Below are positions 1-64,000 of a stretch of 64,000 bases of DNA, piece after piece. A program made the translations under genes and the position numbers. The stretch covers positions 1 to 64,000 of the forward strand of contig CANKUB010000001.1 of assembly GCA_947486575.1 (NCBI GenBank), in the 5' to 3' direction. The stretch's first letter is position 1; each line of letters begins with the position of its first letter. The notes beneath the pieces were generated by a model. The model was not told the origin of the DNA, searched no databases, and saw only the letters and a list, made by a program, of their open reading frames with translations. The DNA is from Betaproteobacteria bacterium. GTDB taxonomy: Bacteria; Pseudomonadota; Gammaproteobacteria; Burkholderiales; SG8-41.

Positions 1-1
1 A

Positions 2-148
2 TCGCAGTTCGCCACGCTGCTTGGCGTGTCTGTGCGCACGCTACAGGGCTGGGAACAAGGCCGAAAGCACCCCAGCGGGGCTGCTCGTACTCTCCTGACC
101 ATTGCACAGACCAATCCCAAAGCCTTGCTTGCGGTGGCTGGCAAGTAG
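2..148 (+). CDS. C-terminal fragment of an XRE/HTH-type regulator (antitoxin-like), truncated by window edge
   Basis: Frame from nt 2 reads SQFATLLGVSVRTLQGWEQGRKHPSGAARTLLTIAQTNPKALLAVAGK*, typical of HTH_XRE/HigA/NadS-like proteins. Confidence 0.55.
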   Translation, partial: SQFATLLGVSVRTLQGWEQGRKHPSGAARTLLTIAQTNPKALLAVAGK

Positions 149-246
149 CCCTTGCGTCGGCAAGGGGTATAACCCTTCGTTCCAGAAGGCGCTGCGGACA
201 ACCCTCGCTTAATTTATTCTGCCCTATCGCGCGCGAAGATCGAAGC

Positions 247-636
247 TCACGCCGCCATCGCGCGCCGGGCGATATACCCCGAACGTGATTCTCCGGCATC
301 TTTTGCGGCGGCATCAATACGTCGTAACACGCGCGCAGGCAGCGTGATATTCACCCGTTCTGCCTTGTCTGACAAAGCAGCCAGGTCTATCGTCACTACC
401 GCCCATACCCAGCCGGCGAATTCCGCGTTCGCCTGATGCTGGCTGATAGAGCTCGGTTCAGGCACTGCACCATTGTCATCAATCACTGTCTCAAGCCAAA
501 GTTCGATCGCCTCTTTGGCGTTGTCGATGGCCTCGTCCAGCGTATCGCCCGCCGAGAAGCAGCCCGGCAGATCGGGAACGACTACGCCGAAAGCGTGCGT
601 CTCATCACCCAACTCAATCGCAATGGGGTATTTCAT
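247..636 (-). CDS. hicB: HicB-family antitoxin
   Basis: HicB-like N-terminus (VPDLPGCFSAGDTLDEAIDNAKEAIELWLE) plus C-terminal ribbon-helix-helix-like segment (VNITLPARVLRRIDAAAKDAGESRSGYIARRA); adjacent to HicA. Confidence 0.85.
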   Translation of the reverse strand: MKYPIAIELGDETHAFGVVVPDLPGCFSAGDTLDEAIDNAKEAIELWLETVIDDNGAVPEPSSISQHQANAEFAGWVWAVVTIDLAALSDKAERVNITLPARVLRRIDAAAKDAGESRSGYIARRAMAA

Positions 637-648
637 TTTTTCGTCCTT

Positions 649-831
649 TCATTTCAGCCCGGCTTGTTTCAGCAACTTGTGCGCAAGCCCAACCCCAAGG
701 TCTTTTTTGGGATGCGGAATACTGATATGGCCACCGCGCCCCGGGTGGGTATAAACATGGTGCGAACCCTTCACGCCCCGAAGCACCCAGCCTGCTTGTT
801 CAAGTTGCTTGATGAGGTCTACGCTTTTCAT
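649..831 (-). CDS. hicA: HicA-family mRNA interferase toxin
   Basis: 60 aa dsRBD-like HicA with GSHHVYTHPGRGGHISIPHPKKDLGVG motif; immediately upstream of hicB. Confidence 0.85.
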   Translation of the reverse strand: MKSVDLIKQLEQAGWVLRGVKGSHHVYTHPGRGGHISIPHPKKDLGVGLAHKLLKQAGLK

Positions 832-926
832 GCGTGTGTATAATACACACTAGCGGTAATTAAGCAAGATGTTTGAATTGCCCGTCGAACTTTTCTTGTA
901 AATGACATCTAGTAAAAATATAATAA

Positions 927-939
927 AAACAATAGGTTA
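927..939 (+). repeat. Dispersed AT-patch motif: AAACAATAGGTTA
   Basis: Matches AAWCAAWWRSTTA, preceded by AGTAAAAATATAATAA. Confidence 0.6.
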
Positions 940-993
940 TGGCGAAACCATCCGGTTCGACGTTACAGGCACGCTGATGGCGAAACAAATTTT

Positions 994-1821
994 TCACGCC
1001 GCCTTTTTCGCTTTCTTCTTCACGGGCACGATTTTTTTCTTGCGCGCGAACGGTTTCTTTTTCGTGGCGGGCTTCTTTCTCGCCGACGGTTTTTTGTTTA
1101 CCACCACATCGGCAATCTCCGCCATCTCAATGCCGAATATCCCGGCGATCTTCGCGTCGTCGAGCACCTTGCCACGTTCGGGCAACGGCTTCGACAGCGG
1201 CAGGTCGGCGCTCGCACGGGCGACCAGTTCTTTCGCATCCACTTTGCGCAAGGTAAACAGCAGTTCTGGTTTTTCATCGAGGCGTGCGCCCACGCCGTAA
1301 AACACTGCTGCGACGTGTTTGCACATGGCCGCCCAATCGGGGCAGCTACAATCGAAGCTAATCTCCCTGGGTGATGGAAACAGCCCCTTGCCTGGTTGAC
1401 AGATGCGTTCCATCACGCCCTTCGACAAGCGACCTTGCAGCAACTCAACCAGCGAATCAATGGTGCCTGCACATTCGGCGCCGATGTCCTGCCACTGTTT
1501 TTTCGGCACCGCCGCGATATTGACGGTGATTTTGTAGAGTTCGGAACCCATCACCTGCGCCGACACTTTGCCTTCGGCGATGTTCAGATCGATTACCGAA
1601 CCGTTGCGCACATACGTGCGTCCGCGCGGCAGGCGGTTTTCGTAATCGCTATAGCGTTCAAGATTGTCGCACCACGCTTTGCCCCAGAAGGTTTTGGCAA
1701 TCACGCGCTCGGCAATTACAGGCGAAAGCGTTTGGCCTTTTTTCTTCATCTGGGCGGCGAGACGTTCGGCTTTGGCGCGACGCTGGGCGGCTGATACGTA
1801 GGGTTTCCATCCGTAGTACAT
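994..1821 (-). CDS. SWIM zinc-finger domain protein with Lys-rich C-terminus
   Basis: CSCPDWAAMCKHVAAVFYGVG = SWIM CxCx(n)CxH; next to SNF2 helicase. Confidence 0.8.
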   Translation of the reverse strand: MYYGWKPYVSAAQRRAKAERLAAQMKKKGQTLSPVIAERVIAKTFWGKAWCDNLERYSDYENRLPRGRTYVRNGSVIDLNIAEGKVSAQVMGSELYKITVNIAAVPKKQWQDIGAECAGTIDSLVELLQGRLSKGVMERICQPGKGLFPSPREISFDCSCPDWAAMCKHVAAVFYGVGARLDEKPELLFTLRKVDAKELVARASADLPLSKPLPERGKVLDDAKIAGIFGIEMAEIADVVVNKKPSARKKPATKKKPFARKKKIVPVKKKAKKAA

Positions 1822-1839
1822 GTGCGAAGCTCCTAGAAA

Positions 1840-4530
1840 TTATTCTTCAACCCGTGCGGTGTGTATGTCTAGCGCCACCAGATCGAGCAATTCTCTGTCA
1901 CTCATTTCGGTTAATTGCAATTCTGCACTGCCTTCCAGCACATCTTGTACAAGTTGTTGTTTTGATCCAATTAATTGATCGATTTTATCTTCGACAGTGC
2001 CTTGGCACACAAACTTGTGTACCAGCACGTTTTTCTTTTGGCCGATGCGAAACGCGCGATCAGTAGCCTGATTTTCCACCGCAGGATTCCACCAGCGATC
2101 AAAGTGAACCACATGCGATGCCGCCGTCAGATTAAGCCCCGCACCACCGGCCTTGAGTGATAGCACGAAGAACGGCACGAGGTCATCTTCCTGAAAACGC
2201 CGCACCAGTTCGCGGCGCTTGGCGACTGGCGTGCCGCCGTGCAACACCAGCCCTTCGCGGCCAAACACGGTGCCGAGGAACGCAGCTATCGGCCCGGTGG
2301 TTTCACGAAACTGGGTGAACACCAACACCTTTTCTTGCTTGGCGGCGATCACTTCGGCGATTTCGCGCAGGCGCGCGAACTTGCCGCTGTCGGCCTCGGC
2401 CCACGCCGCATCGCCCAGCCACTGCGAAGGATGATTGCAAATCTGTTTAAAGCGCATCAGGAATTTCAGCACCACGCCTTTGCGTTTGATTCCCTCCGTG
2501 CTTTTTTCTTCTTCCAGTTGTGTGGTCAGGTCTTTCACCGCGCGCTGATACAACGCTGCCTGCGCCGGGCTGAGATGGCAATACGCTTTGAGTTCGGTTT
2601 TGTCGGGTAGATCAGTGATGACCGCTTTATCGGTCTTCAAGCGGCGCAAAATATACGGGCGCACCAGATTGCGCAACGGGCGAAAATGCTCGCGGGTGGT
2701 CAAGCCCTTGGCGAAGGTGGTGAACGCTTTGCCTGAGCCGAGCAGACCGGGATGGGTGAAATCAAAAATCGACCATAAATCCGACAGCCGGTTTTCCACC
2801 GGCGTGCCGGTAAGCGCGATTCGCGAGCGAGTGTTGAGTTTTTTCACAATGCGCGTTTGCTTCGCACCGGGATTTTTGATCGCCTGCGCTTCGTCCAGCA
2901 CCGCCAGACGCCACTGAAAGTTTTCCATCCACGGCGCGCGCAACAGCGTGCCGTAACTGGTGATGACCAGATCGACATTCGCCAGCCGCGCGCCATCTAA
3001 TGCGCGCAATTCATCCGCAGGCATCGCCGAAGGATGCGCGATCAGCGCGTTCAAACTCGGTGCGAAGCGTTCGATCTCTGCTGCCCAGTTCGCCAGCAGC
3101 GAGGCGGGCGCTACCAGCAAGCTGGTACGCGGCGTGCCTTGAACGCGTTGTTTTAAAACCAGCAGCAGCGACAACACCTGAATCGTCTTGCCCAGTCCCA
3201 TGTCGTCGGCAAGACAAGCGCCGAGCCCGAGCCGATACAACAAGTACAACCAGCGCACACCCGCCTGCTGATAGGGCCGCAGCGTTCCCTTGAGTGCCGC
3301 GCCCGGCTCCACCTGCGCCAACCCTTCCGGCCCGCGCAGACCTTTTAGCGTATCGGCAAGCCAGGGGCCAGCGACGACGTGTGACCAGTCAGGCTCGGCA
3401 GCAGCGTCTTCTGTAACGGTAGCGCCCGCAACCAGGCGCATCGCCTCGGCGAAAGGTAATCCCCCTTCGGCCGCGCTGCGCTCAATGGCGTGAAAGCGTT
3501 CGAGCATGCGACTCAGCTTCGTACGATCAACCTCAACCCAATGCCCTCGCAGGAATTGCAACCCATCCACGCCCGCGAGCAGCTTTTTAATCTCAGCCGC
3601 TGTAAGGCTCTCGCCATCCAGCGTAAGTTCCATGCTGAAATCGAGCAACGCGTCTTTACCCAGTAGCGACGGCGCTTTGCCGCCCACCGAGGCTTGCACC
3701 TGCGGGCGCAGCGGCTTGCCCGCGCGCCACGCGCCCGGCGCGCGTATTACGATGCCCGCAGCTTCGAGTTGCGGTACGTCCGTTAAAAATTGAAACGCCT
3801 CGGCGGGCGTCCAGCGCAGTGGATGATAAATCTCGCCCGCGTCCACCATCGCGCGCAGCCACACGCATTGCGCGGCAGCGCGTTGCACCGGCGTTAAGAG
3901 TGACAGCAGCTGCGCCTGATTTTTGCCGCCCGAATATTCGCGCAGCGCCTGACCCAGCGGCAAATGCTGCGCCTTGGCTTGTGCCGACAAGCGTGTAGTG
4001 TAGGTGGCGATAAAAGCGAAAGGCGCTTCATCGTCGCCGCGATTTTCGGCCAGATTGAAATGCACCCGACCAACGAGATTCCACGCCGCGTGGCGGCTCT
4101 TGAGAAAATCCTGCAAGGGCTGGTTGGATTGTGACAATTCAAGCCGCAGCGCCGCATCAAGTTGCGCCCACAACGTAAGCAGTACGGGCGCGGTCAGATA
4201 TTCCGCACCCGCCATCGGCGGCGCTTCGACAGCGAGCGCGTCGAGTGCTTGCCGTGGCGGCGGCGCGATGTGCGCTGCGGTGAGTTCCGGCTCGGCGCAA
4301 AGCGCGGTAACGTAACGCGCGGCAAAATCACGCCAGTAGCCCAGCGCTGGCGGCAGCGCCGTCCCCACCTCGTTCGCGCCCAGCTGTAACAGCGCGTGGC
4401 CTGTGCCGCGCTCGTACGCCTGCATCAACCGCGCCTGCAGCGCCTCCGCAAGCACCGGGGCGTCCGCAGCAGGCGCAAACAGCAGGTGACCGTGCGGCGT
4501 CAGAAACGGGGCGGGCGAATTGGCCGTCAT
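1840..4530 (-). CDS. SNF2-family DEAD/DEAH helicase (HepA/RapA-like)
   Basis: Walker A LADDMGLGKTIQVLSLL, DEAQAIKN, ALTGTPVENRL, HFDRWWNPAVENQATDRAFRIGQ; start set at the ATG at 4530 (MTANSPAPFLTPHG) rather than the longer ORF. Confidence 0.9.
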   Translation of the reverse strand: MTANSPAPFLTPHGHLLFAPAADAPVLAEALQARLMQAYERGTGHALLQLGANEVGTALPPALGYWRDFAARYVTALCAEPELTAAHIAPPPRQALDALAVEAPPMAGAEYLTAPVLLTLWAQLDAALRLELSQSNQPLQDFLKSRHAAWNLVGRVHFNLAENRGDDEAPFAFIATYTTRLSAQAKAQHLPLGQALREYSGGKNQAQLLSLLTPVQRAAAQCVWLRAMVDAGEIYHPLRWTPAEAFQFLTDVPQLEAAGIVIRAPGAWRAGKPLRPQVQASVGGKAPSLLGKDALLDFSMELTLDGESLTAAEIKKLLAGVDGLQFLRGHWVEVDRTKLSRMLERFHAIERSAAEGGLPFAEAMRLVAGATVTEDAAAEPDWSHVVAGPWLADTLKGLRGPEGLAQVEPGAALKGTLRPYQQAGVRWLYLLYRLGLGACLADDMGLGKTIQVLSLLLVLKQRVQGTPRTSLLVAPASLLANWAAEIERFAPSLNALIAHPSAMPADELRALDGARLANVDLVITSYGTLLRAPWMENFQWRLAVLDEAQAIKNPGAKQTRIVKKLNTRSRIALTGTPVENRLSDLWSIFDFTHPGLLGSGKAFTTFAKGLTTREHFRPLRNLVRPYILRRLKTDKAVITDLPDKTELKAYCHLSPAQAALYQRAVKDLTTQLEEEKSTEGIKRKGVVLKFLMRFKQICNHPSQWLGDAAWAEADSGKFARLREIAEVIAAKQEKVLVFTQFRETTGPIAAFLGTVFGREGLVLHGGTPVAKRRELVRRFQEDDLVPFFVLSLKAGGAGLNLTAASHVVHFDRWWNPAVENQATDRAFRIGQKKNVLVHKFVCQGTVEDKIDQLIGSKQQLVQDVLEGSAELQLTEMSDRELLDLVALDIHTARVEE

Positions 4531-4606
4531 GCCCGGTGCAGGGTGTAGCGGCCCTTCACTAATCCAGCCTGAGATTCGCGCTCTTGTTGACCTTTGCTCA
4601 TGGTAG

Positions 4607-5596
4607 TTACGCAGTTCGCGCGACCGCTGCACCCGCCGCGCGCAAAAGTGTGTCGGGTGTGCCGGGATTGATCGAGCAATCCGGGCCAAGCAGGTGCTTG
4701 CGCCCGCCGGTCTCCGCAATCGATGCGCGCGCGCATTCCACCAGCGCTTCCGGGCGCATGGCGCCTATCTGCGGCTTGCCCGGCAAGCCACCGAGCACCG
4801 CGCGCCCGGTGAGTTCGCGCGCTGCCGCCAACGAGGGATTGCCGGGCGTTGTCGCCCAACTGAACACTGACACCGGATAATCTACGAACTCGTCGAAGCG
4901 GGTGTTATCGCCGCACACATGCATGATATTGAATGGCGCCGACGCCACGGCATCAAGGATCGCCAGATCGTGTGGTCGCTGGAAGCGCCGACATTCGGTG
5001 GCAGTCAACAGGGGCTCGGTAGCAAGTGTGGTCGCGTAGAAAATGCCGTCGATGCCGGCTGCGACGCAGTGGCGTGCGTAGTCGGCCAGCGTCGCACCGA
5101 TGGCGACAAGTCCGCGCTCAAGCGCAGCGGGGTCTTCACGCAACAATCGCAGCACGTCATTGCGACCATTCGGCATCAGATAGGTGGCCACCATGAGCGG
5201 TGCGAATATCGTGGCGACGATAGGCACATCGGCACCCACCGCTGCTCGAATCGCCAGCATCGCCTGCAACTGCTCGGCGAGCGCGCCCCTGGACGCGTCT
5301 GCCGCTTGCAGCGTGCCGAGCTCGCGCGCATCGCGCAAAGCGTAGCGTTTCGTGGCCGGCTTGACCGTCTGCTGCGTAGACGACTCAATCTGCGCTCCCC
5401 ACATCTCGGCAAAACAACTCGCGCGCGATTGTGGCTTAAGAAAGTCCCAGTCAAACGCCTGATACTGTCGTACCGTCTCATCCGCCAGCGCCTGTGCCGA
5501 ATTTTCGGACGCGTAATTGTGCAACCAGAAGCTGACGGGAACCCGGTCAACCGGCTCACCGCGAATGGCGGCCCATACTCTGGCGCGTTTGTTCAT
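4607..5596 (-). CDS. Uroporphyrinogen decarboxylase (URO-D) superfamily protein
   Basis: MNKRARVWAAIRGEPVDRVPVSFWLHNY start and HVCGDNTRFDEFVDYPVSVFSWATT..., LGPDCSINPGTPDTLLRAA end typical of HemE-like proteins. Confidence 0.75.
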   Translation of the reverse strand: MNKRARVWAAIRGEPVDRVPVSFWLHNYASENSAQALADETVRQYQAFDWDFLKPQSRASCFAEMWGAQIESSTQQTVKPATKRYALRDARELGTLQAADASRGALAEQLQAMLAIRAAVGADVPIVATIFAPLMVATYLMPNGRNDVLRLLREDPAALERGLVAIGATLADYARHCVAAGIDGIFYATTLATEPLLTATECRRFQRPHDLAILDAVASAPFNIMHVCGDNTRFDEFVDYPVSVFSWATTPGNPSLAAARELTGRAVLGGLPGKPQIGAMRPEALVECARASIAETGGRKHLLGPDCSINPGTPDTLLRAAGAAVARTA

Positions 5597-5613
5597 ACTG
5601 GCCTCCGCTGGGT

Positions 5614-6591
5614 TTAGTCGATGGTTGCGCCGGTCGACTTGACGACGGCTGCCCACTTCACGCGATCGTTCCTGACGGTCGCCCTGAATTGCTCGGCGGT
5701 TTCGATACGCGGCATGTTTCCAACGTCGGCAAGTCGCTGCCGCACCGACGGCATCTCCAGCGCTTTGCGTACGGCACCATTGATGGTATTCACGATGTGC
5801 GCATCGACGCCCTTGGGGCCAAAGAAGCCGAACCAGGTGGTGCTTTCGTAGCCGGGCAGACCCGCCTCGCTGACCGTAGGAATTTCAGGCACCGCGCTTA
5901 CACGTGTCTTGCTCGATACCCCCAGCAGACGTACACGACCAGAACGATAGTGCCCGATAATGGTTTGCACCTGATTGAAGGTGCAGCACACATCGCCCTT
6001 TAACAAGCCCTGGATAGCTTGTGCACTTTTGTAGGGCACGTGGGTCATGGTCAGCCCCGCCTTGGTGTTGAATTCCGCGAAGGCCAGATGCGTGCTGGCG
6101 CCGTTGCCGCTCGACGCATAATTGTATTTGCCCGGGTTGGCCTTGACCAGATCAATGAACTCCCGCACCGTTTTCACGTCAATGACGTTCGGATTGATGC
6201 TGAGCACGTTCGCTACGTCGATCAAGGACGCGATGGGCGTAAAATCCGCCTCAACATCGAATGGCAGCTTGCTGTAGAGCGCGGCGTTAATACCATGGGT
6301 TCCAGCGGTGCCGAGCAGAATGGTGTAGCCATCGGCGCGTGCCCGCGTCACATACTCCGACCCGATATTGCCGCCTGCGCCAGCGCGGTAGTCGGTAACA
6401 ATGCGGGTGTTTAACGCCTTTTCGAGCGGCTCCTGCAAGATGCGCGCAACCACATCGAGGCCCGAACCCGCAGGATACCCCATCACCAGCGTAATTGGCT
6501 TGGATGGCCAGTCTTGAGCGCGAACGGCACCGATGGCCAGCGCCAACAGCATGAACATGAAAAAATATTTGCGAGGGCGAGAGTAAGTCAT
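5614..6591 (-). CDS. Bug/TctC-family tripartite tricarboxylate-type solute-binding protein
   Basis: Signal peptide then WPSKPITLVMGYPAGSGLDVVARILQ...; start set at MTYSRPRKYFF. Confidence 0.85.
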   Translation of the reverse strand: MTYSRPRKYFFMFMLLALAIGAVRAQDWPSKPITLVMGYPAGSGLDVVARILQEPLEKALNTRIVTDYRAGAGGNIGSEYVTRARADGYTILLGTAGTHGINAALYSKLPFDVEADFTPIASLIDVANVLSINPNVIDVKTVREFIDLVKANPGKYNYASSGNGASTHLAFAEFNTKAGLTMTHVPYKSAQAIQGLLKGDVCCTFNQVQTIIGHYRSGRVRLLGVSSKTRVSAVPEIPTVSEAGLPGYESTTWFGFFGPKGVDAHIVNTINGAVRKALEMPSVRQRLADVGNMPRIETAEQFRATVRNDRVKWAAVVKSTGATID

Positions 6592-6695
6592 GGTCACTTT
6601 ATCCGTCGATTCAGTAGAGGCAGTCTCATTGTAAAGCTGTGGTGGTATGTTCGCATCAAGTTCCACCGACGTAAGCGGTGCACTCCGGATCGTCG

Positions 6696-7694
6696 TTAAA
6701 GTTTCAGCAGCCTGGTGGCGTTGCTGCCGAGAATCATTTCCCGCTCTGCCCCCGACAGCGACGCACCGAAGCGATTCACCGTCGCCACCGGATGATCGTC
6801 GCCGATACCGAAGCAGTAGTCGCTGCCCATCACGATGCGCTCGATGCCCACTTCGCGAATCACGTGGTGCATATAGGCATCGTTGTGCGCTATGGTGTCG
6901 TAGTAAAAACGTTTGAGGTATTCACTCGGGTGCAGCTTGCAGCCCTGCATTTCTTCTTTTTGATGGTTGCCGTGATCCCAGCGCCCGGCCAGCGGCGGGA
7001 ACATGCCGCCCGCGTGCGGCAGCACCACATCAAGTTTCGGGAACGCGTCCATCACGCCGCCGAATATCAGTGACGCCACGGCAATAGCGGTCGCGTACGG
7101 AAACCCGATCACGTTGCGCAGATAGTATTTGTCGAGCCGCTCGGCGTGCAGCGGGTCCAGCGGATGCAGAAACACCGGCCATCCCAGTTCCTCACATTTC
7201 GCCCAGATCGGGTAGAACGATTTTTCATCGAGATTTTGTTTATTGATGTGCGTGCCCATGTAGAGGCCGCGCATGCCAGGCAGCTTGGCCGCGCGCGTGA
7301 GTTCTTGCAGCGCAAGTGCTGGTGCCTGCATGGGGATGACCGCCATGCCGATGAGCCGCTTCGGGTGCTTCACGCACGCCTCCGAACAGGCATCGTTGTA
7401 AACCTGCGCGAGCTTCAGGCCAAACTCAGGCGTCGCCCAGTTCACCATCGGTGTAGTCAACGACAGGCAATGCATGTCAAGGCCCTTGGCGTCCATGTGC
7501 GCAAGACGCACGTCAAGATCAACAAACCCCTTCAAAAACACCTGCTTGATGCCCGGAAAAGCGAAAGTGACCGCGCCTTCGGGATTCTTCCCCATCGTCG
7601 CGCCATGGGCAGCACCTTCGTTTACCAGCAGGCGTATCCATTCTTCGGGGAAAAAATGGGCGTGTGTATCAATGGTGTTCATAGGCGTAGCCAT
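6696..7694 (-). CDS. Amidohydrolase family protein (ACMSD-like)
   Basis: NTIDTHAHFFPEEWIRLL, HAGGMFPPLAGRWDHG, IVMGSDYCFGIGDDHPV. Confidence 0.8.
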   Translation of the reverse strand: MATPMNTIDTHAHFFPEEWIRLLVNEGAAHGATMGKNPEGAVTFAFPGIKQVFLKGFVDLDVRLAHMDAKGLDMHCLSLTTPMVNWATPEFGLKLAQVYNDACSEACVKHPKRLIGMAVIPMQAPALALQELTRAAKLPGMRGLYMGTHINKQNLDEKSFYPIWAKCEELGWPVFLHPLDPLHAERLDKYYLRNVIGFPYATAIAVASLIFGGVMDAFPKLDVVLPHAGGMFPPLAGRWDHGNHQKEEMQGCKLHPSEYLKRFYYDTIAHNDAYMHHVIREVGIERIVMGSDYCFGIGDDHPVATVNRFGASLSGAEREMILGSNATRLLKL

Positions 7695-7771
7695 TTTGCT
7701 CGATTGAAAGCGCAGATTGTCGGATTGTATTAGAGTCCGCAATCATTTACAGAAACCGGAACGACCCGTTT

Positions 7772-8734
7772 ATGCGTATCGGCATTTTGCTGCCCCACCG
7801 GGGCGTGATTATTCAATCGGCGCGGCGTCCGCCGGTGGAAGACTGCTGGACCATCGCGCGTCTGTGCGACGCAGCGGATATGGACGTGTGGGTAGGTGAC
7901 AGCGTGGTAGCAAAGCCGCGGCTGGAGCCACTGACCACCCTCGCTTATGTAGCAGCGATAACCAAACGCGCGGGCCTTGGCACTGCGGTTTTGTTGCCCG
8001 CGCTGCGTCAGCCAACCGTGCTGGCGCATCAGCTCGCTAATATTGACCAAATTTCGCAGGGGCGGCTGGTGCTAGGTCTGGGCGTGGGCTGGGGCTTGCC
8101 TGCCATTGCGCGCGAGTGGGACGCCTGCGGGCAAAACCACAAGCGCCGCGTCAAAGATCTCGAAGAACACATGACCGTATGGCGCAAGCTGTGGAGCGGC
8201 GAGCCTGTTTCTTACGAAGGCAATGGCTTCAAACTCACGGAACACACCATCGGCCCGTTGCCGTGGAACGAAGCGGGCCCGCCGCTGCTGGTGACTGCTG
8301 GCAATCGCGGCGAGATCATTCCGGCGCAGATCGAGCGCGTGGGCAGATTCGGCGACGGCGTGATTACCACCTATGTGAACGAGGACGATATCCGCCAACT
8401 GCGTATGGTATGTGCGGAGGCGATGGCGAAGCATGGGCGGGTGAAGGTCAATGCGCCGAATTTCCCGATGTGTGTCTACACCACCATCCGTCTGGAAAGC
8501 GATGTCGCCAAAGCTGATTCGCTGACGAGCGCGTTCCTTGAAAAGTACTACGGCGGTGGCGTGAATTTTCGTGGCATGATGGGTTTGGGACCCGCGTCAG
8601 CGGTGATCGATGTGCTGAAGCGATACGAAGCGGCGGGCGTAACCGATCTGTGCATACGCTTGGTGGGCGAGGATCAGGTGGCGCAGCTGGAGCAGTTCAT
8701 TGCCGAAGTGTTGCCTGCGATGATCAAGAAGTGA
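7772..8734 (+). CDS. LLM-class flavin/F420-dependent oxidoreductase
   Basis: MRIGILLPHRG..., LANIDQISQGRLVLGLGVGWGLPAIAREWDACG luciferase-like signature. Confidence 0.8.
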   Translation: MRIGILLPHRGVIIQSARRPPVEDCWTIARLCDAADMDVWVGDSVVAKPRLEPLTTLAYVAAITKRAGLGTAVLLPALRQPTVLAHQLANIDQISQGRLVLGLGVGWGLPAIAREWDACGQNHKRRVKDLEEHMTVWRKLWSGEPVSYEGNGFKLTEHTIGPLPWNEAGPPLLVTAGNRGEIIPAQIERVGRFGDGVITTYVNEDDIRQLRMVCAEAMAKHGRVKVNAPNFPMCVYTTIRLESDVAKADSLTSAFLEKYYGGGVNFRGMMGLGPASAVIDVLKRYEAAGVTDLCIRLVGEDQVAQLEQFIAEVLPAMIKK

Positions 8735-8756
8735 CCAAGAAGCAGGGCGGAGAAAA

Positions 8757-9716
8757 ATGTTTAAAAACAAATACTTACTTATAGCAGCTGGAATGGCGCT
8801 GAGCGCTGGCGTGGCGGCACAGAATTACCCCACCAAACCCATCCGCCTGATCGTTGCCTTCGCGCCCGGCGGTGCCACCGACACCTTTGCACGCATCACT
8901 GCCGCCGAACTCACGCGCACGCTGGGCCAGCAGGTCATTGTCGAGAACCGTCCCGGTGCGGGCACCACCATCGCGGCGGAATTTGTGGCGAAGTCGGTGG
9001 CGGACGGTTACACGCTGCTGCTTACCGATCTCTCGACGCATGCCATCATGCCGTCGCTCTACAACAAACTCGCCTTCAATCATGCGCGCGATCTTATCGC
9101 CGTGGCTCCGGTGTCGGCCTCGCCGCTGCTGATGGCAGCGCACCCTTCGCTGGGCGTGAAGAACGCGAAAGAACTGATCGCGCTGGCGAAGAAAAACCCC
9201 GGCATCACCTGCGGTAACTCCGGCGCAGGCACCGTAACGCATCTGGCCGCGGAAAAATTCCGCGCGCGCGCGGGCATTGATTTGACATCCGTGAACTACA
9301 AGGGCGGCACCACCTCCACCGTATCGTTGATGACGGGTGAGCTGTCGCTGATCGTCAACACCATCCCTGCCGCGCTCGAACATGTGAAAAGCAAAAGGCT
9401 TGTGGCGGTTGGCATCACCGCCGACAAGCGCGCCACCGCGCTGCCCGACATCGCCGCGCTGGGCGAAACGGTGAAAGGCGTCGATGCCGCAGTGATCGCA
9501 GGCGTGCTTGCGCCTGCCAACACCCCGCGCGCAGTGATCGAGCGGCTGAATGCCGAGTTCGCCAAGGCAGTGGATGCGCCCAAGGCGAAGGAGAGTTTTC
9601 TGGTGAATGCCGCTGAGGCGCTGAAACAGACGCCGGAGATGATGCAGAAGGCTATGGAGCAGGATGCGCGGACTTGGGCAGAGGTGGTGCGGGTAACGGG
9701 TGTGAAACTGAATTGA
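8757..9716 (+). CDS. Bug/TctC-family solute-binding protein
   Basis: MFKNKYLLIAAGMALSAGVAAQNYPTKPIRLIVAFAPGGATD. Confidence 0.85.
   Translation: MFKNKYLLIAAGMALSAGVAAQNYPTKPIRLIVAFAPGGATDTFARITAAELTRTLGQQVIVENRPGAGTTIAAEFVAKSVADGYTLLLTDLSTHAIMPSLYNKLAFNHARDLIAVAPVSASPLLMAAHPSLGVKNAKELIALAKKNPGITCGNSGAGTVTHLAAEKFRARAGIDLTSVNYKGGTTSTVSLMTGELSLIVNTIPAALEHVKSKRLVAVGITADKRATALPDIAALGETVKGVDAAVIAGVLAPANTPRAVIERLNAEFAKAVDAPKAKESFLVNAAEALKQTPEMMQKAMEQDARTWAEVVRVTGVKLN
8765..8777 (+). repeat. Dispersed AT-patch motif: AAACAAATACTTA
   Basis: AATGTTTAAAAACAAATACTTA overlapping start codon of Bug gene. Confidence 0.75.
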
Positions 9717-9730
9717 AGAACTTTTTTTGC

Positions 9731-9802
9731 CACATATTCACACAGATGAACACAGCCGAACCCTTCCGTTGTTTAATCTGCGTTCATCTGTGTGAATCTG
9801 TG
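9731..9802. repeat. Intergenic inverted repeat (arms 9731-9755 and 9778-9802)
   Basis: CACATATTCACACAGATGAACACAG versus reverse complement of CTGCGTTCATCTGTGTGAATCTGTG; 23/25 match. Confidence 0.8.
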
Positions 9803-9836
9803 ACTAAGTGCTTTTGACCTTGGTGTTTGACTCAAA

Positions 9837-12197
9837 GTGAACTGCATCTCCTACTCCCGCAAAGTCTTCATACCGCTGACGCAGCTGTGCCGCGACATCT
9901 GCAGCTATTGCACCTTCGCGCACGCGCCGCAGCCGGGCAAGCGCGCCTATCTGACCGCTGACGAAGTGCTGGCCATTGCGCGCGCGGGCGAAGCGGCAGG
10001 CTGCACCGAAGCGCTATTCACCCTCGGCGACAAGCCGGAGCTGCGCTACAAGGCCGCGCGCGAAGAACTCGCGGCGCTGGGTTACGCCTCCACGATCGAT
10101 TGCCTGCACGCGATATGCGCGCTGGTACTGAAAGAAACATCGCTGCTGCCGCACGTGAACCCCGGCGTAATGACGCGCGAGGAGATGGTTCGGCTACGCG
10201 CGGTGAGTGCCTCCATGGGCCTGATGCTGGAAAGCACCGCCGAGCGGCTGTGCGAAAAGAGCGGACCGCATTTTGGTTCGCCAGATAAGCATCCGAAGGC
10301 GCGGCTGGAAGTGCTGCGCCTGGCGGGTGAACTGAAAATCCCATTTACCACCGGCACCCTCATCGGCATCGGCGAAACGCGGCAGGAGCGTATCGACGCG
10401 CTGCACGCCATACGCGATCTTCATCAGCAATATGGTCACATCCAGGAAGTGATTATCCAGAATTTCCGCGCCAAGCCGGATACCCGCATGGCGGATGCGC
10501 CGCACGCACCGCACGAAGAATTGCTGTGGACCATCGCTACCGCGCGGCAGATTCTCGGCAACGATATGAATATTCAGGCGCCGCCGAATTTGTCCGAGGG
10601 CAACTGTGGCGACCTGATCGACGCGGGCATCAACGATTGGGGCGGCGTATCGCCGGTGACGCCGGATCATGTGAACCCGGAAGCGCCGTGGCCTGCAATC
10701 GAGAAGCTGCGTGAGATTACCGCGTCGCGCGGCAAGGTGCTGGTGGCGCGGCTGCCGTCGTATCCGGCGTATTTGCATGAGGCGGCGCGCTGGCATGCGT
10801 CCGATATCGCGACGCGGTTGATACGGGCGAGTGATAGCGAGGGGTATGCGCGGGATGATGGGTGGTCGCCGGGGATGGCGGTTGGGCTTTCCGTAGGCTT
10901 GGCAAGTGTAGGCGGGCAATCAGCAGCCTCCCTCATCCCCAGCCCTTCTCCCGAAGGGAGAGAGGCAGGGGTGAGGGAGGCGGTTTTAGGTAGAACCGCT
11001 TCTGTCAGCAATCATTCAGACACAATTAATTCATTAAAAACAAATACTTATGATTTAACCACCGAAGTCGGTATCACCCGCCTCTTCGCCGCCCGCGGTA
11101 ACGAATTCCAAGACATCTGCGCCGCCGCCGACGAACTGCGCAAGCAAACCGTCGGCGACACGGTGCGCTATGTCGTTAACCGCAACATCAACTACACCAA
11201 CATCTGCGCCTATCGCTGCACCTTTTGTGCGTTTTCCAAAGGGACGCACAGCAAATCCCTGCGCGGCGAGCCGTACGATTTGCCACTGGAGGAAATCGAG
11301 CGCCGTGTCACTGAAGCTTGGTCGCGCGGCGCGACGGAAGTGTGCATGCAGGGCGGCATCCATCCGCAGTACACCGGCAACACCTATCTCGACATTCTGC
11401 GTGCGGTGAAACGCGCGGCACCCGGCATCCATGTGCATGCGTTCACGCCGCTGGAAGTCACCCACGGTGCGCAGACGCTGGGCATTCCCATAGGCGATTT
11501 TCTGTCGCAACTGATTGACGCCGGCCTCAACAGCCTGCCCGGTACCGCGGCGGAAATTCTTGACGACGACGTACGGCAGATCATTTGCCCGGACAAGGTG
11601 AACACGCAGGAATGGCTCGAAGTGATGCAGACCGCGCACGAACTCGGGCTGCGTTCCACCGCAACCATCATGTTCGGCCATGTCGAGCGTCCGCTGTATT
11701 GGACGCGGCACCTGCTGCGCATTCGCGCGCTGCAGGAAAAGACCGGAGGCTTTACCGAATTCATTCCGTTGCCGTTTGTGCACATGGGTTCGCCGGTGTA
11801 TCTCAAAGGCCACGCACGCAAAGGGCCGACCTCGCGCGAGGTGATCCTGATGCACGCGGTGGCGCGGCTGGTGTTGCATCCGGTAATTCAGAACATACAG
11901 GCTTCATGGGTGAAGCTGGGCGAAGATGGCGTGGCCGCGTGCCTCGCCGCTGGCGTCAACGATCTCGGCGGCACACTGATGAACGAGAGCATTTCGCGCG
12001 CAGCAGGCACGCAACACGGACAGGAAATGGTGCCTGAGCGCATGCAAGCCATGATCCGCAAGGCAGACCGAATGCCGCAGCAACGCAACACGCTGTATGG
12101 CGAGGTTTCGGCGGAACGGCTTGCTGCTGCGCAGAGCGCTCAACCGCTGGCGCCCTTGGCGCCGCTGTCGGCAAGCAAGGCAAAGGTAGCGGCATGA
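9837..12197 (+). CDS. fbiC: Fused CofG/CofH FO synthase (FbiC-type), two radical-SAM domains
   Basis: CofG half has CRDICSYCTF; CofH half has NINYTNICAYRCTFCAFSKG; followed by npdG-cofE-cofD-cofC. Confidence 0.9.
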   Translation: MNCISYSRKVFIPLTQLCRDICSYCTFAHAPQPGKRAYLTADEVLAIARAGEAAGCTEALFTLGDKPELRYKAAREELAALGYASTIDCLHAICALVLKETSLLPHVNPGVMTREEMVRLRAVSASMGLMLESTAERLCEKSGPHFGSPDKHPKARLEVLRLAGELKIPFTTGTLIGIGETRQERIDALHAIRDLHQQYGHIQEVIIQNFRAKPDTRMADAPHAPHEELLWTIATARQILGNDMNIQAPPNLSEGNCGDLIDAGINDWGGVSPVTPDHVNPEAPWPAIEKLREITASRGKVLVARLPSYPAYLHEAARWHASDIATRLIRASDSEGYARDDGWSPGMAVGLSVGLASVGGQSAASLIPSPSPEGREAGVREAVLGRTASVSNHSDTINSLKTNTYDLTTEVGITRLFAARGNEFQDICAAADELRKQTVGDTVRYVVNRNINYTNICAYRCTFCAFSKGTHSKSLRGEPYDLPLEEIERRVTEAWSRGATEVCMQGGIHPQYTGNTYLDILRAVKRAAPGIHVHAFTPLEVTHGAQTLGIPIGDFLSQLIDAGLNSLPGTAAEILDDDVRQIICPDKVNTQEWLEVMQTAHELGLRSTATIMFGHVERPLYWTRHLLRIRALQEKTGGFTEFIPLPFVHMGSPVYLKGHARKGPTSREVILMHAVARLVLHPVIQNIQASWVKLGEDGVAACLAAGVNDLGGTLMNESISRAAGTQHGQEMVPERMQAMIRKADRMPQQRNTLYGEVSAERLAAAQSAQPLAPLAPLSASKAKVAA
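10927..10980. repeat. REP-like palindrome inside the fbiC interdomain linker
   Basis: CCTCCCTCATCCCCAGCCCTTCTCCCGAAGGGAGAGAGGCAGGGGTGAGGGAGG is a near-perfect hairpin, translated as SLIPSPSPEGREAGVREA. Confidence 0.75.
11038..11050 (+). repeat. Dispersed AT-patch motif: AAACAAATACTTA
   Basis: In fbiC interdomain linker. Confidence 0.75.
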
Positions 12198-12859
12198 TTA
12201 TTGGAATCCTCGGTGGTACCGGCAAAGAAGGCAGTGGACTGGCTTACCGCTGGGCGCTGTCTGGCCACACTGTCGTCATCGGGTCGCGCGATGCGGCCAA
12301 GGCGGCGGCAGGCGCGGCGGAACTAAATGCGCTGCTGGGCGGCAAGGCAACCGTACGCGGCACGAGCAATCCGGATGCAGCACTTTCAGATGTCGTGGTT
12401 CTGACCGTGCCTTTCGCCGCACAGCTTGCCACCGCAGAAAGCGTGGTCGCGCACCTCGCCGGAAAAATTCTGGTCGATGTGACAGTGCCGCTCGCACCAC
12501 CGAAAGTGGATCGCGTGCAATTACCCAATGGCGAATCCGCCGTTGTCGCCTTGCAGCGCGCGTTGGGGCAGCAGGTGAAAGTGGTATCCGCTTTTCAGAA
12601 TGTGTCCGCCACCCATTTGAAAATCGCCGGTCATGCAGTGGATTGCGATGTGCTGGTGTGCGGCGACGATGCCGATGCGCGTGAGACCGTTATCGGCCTT
12701 GCGCATGATGCCGGATTGCGCGCATGGCACGCCGGTGTGCTGGCGAATTCGATTGCGTCCGAGGCACTGACGTCCGTGCTGATCGCGATCAATAAGCGCT
12801 ACAAGGTGGCGGGATCAGGCTTGCGCATTACCGGCGTGCCGGGCACGCCGGCGAAGTAG
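12194..12859 (+). CDS. npdG: NADPH-dependent F420 reductase
   Basis: MIIGILGGTGKEGSGLAYRWALSGHTVVIGSRDAAKA; within F420 locus. Confidence 0.85.
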   Translation: MIIGILGGTGKEGSGLAYRWALSGHTVVIGSRDAAKAAAGAAELNALLGGKATVRGTSNPDAALSDVVVLTVPFAAQLATAESVVAHLAGKILVDVTVPLAPPKVDRVQLPNGESAVVALQRALGQQVKVVSAFQNVSATHLKIAGHAVDCDVLVCGDDADARETVIGLAHDAGLRAWHAGVLANSIASEALTSVLIAINKRYKVAGSGLRITGVPGTPAK

Positions 12860-12877
12860 CCGCAGAAGGCCGCGTTC

Positions 12878-13636
12878 GTGCACGAACTCCGGCTGATAGC
12901 GCTTCCTGCCATTCCCGAAGTCACGCGGGGCGCGGCACTGGGGGATTTAATCACTGCGGCGTTGATAGGCGCGGGCCAGTCATTGCAGCCGGGCGACATC
13001 GTTATCCTGGCACAAAAAATTGTTTCCAAGGCCGAAGACCGTGTGGTGCAGCTCGCCGGGGTCACCCCCACAGAACGCGCACAAACCATCGCCCGCGAAG
13101 CCAACAAAGACCCGCGCATCGTCGAACTGATACTGCGTGAATCCCGCAAGGTGCTGCGCGTAAAGCCGGGCATCATCATTGTCGAACACAAACTCGGTTT
13201 CATCATGGCGAATGCGGGCATTGATCAATCGAATGTACCCGGCGGCGACGCGGCCGTTCTGCTGTTACCCGAAAACCCCGATGCCTCGGCACGTAAACTA
13301 CGCGAAGAATTTCATGTGAAATCGGGCGTTGAAATCGGCGTGTTGATTATCGACAGCTTTGGCCGCGCCTGGCGAAACGGGGTTACCGGCACCGCCATCG
13401 GCGTCGCGGGCATGCCCGCGATGATTGATTTGCGGGGGAATAAGGATCGCGAAGGGCGGGTGTTGAAAGTGACGCAGGTCGCCGCTGCTGATGAGCTGGC
13501 CGCCGCAGCTTCCCTCGTCATGGGACAGGCGACGGAAGGCACGCCGGTGGTGCTCGCGCGCGGCTTCCCGTATGCGCTGCGCGAGAGCGCAGTCACGGAA
13601 CTGCTGCGGCCCGAAGCCGAGGATCTGTTCCGATGA
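12878..13636 (+). CDS. cofE: Coenzyme F420-0:L-glutamate ligase
   Basis: GDIVILAQKIVSKAEDR, DSFGRAWRNGVTGTAIGVAGM. Confidence 0.9.
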   Translation: MHELRLIALPAIPEVTRGAALGDLITAALIGAGQSLQPGDIVILAQKIVSKAEDRVVQLAGVTPTERAQTIAREANKDPRIVELILRESRKVLRVKPGIIIVEHKLGFIMANAGIDQSNVPGGDAAVLLLPENPDASARKLREEFHVKSGVEIGVLIIDSFGRAWRNGVTGTAIGVAGMPAMIDLRGNKDREGRVLKVTQVAAADELAAAASLVMGQATEGTPVVLARGFPYALRESAVTELLRPEAEDLFR

Positions 13637-14580
13637 TTGTTGCCCTTGCAGGCGGCGTAGGCGGGGCGAAACTCGCCGTGGGGCTTGCCGCTGTGCTGCC
13701 ACCCGGTGAACTCGCCATTGTTGTGAACACAGGCGATGATTTCGAGCACTTGGGTTTTACGATCTGCCCGGATCTCGATACGGTGATGTATACACTGGCG
13801 GGCGTAAACAACACTCGCACAGGCTGGGGCCGCGCGAGCGAAGGCTGGCGCTTCATGGCGGAAATGAAGCGCCTGGGCAGCCCGGATTGGTTTCAATTGG
13901 GCGACCGTGATCTCGCTGTGCATGTGCTGCGACGCGAAGCATTGCTGCGAGGTGAGCCTTTATCGAAAATCACGCAGTATCTTGCAGCACGCTTCGGCAT
14001 CCGCCACGCCATTCTGCCGATGAGCGACACGCCGGTACGCACGCACGTGAAAACGACAGCTGGCGAGATGGCCTTTCAGGATTACTTCGTGCGGCTGCGT
14101 TGTGCGCCACAGGTGACGGGTTTTCGCTACACGGGCGCGCGCATTGCGCGCGTGCCGGGCGCGCTCGCACAGATACTGCGCGGCCGCGTGGATGCGGTGG
14201 TGCTGTGTCCGTCGAATCCCTTTGTCAGCATCGCGCCGATATTCAGTGTGCCCGCCATACGCGTCTGGTTGCGCGAACGCGACTTCCCGGTGATTGCGGT
14301 CTCACCGATCATCGGCGGTGCCGCGGTTAAGGGCCCGGCGGCGAAGATGATGCGGGAGCTGGGCTTAAAATCGGAAGCGCTGGAAGTGGCGCGACACTAC
14401 GGCAGCGCGGTAGATTGCTGGGTGATCGACCAGCAGGATGCCCGCTCAGCCAGCGCGATTGAGCGCCTGGGTAAGCGGGTTATGGTGGCCGACACACTGA
14501 TGACCAACCGCCGCAAGAGCGCTGCGCTGGCCCGAAAAGCGATTGAAATTGCACAGAATTTCTCAAAGAATAATGTTTAA
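13633..14580 (+). CDS. cofD: 2-phospho-L-lactate (or related) transferase
   Basis: MIVALAGGVGGAKLAVGLAAVLPPGELAIVVNTGDDFEHLGFTICPDLDTVMYTLAG. Confidence 0.92.
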   Translation: MIVALAGGVGGAKLAVGLAAVLPPGELAIVVNTGDDFEHLGFTICPDLDTVMYTLAGVNNTRTGWGRASEGWRFMAEMKRLGSPDWFQLGDRDLAVHVLRREALLRGEPLSKITQYLAARFGIRHAILPMSDTPVRTHVKTTAGEMAFQDYFVRLRCAPQVTGFRYTGARIARVPGALAQILRGRVDAVVLCPSNPFVSIAPIFSVPAIRVWLRERDFPVIAVSPIIGGAAVKGPAAKMMRELGLKSEALEVARHYGSAVDCWVIDQQDARSASAIERLGKRVMVADTLMTNRRKSAALARKAIEIAQNFSKNNV

Positions 14581-15271
14581 AAACAAATGCTTATGGGTGA
14601 TTGTGCCGCATCGCGGCGTGAACGCTGGCAAATCGCGCTTGTCTTCAGTGCTCAATGAAATCGCTCGCGGCAAGCTCAATCGCTGGTTGCTCGCGCGCAC
14701 CCTGAAGGTGGTGAGCAGCTGGCTGGGCAATGCGCAATGCTGCATGGTGGTCAGTCCGTGCGAAGTCACACTCGCGCTGGCGCGTAAAGCAGGCGCCGTA
14801 GCGTTATCTGAACAGGCATCCACTGTGGAATTAAATGACGCGCTATCGCAGGCGGCGACGCACGCGGCTACGTTAGGTGCCCAACGCTTGCTTATTCTAC
14901 CGTGCGATTTGCCGCGACTGGATGTTGCGGCGTTGGAGGCTATGCAGACAGCGGCGGCGTTGGGTACCTTGGGGACGGAAATGGTGATCGCGCCCGATCG
15001 GCATTTTGACGGCACCAATGCGCTGCTGGTGGATGCCAGCGTGCGAAAGTTCGCGTTTGGCAAAAACAGTCTTGCGCGGCACATCGCGCAAAGTGACGCG
15101 CGCAGGGTACGCAGCTTTCCCTGCCTCAATACGGCGCTGGCGTTTGACCTCGACACGGCGGAAGACTTTGCAGAATGGACCAGTAGCGATGACGTGCCGC
15201 AGGAATTTCTGGCGACGTTGCCGCGCAATGCGATACGTGCGACGGATGTCATAACATCGCGCAACAAATAA
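14573..15271 (+). CDS. cofC: 2-phospho-L-lactate (or related) guanylyltransferase
   Basis: LWVIVPHRGVNAGKSRLSSVL..., LILPCDLPRLD; overlaps end of cofD. Confidence 0.85.
   Translation: MFKNKCLWVIVPHRGVNAGKSRLSSVLNEIARGKLNRWLLARTLKVVSSWLGNAQCCMVVSPCEVTLALARKAGAVALSEQASTVELNDALSQAATHAATLGAQRLLILPCDLPRLDVAALEAMQTAAALGTLGTEMVIAPDRHFDGTNALLVDASVRKFAFGKNSLARHIAQSDARRVRSFPCLNTALAFDLDTAEDFAEWTSSDDVPQEFLATLPRNAIRATDVITSRNK
14581..14593 (+). repeat. Dispersed AT-patch motif: AAACAAATGCTTA
   Basis: AATGTTTAAAAACAAATGCTTA spanning cofD stop / cofC start. Confidence 0.75.
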
Positions 15272-15287
15272 ATCGTGAAGGATTGAG

Positions 15288-16268
15288 ATGAATCGCCTGC
15301 GTATCATCGGCCTCGCCGCCAGTACTTGTGTCGCGACCTGTGTCTCGACGTTGGCGGTCGCACAGCCCACCAGCTACCCCTCTCGCCCCATCCGCATGAT
15401 CGCGCCCTCCTCCGCAGGTGGGCCGGTGGATGTGATTGCGCGCGCATTGGCGATCAGCCTCGGCGACATGCTGGGACAGCAAATCGTAGTGGATAACCGC
15501 GCGGGGGCCGCCGGGTTGATCGGTGCGGATATCGTCGCCAAGGCTGCGCCCGATGGTTACACCTTGTTAATGGGATTTTCCGGCCCGCTGGCCATCGTGC
15601 CGCATTTGGTGAAGCAGGTACCCTATGACACCAACCGGGATTTCACGCCGATTACGTTGGCTGCTTCCGCCCCTTATGTGTTGCTGGTGCACCCCAGTCT
15701 GCCGGTGAAATCCGTAAAGGATTTGATCGATCTCGCCAAGGCACAGCCCGGCAAACTGCTGTTCGCCTCAGGCGGCACCGGCGTGGGCATACACATGGCG
15801 GGCGAGCTGTTGAACGTGGCAGCGGGCGTGAAAATTACCCACGTGCCCTACAAAGGCGCGGGCCCGGGCATGACCGCGCTGCTGGCAGGCGAAGTCAATA
15901 TGATGTTCAACGGCTTGTCGGCGGCGCTGCCGCAGGTGAAAGCGGGCCGCCTGCGTGCGCTGGCAGTGGGCGGCGACAAGCGATCAACGTTGCTGCCGGA
16001 ACTGCCAACCATCGCCGAAAGCGGGCTGCAATTCAATACGTCAGGCTGGTACGGCGTGCTGGGACCGGCGGGACTGCCGCGCGCGCTGGTGACCAAATTA
16101 CGCAACGACACGCTGCGTGCGCTGGCCGCGCCGGAAACCAAAGAGCGCATGACCGCGCTGGCCGTTGAAACCATCGGCTCGACACCGGAAGAATTTACCG
16201 CGCTGCTGAAACAGGAATATGCGCAATGGGGTCGCGTGGTGAAAGCAGCGGGAATCAAACCGCAGTAA
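15288..16268 (+). CDS. Bug/TctC-family solute-binding protein
   Basis: SYPSRPIRMIAPSSAGGPVDVIARALA; HVPYKGAGPGMTALLAGEV. Confidence 0.87.
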   Translation: MNRLRIIGLAASTCVATCVSTLAVAQPTSYPSRPIRMIAPSSAGGPVDVIARALAISLGDMLGQQIVVDNRAGAAGLIGADIVAKAAPDGYTLLMGFSGPLAIVPHLVKQVPYDTNRDFTPITLAASAPYVLLVHPSLPVKSVKDLIDLAKAQPGKLLFASGGTGVGIHMAGELLNVAAGVKITHVPYKGAGPGMTALLAGEVNMMFNGLSAALPQVKAGRLRALAVGGDKRSTLLPELPTIAESGLQFNTSGWYGVLGPAGLPRALVTKLRNDTLRALAAPETKERMTALAVETIGSTPEEFTALLKQEYAQWGRVVKAAGIKPQ

Positions 16269-16285
16269 GTCAGAACAGGTTGAAT

Positions 16286-16984
16286 ATGCAGACACGGAAT
16301 ATCAGAGTACCTCTGCGTGATGGCGTCATGGGCGCGTACCTCGCGGTACCCAACGGACCGCCTAAAGGCGGCATCGTGGCCATCATGGAAATCTGGGGTG
16401 TCAATGACACCATGCGCAAACACGCGCACGAATTCGCCGAGGCCGGTTTTGTCTGCCTGGTGCCGGATTTATTCTGGCGGCAGGAACAGGGCGTGGAATT
16501 GTCGGATTGCAATCCTGAGGACGGCAAAAAAGCGTTCGATCTGTACTACGAATTCGATTACGACCTCGGCGTGCGCGATATGGAAGATACGGTCAAGTAT
16601 CTGGCGGCGCTGCCAGAATGCAATGGCAAGGCCGGTGCCGTCGGTTATTGTCTTGGCGGCAAACTGTGTTACCTGCTGTGCTGCCGCACTGACATCGATT
16701 GCGCGGTAGCGTATTACGGTACCTACATTGAGCACAACATTCGCGAAGTCAAAAACCTGCATCGGCCGTTCATGCTGCACATGGCGATGAAAGATCGCTG
16801 GGTACAAGCCGAGGTGAATGATTTGCTGGAGCGGCGCTTGTCACCGAATCCGCTGGTGACAATTCACAAATATCCGGATGCGGACCATGCGTTTGCGCGG
16901 CATGGCGGCAAGCCGTTTCGTAAGCATGATGCGGATCGGGCGCTGGAGCTGACGGTGGCGTTTTTTAAACAACATCTTGGTTAA
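16286..16984 (+). CDS. Dienelactone hydrolase family protein
   Basis: IVAIMEIWGVND, GAVGYCLGGKLCY nucleophile-Cys motif, DADHAFAR. Confidence 0.85.
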   Translation: MQTRNIRVPLRDGVMGAYLAVPNGPPKGGIVAIMEIWGVNDTMRKHAHEFAEAGFVCLVPDLFWRQEQGVELSDCNPEDGKKAFDLYYEFDYDLGVRDMEDTVKYLAALPECNGKAGAVGYCLGGKLCYLLCCRTDIDCAVAYYGTYIEHNIREVKNLHRPFMLHMAMKDRWVQAEVNDLLERRLSPNPLVTIHKYPDADHAFARHGGKPFRKHDADRALELTVAFFKQHLG

Positions 16985-17002
16985 AGCCAAAGGAAGTCTC
17001 CC

Positions 17003-18058
17003 ATGCTTGGCGTAAAAGCGGGCATCATGCTCAGCAATCAGCAGTTCGAAGGGGTGGATATGGTAAAAGCCCTGGACGAACAAATTGTGGTGGTGCGGCA
17101 GGCCCGTGACAGCGGATGGGACTCCTACTTCGCCGGTCAGCATTACCTGAACGAGGGTGGCAATCAGGGCCTGCAAATGGTGCCCTACCTCGCCCGTCTG
17201 GCGGCTGACGCGGGCGACATGACGCTGGGCGTTGGGCTGCTGCTGGCACCATTGCACAACCCCGTCTACACCGCAGAAACCATTGCCACGCTGGATGTGA
17301 TTTCTCGTGGCAACATGGTTTTTGGCGTGGGGCTGGGTTACCGCACCGCCGAGTTCGAGGCCTTTGGCGTGCGCAAAGGGCAGCGCGTGCAGCGATTCGA
17401 GGAATGCCTCACGGTTGCCAAACAACTGTGGACACTGGACAAGGTCAGCTACGAAAGCGACACCTGCATACTGCGCGATGCGCACCTTTCACTGAGGTGC
17501 GTGCAAAAGCCCCATCCGCCCATCTGGTTTGCGGCCAAACATCCCAACGCGATTCGTCGCGCAGCGCAACTGGGGGATTGCCTTTACCACAGCCCCAAGG
17601 CCACGCTCGCCACCCACAAAGAGCGGCTGACGCTGTACAAGGAAGCGCTACGTAAATCGGGTAAACCCTTGCCCAAGGAGAACCCCTGCCGCATTGAAAT
17701 CTACTGCGCCAAGGATCGCGCCACCGCGATGGCATTGGCAGGGCCGTATATTTCAGAGAAGTACAAGGCCTACGCGCAGTGGGAAAGCGACAAGGCCATG
17801 CCGGAACACGAGCGCATTGACAAATCTTTTGAAGAACTGGTGCAGGACCGCTTTGTCATAGGCTCGCCCGAGGATTGCTGGGAGCAACTGCAGCCCTATA
17901 TCAAAGAGCTGGGGGTAACCCACTTCGTATTCCGCACACACTTCCTTGGCATGCCCATCGCCAACGCCATGGCCAGCATGAAACTGTTGTCGGAGGAGTT
18001 GCTGCCAGCACTGCACAGCGCCACACCTACGCCGCTGGAGAAGGTTACTGCTGCGTGA
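17003..18058 (+). CDS. LLM-class flavin/F420-dependent oxidoreductase
   Basis: AETIATLDVISRGNMVFGVGLGYRTAEFEAFGV. Confidence 0.82.
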   Translation: MLGVKAGIMLSNQQFEGVDMVKALDEQIVVVRQARDSGWDSYFAGQHYLNEGGNQGLQMVPYLARLAADAGDMTLGVGLLLAPLHNPVYTAETIATLDVISRGNMVFGVGLGYRTAEFEAFGVRKGQRVQRFEECLTVAKQLWTLDKVSYESDTCILRDAHLSLRCVQKPHPPIWFAAKHPNAIRRAAQLGDCLYHSPKATLATHKERLTLYKEALRKSGKPLPKENPCRIEIYCAKDRATAMALAGPYISEKYKAYAQWESDKAMPEHERIDKSFEELVQDRFVIGSPEDCWEQLQPYIKELGVTHFVFRTHFLGMPIANAMASMKLLSEELLPALHSATPTPLEKVTAA

Positions 18059-19083
18059 TGTCAAAGCAGCATGGAATGCATGGAAGGGAAAGCGGTTTGA
18101 AAAAACTAACGGTGCTGAGTCCAGGCGCTTTGGCCATCGCGTTGCTTGTAATTATTGCGGTGTCTGCAAATGCCGCTGGGCAGGACTATCCAGCAAAGCC
18201 GATTCGGTGGCTCGTGCCATTCGCACCCGGTGGCGTCGGCGACCTCACCGCGCGCATCGTCGCCAAAAAAATGACGGAGAACCTGCGTCAGCAAATTGTT
18301 ATCGACAATCGTCCGGCCGCTGGCATGGTGCTGTCGGCGAACCTTGCTTTGCAGGCGCCGCCCGATGGTTACACGCTGGTTCAGGCGGGCAACGGTTCGG
18401 CGATCAGCCAGAGTCTTTTCAAGTCACTGCCCTACGATGTCGTCAGGGATTTCACGGCGCTATCGACGCTGGCGTACTTTGATATTGTCCTTGTAACGCA
18501 CGCAAATTCCGCCCTGAATTCCGCTGCCGATGTACTGGCCTATGCGAAGAAGAACCCCGGCAGGTTAAGCATTGGCACCGGAAACATCGGCACCACGCAA
18601 CATTTGGCGGTTCAATTGTTCACGTCGATGGCAAACATCAACGCGCAAACAATTCCCTTCAAGGGCACGCCTGCAGCCATCAGCGCGCTGCGCGGCAATG
18701 AAATACCGCTCGTCATGGAAACTATTCCCGCCCTGATCGGCCAGTTGAGGGGCGGTACACTCAAGGCGTTGGCCGTGGGCAGTGCGCAACGCTCACCCAT
18801 TTTGCCCGACACGCCAACGCTGGCAGAAAGCGGCGTGCCCGGCTACGAAGCGACTTCGTGGACCGGCCTCTCGGTAAAGGCAAAAACACCTGAGGCCATC
18901 ATTGCACGCCTGCACCGGGAAATCAGCGCTGCGGTGATTTCCGGCGAGGTCATGCAGAAGCTCGGCGACATGGGCGCAACCGGTCGGACGAGCGCATCCC
19001 CCGACGACGCCCGCAAGCTTATGCGTTTGGAAATCGACAAATGGAAAGTCGTCATCGATCGGGCAGGAATCGAACGCCAATAA
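18058..19083 (+). CDS. Bug/TctC-family solute-binding protein
   Basis: DYPAKPIRWLVPFAPGGVGDLTARIVAKK; start set at ATG 18058. Confidence 0.85.
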   Translation: MSKQHGMHGRESGLKKLTVLSPGALAIALLVIIAVSANAAGQDYPAKPIRWLVPFAPGGVGDLTARIVAKKMTENLRQQIVIDNRPAAGMVLSANLALQAPPDGYTLVQAGNGSAISQSLFKSLPYDVVRDFTALSTLAYFDIVLVTHANSALNSAADVLAYAKKNPGRLSIGTGNIGTTQHLAVQLFTSMANINAQTIPFKGTPAAISALRGNEIPLVMETIPALIGQLRGGTLKALAVGSAQRSPILPDTPTLAESGVPGYEATSWTGLSVKAKTPEAIIARLHREISAAVISGEVMQKLGDMGATGRTSASPDDARKLMRLEIDKWKVVIDRAGIERQ

Positions 19084-19186
19084 ACGGCGGCTGGAATTGG
19101 TGTTGCAGCCGCTGTTGAAACATTTATGCTCTTGGCCAGTAGCGCCTACTTTCCCAAAATAACGGCTTAACCCATGGAGCAAAAGC

Positions 19187-20308
19187 ATGTCCAGAGTTGC
19201 AGTCATCGGTAATACCGCGCGCGCAATCGGTGCGGTGTGTGCGGCGGATCTCTCATTGTCCGGTCACCGGGTAAGCTTCACCGTGTTTCCGGAACAAGGT
19301 GATCAGATTCCGGCGTTGCACAAAGCGGGCGGTTTCACCGTCGAAGGTGACCCGCAGCACCTGGTATCGAAGAAAACCGGCTTTGCGAAGCTCGACAGGA
19401 TCTGCGATACCACGGCAGAGGCACTGAAGGATGCCGAGGCGGTGCTGATTGAGGTGGATATGCATCAGCTTGAGGCGAAATTCCGCGCAATGATTCCCGA
19501 GTTCGCCCGTGGTGCCGTGGTGCATGTGCAAAGCCACGGCTACTGGCCCTCCGCGCGCCTGACACCGCTGTTACGTCAGGCAGGACGCGAAGACGTGCTG
19601 GTGACCGAGGCACCCGCGCCGACCCATGCCGCACGCTTCGAAGGTACGGTGGTGACGCCCAAGGGATTGCGCAAGGGCATCCCGATCGCAACCGTACCGG
19701 CTTCGCGTTCAGCCGAGGCGCTTGCAGCGTTAAAACCGCTGTTTCCCGATTTCACCGCTGCATCGTCGGTGCTGCAGACCGGGCTGGAAAATCTGAACCT
19801 GATTGTTCATCCGGCGATGGTGCTGCCGAACGTCGGCGCGATGGATCGCGCGAAACTCGATGGCCGTAAATTCGGCTTCTATCAGGAAGGCGTGGTGCCC
19901 GTGGCGGGCGTGCTGGGCGATGCACTCGACGCCGAGCGCAAGCGCGTGTGTGAGGCCTACGATGTCGAGCACACGCCGATGGCGAAGGCCATCGATCAAT
20001 ACTACGGCTTCAAGAGCAATACCTTCTATGAGGCGATGCAGAATCCGGTGTACAAATCGTTCCCGGCGTTTCAGCCCGATGTCTGGCGCACGTGGGCATC
20101 GGACGATCTGCCTTATGCCATCGTGCCGTGCGTGCAGCTTGCGGAACAGGCCGGCATCGCAGCGCCGCTGCATCGCGCGTTTGCCGAAATTCTTGGCGTG
20201 TTGCTTGGCGTTGACCCCTGGCAGTGGGGGCCGTCACTGGCGGACATGGACCTCGCTGGTGCACCGGAGATGGTGATGAAACGTGTGTTGGGCGCGCGCT
20301 CGAAATAG
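19187..20308 (+). CDS. NAD/NADP octopine/nopaline dehydrogenase-family protein
   Basis: N-terminal Rossmann-like segment, NLIVHPAMVLPNVGAMD, C-terminal octopine-DH-like helical segment. Confidence 0.75.
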   Translation: MSRVAVIGNTARAIGAVCAADLSLSGHRVSFTVFPEQGDQIPALHKAGGFTVEGDPQHLVSKKTGFAKLDRICDTTAEALKDAEAVLIEVDMHQLEAKFRAMIPEFARGAVVHVQSHGYWPSARLTPLLRQAGREDVLVTEAPAPTHAARFEGTVVTPKGLRKGIPIATVPASRSAEALAALKPLFPDFTAASSVLQTGLENLNLIVHPAMVLPNVGAMDRAKLDGRKFGFYQEGVVPVAGVLGDALDAERKRVCEAYDVEHTPMAKAIDQYYGFKSNTFYEAMQNPVYKSFPAFQPDVWRTWASDDLPYAIVPCVQLAEQAGIAAPLHRAFAEILGVLLGVDPWQWGPSLADMDLAGAPEMVMKRVLGARSK

Positions 20309-20318
20309 GCCGTCTTTC

Positions 20319-21287
20319 ATGAACCTCGTTTGTACTACAGCGCTGGCACTCACCGTGTTTACTGCGACAGCGTTTGCGCAAGATGCCCCCCACTACCCCA
20401 ACCGGCCCATCCGCCTGATCGTGCCATTTGCACCGGGCGGTGGTCTCGACATCAGCGCGCGGCTGATTGGCCACAAGCTCACCGAGAAATGGGGGCAGAA
20501 CGTCGTGGTCGATTCGCGTCCCGGCGCGGCGACCATCGTCGGCACGGAGATCGCGTCGAAAGCCGCGCCCGATGGCCATACCGTGTTGATGATTACCACC
20601 ACCTTCGCGATCAACCCCGGTCTCTATGCGAAGCTGCCGTACGACCCGGGCAAAGACTTTGTGCCGGTCACACAGTTGAACTCACAACCCAACGTGGTGG
20701 TTGTCGCACCCAACTTCGCGGGCAAATCGGTCAAGGATTTGATCGCGGCCGCGAAAGCCAAGCCGGGTGAGTTGACGTTCGCAAGCCCCGGCGCAGGCTC
20801 CGCACCGCATCTCGCTGCGGAAATGTTTCAGCGCGCGGCGGGTGTTAGCCTGATCCACGTGCCCTACAAGGGCATCCCCGCCGCCGTCACCGACGTCATC
20901 GGCGGACGCATCACCATGCTGTTCACCACGACAATCTCCGCCGCGCCCCACATCAAGAGCGGCAAGCTGCGCGCCGTTGCGATCACCAGCGCCAAACGCC
21001 AGCCCAGCATGCCCGACCTGCCGACAGTCGGCGAGACTTTGCCGGGTTACCGCGCCGAGGCGTTTCAGGGCATGCTGGTGCCAGCGGGCGTAGCTGTTGC
21101 CGTGGTCAACAAGCTGTCTGTGGAAGTCGCGCGTATCGTGAAGCTTGCGGACGTGGCCCAGCGCTTCGAACTCGACGGCGCCGAAGGCGTAGGCAGCTCA
21201 CCGGCGGAATTTGCGGCATTTCTCCAAGCCGAAATGCAGAAATGGCGCAAGGTGATTGGGGAAGCAGGGATCAAGGCAGAACCCTAA
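20319..21287 (+). CDS. Bug/TctC-family solute-binding protein
   Basis: HYPNRPIRLIVPFAPGGGLDISARLIGHKL; start set at ATG 20319. Confidence 0.87.
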   Translation: MNLVCTTALALTVFTATAFAQDAPHYPNRPIRLIVPFAPGGGLDISARLIGHKLTEKWGQNVVVDSRPGAATIVGTEIASKAAPDGHTVLMITTTFAINPGLYAKLPYDPGKDFVPVTQLNSQPNVVVVAPNFAGKSVKDLIAAAKAKPGELTFASPGAGSAPHLAAEMFQRAAGVSLIHVPYKGIPAAVTDVIGGRITMLFTTTISAAPHIKSGKLRAVAITSAKRQPSMPDLPTVGETLPGYRAEAFQGMLVPAGVAVAVVNKLSVEVARIVKLADVAQRFELDGAEGVGSSPAEFAAFLQAEMQKWRKVIGEAGIKAEP

Positions 21288-21312
21288 ACCCAAAGTATAA
21301 GATATTGTATGA

Positions 21313-21325
21313 AATCAATTACTTA
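21313..21325 (+). repeat. Dispersed AT-patch motif: AATCAATTACTTA
   Basis: Intergenic; fits WATCAANNNNTTR. Confidence 0.7.
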
Positions 21326-21349
21326 TCTTGAGGCTGCGCAACCAATCGC

Positions 21350-22000
21350 TCACCGGAAAAATTCGATCTTCGCCTCGCGGAACCACACAAAATTCGCCGG
21401 TACCGCTGAAATCGGCCCATTGATGGCAAACACCGCAATTTCGAACTTGTCGCCCGGCGCTACAAGATTGTCGCCGAGCACCAAACGATTGGGCATGTTG
21501 AAGCCCTGGATCGCGGCCGGGCTTGGACGGCCAGCCGTGCGCGGTAGCGCGCCGTTGACCCAAACCTCCGCGTAGTCGTCAACATTGACATGCAACACGG
21601 CCTTGGCACCAGCCGTATCGAAGCCCTCGGCGTTCGCCGGAATCGTCAACGTCGTGCGAAACCAATGGAACGACACCATGCCGCCGCCGCGCTTGCCGCC
21701 GAGATCAGTGGCTGGCACCTTTTCCCAGCCGGCGTCGTCAAAGCCAAGCAACTCGGCATGCGGTTCGACGTCGTAGGTGGTTTTGAACGCGGGGCGCGCG
21801 TCACTCAACGCGGGACACTCGACGAGTTTGGCTTCCTTCGCCCGCCACACCGCGCCGAAAGCGGCTGATCCGGCATCCGTCATCAAATCGACGATATGCG
21901 CTGGCGGCAGCAAGGGCGCAAGCGGCAACTGCGGCTGCAGCAGCGGCGGTATCGCCGGTGACATCGAATGCGTGGGGCGAATGTATTGGGTTGGAGGCAT
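21350..22000 (-). CDS. Hypothetical protein with galactose-binding/jelly-roll-like segment
   Basis: WFRTTLTIPANAE...AVLHVNVDDYAEVWVNGALP resembles sugar-binding domain of glycosyl hydrolases. Confidence 0.6.
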   Translation of the reverse strand: MPPTQYIRPTHSMSPAIPPLLQPQLPLAPLLPPAHIVDLMTDAGSAAFGAVWRAKEAKLVECPALSDARPAFKTTYDVEPHAELLGFDDAGWEKVPATDLGGKRGGGMVSFHWFRTTLTIPANAEGFDTAGAKAVLHVNVDDYAEVWVNGALPRTAGRPSPAAIQGFNMPNRLVLGDNLVAPGDKFEIAVFAINGPISAVPANFVWFREAKIEFFR

Positions 22001-22091
22001 GGTTGTATCCTTTTGGTCAGACCGCCAACCCTAGGCGAGCGGCAATTGAAAAACGTGCGATTCGATCAAGGCTCACGGCGCAAGCCGACAC

Positions 22092-23756
22092 CTACGCGTG
22101 CTTGGCCGGATGCGCACGACGGATGGTCGGTGACAGCACCCGATCTGACACGTGAAAATCCCACACGGCCGCGCCACCCTTTTTAGCGAATTCGTCTATC
22201 AGCTTGGGCAGATCAGTCAAGCTGGTAAAGGTTTTGCCTTCGAGACCAAAGCCGCGCGCAATCGCGGCAAAATCCGGGCGGCCGAACACCGATCCGGTGT
22301 CGGGCATGCCTTCCGAGCGCAACTTATGTACCTCCGAGCCGTAGGCGCCATCGTTGATCAGCACGATCAGGATGTTAAGTCCGTGGCGTTTGATGGTTTC
22401 GAGTTCCTGAATATGCATCATCAGGCTGCCGTCACCGTCGAACAACACCACGGGTCGATCCGGACTCGCTGCAGCCACGCCCATGGCGAATGAGGTGCCG
22501 TTGCCGATCGCGCCGAACTCGCGGATGGTGAGAAAGCGTTCGTTGGGGCGTGAAGGCATCTGTGCAAAAAACCACGAGCAATGGCCACCTGAATTCACCA
22601 GTTCCCAGTCTTTGGGCAATGACTTTTCAAGCGTTGCGATCACCTCGCGCGGGTCGAGCAGATCAGGCTCGACCTCGAACACGTGGCTGTCGGCTTTGGT
22701 GTCGCGGATACGCGCGGCCATGGCCTCGGTGCGCCACTTCGCGCTACGTTCCGGAATCGCCGCAGTCAACGCCTCAACACCCAGACGCGCATCAGCACGC
22801 AAGTGGTGCTTCGCCACTTCCTGCCCCTGGTTAACCGCCAGGGGATCGATGTCGATGTGCAGCATCTTCGCCTTGCGCCAGAGCTGGCCGCCGCCACCGG
22901 CGTGAAATGCCAGCGAGCCGCCAACCACGATGACCAGATCAGCTTGCGCCAGATACTCAAGCCCCACCTCGGTCGAGAAGCTGCCCGAGATGCCGATGCA
23001 ATAAGGATCATGATGAAACAATCCGCGCGCGGGCAGCGAAGTGGTCAGCAACGCGCCGGTCTTGGCCGCAAGCGCACGGCATGCGGGTGCTGCCTTGGCT
23101 TGCGCGGCACCCAGCCCGGCGAAGATCACCACACGCTCGGCAGACTTAACCAGTTCGGCCGCCTTCGCCACGTCATCCGGATGCGGTGGCATCGGCGAGA
23201 GCTGCGGCATGATTTGCGCCGAGGGCGTCGGCAAATTCTCGGGCCCGGCCCAGGGCCGTTCCTGCAAATCGAACGGAACGCCGATCACCACCGGGCGCCG
23301 TTCGCGCCGTGCCTGCAGGAACGCATCGCGTATCGCAATCGGCATGCGCTCGGGCAAATGCAGCGGATAGTATGCCGCACCCGTTGCCTCGATGATCGGC
23401 CCCTGATTGATCATCTGGTTGTACCAGCCCATCTTGATCGGCGACTCACCGGCAAACACCACCATCGGCAGATGCGCGCGCACGGCTGCGGGCAGCGCCG
23501 TGATCAATTGCGTGACGCCCGGCCCGCAAGTAACAGTTGCAACGCCCACGTCGCCCGTCTTGCGCGCGTAGGCCATCGCAGCCGCAGCCGCACAATGCTC
23601 ATGCCGCACATAAATCATGCGGCATCCCTGCGAGGCCAAGCGAGACGCCCAGTTCATGTTTGCGTCACCCATCAGCGTAAAACAGGTTGTTACGCCTTCC
23701 TGAATGAAGGCCTTGGCAAGAACATCGTAAACATGGAGTTTGGTTTCAGTGGTCAT
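22092..23756 (-). CDS. Thiamine-pyrophosphate-dependent enzyme (acetolactate-synthase-like)
   Basis: AFIQEGVTTCFTLMGDANMNW, ATVTCGPGVTQLITALPAA, VVLFDGDGSLMMHIQELETIKRHGLNILIVLINDGAYGSEV. Confidence 0.88.
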   Translation of the reverse strand: MTTETKLHVYDVLAKAFIQEGVTTCFTLMGDANMNWASRLASQGCRMIYVRHEHCAAAAAMAYARKTGDVGVATVTCGPGVTQLITALPAAVRAHLPMVVFAGESPIKMGWYNQMINQGPIIEATGAAYYPLHLPERMPIAIRDAFLQARRERRPVVIGVPFDLQERPWAGPENLPTPSAQIMPQLSPMPPHPDDVAKAAELVKSAERVVIFAGLGAAQAKAAPACRALAAKTGALLTTSLPARGLFHHDPYCIGISGSFSTEVGLEYLAQADLVIVVGGSLAFHAGGGGQLWRKAKMLHIDIDPLAVNQGQEVAKHHLRADARLGVEALTAAIPERSAKWRTEAMAARIRDTKADSHVFEVEPDLLDPREVIATLEKSLPKDWELVNSGGHCSWFFAQMPSRPNERFLTIREFGAIGNGTSFAMGVAAASPDRPVVLFDGDGSLMMHIQELETIKRHGLNILIVLINDGAYGSEVHKLRSEGMPDTGSVFGRPDFAAIARGFGLEGKTFTSLTDLPKLIDEFAKKGGAAVWDFHVSDRVLSPTIRRAHPAKHA

Positions 23757-23924
23757 GGTTGCGCTTTCGAGTGGTTGGCGTACGGCAGGAAGAGAATAAC
23801 CTCAAGTATACAAGGTAGAACCTTAGGTTGAGATTTCAGCGTGGCCACCGAAGAAAGCGTGGGGTTGGTCCCTCTTGGTGTTTTGGCGCTGTGTTATTGT
23901 TAAGTACTGGAAATTGATGGAAGG

Positions 23925-25097
23925 ATGCCCATGACAAAAGCAAAGCCGCTGACCGACATCACGCCCGAACAACTGGTGGCGGGGATTCGGGAATGGGTGT
24001 CGCTGGAGACACCGCCCAACGATGTGCCTCGATTACTGGAATTCGCGGAACTAGCCGCACATCAGGCGCGCCAGGCGGGACTTGCCGTCGAGCTGATTCC
24101 GGTAAACAACACCCTACAGCCGCTGGTGCGCATTCGCGCCAACAGTGCAGGTAATCAAAACAGCGAACAAGCCGTACTCGTGCTCGCGCATTACGACACC
24201 GTACATCCGGTAGGCACCACCGAACGCAACCGGGTGCGCATCGAGAGCGACAAGCTGTTCGGGCCCGGCACCTATGACATGAAGGCCGGCGCGTATCTTG
24301 CGCTGCAGGCGATGGCCGCGCTGTACCGTGAGCGGCAGCCCGCGCGTCCGGTGGAACTGCTGCTGGTGCCCGACGAGGAAAGCGGCAGTCGCCTGTCGCG
24401 CGCCACCATCGAAAAATTCGCCCGCAATGCGGCGTTCACCCTGGTCGCCGAACCCGCGCGCACCGGCGGACACTGCGTGACCAGCCGCAAGGGCACTGGC
24501 GAAATACGCATGACGGCGATAGGCGTGCCTTCGCATGCAGGCACCGATCACGCCAAGGGCCGCAGCGCCATCCGCGAGATCGCCCATCAGGCGTTGGCGC
24601 TGGACGCCATGACCAATTACGACGAAGGCCTCACCCTTAACGTCGGACGCATCGACGGCGGCACCAACCGCAACGTGGTGCCAGAGCGGGCGAGCCTGAT
24701 CGCGGATTTTCGCGTCGTCACCCAAGCGCAGGCGGAACGCCTTTTAGCCGCCGTCAAAGCATTGACGCCGGTCATCGACGGCGTCCGACTGGAAATCGAA
24801 GCCAACATTAACCGCCCGCCGTTCGAACGATCCCCGCATGTGCAAGCATTGTTCGAACGCGCACAACGTGTCGCGCGGGCAACCGGCTTCGACCTCGGCG
24901 AAGTGCCGCTGACCGGTGGCGGCAGCGACGGCAACTTCACCGCCGCGTTTGGCGTGCCGACGCTGGATGGCCTGGGTGCCGAGGGGGATGGTGCGCATAC
25001 CTTGCACGAGCACATCGTGGTGTCGACATTGCCGCTGCGGCTGCAGTTTCTGCATGGGTTGTTGAGGGATTTGGCTTGGGATTCGGCGGTTGTGTAG
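23925..25097 (+). CDS. M20-family metallopeptidase (glutamate carboxypeptidase-like)
   Basis: LVLAHYDTVHPVGT, GPGTYDMKAGAYLALQAM, VPDEESGS, TGGGSDGNFTAAFGVPTLDGLG. Confidence 0.88.
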   Translation: MPMTKAKPLTDITPEQLVAGIREWVSLETPPNDVPRLLEFAELAAHQARQAGLAVELIPVNNTLQPLVRIRANSAGNQNSEQAVLVLAHYDTVHPVGTTERNRVRIESDKLFGPGTYDMKAGAYLALQAMAALYRERQPARPVELLLVPDEESGSRLSRATIEKFARNAAFTLVAEPARTGGHCVTSRKGTGEIRMTAIGVPSHAGTDHAKGRSAIREIAHQALALDAMTNYDEGLTLNVGRIDGGTNRNVVPERASLIADFRVVTQAQAERLLAAVKALTPVIDGVRLEIEANINRPPFERSPHVQALFERAQRVARATGFDLGEVPLTGGGSDGNFTAAFGVPTLDGLGAEGDGAHTLHEHIVVSTLPLRLQFLHGLLRDLAWDSAVV

Positions 25098-25162
25098 CGC
25101 GTAGGCGCATGAATTTGATTAGTTTTGGAACTATAAGAAAGACGCCATAAAATGGTGCTTTA

Positions 25163-25175
25163 AATCAAATATTTA
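25163..25175 (+). repeat. Dispersed AT-patch motif variant: AATCAAATATTTA
   Basis: Intergenic; fits WATCAANNNNTTR. Confidence 0.5.
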
Positions 25176-25361
25176 CGTGCTCTCCGGGTAGGAGACTCGA
25201 CCAAGAAACTTTGTGCTTTCGTGCGCTGTGACACATTCTTACACCAGAATTTAAATCAACGGGTTACAAGGATTCCGCTCACTTTTTGCTCACCTGATCA
25301 TTGCGATAGCATTAGAAGCGATGGCGCTACTCTTGGTAATTTTAATGGTCGGGAGAACTTG

Positions 25362-25874
25362 ATGTCGCTGACGAAAGCCAAACTTACGTCGAAGAATTTA
25401 TTGAGCAGGCTCGGCAGTCTATCGGCGTTCGGCTTCGGAATAAGTTTTAAGCCACAAGAAACCGGCCGAACGATTGTCCGGGAGCTTCTGACGTTCCTAG
25501 AAGACAGACGAGCATTATTCGTTGGCTGCATATGGGAACAACCTGACCATGTAGTGCAGTCAGTGCAGCAAATGCGAACGGAACTGACGAGTGCAATAAA
25601 GCGTCTAGGTGAAGGATCGCCCGCAGCCGGCGCCTGCCGGTTGATGCGGGGCGCGTGTCGAGATTTTGTCGACCAAGTAGGCCAAACGTCGTTGCGCGGG
25701 TCGGATACAACATTTGCCCGCGATTGGCAGGGCGAAAATTTTCTTATAGCACTGGGCATATTGCGTGCGACGTTTGGCCAGCAAATCGCCCTACTTGCTC
25801 ACCTATATTCAGTAGACTTGGAGGAACACTTGGCGGCGATCTTGCCGCCGGTTCCAGACGTGAGAGAAAATTAG
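25362..25874 (+). CDS. Hypothetical protein, possibly DUF6650-like
   Basis: SAFGFGISFKPQETGRTIVRELLTFLEDRRALFVGCIWEQPDHVVQSVQQMRTEL...MRGACRDFVDQ; family recognised only from memory. Confidence 0.5.
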   Translation: MSLTKAKLTSKNLLSRLGSLSAFGFGISFKPQETGRTIVRELLTFLEDRRALFVGCIWEQPDHVVQSVQQMRTELTSAIKRLGEGSPAAGACRLMRGACRDFVDQVGQTSLRGSDTTFARDWQGENFLIALGILRATFGQQIALLAHLYSVDLEEHLAAILPPVPDVREN

Positions 25875-25951
25875 GCCTCTGACAACTGGGTGTGCCTGTC
25901 GCGGTCAACTATCGGGCTTTGCGTTTGCCCCAAACCAATGTGAGCCGTCGC

Positions 25952-26986
25952 TCAAGCCTTCAACTGCGGAAACAACCGCAGCGCATTCCCCCGATCAATC
26001 GCCATCAGCTCCGCCGTACTCAATCCGCCCTTCACCAAATCACCTGTGACTTTCCGCCCATCCCAGAACGGATAATCCGTGCCGTAGAGCACTTGTGACG
26101 TCGGAATAATCGCCAGCAGCGCTTTCAGCGCGCCCTCATGGTGCCCTTGCGCGGTGTCGTAGTGAAACTTGCGCAGTTCGTGCACTACCCCACGCGGCAG
26201 CGCGGCCCTGAAGTCTTTTTCCACTTCCTCACGCTGGTAGCGCGACAGCAGGAACGGCGTCACGCCACCGCTGTGGGAGAAAATCCATTGGATGTCGGGG
26301 AATTTCGCCGCGCCGCCCTGAAACATCAGGCTCACCATGGTGCGCGTAGTATCTACCGGGCCTTCGATGGCATTGATGGAGACGAAGGGTTGTAGATTGC
26401 CACAGCACGCCGGTGTGGTCGGGTGCGTATAAACCACGGCCTTGCGGCGGTTGAGTTCTTCGAGAATCGGCCAGTGGCTCGGGTCGCCAAGGTACTTGCC
26501 GTTGTAGCTGGTCATCAGGGCGATACCGTCGGCCTTGAGCACGTCGTAGGCATAGGCAATTTCGGCGAGACTGTCCTCGACGCTGGCAAACGGCAGGCTC
26601 GCCATCAGCCGGAAGCGCGTTGGGCGGTCGCTCACCATTTTTGCGCCCGCTTCGTTGATGTCGCGCGCGAGCTTGCGGCGGAAGGCCGTATCGCCGAACG
26701 TAACGCCCGGCGGCGGCGGGCTGATCATGCCGGTAGCGATGCCGCTTTTGTCCATTTCTTCCAGCGAGGCCTGCACAGACCACTCTACCGGCCGGAACTT
26801 GTTCGCCTTCAATGCGGCCACGTAGGCATCCGGCACGTAGTGGTGGTGCACGTCAATGCGAAAGGGTTGTCCCGGCGTGCCTGCGCCCGAGGTTTGGCAG
26901 CCCGGCAGCAGCGCGCTTGCCCCCATTGCGGTGAGCCCTGCTAGCAAGCGGCGCCGTTGCGTGTGGATGTTAGATTCGGTTTGCAT
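25952..26986 (-). CDS. Amidohydrolase with Tat/lipoprotein-like leader
   Basis: QRRRLLAGLTAMGASALLPGCQTSG leader; IDVHHHYVPDAYVAAL; VLYGTDYPFWDGRKV. Confidence 0.82.
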   Translation of the reverse strand: MQTESNIHTQRRRLLAGLTAMGASALLPGCQTSGAGTPGQPFRIDVHHHYVPDAYVAALKANKFRPVEWSVQASLEEMDKSGIATGMISPPPPGVTFGDTAFRRKLARDINEAGAKMVSDRPTRFRLMASLPFASVEDSLAEIAYAYDVLKADGIALMTSYNGKYLGDPSHWPILEELNRRKAVVYTHPTTPACCGNLQPFVSINAIEGPVDTTRTMVSLMFQGGAAKFPDIQWIFSHSGGVTPFLLSRYQREEVEKDFRAALPRGVVHELRKFHYDTAQGHHEGALKALLAIIPTSQVLYGTDYPFWDGRKVTGDLVKGGLSTAELMAIDRGNALRLFPQLKA

Positions 26987-27024
26987 GGTCACAGCGGCAT
27001 CCTCCTCAATGTTTCCGTCAGTAG

Positions 27025-27127
27025 GTAGGGCGGAAAAGCGCAGCGCCTTCCGCCATCGGCCATCGGCCATCGGCGTATGCGATATCGCAACAGTTTTTGC
27101 GGAAGGCGCTACGCTTTTCCGCCCTAC
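27025..27127. repeat. Large inverted repeat with 29-nt arms (27025-27053 / 27099-27127)
   Basis: GTAGGGCGGAAAAGCGCAGCGCCTTCCGC versus reverse complement of GCGGAAGGCGCTACGCTTTTCCGCCCTAC: 28/29 match; loop has short CCATCGG-type tandem units. Confidence 0.85.
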
Positions 27128-28122
27128 AACTTTAGCAGCTTTGCCGCGTTGCTCCACAATATTTGCTGCTTCTGTTTACCGGTAAGTGATTTGACGTCAT
27201 CCAGAAAGCGCACCGGCTCTTCGTAGGCGATATCGAAACAGTAATCGCTGCCCACCATGATGCGATCGGCACCCACCAGTTTGATCAGGTCTTCCAGCAG
27301 TTCTTCGTCGTAGGTGATGGTGTCATAGGTGAAGCGCTTCAGATAGCTGCTGGGCGGCTTGGTGATGGTTTTGCATTCGGTGCGGGTGTAAAAGCCGCGG
27401 TCGAGGCGGCCGCGCAGAATGGGCAGCACGCCACCGGCGTGCGGCAGGCTCACTTCGAGTTTGGGGAATGCGTCGAGCACGCCGCCGTAAATCAGGTGTG
27501 ACGCTGCGATGGCCGTTTCGAACGGATTGCCGCAGAGATTGATCAGGTAAAACTGTTTCAACCGTTCGTTATTGATCATCATCGGGTGCAGAAAAATCGG
27601 CAGGCCCAGCGCTTCGCAACGTTCGTAGACCGGGAAAAAGCTGCGATCTGACAATTCGCGATCGCGCACGGCGGTGGCGAAGTACACACCCTTGATGCCA
27701 GGCAGTTTGGCTGCGCGCTCAAGCTCCTGAACCGCGAGCGTGGGATTTTGCATCGGCAGGCAGGCGAAACCAATTAAACGATCCGGGTGCGCCAGGTGCG
27801 CGGCACTGATGGCGTCGTTAAACGCCACGCACAGTTGCACGCCCAGGTCATCATCTGCCCAATACACCATCGGCTGCGTCAGCGACAAGGCGTGCATGCC
27901 TACGCCTTGTGCGTCCATGATTTTCAGGCGCTCATCCAGATCGATAAAGGTGCGCGTGATGGGGCCCGTGCGCAGCAGCAGCCCGACCTGGATGAACGTC
28001 ACGCCCTTGTCATCCACCGTGACCGTGGTGCCGCAGCGCTTGCCGTGCCGGGCGATAAGGTCGATGTACGTTTGCGGAAAATAGTGCGCGTGGGTATCGA
28101 TGGTTTGAATGGGCGGCTTCAT
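27124..28122 (-). CDS. Amidohydrolase (ACMSD-like), paralogous to 6696-7694
   Basis: PPIQTIDTHAHYFPQTYIDLI, HAGGVLPILRGRLDRG, IMVGSDYCFDIAYEEPVRF. Confidence 0.85.
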   Translation of the reverse strand: MKPPIQTIDTHAHYFPQTYIDLIARHGKRCGTTVTVDDKGVTFIQVGLLLRTGPITRTFIDLDERLKIMDAQGVGMHALSLTQPMVYWADDDLGVQLCVAFNDAISAAHLAHPDRLIGFACLPMQNPTLAVQELERAAKLPGIKGVYFATAVRDRELSDRSFFPVYERCEALGLPIFLHPMMINNERLKQFYLINLCGNPFETAIAASHLIYGGVLDAFPKLEVSLPHAGGVLPILRGRLDRGFYTRTECKTITKPPSSYLKRFTYDTITYDEELLEDLIKLVGADRIMVGSDYCFDIAYEEPVRFLDDVKSLTGKQKQQILWSNAAKLLKL

Positions 28123-28123
28123 A

Positions 28124-28582
28124 TCATGTCCTCAAGCTACATTTGAGGATGGTTTCCCACTCCGCCGGATCGACCGGCGTGATCGACAGGCGGTTGCCGC
28201 GCGCCAGAATGCGCATGTTGGCCAGGGCTTTAATTTCGCGCAGTTCAGGCAGGCCGATCAGGCGGGTTTTCTTTACAAACTTGACGTCGACGTGCAGCCA
28301 GCGCGGGTTCTCGCGCGTGGATTTCTCGTCGTAATATTTGCTCTTGTGATCGAACTGGGTTTCGTCTGGATAGGCGGGCTTGCACACTTCGGCAATGCCA
28401 ACGATGCCGGGCTCGGGGCAGCTGGAGTGATAGAACAGCACCTTGTCACCCTTGGCCATTTGATCGCGCATGAAATTGCGCGCCTGGTAGTTACGCACGC
28501 CGGTCCAGGGCGCGGTTTTATCCTTGGCAAGCTGGTCGATGCTGTAGGCATCAGGTTCGGATTTCATCAGCCAGTAACGCAT
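28124..28582 (-). CDS. EVE domain-containing protein
   Basis: MRYWLMKSEPDAYSIDQL...WTGVRNYQARNFMRDQMAKGDKVLFYHS is the EVE signature. Confidence 0.9.
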   Translation of the reverse strand: MRYWLMKSEPDAYSIDQLAKDKTAPWTGVRNYQARNFMRDQMAKGDKVLFYHSSCPEPGIVGIAEVCKPAYPDETQFDHKSKYYDEKSTRENPRWLHVDVKFVKKTRLIGLPELREIKALANMRILARGNRLSITPVDPAEWETILKCSLRT

Positions 28583-28593
28583 GGGAACGCTCC

Positions 28594-28619
28594 ATAAAAA
28601 AATGCGGCCAAGCCGCATT
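28594..28619 (-). terminator. Rho-independent terminator downstream of 6S RNA
   Basis: Minus strand AATGCGGC-TTG-GCCGCATT stem followed by a T run. Confidence 0.75.
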
Positions 28620-28664
28620 CATTATTTACCAATTCAACACTAACTGCTCATTGCTGCACTATAA

Positions 28665-28843
28665 GGTTCCCCCGCCTGTGCCGTCAGGCCCGTTTCTTGA
28701 ACCAAAGGTTCAAGGGGTCGCCTTCCGGATTCCATTAGGTTCGTCCACGTGGGACGCTCACACCGGTATCACTAAAGTCAGCAACCGTTTAATGCATATT
28801 GGCTCAAAGAAATTAAGGCCTTAACGAACACCGCAGGGGAATT
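28665..28843 (-). ncRNA. ssrS: 6S RNA
   Basis: Minus strand contains GAGCCAATATGCAT, CCCTTGAACCTTTGGTTCAAG and ACGGGCCTGACGGCACAGGCGGGGG; terminal stem TTCCCCTGC/GCGGGGGAA closes; located next to zapA. Ends approximate. Confidence 0.88.
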
Positions 28844-28866
28844 TCTGAACGGTACACTCACCAACA

Positions 28867-29208
28867 TCAGAACAGTTTTGTCTGCTCCGACATTGCCTGA
28901 TTGATCACCGTTTCCATACCAGCCATTCTACGCTTGAAGCTGGCCATGTCAAAATTGTCACCGACCTTGGCGCCGAGAAATTCGTGCGTGATATTCAACG
29001 CGGCCATAATGGCGATGCGTTCCAAGCCTACGATCTTGCCTTGATCGCGAATTTCTTCCATGCGGCGATTGAGATAATCGACGGCTTCGAGCAGCCCGGC
29101 TTGCTCTTCATCTTTACACGCGACGCGAAAATTGCGTCCCATGATGGTGATTTGCAAACCCTTGGCGTCTTTCGCGTCCTTCGCCTCTTTAGCTTCAGCG
29201 GCGCTCAT
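28867..29208 (-). CDS. zapA: Cell division protein ZapA
   Basis: LQITIMGRNFRVACKDEEQAGLLEAVDYLNRRMEEIRDQGKIVGLERIAIMAALNITHE. Confidence 0.9.
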   Translation of the reverse strand: MSAAEAKEAKDAKDAKGLQITIMGRNFRVACKDEEQAGLLEAVDYLNRRMEEIRDQGKIVGLERIAIMAALNITHEFLGAKVGDNFDMASFKRRMAGMETVINQAMSEQTKLF

Positions 29209-29405
29209 GCGGTTTCTTCAGGGATTTGTTGCAGCAGCGCTTCGAGGCGCGTTGTGGCGCCGCCGATTTTGTCTTCGAGCTGGTGTTTGGCGTTGAGTGC
29301 GGTCGCGACATCCTGCCGCAGCTGATGATTCTCCGCGCGCAGTTGCTGGCACAGTTTGACGAACTGGCCGAGCTTGTCTTCCAACGATTTAAGTTCCGCT
29401 TCCAT
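29205..29405 (-). CDS. ZapB-like small coiled-coil protein (TIGR02449-type)
   Basis: MEAELKSLEDKLGQFVKLCQQLRAENHQLRQDVATALNAKHQLEDKI; overlaps zapA start. Confidence 0.8.
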   Translation of the reverse strand: MEAELKSLEDKLGQFVKLCQQLRAENHQLRQDVATALNAKHQLEDKIGGATTRLEALLQQIPEETA

Positions 29406-29544
29406 GCGCGCACTATAGTTGGAAAAAATCCATCAAGTCAACTACTAAGCGCGAAAAGTGAATGTGAATTCGCAAATGTGTTGCGCGGGTTTGTGTGTGC
29501 TAACATTCGCCCGTTCGTGTGGCGTGCCGTCCGTAGGTAGAGCT

Positions 29545-29790
29545 CGCACGATAGCGATACAGGGTGCTGACGGCCTTTAAGGGCCGCCAGTTAAACGGGA
29601 AACCGGTGCGAGAAAAGTGTTTGTAAAACAAATACTTACATCTCAAAGCCGGTGCTGCCCCCGCAACGGTTGGTGAAAGCGGTGCTGAAGTCCGGCATCG
29701 CGGCGGCGCGTCATAAAGCCACTGTGAGCTTTGCTCATGGGAAGGCGGCGCGCTCCGTTCACGAGCCCGTATACCGGCCCGTATCGACTG
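29545..29790 (+). promoter_or_regulatory. Cobalamin riboswitch upstream of btuB-like gene
   Basis: GGGTGCTGACGGCC, GGGAAACCGGTGCG, CCGGTGCTGCCCCCGCAACGGT, AAGCCACTG, GGGAAGGC, CGAGCCCGTATACCGGCC in canonical order; boundaries approximate. Confidence 0.87.
29626..29638 (+). repeat. Dispersed AT-patch motif: AAACAAATACTTA
   Basis: Inside cobalamin riboswitch; 3' arm of hairpin 29615-29637. Confidence 0.75.
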
Positions 29791-29937
29791 GATGGAAATG
29801 CTGCGGGGATGCAGCGTGCCGGATTCTCGCGCGGCTGCGTTCTGCTGTGCGGTGTCGTCATGACAATTCCCCGTGGTGCTTCCGATGCGTATTTGCGCGC
29901 GGCGGGCGCGCTCCATTATTTGGGGAATTCAGAAATC

Positions 29938-31926
29938 ATGAGGACTTCTATACCTGTTCTACCATTGGTTACCGCAGTTCAGGCGGCGCTTTTGTTTAAT
30001 GCTTCGGCGCGCGCGGCAGATGTGCCGGTTGCGGTTGGGCCACCCGTTACGGTAACTGCCACGCGCTTTGATGACACGTCAGCGCGGTATCCGATTGGCG
30101 TCACCGTTATCACCGCGCAGGATATTGCGCGCAGTACGGCATCGACCGTGCCGCAATTGCTGCAATCTCTGGCGGGCATACGCACGCGCGATTTGTCGGG
30201 CTCGCCCAATGCTCAGGTAGACATGCGTGGATTTGGGATTTTTGGCGATCAAAATACACTGGTTCTGCTCGATGGCGTGCGCATAAGCGAACACGAGCAA
30301 CTCACCGTCAACTGGTCGGCGATTCCACTGGATTCCATCGAACGCATAGAGATCTTGCGTGGCAGCGGTGCGGTGCTATACGGAAGCGGCGCTACCGGCG
30401 GCACTATCAATATCATTACCAGGGCACCGCAGCGAAATTCGCGATCAGCCACGCTAGGTGGCATGGCCGGTAGTCATAACACACGCGAATTAAGGCTGAG
30501 CGGGAATCTGGCGGGCGACAATGCCGGCGCGCGGCTCAACGCCACGCATTATGAGAGCAACAATTACCGCGATAACAATCGCGTACGCATCGACAACGCG
30601 CAGGCGGATTTTCGCTGGGGCGGGACCGCGAGTTCGCTGGTACTCAAGCTTGGCGCGGACGAGCAGCGTAACGGACTCCCCGGCGCGATTGGCGAAGCGC
30701 AAATCGCGGCCAATCGCAAACAAGCGGCTACGCCGAATGACGTTGCCACCCAGCGCGGCGGCTATGCCAATCTAAGCGGGCAGCACAAGTTTGATTTCGG
30801 TGAATTTGCTACCAGTTTTGGTTACCGCGAAAAGGACTCCACGTCGTCGTTTTTCGTCGGAACGCCTTTCCGCAACAATGTCGACTCCCACGTTACCGTG
30901 TGGACGGCATCGCCGCGTGTAAAGCTTAAACCGCGCTTCGGTTCCTGGGACAATAATCTTGTGCTGGGCATGGATTTCGAAGACTGGAAATTCGACGCCA
31001 ACGCCGGCCCGTCTGTTGTCGGCCGACCGCAAGCCACCCAGCGCAGCGAGGCGCTGTATGCGCAACACAGCATGGCCTTCGCCACCCAAACCACGGTGGC
31101 GCTGGGCGCTCGTGGGCAACGCCTGCGCTATGACGTTACCGATGCGGCGAATCCCGCAGCGACGGGCAATCGCAGCCGCACGCTTAATGCGTGGGACATC
31201 GCGCTGCGGCAATCTGTTGTGCCTGGTATCAACGTCTACGGGAAATTTGGCCGGAGTTTTCGCGTGCCCAACGTGAACGACAACTACAATCTGTTTGCGG
31301 CATCGGTCACGCTGCTCGAACCGCAAACAGCGCGGGATGCAGAATTCGGGGTCGACGGCAATTTGGGCCCCGTTCGGTATCGTGCAGCGGCCTATCGCAT
31401 TGAACTACGGAACGAGATCTTCTTTGACCCGCTTACCTTCAGCAACCGCAATCTGCAGCCCACGCGGCGGCAAGGTGCTGAGCTTGAAGCACGCTGGCAA
31501 GTCAATCCCGCGGTAGAGGTGCATGCCAACTACACCTATGTAGATGCCCGATTCCGCGAAGGTAATTTCGGCGGCGTTTCCATTGCGGGTAACGCCGTGC
31601 CGCTGGTACCCCGGCACGCGCTCAACGCGGGGCTCGGCTGGGCCATCTTGGGAAAAGCGCGCGCCGATCTTGATGTCCGCCACATAGGCAGCAGTCCATT
31701 TGACGCCGACGAAACCAATACCTTCGGACGAAAAATGCCCGCCTATACCGTTGCCGACTTCAAGTTGAGCGTGCGCCGCGGCGGCTGGCAGGTCAACGCC
31801 GGTGTGCGCAATCTACTGAACGAGAAGTATTTCAGCTACGGCGTGTTTACAGGGTTCCCGACCTACGCGGCGCTGCCTGCGGCAGAACGCACGCTGTTTG
31901 TGTCGGGCCAGTATCAGTTTCAATAG
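29938..31926 (+). CDS. btuB: TonB-dependent receptor, BtuB-like
   Basis: Plug domain VTVTATRFDDTSARYPIGVTVITAQDIARS, LLDGVRISEHEQLTVNWSAIPLDSIERIEILRGSGAVLYGSGATGGTINIITR; C-terminal F; riboswitch upstream. Confidence 0.85.
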   Translation: MRTSIPVLPLVTAVQAALLFNASARAADVPVAVGPPVTVTATRFDDTSARYPIGVTVITAQDIARSTASTVPQLLQSLAGIRTRDLSGSPNAQVDMRGFGIFGDQNTLVLLDGVRISEHEQLTVNWSAIPLDSIERIEILRGSGAVLYGSGATGGTINIITRAPQRNSRSATLGGMAGSHNTRELRLSGNLAGDNAGARLNATHYESNNYRDNNRVRIDNAQADFRWGGTASSLVLKLGADEQRNGLPGAIGEAQIAANRKQAATPNDVATQRGGYANLSGQHKFDFGEFATSFGYREKDSTSSFFVGTPFRNNVDSHVTVWTASPRVKLKPRFGSWDNNLVLGMDFEDWKFDANAGPSVVGRPQATQRSEALYAQHSMAFATQTTVALGARGQRLRYDVTDAANPAATGNRSRTLNAWDIALRQSVVPGINVYGKFGRSFRVPNVNDNYNLFAASVTLLEPQTARDAEFGVDGNLGPVRYRAAAYRIELRNEIFFDPLTFSNRNLQPTRRQGAELEARWQVNPAVEVHANYTYVDARFREGNFGGVSIAGNAVPLVPRHALNAGLGWAILGKARADLDVRHIGSSPFDADETNTFGRKMPAYTVADFKLSVRRGGWQVNAGVRNLLNEKYFSYGVFTGFPTYAALPAAERTLFVSGQYQFQ

Positions 31927-32004
31927 AATCTGCTTCTGGGGTATTCACTTGTAAGTCACTCGTAAGTTCTTGAATTAAAATCATAAATTTGGTAAGGTTC
32001 GACG

Positions 32005-33786
32005 GTGAAATCACCGTCCCGATCCGTTTCCAGCCGCGAGTTGTACCTGCGCCTGTTGCGCTATGTTGCGCCCTACCGCCACGTTTTTCTGGTGGCGATC
32101 GCGGGTGCCATTCTGGTTGCGCTGACCGAAGCCGCGTTGCCTGCGATCATGAAACCACTGTTCGACGGGGTGTTTGTCGAGCGCGATGCGATGGCGATAC
32201 GCTGGATGCCGCTGATTATTATTGCGCTGTTTGTGGTGCGCGGTCTGGCGGAATATGCAGCAACCTATTGCATGGCGTGGGTCAGCAATCGGCTGGTGAT
32301 GGATTTGCGCACGCTGATGTTTGCGCGTCTGCTGGAACTGCCGACGCCGATGTATGACGACCAGGCTTCGGGCAATCTGATTTCCAAACTGACCTTTGAC
32401 GTGACACAGGTCACGGCTGCCGCGACCAGTGTACTGGTGGCGGTATTCAAGGATGGGGTGGCGATTGTCGGGCTGCTCGGGTGGATGTTCTGGCTCAACT
32501 GGAAGCTTACCCTGCTCTCGCTGCTGATGACACCACTGATTGTATTTATTGTGCGGGTAGTCAGCGTGCGTCTGCGCAACAGCAGCCGCGATGTGCAGAA
32601 TTCGATGGGCGAAGTCACGCAGGTGATTCAGGAGGCAATCGAGGGCCACAAAATCGTCAAGCTGTATGGTGGCCAAAGCTATGAAGCGGGGCGGTTTGAA
32701 CAAGAGACCAATCGTGTGCGGCGCTTTTTGATGAAGCAGGCCGCAGCCGCGGCGGCCAGCGTGCCGTTTGTACAGTTGGTCGCGGCCAGTGCTTTGGCCG
32801 CAATGATCTTTTTCGCCACCCGTGATTCGACGATTACTGTCGGCAGTTTTGTGTCTTTTCTGACAGCCATGTTGATGCTGACCGCGCCGTTAAAGCGCGT
32901 CACCAGCGTGAACGAGCCCCTGCAGCGCGGGCTGGCCGCCGCGGAGAGTGTGTTTGCCTTGCTCGATCAGCCGGGTGAAACCGATGCGGGCAGTGTGACC
33001 ATCGAACGGGCGCGCGGTGAGTTGTTATTTGAAAACGTCTGCTTGCGTTATGACGGCGCGGAGCAGGCCGCGCTGGATAGTCTTAATCTGCACATTCAGC
33101 CGGGCGAAACGGTGGCGCTGGTCGGCGCCTCCGGCGCGGGCAAATCCACGGTGGCGAATCTGGTGCCGTGTTTTTACCGGCCCACTTCCGGGCGCATCTT
33201 GCTTGACGGGCACGATCTGGCCGAACTTAAGCTCGCCAGCCTGCGCGCCAACATCGCGCTGGTGAGTCAGGACGTGGTGCTGTTCAACGACACGGTATCC
33301 GCCAACATTGCCTATGGTGCGATGAAGGGCGCATCCGAAGCGGAAATTCAGGCCGCCGCCGATGCCGCGCACGCGACGGATTTCATCCGTCAAATGCCGC
33401 AGGGGTTTGCGACCATTGTGGGAGAGAACGGGGTCAAACTCTCCGGCGGGCAGCGTCAGCGACTAGCGATTGCGAGAGCGTTGCTGAAAAACGCGCCGGT
33501 GCTGGTGCTGGATGAGGCAACTTCGGCGCTGGATTCAGAATCTGAACGCCATGTGCAGGCGGCGCTGGAAGCGCTGATGAAAGGCCGCACCACGCTGGTG
33601 ATTGCCCACCGTTTGTCCACGGTGGAAAACGCAGATCGGATTGTGGTGCTCGACAAGGGGCGCATCGTCGAAGAAGGCTCGCACCGTGAGCTGCTGGCGC
33701 GCGGCGGCACCTACGCCAAGCTGTATCAGATTCAATTCTCTGGACAGTCGATACCCAGTGGGCAGGCAAGCCATGCTGCTGCGTGA
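32005..33786 (+). CDS. msbA: MsbA-like lipid A/glycolipid ABC exporter (permease-ATPase)
   Basis: ABC half-transporter: VALVGASGAGKSTVANLVPCFYRP, LSGGQRQRLAIARALLKNAPVLVLDEATSALDSESERHVQ; GTG start. Confidence 0.85.
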   Translation: MKSPSRSVSSRELYLRLLRYVAPYRHVFLVAIAGAILVALTEAALPAIMKPLFDGVFVERDAMAIRWMPLIIIALFVVRGLAEYAATYCMAWVSNRLVMDLRTLMFARLLELPTPMYDDQASGNLISKLTFDVTQVTAAATSVLVAVFKDGVAIVGLLGWMFWLNWKLTLLSLLMTPLIVFIVRVVSVRLRNSSRDVQNSMGEVTQVIQEAIEGHKIVKLYGGQSYEAGRFEQETNRVRRFLMKQAAAAAASVPFVQLVAASALAAMIFFATRDSTITVGSFVSFLTAMLMLTAPLKRVTSVNEPLQRGLAAAESVFALLDQPGETDAGSVTIERARGELLFENVCLRYDGAEQAALDSLNLHIQPGETVALVGASGAGKSTVANLVPCFYRPTSGRILLDGHDLAELKLASLRANIALVSQDVVLFNDTVSANIAYGAMKGASEAEIQAAADAAHATDFIRQMPQGFATIVGENGVKLSGGQRQRLAIARALLKNAPVLVLDEATSALDSESERHVQAALEALMKGRTTLVIAHRLSTVENADRIVVLDKGRIVEEGSHRELLARGGTYAKLYQIQFSGQSIPSGQASHAAA

Positions 33787-34447
33787 ACTTGGCAAGGCGT
33801 GGCGGCTGGCTTTGGGCTTGCCCAATACGCTGATATTCAATTTTCGCTATTTCCCCTTTGCGAAGGCCTGTCGGCTGCCAGTGCTGGTGTCGCACCGCAT
33901 GAAGCTGGTGAAGCTGGGGGGGTCGGTTGAATTAGCGAATTACCATTTCGGCGCGATACGACTTGGCCCGGCAGACGTGGACGTATTTCCGGATGGCGGG
34001 CGGCTTGGGGTATGGCGCGTGGAAGGCCGCGTGCGGTTCGGGGAAGACGTGCGCATCGGGCCGGGCACCAGCATTGTTTGCACGGGCGAGCTCGATCTGG
34101 CTGACCATGTATTAACCAATGCCCGCGTGTCGATTTATTGCGCGAAACAAATCGTCATCGGGCGCGATGCCTTGATCTCGTGGGATGTGACGATTGTCGA
34201 CCACGATTTCCACAAGCTGTATGACGCCGACAAAAACTGGATCAATCCGCCCGCACCGATCATCATCGGCGAGCGGGCATGGATCGGCTTTGGCGCAACC
34301 ATAGCCAAAGACACCCGGCTGGCGGCAGGCACGGTGATCGGCGCGGGCGCAGTGGTGCGCGGCGACTTTAACGATCCGAATTGCGTGCTCAGCGGCAACC
34401 CGGCACGGCTGGTGCGGCGGGGTGTTATGCGCGAAGCGTTGATTTGA
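33773..34447 (+). CDS. Hexapeptide-repeat acyltransferase
   Basis: Left-handed beta-helix hexad repeats, VDHDFHKLYD..., GAGAVVRGDFNDPNCVLSGNPARLVRR. Confidence 0.82.
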   Translation: MLLRELGKAWRLALGLPNTLIFNFRYFPFAKACRLPVLVSHRMKLVKLGGSVELANYHFGAIRLGPADVDVFPDGGRLGVWRVEGRVRFGEDVRIGPGTSIVCTGELDLADHVLTNARVSIYCAKQIVIGRDALISWDVTIVDHDFHKLYDADKNWINPPAPIIIGERAWIGFGATIAKDTRLAAGTVIGAGAVVRGDFNDPNCVLSGNPARLVRRGVMREALI

Positions 34448-34482
34448 GTTGCCCTTGGGTTGGTTCAGAAATTATTCTGTAT

Positions 34483-34495
34483 AATCAAATACCTA
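34483..34495 (+). repeat. Dispersed AT-patch motif variant: AATCAAATACCTA
   Basis: 12/13 to AAWCAANNNNTTA; intergenic upstream of GT2. Confidence 0.45.
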
Positions 34496-34520
34496 CTGCA
34501 TATCAGCCGCGCTCGTTTTC

Positions 34521-35459
34521 ATGCCGATCAGCCACACCCTGATTATTCCTGTCTACCGCAACGAAGCCTTCCTGCCCGAAGTATTGCAGGTAGTGGCGAG
34601 TATCGCGGCACAAACCAGCGGCGCGCTCGAAGTGGTGTTCGTAGTGGATGGCAGCCCCGACAAATCCGAAGCGTGGCTACTGCAACACTTGCCCGCTTTT
34701 GCCGTGCCATCACAGTTGATTGCGCTATCGCGTAATTTTGGTTCATTCACCGCGATACGCACAGGTCTTGCGGCAGCGCGTGGCGAATTTATTGCGGTGA
34801 TGGCGGCGGATTTGCAGGAACCGCCTGCGCTTGTAACCGATTTTTTTCGTGTGCTGGGCGAAGGCAATGACGTGGCGGTCGGCACGCGCGCGGATCGTGA
34901 CGATGCGCTCACTCAACAAATGCCCAGCCGTGTGTTCTGGGGGCTGTATCGCGCACTGGTCAATCCCGAAATGCCGCCTGGCGGTGTCGATATGTTTGCG
35001 GTGACGGCGCGCGCGCGCGATGCCTTGCTGGCGCTGGATGAGGCGCACAGTTCGCTGGTGGCGCAACTGTATTGGATAGGCTTTCCGCGGATTGAGGTGC
35101 CGTATCACCGCCTGGCGCGCAAGCAAGGCGAAAGCGGCTGGACATTGCGCAAAAAAATTACTTATCTGCTAGACAGTATTTTTTCGTTTACCGATATCCC
35201 GATCACGTTGCTGACGTTGATGGGCTTCGCGGGCACCATCGTATTTTTGCTGCTGGGTATGGGGTTGATGGCAGCGCGGCTGCTGGGGATGATTCCCGTG
35301 CCGGGTTACACGGCAATTATGGTGACGATTTTATTTTCTGCGTCGCTGATTCTGTTTGGCCTTGGCATCGTCGGCAACTATGTGTGGCGTGCGTATGAAA
35401 ACACCAAGCACCGCCCGTTGGGCGTAGTGCGCACACGCAGCGCGTTCGATGGCCGCTGA
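34521..35459 (+). CDS. Family 2 glycosyltransferase (DPM1/GtrB-like) with C-terminal TM helices
   Basis: HTLIIPVYRNEAFLPEVLQVV, VFVVDGSPDKSE, MAADLQEPP, two C-terminal TM segments. Confidence 0.85.
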   Translation: MPISHTLIIPVYRNEAFLPEVLQVVASIAAQTSGALEVVFVVDGSPDKSEAWLLQHLPAFAVPSQLIALSRNFGSFTAIRTGLAAARGEFIAVMAADLQEPPALVTDFFRVLGEGNDVAVGTRADRDDALTQQMPSRVFWGLYRALVNPEMPPGGVDMFAVTARARDALLALDEAHSSLVAQLYWIGFPRIEVPYHRLARKQGESGWTLRKKITYLLDSIFSFTDIPITLLTLMGFAGTIVFLLLGMGLMAARLLGMIPVPGYTAIMVTILFSASLILFGLGIVGNYVWRAYENTKHRPLGVVRTRSAFDGR

Positions 35460-35856
35460 CGTGATGGAACATGATGGCAAATTCGCACCGCTGCTGCGGT
35501 TTCTGGGCGCGGGCGCGGTGAATACTTTGCTTTCCATCGCCGTTTATCAAGCAGCGTTGTTTGTTGTTGGCCCAGTTACCGCTTATGGCATCGCCTACGC
35601 AGCCGGCATTTTGTTTGCGTACTTTGCTTACTCGCGCCATGTGTTTGATGCACCGTTGTCGCCGCGCCGCTTTATGGTATTCACCCTGTTTTATATGGCC
35701 AGCGGATGTGTCGGCGCGTTGGTAAACACAGCGTTAATTGAGCAACTGGCGCTGCACCCGCGCATGGCGATTTTTGTTACTGTGCTGGTTATGCTGCCCA
35801 TCAATTATTTTGGCTCACGCTGGAGTGTGCGTGCGGCAACGGAGCGTGCGTCATGA
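35449..35856 (+). CDS. GtrA-family membrane protein
   Basis: Four-TM protein FLGAGAVNTLLSIAVYQAALFV...YFAYSRHVFDAP; follows GT2. Confidence 0.82.
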   Translation: MAADVMEHDGKFAPLLRFLGAGAVNTLLSIAVYQAALFVVGPVTAYGIAYAAGILFAYFAYSRHVFDAPLSPRRFMVFTLFYMASGCVGALVNTALIEQLALHPRMAIFVTVLVMLPINYFGSRWSVRAATERAS

Positions 35857-36251
35857 CGCTGGCGCGTTATGTGGATTTCAATGTTCGCGGCGATGCAGAC
35901 GGCTGGCTGGTGGCGCTGGAGGGCAATCGCAATGTGCCGTTTTCGATGCAGCGCGCCTACTATATTTTTGGCACGCAAAACGGCGTGCGGCGCGGCAAAC
36001 ACGCGCACCGGCGACTCACGCAGATGATGGTTTGCCTCACCGGTCAATGCAAAATTTTGCTCGACGACGGTAAAACGCGCGAGGACCTGACGCTGGCGCG
36101 CAACGATCAAGGGTTGATGCTTGACGCAATGATCTGGCACGAGATGTATGATTTTTCGCCGGATTGCGTGCTGCTGGTGCTGGCGGATAATTATTATGAC
36201 GAAGCCGATTACATCCGCAATTACGCGGCGTTCAAAACCGCCTGCGCATGA
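35853..36251 (+). CDS. FdtA/QdtA-family sugar 3,4-ketoisomerase (WxcM-like cupin)
   Basis: [47 protein letters not shown]...[32 protein letters not shown]. Confidence 0.87.
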
Positions 36252-36721
36252 CAAAAATTCACCCTACCGCAGACGTGCAAAGCCCAACCATCGGTGCGGG
36301 CACGCAAGTGTGGCAGCACACGGTTGTGCTGGCGGGTGCTGCCATCGGACGCGATTGCAACTTGAACGCGCATTGTTTTGTGGAAAACGATGTGGTGGTG
36401 GGCGACCGCGTTACGTTGAAATGCGGCGTTTATCTGTGGGACGGCATGCGCGTGGGTGATGATGTATTCATCGGCCCCAACGCAACATTTACCAACGATA
36501 AATATCCGCGCTCAAAACAATATCCCGCTGCGTTTTTGCCGGTGATTATTGGCCAGAGCGCGTCGATCGGCGCGAATGCCACGATACTCGGCGGCGTGAC
36601 CATCGGCGCAGGCGCGATGGTGGGCGCAGGCGCGGTGGTTACGCGCGATGTGCCCGCAGGCAAGCTGGTGGCGGGCAACCCGGCGCGGGTGGTGGGCGAT
36701 GCACCGCGTGCGCAATCATAA
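36248..36721 (+). CDS. Hexapeptide N-acyltransferase (FdtC/QdtC/WbbJ-like)
   Basis: [62 protein letters not shown]. Confidence 0.87.
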
Positions 36722-36731
36722 GCATTTGTTT
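36719..36731 (-). repeat. Dispersed AT-patch motif: AAACAAATGCTTA
   Basis: Fills the short spacer before the aminotransferase; includes upstream stop TAA. Confidence 0.72.
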
Positions 36732-36745
36732 TTATTGCTATTTTT

Positions 36746-37852
36746 ATGAGTGTTCCTTTTCTCGATTTACTCGCCATCAATGCACGCGACCGCGCTGCGC
36801 TGATAGCCGCCTTCACCCGCGTAGTCGATAGCGGCTGGTATGTGCTGGGCAAAGAAGTCGAAGCCTTCGAGCGCGAGTACGCTGCATACTGTGGCACAAA
36901 ACATTGCGTGGGCGTGGGCAATGGCCTGGAAGCGCTGGTGCTGATTTTGCGTGCATGGCTGGAGCTTGGCGCGATGCGGCTGGGCGATGAAGTGATCGTG
37001 CCTGCCAACACCTACATCGCCACGATATTGGCAATTACTGAAAACGGTTTGACTCCGGTATTGGTGGAGCCGGATGCCACGTGTAATCTGGACGCAGCGC
37101 TGATTGAGCGGCACGTAAGCCCGCGCACGCGCGCGATTCTGCCGGTACATCTTTATGGGCAGACAGCGGATATGTCTGCGATCAACGCCGTTGCGCGCAA
37201 ACACGGACTGAAGGTTATTGAAGATTGCGCGCAAGCGCACGGCGCGCTTCATGCGGGGGTGCGAGCGGGGGCGTTGGGCGATGCGGCGGGGCACAGTTTT
37301 TTCCCCAGCAAAAATCTGGGTGCGCTGGGCGATGCGGGTGCTGTAACCACCAACGATGATGCGCTGGCGAATGCGCTGCGCGCGCTGCGCAATTACGGCT
37401 CGCATCGCAAATACGAAAACCTTTATAAAGGGGTGAACAGCCGCCTTGATGAACTGCAAGCGGCTTTGCTGCGCGTGAAGCTGCCACGCATCGACGCTGA
37501 TAATCAGCGCCGCTGCGATATCGCCACGCAGTATTTGCGCGAGATTCACCATGCGCAAATTACGCTGCCGGTGGTGGGCGCGAACAACGCGCCGGTGTGG
37601 CATGTGTTTGTTGTGCGCAGCGCAGCGCGCGAGGTTTTGCAAAAACATTTGCACGAATGCGGCATAGCCACGTTGATTCACTACCCACTGCCACCGCATC
37701 AGCAAGCGGCATATCGTGAATGGAATGATCGTTCGTATCCGATTACTGAGGCGATACACCAAGAGGTGTTAAGTCTGCCGATCAGCCCGGTGATGGATGA
37801 AGCGCAGGTACGCGCGGTTATCGCGGCGTGCAATGCGTGGCCGGGTGCGTAA
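36746..37852 (+). CDS. DegT/DnrJ/EryC1/StrS PLP aminotransferase (FdtB/QdtB-like)
   Basis: [17 protein letters not shown]...[47 protein letters not shown]. Confidence 0.9.
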
Positions 37853-37858
37853 GCATCC

Positions 37859-39070
37859 ATGGCGCTAACAACTGCCCGCGAGGCCAAACGCTATCTATCT
37901 GTTTTTCTTGGTTTTTTTATAGCTGTATTGAGCGTCATTCTGGCGCTGAATCTGGCGCTGGGTGGACGCACGCTGGGCAGCGTGGATGCGTTGCAAAAAG
38001 CCAGCGCGTGGCAGCAAGCGACTCATGGCATCACGTATGCGCCGCCGCTGACGAATTCGCGGCCGTTCAAGGCATTGCGGCTTGCAGATCGCTTGCCGGA
38101 AATCAACACACTGGTGCTGGGCGCGTCGTCGCTGATGGGCGTGACCGGGGCCATGTTTCCGGCAGGGCTGCGTGCGTATAACTTTTCGCTCACCGCTAAT
38201 GCCACGTCTGCGGTGATTGCCGAGGCGGAGTATGTTGAGCGTCATCACGCCGGGCCGATACGCAATTTCGTGATCGGGCTGGATTGGGCGATTGGCATGA
38301 TCTATCAACCCACCGATGCTACCGCGCTAGACTTGAATCCCGCCAGACAACGCATTGGCTATGGCGCCGCGGAGGTGTCCCTCACACGCAAAATCGCGGA
38401 TGCGTTGTCTGCGCCAAAAATCGCTGTGCTGGGCAAAACGTTAAGTGGCGTTTTTCGTGCAAGCAATCCGCTGGCGAGCTTCCAGCAAACGTTTTTTCAG
38501 CTTGCGGATGTGGAATACCACTGCGCCGATGGCGTGCCAGCGCGCGATTTTGATGTGATGGGGCGCGGCACTTGTTTGGGTTTTCGTTACGACGGCAGTT
38601 GGACGTTTGCGGGTGAAGAACATTTGAGCGAAGCGCGTGCGCGCGGGCGGGCGCAAGCCGCAGCAGCGCCCAGCTCGCAGTTCGCGCAATTTCTATGCTC
38701 CACGCAAGGCGAACCCAATGCACGTTATTTGCAACGACTGGGGTTGCTGGCACAGCGCGTCAACGCGGCGGGCGGCTTTGCGGTTTTTATCTTGCCACCA
38801 CTGTTGCCGGGCATGGAAGCCGAGATGCTCAAGGTGCCCTCTGTGGGCCGCTGTCTGACACGAACCAAATCCGCGCTGACCGCTTGGGCGCGAGAATATG
38901 GTGTAACGATTATTGATGCGGCAGCATCTGAGCATTTCGGCTGCAAGGCAGCAGAATTCCTCGACGAAAACCATGCCTGGCCTGAATGTCACGCGCGGGT
39001 GTTCCGTCGCTATTGGCGTGACCGTGATGCGGGTCTAATCGCGCCGGGGTTGTACCAGCCAGCGTTATGA
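37859..39070 (+). CDS. SGNH-like (AlgJ/DltD-type) hypothetical protein, paralog A
   Basis: Signal anchor, INTLVLGASSLMGV, GLDWAIGMIYQP, C-terminal DENHAWPECHARVF; paralogous to 40681-41880. Confidence 0.65.
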   Translation: MALTTAREAKRYLSVFLGFFIAVLSVILALNLALGGRTLGSVDALQKASAWQQATHGITYAPPLTNSRPFKALRLADRLPEINTLVLGASSLMGVTGAMFPAGLRAYNFSLTANATSAVIAEAEYVERHHAGPIRNFVIGLDWAIGMIYQPTDATALDLNPARQRIGYGAAEVSLTRKIADALSAPKIAVLGKTLSGVFRASNPLASFQQTFFQLADVEYHCADGVPARDFDVMGRGTCLGFRYDGSWTFAGEEHLSEARARGRAQAAAAPSSQFAQFLCSTQGEPNARYLQRLGLLAQRVNAAGGFAVFILPPLLPGMEAEMLKVPSVGRCLTRTKSALTAWAREYGVTIIDAAASEHFGCKAAEFLDENHAWPECHARVFRRYWRDRDAGLIAPGLYQPAL

Positions 39071-39130
39071 CCGGTGTTGCCGGAGTGCGATAATGGCTCG
39101 TTATTTTTTGGCGCTGAATTCCTTTTAAAA

Positions 39131-40681
39131 ATGCTGTTTAACTCCCACGCCTTCATTTTTCTTTTCTTGCCAGTCGCCTTCGCGCTGTTTTTTTTGTTCG
39201 CGCGCGTGAGCACGCTGCTGGCGGCTGGGTGGCTGGCGGCGGCGTCGCTGTTTTTTTATGGCTGGTGGAATCCGGCGTACGTGGCGTTGTTGCTGGCATC
39301 CATCGTGGGCAATTATTTTGCGGGAATGACAATTGCGCGCGCACGTGATACCGCCAGCAAGAAGCACCTGCTGATCGCGGCGATTACCATCAATCTGGCG
39401 CTGCTGGCCTATTACAAATACAGCAACTTTTTCCTCGCCAATGTTGCTACGGCGTTAGGCTCCGCACCACCGCAGGCAGACATTATTCTGCCGCTGGGTA
39501 TTTCGTTCTTTACCTTCACCCAGATCGCTTTTCTCGTCGATACCTACAAGGGTAAGGTGCAGGAATACAACTTTGTGCACTATTGCCTGTTCGTCACCTA
39601 TTTTCCGCACCTGATCGCCGGCCCGATTTTGCATCACGCGGAAATGATGCCGCAGTTTGCGCGCGCTGAAACCTACCGCATGCAGGCTGGCAACGTGGCC
39701 GCGGGGCTCACGATATTTTTTATTGGCTTGTTCAAAAAAGTCATGCTGGCCGACGGTATCGCGGTTTATGTTTCGCCTTTGTTCGGCTTGCCTGCTGCGG
39801 GCTTTGCGCCGACGTTTCTGGAGGCATGGGGAGGCGCGCTGGCGTATACGTTTCAGTTGTATTTTGATTTTTCAGGTTATTCCGATATGGCGGTGGGCCT
39901 GTCGCTGATGTTTGGCGTGCGTTTGCCGATCAATTTTCATTCGCCGTACAAGGCTTTGAATATTATTGATTTCTGGCGGCGCTGGCATATCACGTTGTCG
40001 CGCTTTTTACGTGATTATCTGTACGTGCCGCTGGGCGGTAGCCGCCGTGGGCCTTCGCGGCGCTACATCAATTTACTGATTACCATGTTGCTCGGCGGCT
40101 TGTGGCACGGCGCGGGCTGGACGTTTGTGCTCTGGGGTTTGCTGCATGGTGTTTACCTGTGCATGAATCATTGCTGGCGTGCGCTGCGTGTGCGCATGGG
40201 GCATGACTTGCAGCGCACTACGCGCTGGGGCGACGCGCTGGCTTGTGTGTTGACCTTTGCGGCGGTGGTGGCGGGTTGGGTGGTGTTCCGCGCGGATAGC
40301 ATGGCAACTGCGGCGGCGATGCTGAAGGGCATGGCCGGGTTGAACGGCTTTGCGCTGCCCGATCAATGGCTGGCAAAATGGGGCGCGCTGGGGCAATGGC
40401 TGGCGGCGAACGGCGTGGCGTTTACCGATGCACGCGGACTGGTGCCTGCGGGGCTGATTAACTGGGTTGTGATTCTGCTGGCAGTAGTTTGGTTTGCGCC
40501 GAATACGCAGCAGATCATGGCTCAGTGTGAACCCGCGTTGCTGCTGCCGCGTGATATGAAACCGGCGCGGCTGTTGGCGTGGCGACCTACCGTGACGTTT
40601 GCGCTGATAGCGGCAATGATAGCGCTGGCGTCTATCGTCAATCTGCACCGGCAGTCGGAATTTTTGTATTTTCAGTTTTGA
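39131..40681 (+). CDS. MBOAT-family O-acyltransferase (AlgI-like)
   Basis: FHSPYKALNIIDFWRRWHITLSRFLRDYLYVPLGGSRRGPSRRYINLLITMLLGGLWHGAGWTFVLWGLLHG. Confidence 0.95.
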   Translation: MLFNSHAFIFLFLPVAFALFFLFARVSTLLAAGWLAAASLFFYGWWNPAYVALLLASIVGNYFAGMTIARARDTASKKHLLIAAITINLALLAYYKYSNFFLANVATALGSAPPQADIILPLGISFFTFTQIAFLVDTYKGKVQEYNFVHYCLFVTYFPHLIAGPILHHAEMMPQFARAETYRMQAGNVAAGLTIFFIGLFKKVMLADGIAVYVSPLFGLPAAGFAPTFLEAWGGALAYTFQLYFDFSGYSDMAVGLSLMFGVRLPINFHSPYKALNIIDFWRRWHITLSRFLRDYLYVPLGGSRRGPSRRYINLLITMLLGGLWHGAGWTFVLWGLLHGVYLCMNHCWRALRVRMGHDLQRTTRWGDALACVLTFAAVVAGWVVFRADSMATAAAMLKGMAGLNGFALPDQWLAKWGALGQWLAANGVAFTDARGLVPAGLINWVVILLAVVWFAPNTQQIMAQCEPALLLPRDMKPARLLAWRPTVTFALIAAMIALASIVNLHRQSEFLYFQF

Positions 40682-41880
40682 TGTCCCGCTATCTGACCGT
40701 GCTGCTGGGCGCGCTGGGGCTGATGCTGGCGCTGATCCTCGCGCTGAATTTGATGCTCGGTGATCGCGGGCTGGGTAATCTGCAATCCACGCGCGAGGCA
40801 TCAAAGTGGCAACAGGCGACGCGCGGCGTCACGTACGCGCCGCCGGTCGGCCACACTGGGCCGTTTAAAGTGCTGCGGCTGGCAGATCGCTTGCCGGAGA
40901 TCAACGCAGTGGTGCTGGGTTCATCAACGCTGATGGGCGTTACGCAAGCGTTGCTGCCGGCCGATTGGCGCACGTACAATTTGACTGTAACGGGTAACGC
41001 CACCGCGAGCATTGCCGGTGAAGCGCGTTACATTGAGCAGCATTTTTCAGATCAGGTGCGCTGGATGCTTGCCGGGCTGGATTGGTCGGTTGGTATGATC
41101 TATCAGCCAGGTGCTGTGGGCGTCGTTGATTTGTCGCCGCAGGCGGTGGATCGTGCGTATAGCGAAAACCCGGTGCCGCTGCGTAAACGCCTGGAAGACG
41201 CGCTGTCATGGCCGCGCGTGTCGAACCTTGCTGGCATTGTCACAGCAGCGTTTATAAAAATTAATATAATCAATAACTTACAACATACGTTTTTTGACGT
41301 CGGCAGCGCGGAATACCGCTGTGCTGATAGTACCGGTAGTTTCGTCGCACGGGATTTTGATGTGATTAATCGCGGGTTGTGCCGAGGCTATCGTTACGAT
41401 GGCAGCTGGACTTTCGCCAATGACAGTCGGCTTACTCCGGCGCAAGCTGCAACGCTGTCAATCGCAGCCGCCGCACCCAGTTCAAAATATACCCGGCTAT
41501 TGTGCGCGATGCAGGGCGAACCTAACGCCGACTATCTGCAACACTTGGGCGAAACCGTGCAACGTTTTGCTGCCAAGGGCGGGCACATGATTTTTATGTT
41601 GCCTGCGTTAGCGCCGGGCATGGAAGCCACGTTGCGCAAAATGCCGCACTGGGCCGCGTGCCTTGATCGCACAAAAGCCACGCTCAACGCTTGGGCGCGT
41701 CGCTATCACGTAAACATTATTGATGCGGGCGCGTCAGAGCGTTACGGTTGTGTGGCCGCTGAATTCTCTGATGAGCATCATGCGTATCCTGAATGCAACC
41801 AGCGCGTGTTGCAGCGGTTTTTTCGGGATGTCGATGCCGGACTGGTGGGGACTGGCCTGTACCTGCCGGGGGCTGCATGA
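40681..41880 (+). CDS. SGNH-like (AlgJ/DltD-type) hypothetical protein, paralog B
   Basis: INAVVLGSSTLMGVTQALLPADWRTYNLTVTGNA, GLDWSVGMIYQPGA, DEHHAYPECNQRVLQRFFRD parallels paralog A. Confidence 0.65.
   Translation: MSRYLTVLLGALGLMLALILALNLMLGDRGLGNLQSTREASKWQQATRGVTYAPPVGHTGPFKVLRLADRLPEINAVVLGSSTLMGVTQALLPADWRTYNLTVTGNATASIAGEARYIEQHFSDQVRWMLAGLDWSVGMIYQPGAVGVVDLSPQAVDRAYSENPVPLRKRLEDALSWPRVSNLAGIVTAAFIKINIINNLQHTFFDVGSAEYRCADSTGSFVARDFDVINRGLCRGYRYDGSWTFANDSRLTPAQAATLSIAAAAPSSKYTRLLCAMQGEPNADYLQHLGETVQRFAAKGGHMIFMLPALAPGMEATLRKMPHWAACLDRTKATLNAWARRYHVNIIDAGASERYGCVAAEFSDEHHAYPECNQRVLQRFFRDVDAGLVGTGLYLPGAA
41268..41280 (+). repeat. Dispersed AT-patch motif: AATCAATAACTTA
   Basis: Inside SGNH-like paralog B, preceded by ATAAAAATTAATAT. 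Confidence 0.75.
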
Positions 41881-43307
41881 TCTTGCCCGACACCTCATTG
41901 GCGCGGCGAGCGTGGTGGTTGTATGCGGCAGCGGTCGCAAGTTCGTTGCCGACGCTGGGGTTTTATCTGGTGGGAGAGGAAGGCATTCTCGTCAACTCGT
42001 CGCTCGAAATGTGGCAGCGTGGCGACTGGCTGCATCTATGGATGTATGGCGTGGATGCCCAGCATGGCGTGTTTGCCAACTGGCTGGTGATTCTGCTGTG
42101 CAGCGTGGTGGGTTGGGAACATGCACCGGGGGCGGTGCGCGCCATTATGATCGGCTCTACAGCGGCGGGCGGGCTGATGCTGGCATTGCTGACGCATCAG
42201 CTTTACAAAAATGCGGAGCTGGCTGCACTCGCGGCAGCGATTACCGTGACCTTTGCCGACATTCTTTTTTATCGCGGTTGGCTGGGCTATCGTGATCCGT
42301 TGCTGGGCATGTTGGTGTTTGGCGCGATAGCAGCTTTGTGGCTGGCGGTGGAACATCGTCGCGCGGCGTGGTTGCTAGGTACGCTGTTATTTACGGCAGC
42401 GGCGTTTTTGACCAAGGGTATTATTGCGTATGCGTTTGTCGGTGCTGCCGTGCTGGTGTTTTTGGGGCAGCGCAATATAGGGGCGCGTGCGTTTTTGTTG
42501 CGGCCCGCGCCGCTGGTGGTGGCGCTGGTCACATTGAGCGTACCGTTTGCCTGGGCCTACGTGGTGGGTGGCAATCAATCGCATAACAGCCGCCTGATGG
42601 CCGAGATAGCAGACAAGCTCGCACCGCTGGGTGCGCTGGCTTACGTAAAAAACCTTGCGACGTATCTGCTGGAAACGCTGCTACGGCTGGCGCCCATATC
42701 GCTGCTGGTATTGTGGTGGCTCTACCGGCGCCGCGCGTGGCCTGCATGGTGGGCGGAGCCGCCGGTGCGTACGGCGCTGATGATTGTTGCCGTGGCCTAC
42801 ATACCGTTCTGGCTTGCACCGCAAAATCATTTTCGCTATGTGTTGCCAGTGCTGCCGCTGCTGGGGTTGGCACTGGCTGTAATTATTTTTCAGATGGGCC
42901 AGCAGAGCGAAACGCCTATGCGCACAGCGTTACGCTGGCTGTGGGCAACCGTCGCGCTCAAGCTGCTGCTTGCGGTGGTGGTATTTCCGCTATACCAGCA
43001 CAAAGTGCGCGGCGAAAACTATGCGCTGACCGCGCGCGCGGTGATGCAGCGAACCGCTGGTTTTCCGTTATTCAGCAACGACACAACGGCTGCGGGGTTG
43101 GCGGTAACTGCTTACTTGAATATCTTGCGTTTGCCGCAACCGGCGCTGACGTTTGCGCCTGCGGCCTGGGATAACGGATTTACGATTTCCTACTCAGCGG
43201 ATGCCCCGGAGTTGCGGTCTGCAAAAGTAGTTGCACAGTATCGGTTGGCCGGGGATACGCTTTATCTCTACTGTCGGGGAGCGGCTTGTTCCGCCTTGGT
43301 GCCTTAA
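41877..43307 (+). CDS. PMT/ArnT-like membrane glycosyltransferase
   Basis: Multi-TM with GDWLHLWMYGVDAQHGVFANWLVILLCSV; adjacent to MBOAT cassette. Confidence 0.65.
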   Translation: MILPDTSLARRAWWLYAAAVASSLPTLGFYLVGEEGILVNSSLEMWQRGDWLHLWMYGVDAQHGVFANWLVILLCSVVGWEHAPGAVRAIMIGSTAAGGLMLALLTHQLYKNAELAALAAAITVTFADILFYRGWLGYRDPLLGMLVFGAIAALWLAVEHRRAAWLLGTLLFTAAAFLTKGIIAYAFVGAAVLVFLGQRNIGARAFLLRPAPLVVALVTLSVPFAWAYVVGGNQSHNSRLMAEIADKLAPLGALAYVKNLATYLLETLLRLAPISLLVLWWLYRRRAWPAWWAEPPVRTALMIVAVAYIPFWLAPQNHFRYVLPVLPLLGLALAVIIFQMGQQSETPMRTALRWLWATVALKLLLAVVVFPLYQHKVRGENYALTARAVMQRTAGFPLFSNDTTAAGLAVTAYLNILRLPQPALTFAPAAWDNGFTISYSADAPELRSAKVVAQYRLAGDTLYLYCRGAACSALVP

Positions 43308-43355
43308 CGTTTTGGTGAACGGCGCGCGCTTTCTGCCCGTCCGCTCGAACCAGGG

Positions 43356-43793
43356 TTAGTTGGCACGGCCCGGGAACCTTTCAATAACAGCGTTGAGATC
43401 GCTTATCGCGTTGGCCAAATGTGATTGGTCAAGCGCCAGTTCGAAGTCGAGGCGATTTCCATCACCAGCGCGATCCAGTGCATAACCTTTCAAAGAGATC
43501 TGGCCGAGACCGTTCCCGACGAGCTTGAGGAAAAGCTGTTCTTCCAACGTTGAGAATTGGGCCTCTCCACGTAAAGTGCTATATAAATCTTGAAGCTGCG
43601 CCCGAAAAACGACGAATTCATCTGTTAAGAATGATGCCGAAAATGTGCCGTCAACCGCCCCAGCGGAGATAGTGACCGTTACGTTGAGCCAGTTGTCATC
43701 GTGATAGTCACCGGTAAGCGGAGCGCGTTCATACCTTGCGACCTTGACGGCGACTCGCTCACGCTCAGATCCACCCAGTGAGAACGCGATCAT
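43356..43793 (-). CDS. Hypothetical protein, WapI-immunity-like
   Basis: DNWLNVTVTISAGAVDGTFSASFLTDEFVVFRAQLQDLYSTLRGEAQFSTLEEQLFLKLVGNGLGQISLKGYALD; family from memory. Confidence 0.5.
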   Translation of the reverse strand: MIAFSLGGSERERVAVKVARYERAPLTGDYHDDNWLNVTVTISAGAVDGTFSASFLTDEFVVFRAQLQDLYSTLRGEAQFSTLEEQLFLKLVGNGLGQISLKGYALDRAGDGNRLDFELALDQSHLANAISDLNAVIERFPGRAN

Positions 43794-44014
43794 TCTTTGA
43801 GTGCCAGCAAGTTTTATACAGCGATTCCGCTGTATAACATCCCAGCACGTCGGATAACATTCCAAGTATAAATAGCGAATATCTCAATATAAACAATCAG
43901 ATACCGTCGATTCTTTGCTGTTTCTGCTTTGATAAAATAGCACGAAAAGCAACGCCTCTGTCACTGACGATAATGCAATTTTTCTTAGGCCTTTGAACAC
44001 GCTAAAAACACATA

Positions 44015-46447
<2,433 letters not shown>

Positions 46448-46498
46448 TTATTTTCGTTTTTTATCTGGGTTAAATTTTTACTTTTACAACTGGAAAGC

Positions 46499-47608
46499 TC
46501 AAATGCGCATGGGCATCACGACATAACGAAAGTCGTTACGACCCGGCACTGTGATCAGCATGCTGCTATTGGCATCGCCAAAGGAGCATTCGATATTTTC
46601 GGTACTGACATGATTGAGTACATCCAGCAAGTAAGTGATATTGAAACCGACATCCAACGCTTCACCGTTGTATTCGACTTCCATTTCTTCCTGGGCTTCT
46701 TCCTGTTCGGTATTGGTGCAGGATATGCGCAGGCTGGTGCCGGTTAGTAACCAGCGCACGCCACGAATTTTTTCATTGGAAAGTATTGCTGCTCTCTGGA
46801 GTGATTGCTGCAGTGCCTGACGGCCGAGTGTGATGGTTTTGTTGTAATTGACTGGTATAACCCGCGTGTAATCCGGGAATTTTCCGTCGATAATTTTTGT
46901 TACGAGTTCGCTTTTTCCATAACGGAAGCGAACTTGTGACGCGTAGATTTCTATTTGAACATCGTCGTCAGCGGCACTTAGCTGTTTTGATAATTCGAGT
47001 ACTGCTTTGCGCGGCAGTATGACTTCGCGTTTTTCGTGTGTGTCGCTGAGGTCGCCATCGGCATAGCTTAAACGGTGTCCGTCGGTCGCAACCACTTTGA
47101 TTTTGGTGCCTTCGAGCACCAACAACAGTCCGTTAAGGTAATAACGAATGTCCTGTTGCGCCATTGCGAACTGGACCAGGGATAACAAATCTTGCAGGAG
47201 TTTTTGCGGTACCGAAAATTTAGCTTGTAACTCGCCAGCTTCGGCCATTTTTGGAAAATCATCGGCTGGCATGGTTTGCAAATTAAAACGGCTTTTGCCG
47301 GCTTTTACCTGAACTTTATTGATTTGCAAATTCAGTGTCGTTACAGCACCATCCGGCAATGAGCGGAGGATCTCTTGCAACTTGCGTGCTGATACGGTGA
47401 GGCTTTGGTGTTCAGACGCAGTGTCAGCGAGTTCGCATGTGGTGGTGATCTGAATTTCAAGATCGGTTGCAACTAAGTTCAGTGAGTTTTTCGTTCGTTC
47501 AAGCAAGACGTTAGAGAGTATGGGTAACGTGTGTCGTTTTTCGACAATGCCGGTAACAGCCTGTAGCGGTGTGAGTAAAGCGTCCCGATCTAGTTGTAGT
47601 AGTTTCAT
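46499..47608 (-). CDS. dnaN: DNA polymerase III subunit beta
   Basis: MKLLQLDRDALLTPLQAVTGIVEKRHTLPILSNVLL...VVMPMRI; start set at 47608. Confidence 0.97.
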   Translation of the reverse strand: MKLLQLDRDALLTPLQAVTGIVEKRHTLPILSNVLLERTKNSLNLVATDLEIQITTTCELADTASEHQSLTVSARKLQEILRSLPDGAVTTLNLQINKVQVKAGKSRFNLQTMPADDFPKMAEAGELQAKFSVPQKLLQDLLSLVQFAMAQQDIRYYLNGLLLVLEGTKIKVVATDGHRLSYADGDLSDTHEKREVILPRKAVLELSKQLSAADDDVQIEIYASQVRFRYGKSELVTKIIDGKFPDYTRVIPVNYNKTITLGRQALQQSLQRAAILSNEKIRGVRWLLTGTSLRISCTNTEQEEAQEEMEVEYNGEALDVGFNITYLLDVLNHVSTENIECSFGDANSSMLITVPGRNDFRYVVMPMRI

Positions 47609-47639
47609 AAGTAAAATCTCTATAGAACTAATAGTAAGC

Positions 47640-47805
47640 GAATGAAATGGTTGTGGATAACATTTAAAAGTATTTAAAATCAATAACTTAGATTATTTAA
47701 TAGGCTTGGGATAAAGCCCATTATAGTGGTGTAGAAAATGTAGATGGTTTTGGGAGAATTGAAAATCGGTTGGTTATCAACAATTTATCCACAACCTATC
47801 AACAA
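47640..47805. other. Candidate oriC (dnaA-dnaN intergenic DnaA-box cluster with AT-rich segment)
   Basis: TGTGGATAA 47652-47660; TTATCAACA 47774-47782; TTATCCACA 47785-47793; CTATCAACA 47796-47804 (three with 11-nt spacing); AT-rich 47660-47700 containing AATCAATAACTTA. Confidence 0.65.
47678..47690 (+). repeat. Dispersed AT-patch motif: AATCAATAACTTA
   Basis: In dnaA-dnaN intergenic region beside DnaA boxes; perfect IHF consensus. Confidence 0.75.
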
Positions 47806-49184
47806 CGTAATACTTTGAGTAGTGAGGAAATATCGCGGCTGATGTCGCCATTAGTGATTTTAAGGTCGGTAATTTTTCGGCAAGCATGTAATACGGTAGT
47901 GTGATCCCTGCCGCCAAATGCGTCACCGATGTCGGGCAGGCTAAGCTGTGTGAGTTCTTTGGCTAAAGCCATGGCAACTTGACGCGGGCGAGCGATAGCT
48001 CGGGTGCGTTTTTTGGAATACATCTCCGAGACTTTGATCTTATAGTAATCCGCGACTGTCTTTTGAATATTCTCGATGGAAATCTGTCTGTTTTGTACCG
48101 CGATCAGATCGCGGAGGGCTTCGCGACAGAGGTCAACAGAGATGTCATGGCCGGTAAATCGGGCATAGGCGAGTATGCGTTTGAGACCGCCTTCGAGTTC
48201 CCGCACATTCGACTGTATATGACGCGCCAGAAAAAACGCGACGTCCTCGGGTAATTTGATGGTTTCCTGATGTGCTTTTTTGATCAGGATGGCAACACGC
48301 ATTTCGAGTTCCGGCGGCTCAACAGCAACCGTCAAACCCCATCCAAATCGGGATATCAAGCGGTTTTCCATACCTGTAATTTCCTTGGGATAGGTATCAC
48401 AGGTAATCACCACTTGTTTGTGCGATTCAATCAGTGCGTTAAAAGCGTAGAAAAACTCTTCTTGAGTACGGCTTTTGCCGTTGAAAAACTGGATGTCGTC
48501 GATCAGCAACATATCCAGTGAATGATAATAACGCTTGAAATCGTCAAAGGCTTTATGCTGATAGGCGCGTACCACATCTGATACATATTGTTCAGCATGT
48601 ATGTAACGCACCTTGCCTTGCGGATGGTGCTCGCGGAAATAATTGCCGATGGCGTGGGCTAAATGGGTTTTGCCCAAGCCTACGCCACCGTATATAAACA
48701 GGGGGTTATAAGCGGTGCCGGGTTTTTCAGCGACTTGGGCGGCGGCGGCGCGTGCCAATTCGTTGGCTTTGCCGGTAACGAACGTTTCAAAGGTAAAAGC
48801 GGGGTTTAAGCGTGCTAGGTCGCGCGGTAAAACCGTTGGACGTGAAGATAACGCGGGTGGGGCGTCGGTCGAGTAGGGCATGGGACGTGGTGTTTCGACG
48901 GCTGATGCTTTGGGCGCAGCGGGGGTGATAGTAGCGGTTGATTCTTTTTCGCCGAGAAGCAGGTCAATGGCGACTGCGTGACCGAAATGAATGAGCGCTA
49001 GTTCTTGAATGCGACTGTAAAATTTATCGCGTATCCATTGCAGCACGAAACGGTTAGGTGCGACGATGGTTAAGGCAGAAGCGCTGGTAGGCTGTACAGT
49101 AAGCGGCTTGATCCAGGTAATGAACTGTTGGGCCGGCAGCTCCTTTTCGAACTGTGATAAACAGGTAGTCCAAAAAGTGTTCAT
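47799..49184 (-). CDS. dnaA: Chromosomal replication initiator DnaA
   Basis: [71 protein letters not shown]. Confidence 0.98.
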
Positions 49185-49354
49185 TGTTTATGTCGGCGTG
49201 CTAGGCAGCTACGGATAGGGTGTAGGGGTGGGGGTAATTTAGCGACCAACATAAAAGCGGTTACAGCGGTACGTGAGTCGACCTAGGGTAGTGGGGCCGA
49301 CTAACGAAAGACCAGCGGACGTAAGTAAAGTGATTTTACGTGGTTTGAACAGAG

Positions 49355-49363
49355 TTATCCACA
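49355..49363 (+). promoter_or_regulatory. DnaA box upstream of dnaA
   Basis: Perfect TTATCCACA in dnaA/rpmH intergenic region. Confidence 0.6.
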
Positions 49364-49607
49364 GGCTAACAGGGTCAGGCTGTTGGTATACCGGCAGAAT
49401 TTTTGTGAAGCATGCAGCAATAGCCGAAACTGGGCTGAGAAAGCGAATGTCAGGTCAGCGGGTTTTGATTGACAAACCACCCCGAAACACGATGTAATCA
49501 CGGGTTTTCTCTGGGCCGAAAGGCTTGGCCGCTCCCGTCGCCGTTTGCGGCGGGGTCGCCTGACGTTAGGCGCTTATTAAGAATGAGATGAACAGGACGA
49601 ACACATC

Positions 49608-49742
49608 ATGAAAAGAACTTATCAGCCTTCCAAGATTAAACGTGCACGGACACACGGATTTCGCGCGCGCATGAAAACTGCAGGTGGTCGCTCGGTAATT
49701 CGCGCCCGCCGTGCCAAGGGCCGCGCGGCTTTGGCGGTCTAG
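49608..49742 (+). CDS. rpmH: 50S ribosomal protein L34
   Basis: [44 protein letters not shown] (44 aa; below ORF-track cutoff). Confidence 0.97.
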
Positions 49743-49766
49743 TACCGAAGCGAGCAGGTTAATCGT

Positions 49767-49779
49767 TAAGCTATTGTTT
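49767..49779 (-). repeat. Dispersed AT-patch motif: AAACAATAGCTTA
   Basis: rpmH-rnpA spacer; reverse complement preceded by TTTTTAATTA. Confidence 0.65.
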
Positions 49780-49791
49780 TAATTAAAAATA

Positions 49792-50289
49792 GTGGTAAAT
49801 TCTGTGGGGCGTACGATCACTAGTCCTGCGGTTAAGGTTAATCAAGAGACTAGTCCGAAGACCCAGCCGCACCCGCACAAGCTGACACAAGCCAGCGAAT
49901 TCAAAGCCGTGCTGGCAGCGGACTGCAGATTGTCGGGAAAAAACTATTTGCTGCGCGCTGGCGCTGGGTTCAATGCGGGTGATGCGTTTAATCCGTTATC
50001 AGGTGCGCGCCTTGGTTTGATAGCCAGCCGCAAGGCGGCGCGGCGATCGGTGGATCGCAATCGCGGCAAGCGAATCGCGCGCGAGGCGTTTCGCGCTGTT
50101 AGAGCAACGTTACCAGCGGTAGATGTGGTGTTGCAATTGAAGAATGATTTGCGCAAATCGGGAAACGCTGAATTGCGCAAAGAGCTGGACCGTCTTCTGC
50201 GTGATCTCACGGCTCGCTACGGTGTTTTTCAACCCGCGCGGCTCACGCAGCCCACACAGGCTACGCGCGTCAATTCGCAAGCCGAATAG
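49792..50289 (+). CDS. rnpA: Ribonuclease P protein component
   Basis: ARLGLIASRKAARRSVDRNRGKRIAREAFR; between rpmH and yidC. Confidence 0.93.
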   Translation: MVNSVGRTITSPAVKVNQETSPKTQPHPHKLTQASEFKAVLAADCRLSGKNYLLRAGAGFNAGDAFNPLSGARLGLIASRKAARRSVDRNRGKRIAREAFRAVRATLPAVDVVLQLKNDLRKSGNAELRKELDRLLRDLTARYGVFQPARLTQPTQATRVNSQAE

Positions 50290-50310
50290 CGCTAATTTAT
50301 AAAGTAACCG

Positions 50311-52008
50311 ATGGATACGCAGCGGCTCATCTTGTTTTTCGTGTTTGTGTTTTCCACTTTCATGTTGGTGGAGGGCTGGCAACGCGATCAGAAGCAGCAT
50401 TCACCCACGGTTCAGGCGGGGGCGGGCGGCGCTAAGGCGGATGGCAAAACCGCTGGCGGTATCCCTGTTCCAGCGGCCCCGACGAGCCAACCCGCTGTAA
50501 CGGCCGCGCCGGCCGGCGCGCCGGGTGCGGTACCAACCGCGGTTGTAGCCGCGGGCGGAGAAATCATCAGGATTGAAACCGATGTGTTATCGGCGCAGAT
50601 CAGCACCAAGGGTGGCGATATCCGGCGGCTGGAATTCAAGCAGCATCGGGGCACGCTGGATAAAACCAAAAACTTTGTGCTGTTTCAGAGTAACGCTGAC
50701 AACACTTACATCGCGCAATCCGGTTTGATTGGACCAGAAGGCCTGCCGAATCATCATACGGTGTACAGCACATCGAGCCGGGAATTCACGCTGAAGGAAG
50801 GGGAAAAGCTGCTGGAAGTAAGGCTTACCGCTGCGGAATCCGCCACAGGTGCCACGGTGGAGCAGGTGTACAAGTTCGCGCGTGGAAGCTATGTTATTGA
50901 TTTGACGTATGAAATTACCAATGGCTCAGACAAAGCGTTACAGCCCTACGGCTATTTTCAGTTAGTCCGCGACCGTAAGCCGCCGGAGGGTGATTCGGCG
51001 ATGCTGCCGACTTACACCGGTCCGGCGGTCTATACCAAGGGTGAGAAATTTCAGAAAGTTGCATTCGACGACATTGATAAGGCCAAAACACCTTACAGCA
51101 AGTCTCTTCAGGACGAAGGTTGGGTAGCCATTATTCAACACTATTTTTTGAGCGCGTTTTTGCCCAAGGAAAAAACCCAACGCGAGTTCTACACCAGCAA
51201 GCTGGATAGTGGGTTGTATGCAGCGGGTGTGAAGTTGGTGGGGGCAACGATAGCGCCGGGCCAAAAAGGGACGATTAGCGCACCGCTATATGCGGGGCCT
51301 CAAGATACCAAAACGCTGGAAACACTGGCACCAGGTCTTGATCTGGTGGTTGATTTTGGTATTTTGACAGTCATCGCGGTGCCGCTGTTCATGGTGCTAA
51401 AGTGGATACAGGGCCTGGTCGGTAACTGGGGCATCTCGATTATCCTGCTGACGGTGTTGATAAAAGCGCTGTTTTATCCGTTGCAGGCTGCGAGCTATAA
51501 GGCGATGGCAAAAATGAAAGTCATCGCGCCGAAGATGCAGCAGTTGAAAGAGCGTTACGGCGATGACCGCCAGCGCATGCAGAAGGCGATGATGGAGTTG
51601 TACCAGAAGGAGAAGGTCAATCCCATGGCGGGTTGCCTACCTATCGTTGTACAAATGCCTGTTTTTATTGCACTTTATTGGACGATTCTGGCGGCTGTCG
51701 AGCTGCGTCAAGCGCCGTTTTATGGCTGGATTACCGACTTGTCGGCGATTGATCCGTGGTATGTGCTGCCGGTGCTGATGGGCGCTTCGATGATTATTCA
51801 GACCCGTCTGAACCCTGAGCCGCCTGATCCCGTGCAGGCCAAAGTGATGAAAATCATGCCGATCGCTTTCAGCGTGTTCTTCTTTTTCTTCCCGGCTGGG
51901 CTGGTGCTTTACTGGCTGGTGAACAATATTCTGTCGATTGCCCAGCAATGGCAAATCAATGGCGCAATAGAGCGGGCGAACCAAAGGCCCGGCAGCGCTA
52001 AAACCTGA
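50311..52008 (+). CDS. yidC: Membrane protein insertase YidC
   Basis: MDTQRLILFFVFVFSTFMLVEGWQRD..., GNWGISIILLTVLIKALFYPLQAASYKAMAKMKVIAPKMQQLKERYGDDRQRMQ. Confidence 0.98.
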   Translation: MDTQRLILFFVFVFSTFMLVEGWQRDQKQHSPTVQAGAGGAKADGKTAGGIPVPAAPTSQPAVTAAPAGAPGAVPTAVVAAGGEIIRIETDVLSAQISTKGGDIRRLEFKQHRGTLDKTKNFVLFQSNADNTYIAQSGLIGPEGLPNHHTVYSTSSREFTLKEGEKLLEVRLTAAESATGATVEQVYKFARGSYVIDLTYEITNGSDKALQPYGYFQLVRDRKPPEGDSAMLPTYTGPAVYTKGEKFQKVAFDDIDKAKTPYSKSLQDEGWVAIIQHYFLSAFLPKEKTQREFYTSKLDSGLYAAGVKLVGATIAPGQKGTISAPLYAGPQDTKTLETLAPGLDLVVDFGILTVIAVPLFMVLKWIQGLVGNWGISIILLTVLIKALFYPLQAASYKAMAKMKVIAPKMQQLKERYGDDRQRMQKAMMELYQKEKVNPMAGCLPIVVQMPVFIALYWTILAAVELRQAPFYGWITDLSAIDPWYVLPVLMGASMIIQTRLNPEPPDPVQAKVMKIMPIAFSVFFFFFPAGLVLYWLVNNILSIAQQWQINGAIERANQRPGSAKT

Positions 52009-52024
52009 GCGGCGTGCCGAGCTA

Positions 52025-52040
52025 TGTTTCACGTGAAACA
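52025..52040. promoter_or_regulatory. parS: parS centromere site
   Basis: Perfect TGTTTCACGTGAAACA palindrome. Confidence 0.95.
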
Positions 52041-52058
52041 TAGGCGACGGAGGCAACA

Positions 52059-53408
52059 TTGGCCGATCACGACACCATAGCGGCAATCGCCACCGCGCCG
52101 GGCCGCGCCGGAATCGGCGTGGTGCGGGTGTCCGGGCCGGGCGGTAAGCTGGGCGAACTCTCCCAAAATATCTGCGGCAAAAAACTGCGTCCGCGCAGCG
52201 CAACGCTGTGTGATTTCCATGATGGCGATGGTGTGCTGATCGACCAGGGCCTGGCGCTGTATTTTCCCGCGCCACATTCCTACACAGGCGAAGATGTGTT
52301 GGAGCTTCAAGGTCACGGCAGCCCGGTGGTGCTGCAACGGTTGCTGAAACGATGTATTGCGCTAGGCGCACGTATCGCCGAACCGGGTGAATTCAGCAAA
52401 CGCGCATTCCTCAATAATAAAATGGATTTGGCGCAGGCCGAAGGCGTGGCGGATTTGATCAACGCTGCCACGGACGAGGCCGCGCGTTGTGCCACCCGTT
52501 CCATCCAGGGTGAATTCTCGGCAGCGGTGCATGCGCTGGGCCGACAGCTGGTGGAATTGCGCGCGTTGACCGAAGCCACGCTGGATTTCCCGGAAGAAGA
52601 CATCGATATCGGCACGCGCGATAACCAGAGTAATCGTTTAGGCACGGCGCAGACGGCGTTAGGCATACTTTTGCACGCTGCTAATCAGGGGAGCCTCCTG
52701 CGCGAAGGCGCGCTGGTGGTGTTGGCGGGGCAGCCGAACGTGGGTAAATCCAGCTTGCTCAACCGGCTGGCGGGGGAGGAAATCGCCATTGTTACCGAAA
52801 TCCCGGGTACCACCCGTGACGCCATCCGCCAAAGCATCAATATCAAAGGCGTACCGGTGCATGTTATCGATACCGCTGGGCTGCGGGAATCCACTGACCC
52901 GGTGGAACAGATCGGCATTGCACGTACTTGGGTGGCTATCGAAAAAGCGGATTTGGCCGTGCTGGTGATCGACACGAGTAGCGGAGAGACGGCATTGGAT
53001 GCAGCGATTAAAGCGCGTTTGCCGCAAGGGCTGCGCTGTATTACCGCCTATAACAAATGTGATTTGGCGCCGCAGCCAGTCGGTGTCGCTGGCGTGGCGC
53101 TGTCAGCTAAAACGGGAGAAGGCGTGGAAAGCCTGCGAAATGCCATTGCCGATGGCATCGGCTGGCACGGTATGGGCGGTGCGGGAGGACAAGAGGGCGA
53201 GGGCGTCTTCATGGCGCGAACCCGACACCTTGCAGCCTTGCAGCGTGCGCAAACGGGTTTGGCACGAGCGGGCGCACAAATCGGCCAGCAAGAACTTTTT
53301 GCCGAGGAACTGCGCGCAGCGCATGAAGCGCTAATGTCGATTACCGGCGAAATGACTTCAGATGAATTGCTAGGGGAAATCTTTTCGCGATTTTGTATTG
53401 GAAAGTAG
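52059..53408 (+). CDS. mnmE: tRNA modification GTPase MnmE
   Basis: DTIAAIATAPGRAGIGVVRVSGPGG, GQPNVGKSSLLNRL, C-terminal FCIGK; TTG start. Confidence 0.97.
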   Translation: MADHDTIAAIATAPGRAGIGVVRVSGPGGKLGELSQNICGKKLRPRSATLCDFHDGDGVLIDQGLALYFPAPHSYTGEDVLELQGHGSPVVLQRLLKRCIALGARIAEPGEFSKRAFLNNKMDLAQAEGVADLINAATDEAARCATRSIQGEFSAAVHALGRQLVELRALTEATLDFPEEDIDIGTRDNQSNRLGTAQTALGILLHAANQGSLLREGALVVLAGQPNVGKSSLLNRLAGEEIAIVTEIPGTTRDAIRQSINIKGVPVHVIDTAGLRESTDPVEQIGIARTWVAIEKADLAVLVIDTSSGETALDAAIKARLPQGLRCITAYNKCDLAPQPVGVAGVALSAKTGEGVESLRNAIADGIGWHGMGGAGGQEGEGVFMARTRHLAALQRAQTGLARAGAQIGQQELFAEELRAAHEALMSITGEMTSDELLGEIFSRFCIGK

Positions 53409-53416
53409 TTGGCCGT

Positions 53417-53432
53417 TGTTTCACGTGAAACA
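53417..53432. promoter_or_regulatory. parS: parS centromere site
   Basis: Perfect TGTTTCACGTGAAACA palindrome. Confidence 0.95.
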
Positions 53433-53505
53433 TCACCCGCAGTAACCGCTATCAAGAACCCGCCGACTTCGCTATAATGCGTACCCTTGCGCAGTGCATT
53501 AAATT

Positions 53506-55398
53506 ATGCAACACATTGATTTATATGATATAATTGTTGTCGGTGGCGGGCACGCTGGCAGCGAAGCCGCGCTTGCTGCCGCGCGCATGGGTTGCAACAC
53601 CTTGTTGTTGACGCACAGCGTCGAAACGCTGGGGCAGATGTCTTGTAACCCGTCCATCGGCGGCATCGGCAAAGGCCATCTGGTTAAAGAAGTGGATGCG
53701 CTGGGCGGCGCGATGGCGGCGGTGACGGACGAAGCGGGCATTCAATTCCGCATTCTCAATTCGCGCAAAGGCCCGGCAGTGCGCGCCACTCGCGCGCAGG
53801 CTGACCGCGTGCTGTATCGCAAAGCCATGCGTACGCGGCTCGAAAACCACCCGAATCTGCGGGTGTTTCAGCAGGCGGTGGACGACCTGATTCTTGAAGG
53901 CGACAAAGTTACCGGCGTCATCACGCAAATCGGCGTGCAGTTTAAAGCGCGCGCGGTGGTGTTGACGGCGGGCACTTTTCTCGCGGGCCGAGTGCATGTG
54001 GGCCTGCAAAATTATCAGGCCGGCCGCGCCGGCGATCCTCCCGCGTTGACGCTGGCGCAGCGCTTGCGTGAAATGAATCTTGGCGTGGGAAGGCTCAAAA
54101 CCGGTACGCCGCCGCGTATCGATGGCCGCAGCATTGAATTTTCAGTGATGACCGAACAGCCGGGTGATAATCCGCTGCCGGTGTTTTCATTCATGGGGTC
54201 ACGCGCGCAGCATCCGCAACAACTGCCGTGCTGGATTACGCATACCGATGAAGGCACCCACGACATTATCCGCGCGGGCCTTGATCGTTCGCCGCTTTTT
54301 ACCGGCGTGATCGAAGGCATCGGCCCGCGTTATTGTCCGTCGATTGAAGACAAAATAACGCGTTTCGCGGACAAAAATTCGCACCAGATATTTCTGGAGC
54401 CCGAAGGTTTGACCACCCACGAGTACTACCCAAACGGCATTTCCACCAGCCTGCCGTACGACGTGCAGTACGCGCTGGTGCGTTCGATCAAGGGTCTCGA
54501 AAACGCGCACATCACGCGGCCCGGTTACGCTATTGAATACGATTATTTTGATCCGCGCGGGCTGAAAAGCTCACTCGAAACCAAGGCCATTTCAGGATTA
54601 TTTTTTGCCGGGCAAATCAATGGCACCACTGGTTACGAAGAAGCGGCCGCACAGGGATTGCTGGCGGGGCTGAATGCTGCGCTCAAAGTCAAAGAGCGCG
54701 AAGCCTGGTGCCCAAAACGCAACGAAGCCTATCTTGGCGTGCTGGTCGATGATTTGATCACACGCGGCGTATCTGAGCCGTATCGCATGTTCACCAGTCG
54801 CGCGGAATATCGCCTGTCGTTGCGCGAAGACAATGCGGATTTACGACTCACCGAAATCGGGCGCAAGTTGGGCGCGGTGGACGATGTGCGTTGGGCGGCG
54901 TTTGCGCAAAAGAGCGAAGCTATCGCACGTGAGCAGGAGCGCCTTAAAGCCACCTGGGTGAATCCCCGCGTGGTTGAAGCTGCGGACGCCCAGCGTGTTC
55001 TGGGCCAACCGATGGAGCGCGAATACCCCTTGATCGATTTGCTGCGCCGTCCTGACGTAAGTTACGACGCGTTGATGACTTTGCCCGGCGCTGGTCCCGG
55101 CGTTGCGGACCCGCAGGTCGCGGAACAAGTCGAAATTCAGGCCAAGTATCAAGGCTATATCGAACGCCAGCAAGAAGAAATTGATCGCAGCGCCCAACAA
55201 GAAAACCTGAAATTACCGCAAGATATTGATTACACGAAGATTTCTGGCCTGTCGATAGAAGCGCAACAAAAATTGACCCAACAGCAGCCAGAAACCCTGG
55301 GTCAGGCGGCACGAATTTCCGGCATCACCCCGGCGACGATTTCCGTGCTGATGGTCTACGCCAAACGCGGCTTCGCGGGCCAACGGAAAACCGCATGA
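53506..55398 (+). CDS. mnmG: tRNA uridine-5-carboxymethylaminomethyl modification enzyme MnmG
   Basis: [62 protein letters not shown]. Confidence 0.98.
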
Positions 55399-56012
55399 CG
55401 ACGCTCGCCGATGGTTTGGAGCGGCTGGGTCTGGCGCTGCCTGCAGCGGCGCAGCAAAAGCTGCTCGACTACGTGGCGCTGGTGCAAAAGTGGAACAAGG
55501 TTTACAACTTAACCGCGGTGCGCGATAGCGAGAAAATGTTGACACATCATTTGCTCGACAGTCTGGCCGTGGCGCCACACGTTGCCCAGGCCCAAACCTT
55601 GCTCGATGTGGGCAGCGGCGCAGGGCTGCCGGGTATTCCACTCGCCATTGCGCTGCCCGGCACCCACGTCACTTTGCTCGACAGTAATCATAAAAAAGCG
55701 GCATTTCTGCGTCAGGCGGTGATGGAATTAAGGCTGGGCAATGTAGCCGTCGTTTGCGAGCGCGCAGAAAAGGTTCAATTAAAACAACAATTTAATGTGG
55801 TAGTGTCGCGTGCGTTTTCTGACTTGCCCGAGTTTGTAGAACGCGCGGGCCGACTGGTTGCCGCTGGCGGCACCTTACTCGCGATGAAGGGCGTGCATCC
55901 GTCTGACGAAATCGCGCATCTCAGTGGCGATTTCAAGTTAAGCGGTGTAACCCCGCTCAAAGTGCCCGGCCTAGACGCCGAGCGCCACCTCGTCTTTTTG
56001 AAAGCGGCGTAA
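55395..56012 (+). CDS. rsmG: 16S rRNA (guanine527-N7)-methyltransferase RsmG
   Basis: [27 protein letters not shown]...[21 protein letters not shown]. Confidence 0.95.
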
Positions 56013-56016
56013 CACC

Positions 56017-56799
56017 ATGGCGCGCATACTCGCAATCACCAATCAAAAAGGGGGTGTTGGCAAAACGACCACCGGCGTCAATCTCGCCGCGAGTCTGGCT
56101 GCCGCCAAACAGCGCGTGCTGCTGGTTGATCTAGATCCGCAGGGCAACGCAACCATGGGTAGCGGCATCAACAAGCGCACGCTGGCCGCAACCGTGTATC
56201 ACGTATTGCTCGGCGAAAAACCGCTGGCTGACGTGCGCGTGCGCTCAGGAAACGGCGAGTACGATGTTGTTCCTGCCAATCGCGAACTTGCCGGCGCCGA
56301 AGTTGAAATGGTTGATATGGAACATCGTGAAACGCGGCTCAAAGAGGCTATCGCCACACACGCCGATGAATACGATTTTGTGCTGATCGATTGTCCGCCC
56401 GCGCTGAATTTGCTCACGGTGAATGGTTTGACCGCAGCGCACGCCGTGATGATACCGATGCAGTGCGAATATTACGCGCTGGAAGGTTTGTCTGATCTGG
56501 TGCAGACCGTGAAAAAAGTGCGTACGAACCTGAACCCGACGCTCGAAATCGAAGGCCTGCTGCGCACCATGTATGACCCGCGTAATACTCTGGCGCAGCA
56601 AGTGTCGCAGCAATTGCTCGATCACTTCGGCGACAAGGTTTATCGCACGGTGATCCCGCGCAATATTCGCCTGGCCGAAGCGCCCAGCCACGGTTTACCG
56701 GTGATGCAGTTCGATCGTGCGTCCAAGGGTGCGCAAGCCTATATCGCGCTCGCCGGTGAGATGCTCAATCGTCAGTCAGCAACAGCGGCAGCCGCTTAA
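56017..56799 (+). CDS. parA: Chromosome partitioning ATPase ParA/Soj
   Basis: MARILAITNQKGGVGKTTTGVNLAASLAAAKQRVLLVDLDPQGNATMGSG. Confidence 0.97.
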   Translation: MARILAITNQKGGVGKTTTGVNLAASLAAAKQRVLLVDLDPQGNATMGSGINKRTLAATVYHVLLGEKPLADVRVRSGNGEYDVVPANRELAGAEVEMVDMEHRETRLKEAIATHADEYDFVLIDCPPALNLLTVNGLTAAHAVMIPMQCEYYALEGLSDLVQTVKKVRTNLNPTLEIEGLLRTMYDPRNTLAQQVSQQLLDHFGDKVYRTVIPRNIRLAEAPSHGLPVMQFDRASKGAQAYIALAGEMLNRQSATAAAA

Positions 56800-56803
56800 A
56801 ATC

Positions 56804-57667
56804 ATGGCCAAACTCAAAGGATTGGGTCGCGGCCTGGATGCGCTCCTCGGCGGTGATGAGCCTGCGACAGCAAAACCGGTGGCAACGGTGAGCGACACGC
56901 CGCGCGAGTTGGCCATCGATCAACTACAGCCCGGCAAATATCAGCCACGCACGCGCATGGATCAGGAGGCGCTGAAAGAACTCGCCGAATCGATCAAAAC
57001 GCAGGGCGTGATTCAGCCGATTCTTGTGCGCCCGGTGGCCGAAAATAAATACGAAATCATCGCCGGCGAACGCCGCTGGCGTGCCGCGCGGATGGCGGGT
57101 TTGCAGGCGGTGCCGGTTGTTATTCGAGATATCCCGGATAATCAAGCACTTGCTGTTGCCTTGATCGAGAATATCCAGCGCGAAGATTTGAACCCGCTGG
57201 AAGAGGCGCTGGGCATTCAGCGCCTGACCAACGAATTTGGCCTGACACACCAAACTGCCGCTGAAGCCCTGGGCCGTTCGCGCACCGCAGTTACCAATCT
57301 TTTAAGGCTGCTGGAACTGGCGCCGCCCGTGCGTGACTTGCTGGCGGACGGCAGACTCGATATGGGCCACGCGCGCGCGTTGCTGGTGTTGCCCGCGCTG
57401 CGTCAGGTGGAGCTTGCCAACGAAATCGCCGCCAACGGCATGACGGTGCGAGACGTCGAAAAGCGCGTCAGCGAATTGATTTCGCGCCCCAAGCCACGCG
57501 TGCCGCGCGCGGTCGATCGTGATGTTGCGCGCCTGCAGGAAGAGCTCGCGCAAAAACTCGGCACGTCGGTGCAGATCAAACAAAAGAGCAAAGGACGCGG
57601 CACACTGATTGTTGAATATGGCAGCCTCGATCAACTGGATGCGCTCATAGAAAAGCTAAAGCGGTAA
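56804..57667 (+). CDS. parB: Chromosome partitioning protein ParB
   Basis: MAKLKGLGRGLDALLGG, KYQPRTRMDQEALKELAESIKTQGVIQPILVRP, AGERRWRAARMAGL. Confidence 0.97.
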   Translation: MAKLKGLGRGLDALLGGDEPATAKPVATVSDTPRELAIDQLQPGKYQPRTRMDQEALKELAESIKTQGVIQPILVRPVAENKYEIIAGERRWRAARMAGLQAVPVVIRDIPDNQALAVALIENIQREDLNPLEEALGIQRLTNEFGLTHQTAAEALGRSRTAVTNLLRLLELAPPVRDLLADGRLDMGHARALLVLPALRQVELANEIAANGMTVRDVEKRVSELISRPKPRVPRAVDRDVARLQEELAQKLGTSVQIKQKSKGRGTLIVEYGSLDQLDALIEKLKR

Positions 57668-57709
57668 GTTACGGATATTGCGTCGCACCAAGTTGACCCG
57701 GCAATATAA

Positions 57710-57732
57710 AAACAAGTACAATCAATGAGTTC
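57710..57732 (+). repeat. Degenerate AT-patch: AAACAAGTACAATCAATGAGTTC
   Basis: parB-atpI spacer; contains near-IHF AATCAATGAGTTC. Confidence 0.4.
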
Positions 57733-57750
57733 GCTCGAATCGCATTCCAG

Positions 57751-58131
57751 ATGTTGCCGCCTGTATTGAGCCGCATCACGAGCAAACCCATACGTACTGT
57801 CTTGCGCTGGCAGGTTTACGCAGCTTTCGTAGTCGCGCTGGCGGCTGGCCTGATGGTCGGATGGCATGGCGCGATATCTGCGGTCTTAGGTGGCGGCATT
57901 AACCAGATCGCGGATTTGGCATACGCCCTGCTGGTATCGGGTGGCGGTATAAGAACAGCAGGAAACACCCTGCGCGCGCTGTTCAGGGCGGAAGGGGTTC
58001 GAATCCTTCTGATCGTGTTTTTGCTGGGATGGGTGTTGACGGGCTATAAAGACGTCGTTCACCCGGCGTTATTTTTGTCGTTTGTCGTGTCGGTGATAGT
58101 GTTCCGCGCGGCGATATTGGTTAAAGAATAG
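57751..58131 (+). CDS. atpI: ATP synthase subunit I
   Basis: Small membrane protein immediately before atpB. Confidence 0.8.
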   Translation: MLPPVLSRITSKPIRTVLRWQVYAAFVVALAAGLMVGWHGAISAVLGGGINQIADLAYALLVSGGGIRTAGNTLRALFRAEGVRILLIVFLLGWVLTGYKDVVHPALFLSFVVSVIVFRAAILVKE

Positions 58132-58161
58132 TTCAGAAGAGAATTCCAAGAGACCCGCACG

Positions 58162-58971
58162 ATGGCCGCCGAAGGACAAGAACTCACCCCGACCAGTTAC
58201 ATCGGTCACCACCTCACTAATCGCACGGTGTCATTGGGCGACGGCGCGTTCTGGACGCTGCATCTGGATACGTGGCTAACCGCCGTGATGCTCGGCATCG
58301 TTGGTTTTGGTTTTCTGTGGTGGATAGCGCGCGGCGCAACTGCGGGCATACCCAACAGGCGCCAGGCATTCGTCGAAATGCTGTTCGATTTTGTCGACGA
58401 TCAAGTCAAGGGCATTTTTCACGGCAATCGTGCTTTTGTTGCGCCTTTGGCGTTGACCGTATTTGTGTGGGTGTTCCTGATGAACGCCATGGATTTCATT
58501 CCGGTTGATCTCGCAGCGCTCTTTACCGAAAATGCCCTGCATCAGCACGAATGGAAGCCGGTGCCTACCTCCGATGTAAACACCACGTTCGCGCTGGCAC
58601 TTTCGGTGTTTGCCTTAATGCTTTTCTACAATCTCAAAATCAAAGGTGTGGGCGGTTGGATCCACGAACTGTTCTGTACACCCTTCGGCAGCAATATCCT
58701 GGTGATGCCGCTGAACTTCCTGTTCAACCTGGTCGAATACATTTCCAAGCCCCTGTCTCACTCACTGCGGCTCTACGGCAACATCTACGCGGGCGAAATT
58801 ATTTTCATGCTGTTGTGGATGTGGGCGGCCACCGGTCTGGTGGGTTCGGTCTTCGGTGGCGCGCTGGCGCTGGGCTGGGCGATATTTCATATTCTGATTG
58901 TGGCGTTGCAGGCGTACATTTTTATGATGCTGACCATTGTGTATATGGCGATGGCGCACGAAAGCCACTAA
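58162..58971 (+). CDS. atpB: F0F1 ATP synthase subunit a
   Basis: [36 protein letters not shown]. Confidence 0.97.
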
Positions 58972-58982
58972 GCAATAATCCG

Positions 58983-58995
58983 TAACTATTTGTTT
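58983..58995 (-). repeat. Dispersed AT-patch motif: AAACAAATAGTTA
   Basis: atpB-atpE spacer; reverse complement preceded by ATAAAATATCAATTA. Confidence 0.7.
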
Positions 58996-59012
58996 TAATT
59001 GATATTTTATAA

Positions 59013-59297
<285 letters not shown>

Positions 59298-59344
59298 TTT
59301 TTGCTGCCGTCACGTAAACTTTACCGTTCCCGCAGGGGAAGCCA

Positions 59345-59815
59345 ATGAACCTAAATGTCACGATGGTCGCTCAGGCGGTCACGTTCTTCGTCTTCATTTT
59401 TTTCTGTGCGAAGTTCGTGTGGCCGCCGATGGTGAAAGCCATCGAAGCTCGCCAAAAGCAAATCGCCGATGGCCTGGCTGCCGGCGAAGAAGGCAAAAAG
59501 TCGCTTGAAAGCGCCTCCAAACAAGCCGACGAGGCTATTGCGCAAGCACGCGGTCGCGCAACAGAAATCGTCGCGCAAGCCGAAAAGCGAGTGAGCCAGA
59601 TGATTGAAGAAGCGAAAACCTCGGCCAAAGCCGAAGGTGATCGCGAAAAAGCGGCGGCTAAATCCGAGATCGAGCAGGAAGTCTCGCGCGCCAAAGAAAC
59701 GTTGCGCACGCAAGTTGCAACGCTTGCAGTAGCGGGCGCAGAAAAAATATTGAAGCGCGAAGTCGACGCCAAGGCGCACGCCGATATTTTGTCCGACGTT
59801 CAAAAGCAGCTCTAG
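59345..59815 (+). CDS. atpF: F0F1 ATP synthase subunit b
   Basis: [48 protein letters not shown]. Confidence 0.96.
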
Positions 59816-59821
59816 TCTGAC

Positions 59822-60358
59822 ATGGCTGAACCCATCACTATCGCCCGACCCTACGCAGAAGCCGTATTCAAGCTGGCGAGTGAAAGTAATGCGCTCGCCG
59901 CGTGGGCCGACGCCATCGCCAATATTGATGGCGTGGTGGCGGATAGCCGCGTACAAGCCTGCATCAGCGACCCCAAAGTCAGCGCGCAACAGCTTGAAGG
60001 ACTGGTGCTTGGCGTAGTCGGCGATAAGCTCACGGGTGATGCGCGCAATTTCGTGCAAGTGCTGGTGCAGAACAACCGACTCGATTTAATGCCGCTGATA
60101 CGCACACACTTTGAAGCCTTAAAACGCGAAAAAGAAGGCGTGCTCGAAGCCAAAATTATTTCTGCTCTGGCGATGAACGACGCGCAAGTGAAACAACTCG
60201 TAGCCCAACTCGAAGCGAAATACCAGCGCAAAGTTACCGCGCAAGTTGAAACCGATGCGTCACTCATCGGCGGCGTAAAAATTGTCGTTGGCGATAAAGT
60301 TATTGATGCCACAGTGCGCGGCAAGCTCGACGCGATGGCCGCCGCACTTGTCAACTAA
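59822..60358 (+). CDS. atpH: F0F1 ATP synthase subunit delta
   Basis: [14 protein letters not shown]...[29 protein letters not shown]. Confidence 0.96.
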
Positions 60359-60411
60359 GTCACACTAAGCAAGATACTCAAAGACATTTAGAAGCACCCG
60401 GAGCAATTACC

Positions 60412-61953
60412 ATGCAACTCAATCCTTCCGAAATCAGCGAACTCATCAAGAGCCGCATTCAGAACCTCGCTGGAACCACAGAAGCGCGTACCCAGGGAAC
60501 CGTAATTTCGGTGACCGACGGTATCTGCCGCATACATGGTCTGGCTGACGTGATGCAGGGCGAGATGCTGGAGTTTCCGAAAAACACCTTCGGTCTGGCG
60601 CTGAACCTTGAGCGCGATTCGGTGGGCGCGGTTATTCTGGGTGAATACGAACACATTTCCGAAGGCGATACGGTTAAAACCACGGGCCGCATTCTTGAAG
60701 TGCCGGTGGGGCCGGAGCTGATTGGCCGCGTGGTGAATTCGCTGGGTCAGCCGATTGACGGTAAAGGCCCGGTCAACGCCAAGATGACCGACGTTATTGA
60801 AAAAGTTGCGCCGGGCGTAATTGAGCGCAAGTCAGTATCGCAGCCGGTGCAAACCGGTTTAAAATCGATTGACGCGATGGTGCCTGTGGGCCGCGGTCAG
60901 CGCGAACTGATCATCGGCGACCGTCAAACCGGCAAGACTGCGGTGGCGATTGACACTATCATCAATCAAAAGGGCAAAGACCTCTTTTGTATTTACGTTG
61001 CCATCGGCCAAAAAGCCTCGTCGATTAAAAACGTCATTCGCAAGCTTGAGGAACACGGCGCAATGGCCTACACCATTGTTGTCGCCGCGACTGCGTCTGA
61101 GTCTGCCGCGATGCAATTCATTGCGCCCTACTCCGGTTGCACCATGGGCGAATATTTCCGTGACCGTGGTCAGGACGCGCTGATTATTTATGACGACTTG
61201 ACCAAGCAGGCGTGGGCCTATCGTCAAGTGTCGCTGCTGCTGCGCCGCCCGCCGGGGCGCGAAGCGTATCCTGGCGACGTGTTCTATTTGCACTCGCGTT
61301 TACTCGAACGCGCCGCGCGCGTGAACGAAGCGTATGTCGAAAAATTTACCAAAGGCGCAGTCAAAGGCAAAACCGGTTCGCTGACCGCCCTGCCCGTGAT
61401 CGAAACCCAAGCGGGCGACGTGACCGCGTTCGTGCCGACCAACGTGATTTCGATTACCGACGGCCAGATCTTTCTGGAAACCGACTTGTTCAACGCCGGT
61501 ATCCGCCCTGCGATCAACGCCGGTATTTCGGTGTCGCGCGTCGGTGGCGCTGCTCAAACCAAAATCGTTAAAAAGCTTGGCGGCGGTGTGCGTCTCGCGC
61601 TGGCACAGTATCGAGAGTTGGCGGCGTTCGCGCAGTTCGCGTCCGACCTCGACGAAACTACGCGCAAACAGTTGGAACGTGGCCGTATGGTGACCGAGTT
61701 GATGAAGCAACCGCAGTATGAGCCGCTGCAAGTATGGGAAATGTCACTGACCCTGTTTGGCGTGAGCGGCGGATACTTCGATGACATCGATGTGAAAAAA
61801 GCGCTGGCGGCCGAAAGCTCCATGCGCGCCCACATCAAGAGCAAGTACGGCGACCTGGTGCAACGTATTGAAGACACCAAAGACTTGAGCAAAGATGACG
61901 AAGCCAAGTTGAATGAAGCGATTAAAGACTGGAAGCAGAATGGATCGTACTGA
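60412..61953 (+). CDS. atpA: F0F1 ATP synthase subunit alpha
   Basis: [19 protein letters not shown]..., [31 protein letters not shown]. Confidence 0.98.
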
Positions 61954-61997
61954 GCGGCGCGTACTAAGCCGTTAGTGCTCACCAGCATATAAATTAT

Positions 61998-62017
61998 TGT
62001 TTAAAAACAAATACAAA
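61998..62017 (+). repeat. AT-patch variant: TGTTTAAAAACAAATACAAA
   Basis: atpA-atpG spacer; first 17 nt identical to 8758-8774. Confidence 0.6.
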
Positions 62018-62037
62018 TACTAAAACTAACCTAGACT

Positions 62038-62910
62038 ATGGCCGGCTCCAAGGAAATCCGCACCAAGATCAAGAGCGTGCAAAACACGCGCAAGATCACC
62101 AAGGCCATGGAAATGGTCGCGGCCTCCAAAATGCGCAAGGCGCAGGACCGCATGCGTACCGCGCGTCCGTATGCGGAAAAAATCCGCAATGTAGCGGCGC
62201 ATATCAGTCAGGCAAATCCTGAGTATCGGCATCCTTATCTGGTGGCGCGCGATACGGTCAAGCGCATCGGTATCATCGTCATCACCACCGACAAAGGTTT
62301 GTGCGGCGGCCTGAACACCAACATCCTGCGTCTTGCGATGAACAAGATGAAGGAATGGGAATCCGAGGGCGAAGAAATCGAGGTCTGCGCTATTGGCAAC
62401 AAGGGCTTGGGTTTTATGCAGCGGCTGGGCGCGAATATCGTGTCGAATGTGATCGGCCTCGGTGACAAGCCTGCGATGGAAAAGATGATCGGTGCGGTAA
62501 AAATCATGCTGGATGGCTACACGCAGGATCGTTTCGACCGCGTGATGATTTTCAACACCCGCTTCATTAACACCATGAAACAGGAACCGACGATGGAGCA
62601 ACTGCTGCCGTTGTCGAGTGAAGCGCTTGGTGCACAAAGCGCACAGCAGGGCAATTGGGACTACATCTACGAGCCCGACGCCAAAGTGGTACTGGAGCAA
62701 GTGCTGACACGCTACATCGAAGCACTGATTTATCAGGCGGTAACCGAAAACATGGCGTCCGAACAATCGGCGCGCATGGTGGCGATGAAAGCCGCTTCGG
62801 ATAACGCGGCCACGGTGATCGACGAACTGACGCTGATCTACAACAAAACGCGGCAGGCGGGTATTACTAAAGAATTGTCAGAGATCGTTGCCGGCGCGGC
62901 AGCCGTCTGA
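62038..62910 (+). CDS. atpG: F0F1 ATP synthase subunit gamma
   Basis: [54 protein letters not shown]. Confidence 0.98.
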
Positions 62911-62915
62911 TCTAA

Positions 62916-64000
<1,085 letters not shown>

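Follow-up and report, generated by a model that had tools for sequence, protein, structure and literature searches.

The question raised by this locus is why the core of a cobalamin riboswitch contains a copy of a motif that is dispersed through the rest of the genome, and how the RNA accommodates this copy. The locus lies in a 64,000-nt stretch of betaproteobacterial DNA (the window). A sequence-only reading of the window had described about 35 extra nucleotides in the riboswitch core, which were considered to form an extra stem-loop. The Rfam alignment places 35 nt as an insertion between positions 58 and 59 of model RF00174, and all of the coordinates given for the element hold, including the arms, AAA loop, and single G-U pair of the 10-bp inner helix formed by AAGUGUUUGU and ACAAAUACUU (Table 1). 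An outer 4-bp GAGA/UCUC helix, which was absent from the earlier description, closes the insert. By standard numbering, the insertion site is the tip of P4 (the L4 T-loop), the first hairpin after P3, and not L5.

Table 1. Features of the riboswitch locus (coordinates refer to the window)
Feature	Position	Strand	Basis
Cobalamin riboswitch aptamer (RF00174)	29545-29796	+	cmscan, 73.4 bits, gathering threshold 31.5, full model 1-189
P4 helix, 5' strand ACCGG	29602-29606	+	Rfam alignment; compensatory change at two pairs among congeners
35-nt L4 insert, between UGC and AA of the T-loop	29610-29644	+	Rfam insertion; orthologous insert in 12/13 other congeners
Outer insert helix, 5' strand GAGA	29610-29613	+	Pairs with UCUC 29641-29644; fold; 2/3 tested pairs show two-sided changes between species
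Inner hairpin, 5' arm AAGUGUUUGU (DNA AAGTGTTTGT)	29615-29624	+	Fold; covariation; complement arm, rare among other motif copies
Dispersed-motif copy TGTAAAACAAATACTTA	29622-29638	+	Repeat family D1; genome-wide counts; logo of 81 copies
Inner hairpin, loop AAA	29625-29627	+	Sequence
Inner hairpin, 3' arm ACAAAUACUU (DNA ACAAATACTT)	29628-29637	+	Fold; covariation
Outer insert helix, 3' strand UCUC (DNA TCTC)	29641-29644	+	Fold; covariation
P4 helix, 3' strand CCGGU	29649-29653	+	Rfam alignment; compensatory change in congeners
P5/L5 UGCCCCCGCA, kissing-loop side of the aptamer, unchanged	29656-29665	+	Rfam alignment
GCTGC-GGGGAT-GCAGC hairpin, candidate P13 with L13 GGGG	29800-29815	+	Sequence; inferred
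btuB-like TonB-dependent receptor gene	29938-31926	+	Pfam Plug and TonB_dep_Rec_b-barrel; start codon inferred

The assignment to RF00174 is clear because the covariance-model score exceeds the gathering threshold across the whole model (73.4 vs. 31.5 bits), and this is the only cobalamin riboswitch in the genome. L4 contacts L6 through its T-loop, and the kissing interaction joins L5 to L13 in the expression platform (PMC10907184). A direct effect of the insert on the kissing loop is thus not supported: the insert is in L4, and both kissing partners are present. The CCCC of L5 is complementary to the GGGG loop of the hairpin at 29800-29815; a kissing loop is possible as far as complementarity goes. 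The RNA resembles RF00174 riboswitches of the L5-L13 class in its full-length match, four-way junction, B12 box, L5 CCCC, candidate L13 GGGG, and place upstream of a TonB-dependent receptor gene. However, it differs in its 35-nt L4 hairpin, which is built from a motif repeated across the genome. We concluded that, apart from the unusual guest in its L4, this riboswitch is typical of its family. The receptor gene directly downstream is the predicted target of its control. In the segment between them, AATTCCCC is able to pair with GGGGAATT (29865-29872 and 29922-29929, plus strand); GGGGAATT overlaps what is probably the ribosome-binding site of the receptor gene, and an expression-platform switch is possible. 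Upstream of the riboswitch, a 6S RNA gene (28665-28842, minus strand) lies between an EVE-domain gene and zapA, and a 29-nt inverted repeat (27025-27127; 97% complementary, arms 45 nt apart) lies near the boundary of two amidohydrolase-like genes, named from their ORF sequences.

The insert hairpin has a folding energy of -12.5 kcal/mol. Since this corresponds to a z-score of -4.8 and 0/200 shuffles were equally stable, a hairpin arising by chance is ruled out, and the extra stem-loop proposed earlier stands. In the minimum-energy fold of the domain, P3 and P4 form alongside it. A cobalamin riboswitch is present in all 14 congeneric genomes, and comparing these riboswitches, much as the sequence-only reading had proposed, revealed the motif hairpin with compensatory changes in L4 of 13/14. 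The exception is G009, which has no genome-wide motif and in which L4 is short, with a sequence unrelated to the motif. In the alignment of the 13 inserts, 96% of cells are paired and six pairs are changed on both sides, which was matched by 0/500 shuffles; by the tree, some of these six changes are shared events (G001, G007, and G008 group together), and the inner pairing is not complete in every species, column pair 29:39, for example, being broken in three. These compensatory changes are consistent with the proposal that the insert leaves the fold intact.

Outside the genus, L4 is variable. Other genera of the family have 0-97 extra nt of unrelated sequence in L4, 14 genomes of other families have 0-24, and several relatives have no L4 extension. 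The view that this site is otherwise spanned by a few nucleotides accordingly stands in part only: the 35-nt insert is real; however, a long insert is not abnormal for the family. Among related genera, L4 inserts as long as this one or longer are common and unrelated in sequence, a circumstance that the sequence-only reading had set against itself, whereas within the genus the insert sequence is conserved and tracks the genome-wide motif. In several related genera, the L4 insert contains arrays of the TCAATCC heptamer, which is dispersed in the same genomes (137 copies in G015, 40 in G016, and 30 in G024; control, 0). Since L4 inserts are common, range from 0 to 97 nt, and are unrelated in sequence, L4 is a permissive site; it has been host to at least two different dispersed repeats. 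The sister-genus genome G018, with 216 motif copies, has a diverged motif-like insert in L4. When 84,980 species genomes were scanned for a motif copy in L4, the only match outside the genus was in Streptomyces; it lacks a B12 box and was rejected as chance. A 7-mer repeat flagged in L4 of G006 was also rejected because it falls at the edge of P4. No motif copy was found in RNase P RNA of the genus, examined as a possible further RNA host.

The claim that the insert contains a copy of the dispersed motif was borne out for the 3' arm of the hairpin: ACAAATACTTA occurs 121 times exactly in the genome (63/58 by strand), and chance is ruled out because the reversed pattern occurs once. Pieces of the motif are the top-ranked over-represented 10-mers in the 464 kb examined. 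The motif, with a consensus drawn from 81 copies, is approximately 16-30 bp long and lineage-specific. Of these 81 copies, 66 fall between genes or no more than 40 nt from the end of a gene, vs. 17% expected; these fractions are approximate because gene limits were taken from a simple purpose-made caller. The exact palindromic form of the motif is found in 5/13 riboswitch copies vs. 21/2766 exact copies elsewhere (about 0.8%), and, thus, the complementary arm and outer clamp are special to the RNA context. A promoter-like or gene-strand-linked role was rejected because the copies show no orientation preference relative to genes, and a Chi- or KOPS-like skew, judged by the strand split of the copies, because this is no stronger than 46/35. 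Two copies (8751-8777 and 14567-14593, plus strand) overlap start codons (8762 and 14578; ATG TTT AAA AAC AAA ...) and encode the N terminus MFKNK(Y/C)L, and their orthologous copies are kept in congeners. A motif-like copy at 41254-41280 (plus strand) lies in a coding region in which G010 and G013 have GC-rich codons of equal length, apparently an in-frame gain of the motif without an indel.

The copies are spaced more evenly than expected. In G000, the coefficient of variation of spacing is 0.73 vs. 0.95 under a uniform null (P 0.0035) and 1.10 under an intergenic null (0/2000), and gaps shorter than 1 kb make up 2.7% vs. 24% and 16% expected. Over-even spacing is also found in G006, G010, and G001, giving four genomes in all. 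Among the congeners, copy number ranges between 0 and 339, and copies occupy the same orthologous places in the same orientations across species. G006 has a dialect of its own, with 417 ATCAAAT-type (AAATCAAATASTTA) vs. 12 AACAAAT-type copies, the reverse of all other motif-bearing congeners. At orthologous sites, G006 has T where its relatives have A in 7/8 comparable cases, while one retains the old dialect, a point against the reading favoured below. Since G006 nests among A-dialect species in the tree, the switch happened in place. The riboswitch copy of G006 also carries the T dialect; since the dialect position falls in the hairpin loop, it provides a single base of evidence.

DNA uptake sequences, namely, DUS of Neisseriaceae and USS of Pasteurellaceae, occur in dialects, occupy permissive positions, and are relatively evenly distributed, features explained by molecular drive (PMC3630211, PMC7811141). 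As in DUS and USS (PMC3630211, PMC7811141), the present motif is the most over-represented word, strand-symmetric, with dialects, located at permissive sites, and fairly even, and its bearers have competence genes. It shares with DUS/USS top rank on both strands, dialects that change in place, and over-even spacing in four genomes. However, it is longer, AT-rich, strongly intergenic, belongs to another lineage, and is known here from sequence alone; furthermore, its density is about one per 5.5 kb (copies matching at 14 of 16 positions), in contrast to about one per kb for DUS/USS. We did not assign the motif to the DUS class, since the density differs and an uptake role is putative, although by analogy DUS appears to be what it works most like. 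ComEC and DprA were detected in 13/13 motif-bearing congeners. In motif-free G009, which is a long branch, the smallest genome of the genus, and rated 97% complete, neither ComEC nor DprA was detected, a joint absence that represents one congener and one event in a comparison of these two genes. Across 60 relatives, the association between the motif and ComEC was not significant (p 0.09).

Short repeats lodge in structured RNAs in other bacteria, such as Rickettsia palindromic elements and the STRR repeats in cyanobacterial RNase P RNA. The L4 insert is similar in that a structured RNA houses, in one of its variable loops, a repeat of the same genome, and with such precedents for short repeats in RNA genes, a mobile repeat of the REP, MITE, or RPE-like palindromic type may have jumped into L4. 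The hundreds of near-identical copies, their varying number between species, and the TCAATCC arrays, a second repeat dispersed in related genera and present in their L4, fit this explanation. However, the present motif differs from Rickettsia elements and STRR repeats in evolving in place, being mostly non-palindromic, and being absent from RNase P RNA in the genus. Exact palindromes make up just 21/2766 copies outside the riboswitch, where a palindromic element would be expected to retain them, and copies keep their orthologous sites and orientations. An empty-site comparison, limited to a few sites, found orthologous sites mostly filled, and two lineage-restricted copies (41265 and G001 77668) without a length change relative to relatives. 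Moreover, transposition would not produce an in-place dialect switch or over-even spacing, and we regard a mobile origin as quite improbable.

Alternatively, the hairpin may function at the RNA level, as an extension of P4 by which the riboswitch is tuned, with its likeness to the dispersed motif being secondary. Its retention in 13/14 congeners with compensatory changes agrees with this, as do the P4 extensions common in the family; however, from one genus to another the L4 extensions are unrelated in sequence and length, they are missing from several relatives, and the motif sequence is kept down to its dialect, which makes tuning as the primary role unlikely. More room is left for the motif being recognized by an abundant DNA-binding protein of the chromosome, with a nucleoid or segregation function, and the riboswitch copy being one of the sites bound. 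Strand symmetry, intergenic location, positional conservation, and dialects are all compatible with coevolution with such a protein. Nevertheless, it does not explain the joint absence of the motif, ComEC, and DprA in G009, and most proteins of this kind would not obviously be expected to produce even spacing; we consider it somewhat unlikely.

The insert is a motif copy, which probably settled in permissive L4 and was closed into a hairpin such that the aptamer still folds, the motif being similar to an uptake signal. With its strand symmetry, mostly intergenic and over-even distribution, conserved positions, and dialects, the motif appears to evolve as an uptake signal does. With less certainty, we speculate that it is a DNA uptake signal kept by biased natural transformation (molecular drive) and that it would accumulate at permissive places, the L4 loop of the riboswitch among them. 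Selection probably acted on the pairing 5' arm and GAGA/UCUC clamp because they fold the AT-rich motif into a closed hairpin above P4. Most simply, the closed guest helix would not obstruct P4, the junction, or the UGC...AA of the T-loop; the L4 T-loop, which docks on L6, and the four-way junction would still fold, and cobalamin sensing would stay normal. The broader scenario, in which a betaproteobacterial lineage outside Neisseriaceae has its own uptake sequence with dialects, drive put and kept a copy in an aptamer, and the RNA came to tolerate it by evolving a closing hairpin, is a serious possibility that falls a little short of probable.

The dialect-forming dispersed motif is more interesting than the riboswitch itself. 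A search of the open literature found no description of the motif or of repeats in riboswitch L4. The locus may be a clean natural example of an encounter between a structured RNA and a DNA motif that is selfish or maintained by drive: the switch in dialect would represent a DNA-level force inside an aptamer and the compensatory arm the RNA-level answer. L4 also emerges as a site of cobalamin riboswitches at which length is tolerated and the resident dispersed repeat differs from genus to genus. Should the motif prove to be an uptake signal, it would represent a further independent uptake-sequence lineage, and the motif-free sister lacking the competence genes provides a built-in contrast; the origin and change of uptake specificity thereby become testable. 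The lineage is uncultured and apparently from freshwater, and metagenome-assembled genomes of the genus have been deposited as Bordetella parapertussis, apparently mislabelled.
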